Below the pieces are notes generated by a model. That model saw nothing but the letters and a program-made list of their open reading frames with translations. It was not told the DNA's origin and ran no database searches. A stretch of 11,423 nucleotides of DNA, from positions 1 through 11,423 of the forward strand of contig JAOUGG010000028.1 of NCBI GenBank assembly GCA_029857855.1. Direction: 5' to 3'. Positions 1 to 11,423 of the stretch are shown one piece after another. Position numbers and translations under genes: made by a program. This DNA comes from Acidimicrobiia bacterium (GTDB lineage: Bacteria > Actinomycetota > Acidimicrobiia > Acidimicrobiales > SZUA-35). Each line of letters starts with the position of its first letter. Position 1 is the first letter of the stretch.

Positions 1-694
1 GGTTGCGGGCGACCTGGGCCTCCCGGTAACGGGCCAGGAATTCTGCGGAGTACGGCGGCTGATTCGGGTTGGCCGGGTCGTAGAGGTTGAGCGACGGCTC
101 CCGATCGAAGGGCCGGGTCTCGTCGAGGACCGACGGGTCGATCCACTCGGTAAGGGTGCCGTGGCGGCTCACGTGGGCGGCCAGCATCATCACCGCGGCG
201 GCCGGTGGAATCTGCTCGGGGGCGACCTCGTAGGGATCGCCGGCCGGGGTGTCGCTGATGCCGAGACCCCGGTTGGCGACGGCCTGGTAGTACATCGACA
301 GCGAGCCGCCGCCCGACCAACCGGCCAGCACCACCTGCTCGTAGCCCCACCGCTGCCGGGCGTCGGCCACGACCCGGCCGAGGTCGGCCACCACCTTCTC
401 CATGATGAGCGCCGAGTCGGTGCCCCGGTAGCGCGAGTTGGCCCAGATCACGTGATGCCCGGCCCGGGCCAGGCCGTTGACGATCGGCAGGTACATGCCG
501 CCGCCGGTCGGGTGCATGAACACGACCACGGTTGACGACGGAGAGTCGACCGGTCGCACCAGATGGCAGTCGAGTCCGATGATGTCGCCGCCGCCACCAT
601 AGGTGTCGCTGAACGCGGCCGACTCGGTGTGCACCACCACGTAGGCCTGGCGCTCACAACCCTGCGGTGTGCCCGGTATCCGCGGCGCTGTCAT
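1..694 (-). CDS. alpha/beta hydrolase, C-terminus cut by window edge
   Basis: The frame opens at an ATG (694-692) and stays open to base 1, giving 231 residues of an unfinished protein. A nucleophile elbow G-W-S-G-G-G-S places the likely catalytic serine at residue 127. Upstream, a strand ending in V-V-V-F-M-H-P-T-G-G-G (residues 56-66) has the form of an oxyanion-hole loop. Both are typical of alpha/beta hydrolases acting on esters, lactones, amides or C-C bonds. The acid and histidine of the triad should lie at or beyond the missing end. There is no signal peptide, so it is probably cytosolic. The start lies 12 bases after the stop of the VOC gene, and no other start codon exists between that in-frame stop and this ATG, so the start is well fixed and the two genes are probably co-transcribed. 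The substrate cannot be read from the sequence. Confidence 0.85.
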   Translation of the reverse strand, partial: MTAPRIPGTPQGCERQAYVVVHTESAAFSDTYGGGGDIIGLDCHLVRPVDSPSSTVVVFMHPTGGGMYLPIVNGLARAGHHVIWANSRYRGTDSALIMEKVVADLGRVVADARQRWGYEQVVLAGWSGGGSLSMYYQAVANRGLGISDTPAGDPYEVAPEQIPPAAAVMMLAAHVSRHGTLTEWIDPSVLDETRPFDREPSLNLYDPANPNQPPYSAEFLARYREAQVARN

Positions 695-706
695 CGGGGT
701 GGTGTG

Positions 707-1411
707 TCAGTCGGAGGTCGGGTAGGGGACCGGCGGATCCGGGTAGCTGGCGTTGGCCCGGATCACGTCGTCGGGGATCTCCAGCATCTTCCGGTACATC
801 TTCTCCGGGTAGCCGAGCTGTGGCTTGTTGGGATCATACGGAGGCTGGGACAGCGGAGACGCCTCCCGGTCGGGCACGAACGGCTCGGGATTGCGGTAGC
901 GGTGGAGTTCCTCGGCGCTGATGCCCGCCAGCTCGACCACCTCGGAGTCGATCCAATGGTCGCCGTCGATCGCGGCGTCCGACGTGGCCACCTCGAGCAC
1001 CATGTTCTCCGGTCCGCCGAAATAGATCGACTGGCAGATGCCGTGGTCGATGTGACCGATCACGTTGACACCCTTGGACCGGATTCGGTCCCGCATCGCC
1101 AGTAGCTCCTCGACGGTGTCGACTTTGAACGCCAGGTGTTGCATGGTCCCCGGCGCACTGGGCCGCTCGGCGGTGCCCGAGTGGCTGACCCCGAACTGTG
1201 GTTCGACGTCGTGGTTGGCCGGCAGCTCGACGAACGAGATCGAGCAGTGGTCGTCGAGGCGGCAGAACGCATGCCACGCCCCCTCGACGCCGTGCATCCA
1301 GAAAAGCCCAACCAGCTCGGCCCCCAGCACGTCGCTGAAGAACTCGATCTGGCCCTTGATGTCCTTCGTGCTGATGGCCAGGTGATGGACGCCGTTGACC
1401 CGAATCGACAT
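707..1411 (-). CDS. VOC family protein (glyoxalase / extradiol dioxygenase fold)
   Basis: The 234-residue protein opens with V-N-G-V-H-H-L-A-I-S-T-K-D, the classic first strand of a VOC module. A second module begins near residue 90 with M-Q-H-L-A-F-K-V. Likely metal ligands are His9 or His10, His92 and Glu140 (M-V-L-E-V), with Glu62 as a further candidate, so it is probably a metal-dependent isomerase, lyase, hydrolase or dioxygenase rather than a binding protein. Residues 145-234 form a proline- and tyrosine-rich tail beyond the two modules, longer than in minimal VOC proteins. The ATG has only one base between it and a GGGGA stretch, while a TAATGT box sits 6 bases upstream, so the mRNA may be leaderless. 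It is first in a leftward pair with the hydrolase and divergent from the ThDP enzyme. The exact reaction is unknown. Confidence 0.9.
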   Translation of the reverse strand: MSIRVNGVHHLAISTKDIKGQIEFFSDVLGAELVGLFWMHGVEGAWHAFCRLDDHCSISFVELPANHDVEPQFGVSHSGTAERPSAPGTMQHLAFKVDTVEELLAMRDRIRSKGVNVIGHIDHGICQSIYFGGPENMVLEVATSDAAIDGDHWIDSEVVELAGISAEELHRYRNPEPFVPDREASPLSQPPYDPNKPQLGYPEKMYRKMLEIPDDVIRANASYPDPPVPYPTSD

Positions 1412-1417
1412 GTCCCC

Positions 1418-1423
1418 ACATTA
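1418..1423 (-). promoter_or_regulatory. candidate -10 box of the VOC/hydrolase unit
   Basis: On the minus strand the hexamer TAATGT lies 6 bases before the VOC ATG. That distance would put the first transcribed base at or next to the A of the start codon, giving a leaderless mRNA, which is common in actinobacteria. No convincing -35 box is visible at the matching distance. This is inferred from spacing only. Confidence 0.4.
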
Positions 1424-1444
1424 GTTGGCCTCCCGGGGACCGAC

Positions 1445-1491
1445 CCACCCGCCCCCCAACCCGAGCCCTCGGAGTTGGAGCGGGCGGGTGG
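1445..1491. repeat. nested inverted repeat between divergent genes
   Basis: The outer arms CCACCCGCCC (1445-1454) and GGGCGGGTGG (1482-1491) are perfect 10-base complements. Inside them CCAACCCGAG (1456-1465) pairs with CTCGG-A-GTTGG (1468-1478), leaving one bulged A at 1473 and only two bases (1466-1467) at the centre. Together about 20 pairs can form within 47 bases. The structure lies between two opposite candidate promoters, so a regulator-binding palindrome serving both units is the simplest reading. A hairpin within a longer transcript is the alternative. Confidence 0.5.
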
Positions 1492-1521
1492 ACGGATCCG
1501 AGACCGCTCGGTGGGCTCGAC

Positions 1522-1527
1522 TACATT
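1522..1527 (+). promoter_or_regulatory. candidate -10 box of the ThDP-enzyme operon
   Basis: TACATT ends 8 bases before the GTG start at 1536, so transcription would begin at or beside the start codon. There is no Shine-Dalgarno sequence before this GTG, which fits a leaderless mRNA. No clear -35 hexamer is seen 16-18 bases upstream. The call rests on sequence and spacing only. Confidence 0.4.
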
Positions 1528-1535
1528 GGCCAATC

Positions 1536-3236
1536 GTGACCGAGTTCGCCCACCGCCTGGCCCGGATCCTGGCCGACCGGAGCGACACCCTCTTCGGCGT
1601 CCCGGGGGGTGGGCCGAACCTCGACGTCGTCGGCGCTGCGACCGCCGAGGGGATGCGGTTCGTTCTGGCCCACGCCGAAGCGTCGGCGGCGATCATGGCC
1701 TCCACCTACGGGTTGCTCACCGGCGGTCCGAGCGGGGTGGTCGTCACCCGGGGACCTGGCGCCACGTCGGCGGCCAACGGGGCGGCCCAGGCCACCCTCG
1801 ACCGCTATCCACTCGTCGTCATCACCGATACGGTGACCGCAGCCCAGACTCCCCGGATCTCCCACCAACGGTTTGACCAGCGGGCCCTGTTTCAGCCGAT
1901 CACGGTGGCCTCGATCACGGCATCGTCGTCGGCCGCCCCCGCCGAGGCCGCCGACGACGAGCCTGTCGAGCACGCGGCCGCCGACCTTGGCACAATCATC
2001 GACCGGGCCGCCCAGTGGCCGCTCGGTGCCGTCCACCTCGACTACGATCCGACCGCTACCACCGACCAGCACGCCCCGCCTCATCTCGTGCCGCCGGCCC
2101 TCCCGCCGGTTGCCGACCGGATCGGCCCGGCGGCCGAGCTGATGATGCCGAGCCGCCGGCCCGTTGTGATCGTGGGTATGGAGGCGGCCTGGCTCGATCA
2201 CCAGGCGGCACTCACCGGCGCTGAGCCGCCGATCCGACGCCTCGTCGAGGAGCTCGCGTGCCCGGTGCTCACCACCTACCAGGCCGTTGGCCTCGTCCCG
2301 ACTGAGGGCACGCTCAACGCCGGCATCTACACCAACGGAGCGCTTGAACAGCCGGTGCTCGACGAGGCCGACCTGCTGCTCATGATCGGCGTCGACACCG
2401 TCGAACCCATCCCGACCGCCTGGCGTCAGACCGCACCGGTCATCACCATCTCCGCGGCCGACCCGATCGACGCCTTCATCCCGGCCGACGTCTCCCTCCA
2501 CGGCGACCTCGCCACGATGGCCCACCAACTGGTGTCGACCGTCCGCCACCGGGAGTGGGCCCACACCTGGTCGCCGGATGCGGCCGCGGTACTGCGAGCC
2601 GACGCCCGCCGGGCGCTCCGCCCCAACGCACGTCCGCTGGCATCGGCTGCGCCCGGTGGTGCCACCGGCGAACGGTTCAGCCCGGTCACCCTCGTCGACG
2701 CGCTGCTCGACGGCTTGGCCGGTGCCGACCAGCCGCCCGTCGCCACCGTCGACGCCGGCGCCCACTTTCTCGCCATCATGCCCCGGTGGCCGGTGGCCAG
2801 GCCGTTCGATCTGCTCATCAGCAACGGGCTGGCCACGATGGGCTTCGCCGTGCCCGCCGCCATCGGCGCTGCGCTCGCTCATCCCGGTCGCCCGGTGCTG
2901 GCGTTGTGCGGCGACGGCGGATTGTCGATGACGATGGCCGAGCTCGAGACCATCGCCCGGCTCGACCTGCCGATCACGGTCGTCGTGTTCAACGACTCGG
3001 CGCTCAGCCTGATCGCCGTCAAGCAAGAGCCGGGTCACGGGGGGGACGCGGCAATTCGCTACCGCCCGACCGATTTCGCTACCATCGGACGGGCGAGCGG
3101 CCTCGACGGGTTCGTTGCCGACAGCGCCGATGATGTCAGGGATCTGATGTCGGAATCGTGGATCAAACCGCGTTTGATCGACGCCCGAATCGACCCCGGC
3201 GATTACCGGCACCTCATCGAGGCAACGCGAGGCTGA
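1536..3236 (+). CDS. thiamine diphosphate-dependent enzyme, acetolactate synthase/2-oxoacid decarboxylase family
   Basis: The 566-residue protein has the three-domain layout and length of this family. The N-terminal pyrimidine-binding domain carries G-V-P-G-G-G (21-26) and the catalytic glutamate in H-A-E-A-S-A-A (Glu48), followed by T-R-G-P-G-A. The central domain spans roughly 190-335. The C-terminal domain has the ThDP/Mg motif G-D-G-G starting at 459 and ending in N486-D487. Members decarboxylate 2-oxoacids or transfer the resulting carbanion, as in acetolactate synthase, benzoylformate decarboxylase and sulfoacetaldehyde acetyltransferase. No regulatory small subunit lies nearby and the neighbours are oxidoreductases, so a catabolic role is more likely than branched-chain amino-acid synthesis. 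I chose GTG 1536 because the conserved N-terminal helix (T-E-F-A-H-R-L) begins there. The frame is open back to 1425, but that stretch encodes a proline-rich sequence that looks non-coding. Confidence 0.88.
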   Translation: MTEFAHRLARILADRSDTLFGVPGGGPNLDVVGAATAEGMRFVLAHAEASAAIMASTYGLLTGGPSGVVVTRGPGATSAANGAAQATLDRYPLVVITDTVTAAQTPRISHQRFDQRALFQPITVASITASSSAAPAEAADDEPVEHAAADLGTIIDRAAQWPLGAVHLDYDPTATTDQHAPPHLVPPALPPVADRIGPAAELMMPSRRPVVIVGMEAAWLDHQAALTGAEPPIRRLVEELACPVLTTYQAVGLVPTEGTLNAGIYTNGALEQPVLDEADLLLMIGVDTVEPIPTAWRQTAPVITISAADPIDAFIPADVSLHGDLATMAHQLVSTVRHREWAHTWSPDAAAVLRADARRALRPNARPLASAAPGGATGERFSPVTLVDALLDGLAGADQPPVATVDAGAHFLAIMPRWPVARPFDLLISNGLATMGFAVPAAIGAALAHPGRPVLALCGDGGLSMTMAELETIARLDLPITVVVFNDSALSLIAVKQEPGHGGDAAIRYRPTDFATIGRASGLDGFVADSADDVRDLMSESWIKPRLIDARIDPGDYRHLIEATRG

Positions 3237-3275
3237 GCCCGCTCGTTCACATCAGACCTGAAGGGGGTCCCAACC

Positions 3276-3797
3276 ATGGTGCAAGTAGCTCGATTTCTTG
3301 ATGTCGCCGAAGGACTGCAGCCGAATCAGTTCACCGTCGGCTCGAAGGAACAGATCAACTCGATCAGCGATCTCGACGACACCTACAAGCAGTTGATGGA
3401 CAAACCGTTCGCCTGCGTGATGGCCGTGATGGGTGGCGACGGCCGGCCGAACCTCACCCCGATGTGGTTCGACTACGAGGGCGACAAGGTGCTGGTCAAC
3501 GCGGCCGGCCACCGGCGTAAGACCCAGTGGATCCGCGACAACCCCCAGATCAGCATCCTGATCATGAACCCGGAGAACATGTATCACTGGATGAGCCTGA
3601 AGGTCACCGTGGAACGGGAGATCAGCGAGGACGATCCCGACGAGGGCGCCCGGGTCACAGAACACCTGAACAAGATCTGGCGCAAGTACATCGCCGACGG
3701 GGGCGACGAGTACGGTCTGCGGGATCCGTCCATGGACGAGCGGCGTGTGCTGTTCGAGTGCCGAGTCGACAAGATCGCCACCTTTGGCCAGCCCTGA
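3276..3797 (+). CDS. PPOX-class, probably F420-dependent, flavin/deazaflavin-fold protein
   Basis: The 173-residue protein has the split-barrel fold of pyridoxamine-phosphate-oxidase-like proteins. Diagnostic segments are G-D-G-R-P-N-L-T-P-M-W-F-D-Y (residues 50-63), a K-V-L-V-N-A strand, H-R-R-K-T-Q-W-I-R-D-N-P (76-87) and the following I-S-I-L-I strand. In the actinobacterial Rv1155-like group these residues hold the phosphate of FMN or F420, and members reduce small organic molecules. The ATG at 3276 has a strong Shine-Dalgarno sequence, AAGGGGG at 3261-3267. The gene follows the ThDP enzyme by 39 bases. Cofactor and substrate cannot be told from sequence alone; F420 is inferred from the family and the probable host. 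Confidence 0.82.
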   Translation: MVQVARFLDVAEGLQPNQFTVGSKEQINSISDLDDTYKQLMDKPFACVMAVMGGDGRPNLTPMWFDYEGDKVLVNAAGHRRKTQWIRDNPQISILIMNPENMYHWMSLKVTVEREISEDDPDEGARVTEHLNKIWRKYIADGGDEYGLRDPSMDERRVLFECRVDKIATFGQP

Positions 3798-3810
3798 TCC
3801 TCCAGCTGAC

Positions 3811-5043
3811 TTGCGGCCGCCCGCCGAGCCACTGACGATCGCCATCGTCGGTGGCTCGATCGGTGGATTGACCGCGGCCTGCCTGCTGGCCGACTCGGGC
3901 CACGACGTCACCGTCTACGAACGATCAAGCACCGAACTCGAGCAGCGGGGCGCCGGCATCGGCTTCCTCGAAGCCACCTACCGGTATTTGGTGGAACGGG
4001 CGGCGATGGCGCTCAGCGAGATCAGCATCACCACCGACCACATCCGCTACCTGGGGCGCGATGGTTCCGTGATTCACGACGCCGAACACCGGTACCTGTT
4101 CTCGTCGTGGAACACGGTGTACCGGCAGCTGCTCGATCATTGGACCTTTAGCTTGACCGGGTCCGGCGGTGGGGTCGACCGGTACCGGCTGGGCCACGAG
4201 ATGGTCGGGTTCGAGCAGGGCCCCGACTCGGTCGATGTGCACTTCGCCGATCGGGAGTCGGTCACAGCCGACCTGCTGGTGTGCGCCGACGGGGTCGGCT
4301 CGACGGCGAGGTCGATCCTGCAGCCCGATGCCCAATCCGCCTACGCCGGGTACGTGGCGTGGCGGGGCATGGTGCAGGAAGCGGGGCTGCCGGCAGACGT
4401 GGTCGGCACTTTGTCCGACGCCATCACCTACTACGTCCACGCCAACAGCCACATCCTCGTCTACCCGATCCCCGGTCTCGACGGCTCGGTGGCCGAGGGT
4501 GATCGGCTCATCAACTTCGTCTGGTACCGCAACTACGCCGAGGGGCAGGAGCTCGACGATCTTCTCACCGACTGCAACGGGGTGCATCGCGAGCTTTCGG
4601 TGCCCCCGGGGGCGGCCGCCGACCATCATGTTTCCGAGCTCCGGGCTCACGCCGCGGCCCGGCTGCCGTCATTGCTCAACGAGGTCGTGGCCCGCACCGC
4701 TGAGCCGTTTCTTCAGGTCGTGTACGACGTCGAGGTCGAGCGCATGGTGTTCGGTAGGGTCTGCCTGCTGGGAGACGCGGCGTTCGCCGTCCGTCCCCAC
4801 GCGGCGGCCGGGTCGGCCAAGGCGGCCGACGACGGCTGGGCCCTCGACCGGGCGCTTGGCCGAATCCCTGTCGAGGGCCTGTCGGTCCCCGAGGCGCTCG
4901 CCTCGTGGGAGGTCGACCGGCTCGCACTCGGCCGCAGTCTCCTGGCCCGCAACCGTGACCTCGGGAGCCGATCCCAGTTCACCAACACCTGGGAGCCCGG
5001 TGACCCCGACCTGATCTTCGGACTCCACGCCCCGGGCCACTGA
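3811..5043 (+). CDS. FAD-dependent monooxygenase, 2,6-dihydroxypyridine 3-monooxygenase-like
   Basis: With a TTG start at 3811 the protein has 410 residues. It shows the FAD dinucleotide-binding motif I-V-G-G-S-I-G-G-L-T-A-A (12-23, with the Ser-for-Gly variant usual in this subgroup), the D-G motif C-A-D-G-V-G-S-T-A-R (158-167) and the second FAD motif G-D-A-A-F-A-V-R-P-H-A-A-A-G (321-334). The R-P-H-x-A-A-G-x-A-K-A form and the segment I-L-V-Y-P-I-P-G are typical of the family containing the nicotine-pathway enzyme that hydroxylates 2,6-dihydroxypyridine. It is probably a cytosolic NAD(P)H-dependent aromatic or N-heterocycle hydroxylase. The start is uncertain: no ATG precedes the FAD motif, TTG 3811 leaves a 13-base gap after the PPOX stop, while TTG 3784 or GTG 3745 would overlap PPOX. 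None has a good ribosome-binding site, suggesting coupling to PPOX translation. Confidence 0.85.
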   Translation: MRPPAEPLTIAIVGGSIGGLTAACLLADSGHDVTVYERSSTELEQRGAGIGFLEATYRYLVERAAMALSEISITTDHIRYLGRDGSVIHDAEHRYLFSSWNTVYRQLLDHWTFSLTGSGGGVDRYRLGHEMVGFEQGPDSVDVHFADRESVTADLLVCADGVGSTARSILQPDAQSAYAGYVAWRGMVQEAGLPADVVGTLSDAITYYVHANSHILVYPIPGLDGSVAEGDRLINFVWYRNYAEGQELDDLLTDCNGVHRELSVPPGAAADHHVSELRAHAAARLPSLLNEVVARTAEPFLQVVYDVEVERMVFGRVCLLGDAAFAVRPHAAAGSAKAADDGWALDRALGRIPVEGLSVPEALASWEVDRLALGRSLLARNRDLGSRSQFTNTWEPGDPDLIFGLHAPGH

Positions 5044-5085
5044 TGGTGACGGGTCGCGGCGACGACGAGTTGTGAAAGGAATCCG

Positions 5086-6225
5086 ATGAACGCTCGACGG
5101 GAACTGGCCGATCGAATGGCGGAGGCTGCCGTCGCCCTGCTCGACGGGCTCGATGCCACGCAGCGGACCGCGGCCACCTGGCCGTTCCCCGCCGCCGATG
5201 AGCGGGAGCGGTGGTTCTACACCCCGACGGACCATGGCGGGCTACCGCTGGCGGCCATGTCGTCGGCCCAGCATCGGCTCACCCACCGATTGCTGTCGAC
5301 CGGATTGTCGCCAGCGGGATATGTCACCGCGGCCACGATCATGGGCCTCGAGAACGTGCTCGACTTCACCGAGGGATGGAAGTCGTCCTTCGAGCGCGAA
5401 CGGGGCCGGGACCCGCTCCTGTACTGGATCGCGATCTTCGGTGAGCCGGGAGCCGACTCCTGGGGTTGGCGCCTCGGCGGGCACCACATCTCGATCAGCC
5501 ACACCATCGTCGGCGGCGAGGTGGTGGCGTCGACGCCGCTGTTCTTCGGCGCCGATCCGGCGTCGGCACCGCTGCTCGGTCCGCACCCGCTTCGTCCGCT
5601 GGCCGGGGTCGAGGATGTCGGCCGGGAACTCGTGCGATCCCTGCCCGCCGATCAACTGCCTGCGGCGCTGGTGTCGGCCGTCGCCCCGACCGACATCATC
5701 GGCGGCAACCGGTCCGTGCTGCGCGACGGCGATGAGATGCTCGGACTGCCCGACATCTGGCGAGGTCGATTCGAAGCCGAACTCGATCAGCGGATGCATG
5801 ACATGCAGCGAGCCGCCGAGGCCGGCCTCGGTCTGACCGCCGAGCATCTCGATGCGCTCCGCCTCACCACCCGGCCCAAGGGTCTGCCGGCTGCGGAGCT
5901 CTCGGCCGACAACCGGAGCACGCTGCGAGCACTCCTCGATCTGTACCTCGACCGTCTCCCCGACGATCTGGCCGACGACGAGAAGGCGAAGTTCGATGGC
6001 GCCGCCATCGAGTCGCTGTCGTTCCTGTGGGCCGGCTCGACCGAGCCCGGCGAACCGCACTACTACCGGATCCAGGGCGCCGACCTCCTGGTGGAGTACG
6101 ACAACACACAGCGAGGCGTCAACCACGTGCACGCGGTCTGGCGCGACCTGCGCCGAGACTTCGGCCGGGACGCCGTGCGTGATCCGCTCGCCGACCACTA
6201 CGCCACCGGCCACCACAGCTCGTAA
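5086..6225 (+). CDS. DUF3500 domain-containing protein
   Basis: The 379-residue protein matches my memory of DUF3500 along its length. Recognisable parts are the N-terminal helices R-E-L-A-D-R-M-A-E-A, the F-Y-T-P segment with H-G-G (residues 44-51), L-L-Y-W-I-A-I-F-G-E-P with W-G-W-R-L-G-G-H-H (105-130), and the C-terminal Y-Y-R-I-Q-G...Y-D-N-T-Q-R-G-V-N-H-V-H-A-V-W-R-D (near 325-355). The conserved His, Trp, Asp and Asn residues suggest an active site or metal site, but no biochemical function is known to me. There is no signal peptide or membrane segment. The ATG at 5086 has a good ribosome-binding site (GAAAGGA, 5074-5080). It lies 42 bases after the FAD monooxygenase and is probably last in that operon. 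Confidence 0.85.
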   Translation: MNARRELADRMAEAAVALLDGLDATQRTAATWPFPAADERERWFYTPTDHGGLPLAAMSSAQHRLTHRLLSTGLSPAGYVTAATIMGLENVLDFTEGWKSSFERERGRDPLLYWIAIFGEPGADSWGWRLGGHHISISHTIVGGEVVASTPLFFGADPASAPLLGPHPLRPLAGVEDVGRELVRSLPADQLPAALVSAVAPTDIIGGNRSVLRDGDEMLGLPDIWRGRFEAELDQRMHDMQRAAEAGLGLTAEHLDALRLTTRPKGLPAAELSADNRSTLRALLDLYLDRLPDDLADDEKAKFDGAAIESLSFLWAGSTEPGEPHYYRIQGADLLVEYDNTQRGVNHVHAVWRDLRRDFGRDAVRDPLADHYATGHHSS

Positions 6226-6245
6226 ACAGCTCCTGACGAATCCTC

Positions 6246-6275
6246 TTGACAGGCCCCATGTCCTATTGTCATAGT
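6246..6275 (+). promoter_or_regulatory. sigma-70-type promoter of the GntR/selenoprotein operon
   Basis: A perfect -35 box TTGACA (6246-6251) is followed after 18 bases by CATAGT (6270-6275), a 4-of-6 match to TATAAT. The stretch is clearly A+T-richer than its surroundings. It lies 50-80 bases ahead of the ATG at 6326, with a plausible leader that holds a ribosome-binding site. The -10 choice is less certain than the -35 box. Confidence 0.65.
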
Positions 6276-6287
6276 ACAGTGAGACAA
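6263..6287. promoter_or_regulatory. candidate operator for the GntR regulator
   Basis: Two overlapping inverted repeats cover the -10 region: CTAT-TGTC-ATAG (6263-6274), and TTGTC (6266-6270) facing GACAA (6283-6287) around a 12-base spacer that contains TAGTAC. YtrA-type GntR regulators are usually autoregulated by binding palindromes over their own promoters, and such a gene (7992-8369) lies in this operon. Binding here is inference. Confidence 0.45.
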
Positions 6288-6325
6288 GCGGCCACTCCGG
6301 TCGCTCGGAAGAGGTCAACAACACC

Positions 6326-7075
6326 ATGTCAGCCCCCGGATCGATGGATGGCGGCATTCTCACCGAACCCGATCGGCCGCCGGCGAGCAAGAATCCTGCG
6401 GAGCAGCCCGTCGGCCCCGACCATCAACGCCTGATCGATCAGCTCGTCCCTCCGGCGCCGTCACCGCTCCGCCGTTTCGTCGCCGCGGCGGCGATCATCG
6501 CCGCCGCGATCGCCATCGGGCTGGCCTGGCAAATCGGACTGATCGTCCCCGAACCGACGGCGCGCAGCGAGACGATGCAGTCGGCCGTGTTGGGGGTTGC
6601 CCCCGACGGCCGGCACGTTGTCATCGACGGGTTGACGCTCGAGAACATGAGCCTGACAACCCTGGAGTTGACCGATGTCCGAGTCGACGCTCCCGGTCTG
6701 ATCGTTGATCGCATCACCTGGACCGATGCGCTCCACACCGGTTCGACCACGCCACAGGAACTTCCGGCGGTCATGGCGTCGGGCTCCTACATCCGGATCG
6801 AGCTGTGGGTCCGGCCCGAAATCTGTTCTGATCCCCAAACCGGTGAGTGGGGGGAGGTGAGCGGGCGCTGGCAGTACCCCGATCGGCCGTCGTGGTTGGG
6901 GCGGTGGGAGGCCCTCGACAATCCGCTGTGGAATGCCGACGCCGATCCCAACATGATGAGCAGCGACGTGACCCCGAGTGCTCTCAGCCTCAACCCGGTG
7001 AGGATCGCCGGATCCGACGTCGAACTCGACGGTCCGCTCAGCGCTGCGTGCCTCCTGTTGGGGATCGACCAATGA
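6326..7075 (+). CDS. single-pass membrane protein of unknown function
   Basis: The 249-residue protein is not recognised. Residues 1-49 are hydrophilic and proline-rich with no signal-peptide character. Residues 51-74 are a strongly hydrophobic alanine/isoleucine-rich helix preceded by R49-R50. By the positive-inside rule the following 175 residues should face the outside. That part alternates short beta-like strands and has two cysteines (Cys167 and Cys242) that could form a disulfide. The ATG at 6326 is preceded by GGAAGAGG (6308-6315 region) at an acceptable distance. Its stop overlaps the next start by ATGA, so it is translationally coupled to the polytopic membrane protein. A partner or sensor role for that protein is possible but cannot be shown. 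Confidence 0.75.
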   Translation: MSAPGSMDGGILTEPDRPPASKNPAEQPVGPDHQRLIDQLVPPAPSPLRRFVAAAAIIAAAIAIGLAWQIGLIVPEPTARSETMQSAVLGVAPDGRHVVIDGLTLENMSLTTLELTDVRVDAPGLIVDRITWTDALHTGSTTPQELPAVMASGSYIRIELWVRPEICSDPQTGEWGEVSGRWQYPDRPSWLGRWEALDNPLWNADADPNMMSSDVTPSALSLNPVRIAGSDVELDGPLSAACLLLGIDQ

Positions 7076-7995
7076 GACGCTCCTCCTTCCTTCTGACCGC
7101 CGCACTCGTCGTTGCCATCCTGGCTCCGCTGACGATGGCCTACCGGATCTCCGGCGCCGCCCACGCAACGGGTGGTGGCGGTCGAATCTTGGGATACGTC
7201 GGTGTCGCCGTGCTCCTCGTTGCACTGCTGGCAGCCACCGCTGTCGGTCTTCGCGACCTGTCTCGAAGCCTGGCCGGCGTGGACCCGGCGGCGTCGGCCA
7301 TCGCCGCCCGTCTCGGCGAGAAGCCGGAGCAGCAACTCCTCGTCGCCCGCTGGCTTGCTCGCAGCCGTTGGTACCGCAACGTCGGCGGCGTCGCCGGTGT
7401 GCTCGGTGGCCTGTTCGGCGGTTTTGGCGCCATGGTCCTCGTCGGACTGATCGGTCTGACGTTCGGCTCGCTGGCCGCGGAACTCCACCTGCTCCGCCCC
7501 GACCGGATCAGCGGTACCCGTCCGGCCGGTCCCCGGGTCGCCGGGCTGGAGCGGCGTTCCCTGCGCCGCTACTGGGATCCGGCTCGCCAGCTGGCTCTCG
7601 CCGCCGCCGGCGTGGTCGCCGTCTGGCTCCTGCTCGCCGACCGATTCGGACTCGTCGACGACCTCCGGGTTTCCTGGGTGGTCGGTGTTGTACTGATCGT
7701 CGCCAGCGCACTGTTTCTCCAGTGGCGGGTCGCCACCCGACCTCGGCCGGCGCTGCCCGGGGCCCTTCGATCAGCCGACGACCTCATCCGGTCGCTGGCC
7801 ATCACCCACGGCATCGCCAACCCGGCCATCACCCTGGCGCTCGCGTTCCTCGGTCAGGGCCTGTCCGACACCTCAGACGCTCTCTCGGTCATGGCGTGGC
7901 TGACCGCCCTGGCTCTGTACTGGCGGTTCCGTCGTCTCGGGCTCGACCATCTGCTCGATGAGCCGCCTCTCGCGGCCCGGATGGCTGCGGCGTGA
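7072..7995 (+). CDS. polytopic membrane protein of unknown function
   Basis: The 307-residue protein starts at the ATG overlapping the previous stop (ATGA). Hydrophobic stretches at about 5-23, 39-60, 104-136 (glycine-rich, long enough for one or two helices), 172-188, 202-217 and 271-285, with a weaker one at 250-264, predict six or seven membrane spans. Charged loops (61-102, 138-171, 220-245) separate them. There is no ABC, transporter or enzyme motif I can name. YtrA-type regulators commonly control ABC exporters, but this protein has no nucleotide-binding partner in the operon, so an export role would be speculation. Its stop overlaps the GntR start (GTGA). The frame is open further upstream, but that would overlap the previous gene completely out of phase. 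Confidence 0.75.
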   Translation: MRRSSFLLTAALVVAILAPLTMAYRISGAAHATGGGGRILGYVGVAVLLVALLAATAVGLRDLSRSLAGVDPAASAIAARLGEKPEQQLLVARWLARSRWYRNVGGVAGVLGGLFGGFGAMVLVGLIGLTFGSLAAELHLLRPDRISGTRPAGPRVAGLERRSLRRYWDPARQLALAAAGVVAVWLLLADRFGLVDDLRVSWVVGVVLIVASALFLQWRVATRPRPALPGALRSADDLIRSLAITHGIANPAITLALAFLGQGLSDTSDALSVMAWLTALALYWRFRRLGLDHLLDEPPLAARMAAA

Positions 7996-8369
7996 TCCTC
8001 AACGTCGACCCGTCCGCAGCGCTTCCGGTCTACGAGCAGATCCGACAGCAGATCACGCTGATGGCGGTGTCGGGTGTGATCGACCCGGGAACCCGGCTGC
8101 CGACCATCCGTCAGCTGGCCAACGACCTCGGCTTGGCCAAGGGCACCGTGGCGAAGGCCTACTCGCTCCTCGAGTCGGCCGCCGTGGTCGAGAGCCGGGG
8201 GCATCGGGGAACGTTCGTCAGGGAACTTGCCGCCGACGATGCCGTCGATGCCGACCTTCCGGCGCTGGCGGAGGCGGCCCAGGCCTACGCCGTCGTGGCC
8301 CATCAGCACGGTGTCGGCTGGGACGACGTTGTCGCCGAGCTGGAACAGCAATGGAAGCTACTGGGCTAG
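7992..8369 (+). CDS. GntR-family transcriptional regulator, YtrA-like
   Basis: The 125-residue protein has a GntR winged helix-turn-helix over residues 6-77: P-V-Y-E-Q-I-R-Q-Q-I, P-G-T-R-L-P-T-I-R-Q-L-A, L-A-K-G-T-V-A-K-A-Y and G-H-R-G-T-F-V. The remaining 48 residues form a short helical tail, too small for an effector domain of the FadR or HutC type, which matches the short YtrA subgroup. Such proteins bind as dimers and usually repress their own operon. The GTG start overlaps the membrane-protein stop (GTGA). Its probable target is the promoter at 6246-6275. A GntR gene third in its operon rather than first is less usual for this subgroup. Confidence 0.9.
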   Translation: MILNVDPSAALPVYEQIRQQITLMAVSGVIDPGTRLPTIRQLANDLGLAKGTVAKAYSLLESAAVVESRGHRGTFVRELAADDAVDADLPALAEAAQAYAVVAHQHGVGWDDVVAELEQQWKLLG

Positions 8370-8377
8370 CGTTAGGC

Positions 8378-9394
8378 ATGACTGACAACGAATCCGTCGA
8401 CGACCCGCCGGAACCGGACCCGACCGAGACGATCGAGGAGCTGCGCCGATCGTTCTGGTACGGGTCACGCTCGAACCTGAGTTTCAAGTTCCTGAAGGAT
8501 CTGCCGGACGCGGAGTTCGGCGACTTTCTCGATGAGCTGCTCACCGAGGTTGCGGCGACGATCGACTCCGGCGACCCGACCGGTGTGATCGACACCGCCT
8601 ACCGCTGGCAGATCCAGGGCTACACCGGTCATCTCGGCGATCCGAACGACTTCCCCCACCGCTTCGACGACGTGCCGATCAACCCGCTGCCCAAACCATT
8701 GTCGGAGTGCCGGGTCACCCTGTTGACGTCGAGCGGGCACTTCGTCGAGGGCGATGATCCGAAGCCGTTCGGGATCGAGTCGATGACGCAGGCCGAAGCC
8801 GAAGCCCGGATCGGCGACTTCCTGAAGGAGGCGCCGTCGCTGTCGTCGATCCCGGTCGATGTCGACCCGGCCCAGCTCCGGGTTCGCCACGGCGGCTACC
8901 CGACCGATGCCGTCCGGTCCGACCACCAGGTCGGCCTCCCGATCGGTCACCTGGCCGACCTGGCCGCCGACGGCGTGATCGGTGCGCTCAACCCGACGGC
9001 CTACTCGTTCGTCGGAGCGGCATCCCAGGTTCGACTCAAGCGCCAGGTGGCACCTGAGTGGGCCGATCGGCTCCGCAACGACGGTGAAACCGACGTCGTC
9101 CTGCTCGTACCGCTATGACCGGTCTGCCACGTGTCCGTGGGACACGTTCAGCGAGCCATCGAGGAGGCCGGCATTCCGACGGTCAGCGTCTACATCCGAT
9201 CCTTCGGCCACATCCCCGAGTTGATGGGGCTGTCAAGGAGCCTGATCACCCGTCATCCCATGGGCCGCCCGCTGGGCGCGCCGGGCGACGGCAAACGGCA
9301 GCGGTCGGTCGTCGAGGCTGCGCTCGCGCTGCTCGAATCCCCCACCCAAACCATCGTCGAGTTCGACGAGACCTACCGAATCGAGTCCGATTGA
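8378..9394 (+). CDS. selenoprotein, glycine/sarcosine/betaine/D-proline reductase component-B-like (in-frame TGA = Sec)
   Basis: Read through the TGA at 9116-9118, the frame gives 338 residues with selenocysteine at 247 in U-P-V-C-H (Sec247, Cys250). Sequence on both sides belongs to one family: before it G-Y-P-T-D-A-V-R-S-D-H-Q (173-184) and L-N-P-T-A-Y-S-F-V-G-A (204-214); after it V-G-H-V-Q-R-A-I-E-E-A-G-I-P-T-V and R-H-P-M-G-R-P-L-G-A-P-G-D. These match the GrdB/PrdB-type fold, whose redox Sec or Cys sits in exactly this place. Clostridial relatives reductively cleave glycine, betaine or proline with other subunits; none is seen here, so this protein may be a stand-alone reductase of another substrate. 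The ATG lies 8 bases after the GntR stop with a weak TTAGG site. Stopping at 9118 would leave 246 residues without an active site. A Cys-to-stop mutation or sequencing error is the alternative, disfavoured by the intact downstream frame and the hairpin after the TGA. Confidence 0.88.
9116..9118 (+). other. in-frame TGA read as selenocysteine
   Basis: The TGA lies in C-T-A TGA C-C-G context and is followed directly by codons for Pro-Val-Cys-His. It keeps frame with 91 further conserved codons up to a TGA at 9392-9394. Other genes here (for example those ending at 3797, 6225 and 9999) use TGA or TAG as ordinary stops, so a general code change is unlikely and local recoding fits better. Confidence 0.85.
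9124..9151 (+). promoter_or_regulatory. candidate bacterial SECIS hairpin
   Basis: ACGTGTCC (9129-9136) pairs perfectly with GGACACGT (9140-9147) around the 3-base loop GTG. Outside, CTG (9124-9126) pairs with CAG (9149-9151) across a small internal loop (CC opposite T). The loop starts 18 bases after the TGA and its first base is G. This agrees with the general bacterial SECIS description of a short apical loop with G in its first two positions, about 16-37 bases from the UGA. The hairpin lies inside coding sequence for H-V-S-V-G-H-V, as bacterial SECIS elements do. Confidence 0.78.
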
Positions 9395-9999
9395 AAACGA
9401 CCGCTGTTGTCGGCATTGCCCTCATCGCCTGCCTCTCCTCGTGCGGGGCCTTCCTCACCACCGGGGGGCAGTCCGAAGACCAGTGGGAGGAGATCTCCGA
9501 CTTCACCATGCAACCGGGCACGATGAACCCGGCCGAGGCCGAGCAGGCCCTGAACGACCAGGTGCCGTCCGACGGTCAGATTCTGCCTGGCTCGGTCACC
9601 CACCGCGGCTCGGTCACGACGCCCGGAGGTCAGGTCGACTTCTACTCGTATCGAGCGAACGATCCCGAGATCGGTACCCAGCCGGTGTTCTGCACCGCAA
9701 CCGTTGCCAACTCCTCGATGAGCGCAGGGTGCGGTGATCAGCCACCGGTCGAGCCGGCCGAACCGATCCAGGTCGCCGGCGAGAGCTGGGGTGGTCGCTG
9801 GCGGTCGGCCGACGTGGTCGTTCAGGAGGACGTCGCTCGGGTCGAGGCCACGGCCGTCGACGGCACCGTCTACACCATCACCCCGATCAACGGGTTCGGC
9901 TACATCGAGTGGCCCGACGAGCGGGGTTCGCTCGAACTTATCGCCTACGACGGCGAGGATTCCGAGCTCGGACGAGCGTTCGCCGGCCTCGACCGGTAG
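9391..9999 (+). CDS. lipoprotein of unknown function
   Basis: The 202-residue protein starts at a TTG that overlaps the selenoprotein stop (TTGA), so it is likely coupled to it. The N-terminus K-T-T-A-V-V-G-I-A-L-I-A-C followed by the lipobox L-S-S-C gives a lipid-anchored Cys18 after signal peptidase II cleavage. The mature part is acidic and mostly beta-like, with Cys101 and Cys114 placed to form a disulfide, and a Trp/Gly segment W-G-G-R-W at 133-137. I recognise no family. Upstream codons in this frame read through the selenoprotein's conserved C-terminus and are not coding here. If the selenoprotein were wrongly ended at 9118, this gene would appear to follow a false gap of about 270 bases. 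Confidence 0.8.
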   Translation: MKTTAVVGIALIACLSSCGAFLTTGGQSEDQWEEISDFTMQPGTMNPAEAEQALNDQVPSDGQILPGSVTHRGSVTTPGGQVDFYSYRANDPEIGTQPVFCTATVANSSMSAGCGDQPPVEPAEPIQVAGESWGGRWRSADVVVQEDVARVEATAVDGTVYTITPINGFGYIEWPDERGSLELIAYDGEDSELGRAFAGLDR

Positions 10000-10028
10000 C
10001 CCGCCGACCCGGCCGCCCGAACGCGCTG

Positions 10029-10069
10029 CTGTGCCCGTCGTTACCGGTTTCGGGCAACGACGGGCACAG
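10029..10069. terminator. bidirectional terminator-like hairpin between convergent genes
   Basis: CTGTGCCCGTCGTT (10029-10042) and AACGACGGGCACAG (10056-10069) are perfect 14-base complements around a 13-base loop, in which CCG (10044-10046) and CGG (10051-10053) can add pairs. It sits between the lipoprotein stop and the end of the permease gene, which run towards each other. No T-run follows on either strand, so it is not a classic intrinsic terminator, but long GC-rich hairpins without T-runs are common at actinobacterial gene ends. Confidence 0.7.
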
Positions 10070-10120
10070 AGCGGGGGGTGTGGGAAACGGGTGGGAGTGG
10101 CCCGTCCTGGTGCTCGCCGG

Positions 10121-11423
10121 TCAGCCGCCGACGGCGATGGCGTCGAGCACGTTGAGGCGCCCGGCCCGGCGAGCCGGGAGGAGGGCGGCGAGCAGACCGG
10201 CGAATCCGGCGATCGCCACCATCAGCACCAGCCGGCCGACCGGCACCGTCACCACCGTGATGAAGGTGTCGGGCAGCGCTTGGACGGCACCCCAGCCGAA
10301 CAGCAGGCCGGTGGCCACACCGAGGACCGCACCGAACATCGCGATGGCGGCGGCCTCCCAGCGGATCATGCCCCGGGTCTGACCCCGGGTCATGCCAACC
10401 GCCCGCAGCAGACCGATCTCACGGGTGCGCTCCACGATCGACAGGGCCAGTGTGAGGCCGATGCCGAGCAGGGCGATCACGATGGCCAGGGCCAGCATCG
10501 CCGAGATGGTGTTGAGCAGCAGGTCGATCTCACCTTCGATCGACTCCCGGTACTGGGCCGAGCTCTGCACGTCGACCTGGGGGTACGACTCGGTGACGGC
10601 GGCCATGGCGGCCTCGGCCTGGTCGGCGGTGTACCCGTCGGCCACCTGGGCTGCGATCCACAGCACACCGTTCTGGTCGACATGCTCGGACACACCCTGA
10701 ACGCTGAGCCAGCCGCCTTCGACGATGGTCTCGTTGGTGGTGGTGGCCACCAGCTCGAAGTCGGCCGAGCCGCCCTGGGCGAACTCGACGGGCAGGATGT
10801 CACCGATCTTCATGCCGTATTCCTCGGCTTCGTCGACCGGCAGGACCAGGGCGTTGACGACGTCGCTCTCCAGCGAGCCCTGGTCGACGCCCAGATCCAT
10901 CAGGGCGTTGACATCGCCCAAGTCTGACACGTTGTACCACAGTGTCTCCGTGCCGTCGTCGGAGCCGTCGACGGGCACCGGCGGGGCGATGCGGACCTTG
11001 GTCTCGGTGACGGCCATCATGGCCCCGATCTCCGGCATGGCCCCGACCTGATCGGTCACCTCGATCGGGACCTCGTAGAAGTTGGGATCGCTGATGAGAT
11101 AGTCGGCGCTGATCTCGGTGTCGAGGGTCGTGCCGACCTGGCTCTTGAGCGAGTCGCCGACAACCAGAGCGGCGGTGATCAGCGACAGGCCGATCATCAA
11201 CGCACCGGCGGTGGTGGCGGTCCGGCGGGGATTGCGCTGGGCGTTCTTGCCGGCCAGTGATCCCGACGTTCCCGACACCGCACTCATGGGCACGGCCAGC
11301 GTGCCGATCACCGGGCGGGCGGCGAGCGGGCTCAGCAGGGTCACGGCGAGGAACACCAGCACCGCACCTCCGGCCAGGGCGGCCACCGTGGCGGCCGTCG
11401 AGCCGAGACCCTGGAAGCCGGCG
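10121..11423 (-). CDS. ABC transporter permease, FtsX/MacB type, C-terminal part
   Basis: The frame is open from the right edge to the TGA at 10123-10121, giving the last 433 residues. The fragment begins with a membrane helix (about 13-33), then the segment L-A-G-K-N-A-Q-R-N-P-R-R-T-A-T-T that in large FtsX permeases precedes the helix starting the second half (about 72-90). A roughly 200-residue extracytoplasmic domain rich in Asp and Glu follows (MacB periplasmic-core-like). The C-terminal FtsX domain has three helices (about 291-320, 345-368, 380-405) with the L-L-R-A-V-G-M-T-R-G-Q coupling segment and the ending L-P-A-R-R-A-G-R-L-N-V-L-D-A-I. Full-length relatives of this layout have about 800-870 residues, so roughly half is missing. 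They work with an ATPase, expected outside the window, in lipoprotein, peptide or drug handling. A GTG at 11386 is only an internal codon. Confidence 0.9.
   Translation of the reverse strand, partial: AGFQGLGSTAATVAALAGGAVLVFLAVTLLSPLAARPVIGTLAVPMSAVSGTSGSLAGKNAQRNPRRTATTAGALMIGLSLITAALVVGDSLKSQVGTTLDTEISADYLISDPNFYEVPIEVTDQVGAMPEIGAMMAVTETKVRIAPPVPVDGSDDGTETLWYNVSDLGDVNALMDLGVDQGSLESDVVNALVLPVDEAEEYGMKIGDILPVEFAQGGSADFELVATTTNETIVEGGWLSVQGVSEHVDQNGVLWIAAQVADGYTADQAEAAMAAVTESYPQVDVQSSAQYRESIEGEIDLLLNTISAMLALAIVIALLGIGLTLALSIVERTREIGLLRAVGMTRGQTRGMIRWEAAAIAMFGAVLGVATGLLFGWGAVQALPDTFITVVTVPVGRLVLMVAIAGFAGLLAALLPARRAGRLNVLDAIAVGG

Follow-up and report, generated by a model that had tools for sequence, protein, structure and literature searches.

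Does the forward-strand reading frame that begins at position 8378 of the window (the whole analyzed stretch of 11,423 nucleotides, contig C326 of an Acidimicrobiia bacterium assembly that comprises 4.39 Mb in 978 contigs and is 81.36% complete) end at the TGA codon at positions 9116-9118, or is this codon read as selenocysteine and, if so, what kind of enzyme would be encoded? The original prediction held that the frame meets this TGA and that family-specific sequence goes on to position 9394, and the frame 8378-9394 indeed contains one in-frame TGA, at codon 247, ahead of its final stop, which is also a TGA (9392-9394). The read-through product is a 338-residue protein of the GrdB/PrdB superfamily (PF07355) with a predicted selenocysteine (Sec) at position 247. 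The sequence around the internal TGA reads LLVPL-U-PVCHVS, which places the codon directly 5' of Pro-Val-Cys-His at the redox position, as had been pointed out; the second residue of the resulting UxxC motif, Cys250, is encoded by the TGC at 9125-9127 and is retained by most homologues. The nearest named relatives come from an Acidimicrobiia bacterium (89% identity), an Acidimicrobiales bacterium (70%) and Ilumatobacter (70%).

Upstream on the same strand lies a gene for a GntR-family regulator of 125 amino acids (7992-8369), which ends 8 nt before the selenoprotein start. The proposal that the gene belongs to an operon is less well supported: among the loci searched the pair is retained only in the closest relative (L091), and no neighbor is widely recurrent. 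Downstream, a possible lipoprotein-like gene, also on the forward strand (9391-9999), has no Pfam match, starts with a TTG that overlaps the selenoprotein stop, and shows 51.5% identity to its counterpart located 3' of the selenoprotein gene in L091; given the overlap of start and stop, its translation may be coupled to the read-through. Farther upstream in the window, positions 5086-6222 encode a DUF3500 protein (261.7 bits), adjoining genes for a PNPOx_N protein and an FAD-binding protein.

The internal TGA is widely shared. A class-wide search detected matches at an E-value of 1e-10 or better in 86 of 296 genomes, with 115 match rows as tallied by hand, of which 113 span residue 247 and two do not; exactly one stop, always TGA, is found in 110 of the 113 spanning rows, and no stop in the remaining three (one Cys and two Ala at the aligned site). 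When the codon itself was read in a first set of fetched matches, all that span the site had TGA; in 21 named loci it was TGA in 20, the 21st falling short of the site. In a search of the phylum, 39 of 396 genomes matched, and all 30 returned loci (which include the window itself and three repeats of earlier loci, L122, L148 and L149) have TGA at the aligned position. At position 247, where Sec or Cys had been anticipated, the homologues have TGA, rarely replaced by Cys, Ala or Trp. Database annotation obscures this pattern: 118 of the 120 listed homologues (drawn from 831 found among 7998 scored) stop exactly before residue 247, which is the 246-residue product expected from standard gene calling, and the other two have Cys (P0108) or Trp (P0104) at this position.

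Coding potential persists 3' of the TGA. Compared with six relatives, the window gene differs mainly at third codon positions on both sides of the TGA; for L091, the counts at codon positions 1, 2 and 3 are 20, 10 and 73 in the 235 codons 5' of the TGA and 10, 3 and 28 in the 91 codons 3' of it. The best NCBIfam profile, TIGR04483 (PrdB, 97.8 bits), covers residues 102-321 and hence spans the TGA, so the loss of homology that would have spoken against read-through is not seen. The Pfam GRDB match stops at residue 242, ahead of the TGA, and the 91-residue tail, searched alone, matched no Pfam family. That database gene calls terminate at the TGA and that metagenome assemblies contain errors might suggest that the codon is a true terminator, results from a sequencing error or marks a gene in decay. 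However, independent genomes from Actinomycetota, from Chloroflexota and from other groups share this TGA, and the third-position bias beyond it, together with the covarying hairpin described below, makes this explanation very improbable; error and decay in particular are very unlikely given the TGA shared by relatives and the bias.

Directly 3' of the TGA, starting 10 nt after it, we predict a SECIS-type hairpin of the bacterial kind (9129-9147, + strand), with a stem of 7 bp (9129-9135 with 9141-9147) and a loop of 5 nt (9136-9140). In a gapless alignment of 54 columns from 63 TGA-bearing homologues, loop position T9138 is invariant and G9137 is at least 90% conserved, and pairing is intact in 95.2% of the 441 cells, compared to 18-45% when the partner is shifted by 1-3 columns. 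Against shuffled alignments, which ignore the relatedness of the sequences, double-change cells number 90, compared to a shuffled mean of 26.9 (sd 3.5), and covariation scores 0.607 as opposed to 0.144; a weaker separation is seen for two of the five measures, namely the number of pairs with a double change (5 vs 4.4, with 232 of 500 shuffles as high) and the number of further pair types (15 vs 11.1, with 3 of 500 as high). RNAalifold recovers six of the seven pairs unaided. The folding energy of the window hairpin taken alone is modest (z of -1.87, with 10 of 200 shuffles equally good), and in at least four homologues (L097, L078, L041 and L069) the 45 nt adopt a fold other than the expected hairpin at minimum energy.

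The three middle pairs of the stem link codon 252 with codon 256, and standard pairs (G-U allowed) are present in all 63 rows, even as the encoded residues vary (Val/His in the window gene, Gln/Leu and Arg/Thr elsewhere). Judging from this alignment, the protein sequence at these two codons appears to follow the RNA constraint. The three class members that lack the TGA serve as natural controls: by hand tally of the aligned columns, the Cys form retains six of the seven pairs and has lost the loop U, and the two Ala forms retain three of seven, with loops that still read GT.

Several variants of the active site were encountered in the course of these searches. The Ala forms, L157 and L158 (APMCSRT), in which Ala takes the place of Sec and the hairpin is degraded, are possibly non-redox descendants. 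L077 retains Sec, with Asp in place of the second motif Cys (UPLDH). Given the two homologues with Ala247 and this one with Asp, not every member of the wider family needs the UxxC motif. In the same phylum, the GRDB-like loci L135 (genome G400) and L140 (G370) contain two in-frame TGA codons within the motif (U-P-I-U-H, or UxxU), a possible double-selenocysteine active site.

The source genome encodes most of the machinery for selenocysteine decoding. A tRNA-Sec is located on contig C617 (67.3 bits against a gathering score of 47; ARAGORN assigns the anticodon TCA); the same Rfam family exceeds its cut-off in five of 14 control genomes. The selA gene, partial at a contig end (254.5 bits, cut-off 267.9), adjoins selB on contig C905. 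Thus, of the genes for which the original prediction had suggested a search, tRNA-Sec, selA and selB are present, but no selD was found in this 81%-complete assembly, where the weak 42-bit match sits in a run of genes that we take, from their sequences, to be HypF-HypD-HypE. In a comparison of 44 genomes, selB exceeds the cut-off in 23 of 24 chosen genomes that carry homologues of the window gene and in six of 20 listed non-carriers, and selD in 23 of 24 and seven of 20, respectively; the carrier without selB is G234 and the one without selD is the present incomplete assembly, all 23 other carriers being positive. The selD gene of many carrier relatives (L115-L120 and others) itself contains an in-frame TGA.

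The Trp at position 247 of P0104, as read from the protein sequence, could hint that TGA is decoded in this lineage as another amino acid, such as Trp. We assign this possibility a negligible probability: the same gene also terminates with TGA, tRNA-Sec, selA, selB and the hairpin are all present, and a Cys homologue is nested within the same clade. Taken together, the conserved TGA, the covarying hairpin, the degraded non-TGA forms, the presence of tRNA-Sec, selA and selB, and the selD genes of the other carriers indicate that 8378-9394 is almost certainly a real selenoprotein gene, with Sec incorporation predicted from sequence. The original reading of the gene as a selenoprotein has therefore withstood most of the checks named for it, namely those of the machinery, the conservation of the TGA and the homology beyond it.

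The protein belongs to the GRDB family (PF07355, 41.1 bits against a gathering cut-off of 22), but its match to PrdB (TIGR04483), at 97.8 bits, is far below the cut-off of 300, and those to the GrdB profiles are likewise too low (TIGR01917, 51.5 vs 602.2 bits; TIGR01918, 46.1 vs 65.45 bits); with both sets of cut-offs failed, we file it as neither a PrdB nor a GrdB enzyme. In a tree of 71 rows, the window gene falls in a clade of 39 with full support (100/100) that unites sequences of this class and of Chloroflexota with two others (L096 and L098); the Cys protein P0108 branches within it. Two other paralogues from the same genome, on contigs C231 (L067) and C368 (L068), are outside this clade; both have an in-frame TGA (UPVCHQS and UPVCHQT, respectively), and folding at minimum energy yields the expected hairpin in L068 and only part of it in L067. 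The predicted structure is confident (pLDDT 93.6, pTM 0.91) and combines helices within residues 19-83 with an alpha/beta PrdB-like domain (about 102-321), in which residue 247 follows a strand (240-244) and precedes a helix (248-263). No solved structure is clearly similar to this model. A 60-row alignment contains 25 invariant columns.

In D-proline and glycine reductases, the Sec-bearing PrdB or GrdB acts with a pyruvoyl-bearing partner, and the pyruvoyl subunit activates the amino group of the substrate. The original prediction noted that no partner reductase subunit is nearby, and this extends to the rest of the 81%-complete assembly, in which neither the pyruvoyl partner family (PF09338) nor GrdA (PF04723) has a match. 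Such an absence agrees with the failed PrdB and GrdB cut-offs, but for this genome alone it is weak evidence because of the incompleteness of the assembly. Both families are, however, absent from 20 of the 23 other carriers tested, most of which are at least 90% complete, and present together in the same three of the 24 carriers. These three (G241, G226 and G255) possess a separate GrdE-GrdB with the motif U-GTGTRCG, far from the window clade in the tree. On the same contigs of these genomes (L112-L114 and L153-L155), a GrdE-type gene, a GrdB with TGA and a GrdA with TGA are found, which look like glycine/betaine reductase clusters of the Sec type within this class. Three of the partnerless carriers are single-contig genomes (G002, G027 and G157), which hold subfamilies other than that of the window. 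Accordingly, it is improbable that the window protein is a true PrdB- or GrdB-type subunit that reduces D-proline, glycine, betaine or a similar amine together with a PrdA or GrdE partner encoded in the unassembled part of the genome: PrdB is the closest profile and the assembly is just 81% complete, but the score is far under the PrdB and GrdB cut-offs, most of the other carrier genomes tested lack the partner family, and those that have it possess their own GrdB.

The gene neighborhoods provide no pointer to the substrate, given that no neighbor recurs in more than four of 45 loci. Genes found directly upstream in individual loci encode a Redoxin (L105), a pyridine-nucleotide disulfide reductase (L095) and a methyltransferase (L058, with a relative upstream in L064), assigned by Pfam to Methyltransf_31 and presumably resembling ArsM. 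These neighbors, along with the UxxC motif, would fit a general Sec-dependent thiol-disulfide or peroxide reductase that functions in redox defense and is not specific for one substrate. We are inclined to doubt this explanation, considering that each such neighbor occurs in only one or a few loci and that the 25 invariant columns may point to a specific ligand. The assembly also encodes COX1, which makes aerobic respiration possible. Because the partner and GrdA are missing from 21 of the 24 carriers, no neighbor is widely conserved and COX1 is present, we favor a stand-alone enzyme: probably, the TGA is decoded as Sec via the hairpin and the 338-residue protein functions as a UxxC reductase of the GrdB/PrdB superfamily without additional subunits.

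For such a stand-alone reductase, we propose the following tentative scheme. The TGA at 9116-9118 would be read as selenocysteine through the hairpin immediately 3' of it; by analogy with related enzymes, Sec247 would attack a small substrate at an electrophilic atom, Cys250 would then resolve the intermediate to yield a selenenylsulfide, and a thioredoxin-type system would re-reduce the latter. With no pyruvoyl subunit to activate an amino group, the substrate would need prior activation, so it may be a small molecule that is already activated and requires no amine activation. As a more speculative extension, for which we would claim only limited confidence, the helical N-terminal part could replace the pyruvoyl subunit throughout the partnerless PrdB-type clade of Actinomycetota and Chloroflexota, whose members would use Sec to cleave an activated small molecule reductively. 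If this is true, the clade represents a class of selenoenzymes outside Stickland fermentation.

The locus thus offers a relative of the amino-acid reductases of fermenters that, as far as sequence can tell, likely acts without the usual partner subunit. The function of an abundant group becomes testable with the genome-resolved carriers in which no partner was detected and with the natural variants (Sec, Cys, Ala and UxxU), and the complementarity between codons 252 and 256 provides a simple marker for misannotated members, such as the great majority of the listed homologues that end before the active site.

Among characterized families, PrdB (TIGR04483) is the closest: the match covers nearly the whole model (positions 21-220 of 238) and the UxxC motif is common to both, but the window protein has about 100 extra N-terminal residues, scores 97.8 bits where the cut-off is 300 and comes from an (81%-complete) assembly without PF09338. 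With GrdB, GrdF and GrdH, it shares the PF07355 superfamily and Sec at the redox position, but the scores of 40-52 bits are under the cut-offs, and the motif UPVCHVS differs from the UGTGTRCG of GrdB in G241, G226 and G255. In a review table, GrdB (pfam07355) and PrdB (TIGR04483) are given as UxxC families (PMC9312934), and a 2026 review (PMC13188914) describes UxxCxxC in GrdB and notes that some bacteria have Sec in PrdB; the tally of one survey (PMC5029168) is 131 proline reductase selenoproteins from 110 organisms. In Cloacibacillus, a GrdB-like operon that serves fluoroacetate reduction (PMC10838667) likewise belongs to the superfamily and illustrates substrates beyond amino acids; as described there, it comprises two GrdB-related genes, an antiporter and a radical SAM protein, whereas the window has one GrdB-related gene and neither an antiporter nor a radical SAM neighbor among the ten frames scanned.

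Some homologues bear the NCBI name 'glycine/sarcosine/betaine reductase selenoprotein B family protein', and the kind is already known, since 'PrdB' selenoproteins with UxxC were described from the ocean in 2005 and again in 2008 (PMC1088965, PMC2398784). In the Sargasso Sea data, UxxC-type 'PrdB', with 42 sequences, ranked third in abundance among selenoprotein families (PMC1088965), and the GOS data contained 235 Sec and 110 Cys sequences, with PF07355 in the table (PMC2398784). D-proline fermentation, in our judgement, makes little sense in oxygenated water. By the definition in Table 2 of the GOS study (PF07355 plus UxxC; PMC2398784), the window gene is a further member of this known kind, having in common with it the UxxC motif, Sec via an in-frame TGA and PF07355, a comparison made at the level of the family. 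To a group known, in the sources cited, by family and motif, the analysis of the window adds the host lineage, the absence of the partner, the covariation of the hairpin and the subfamily structure.
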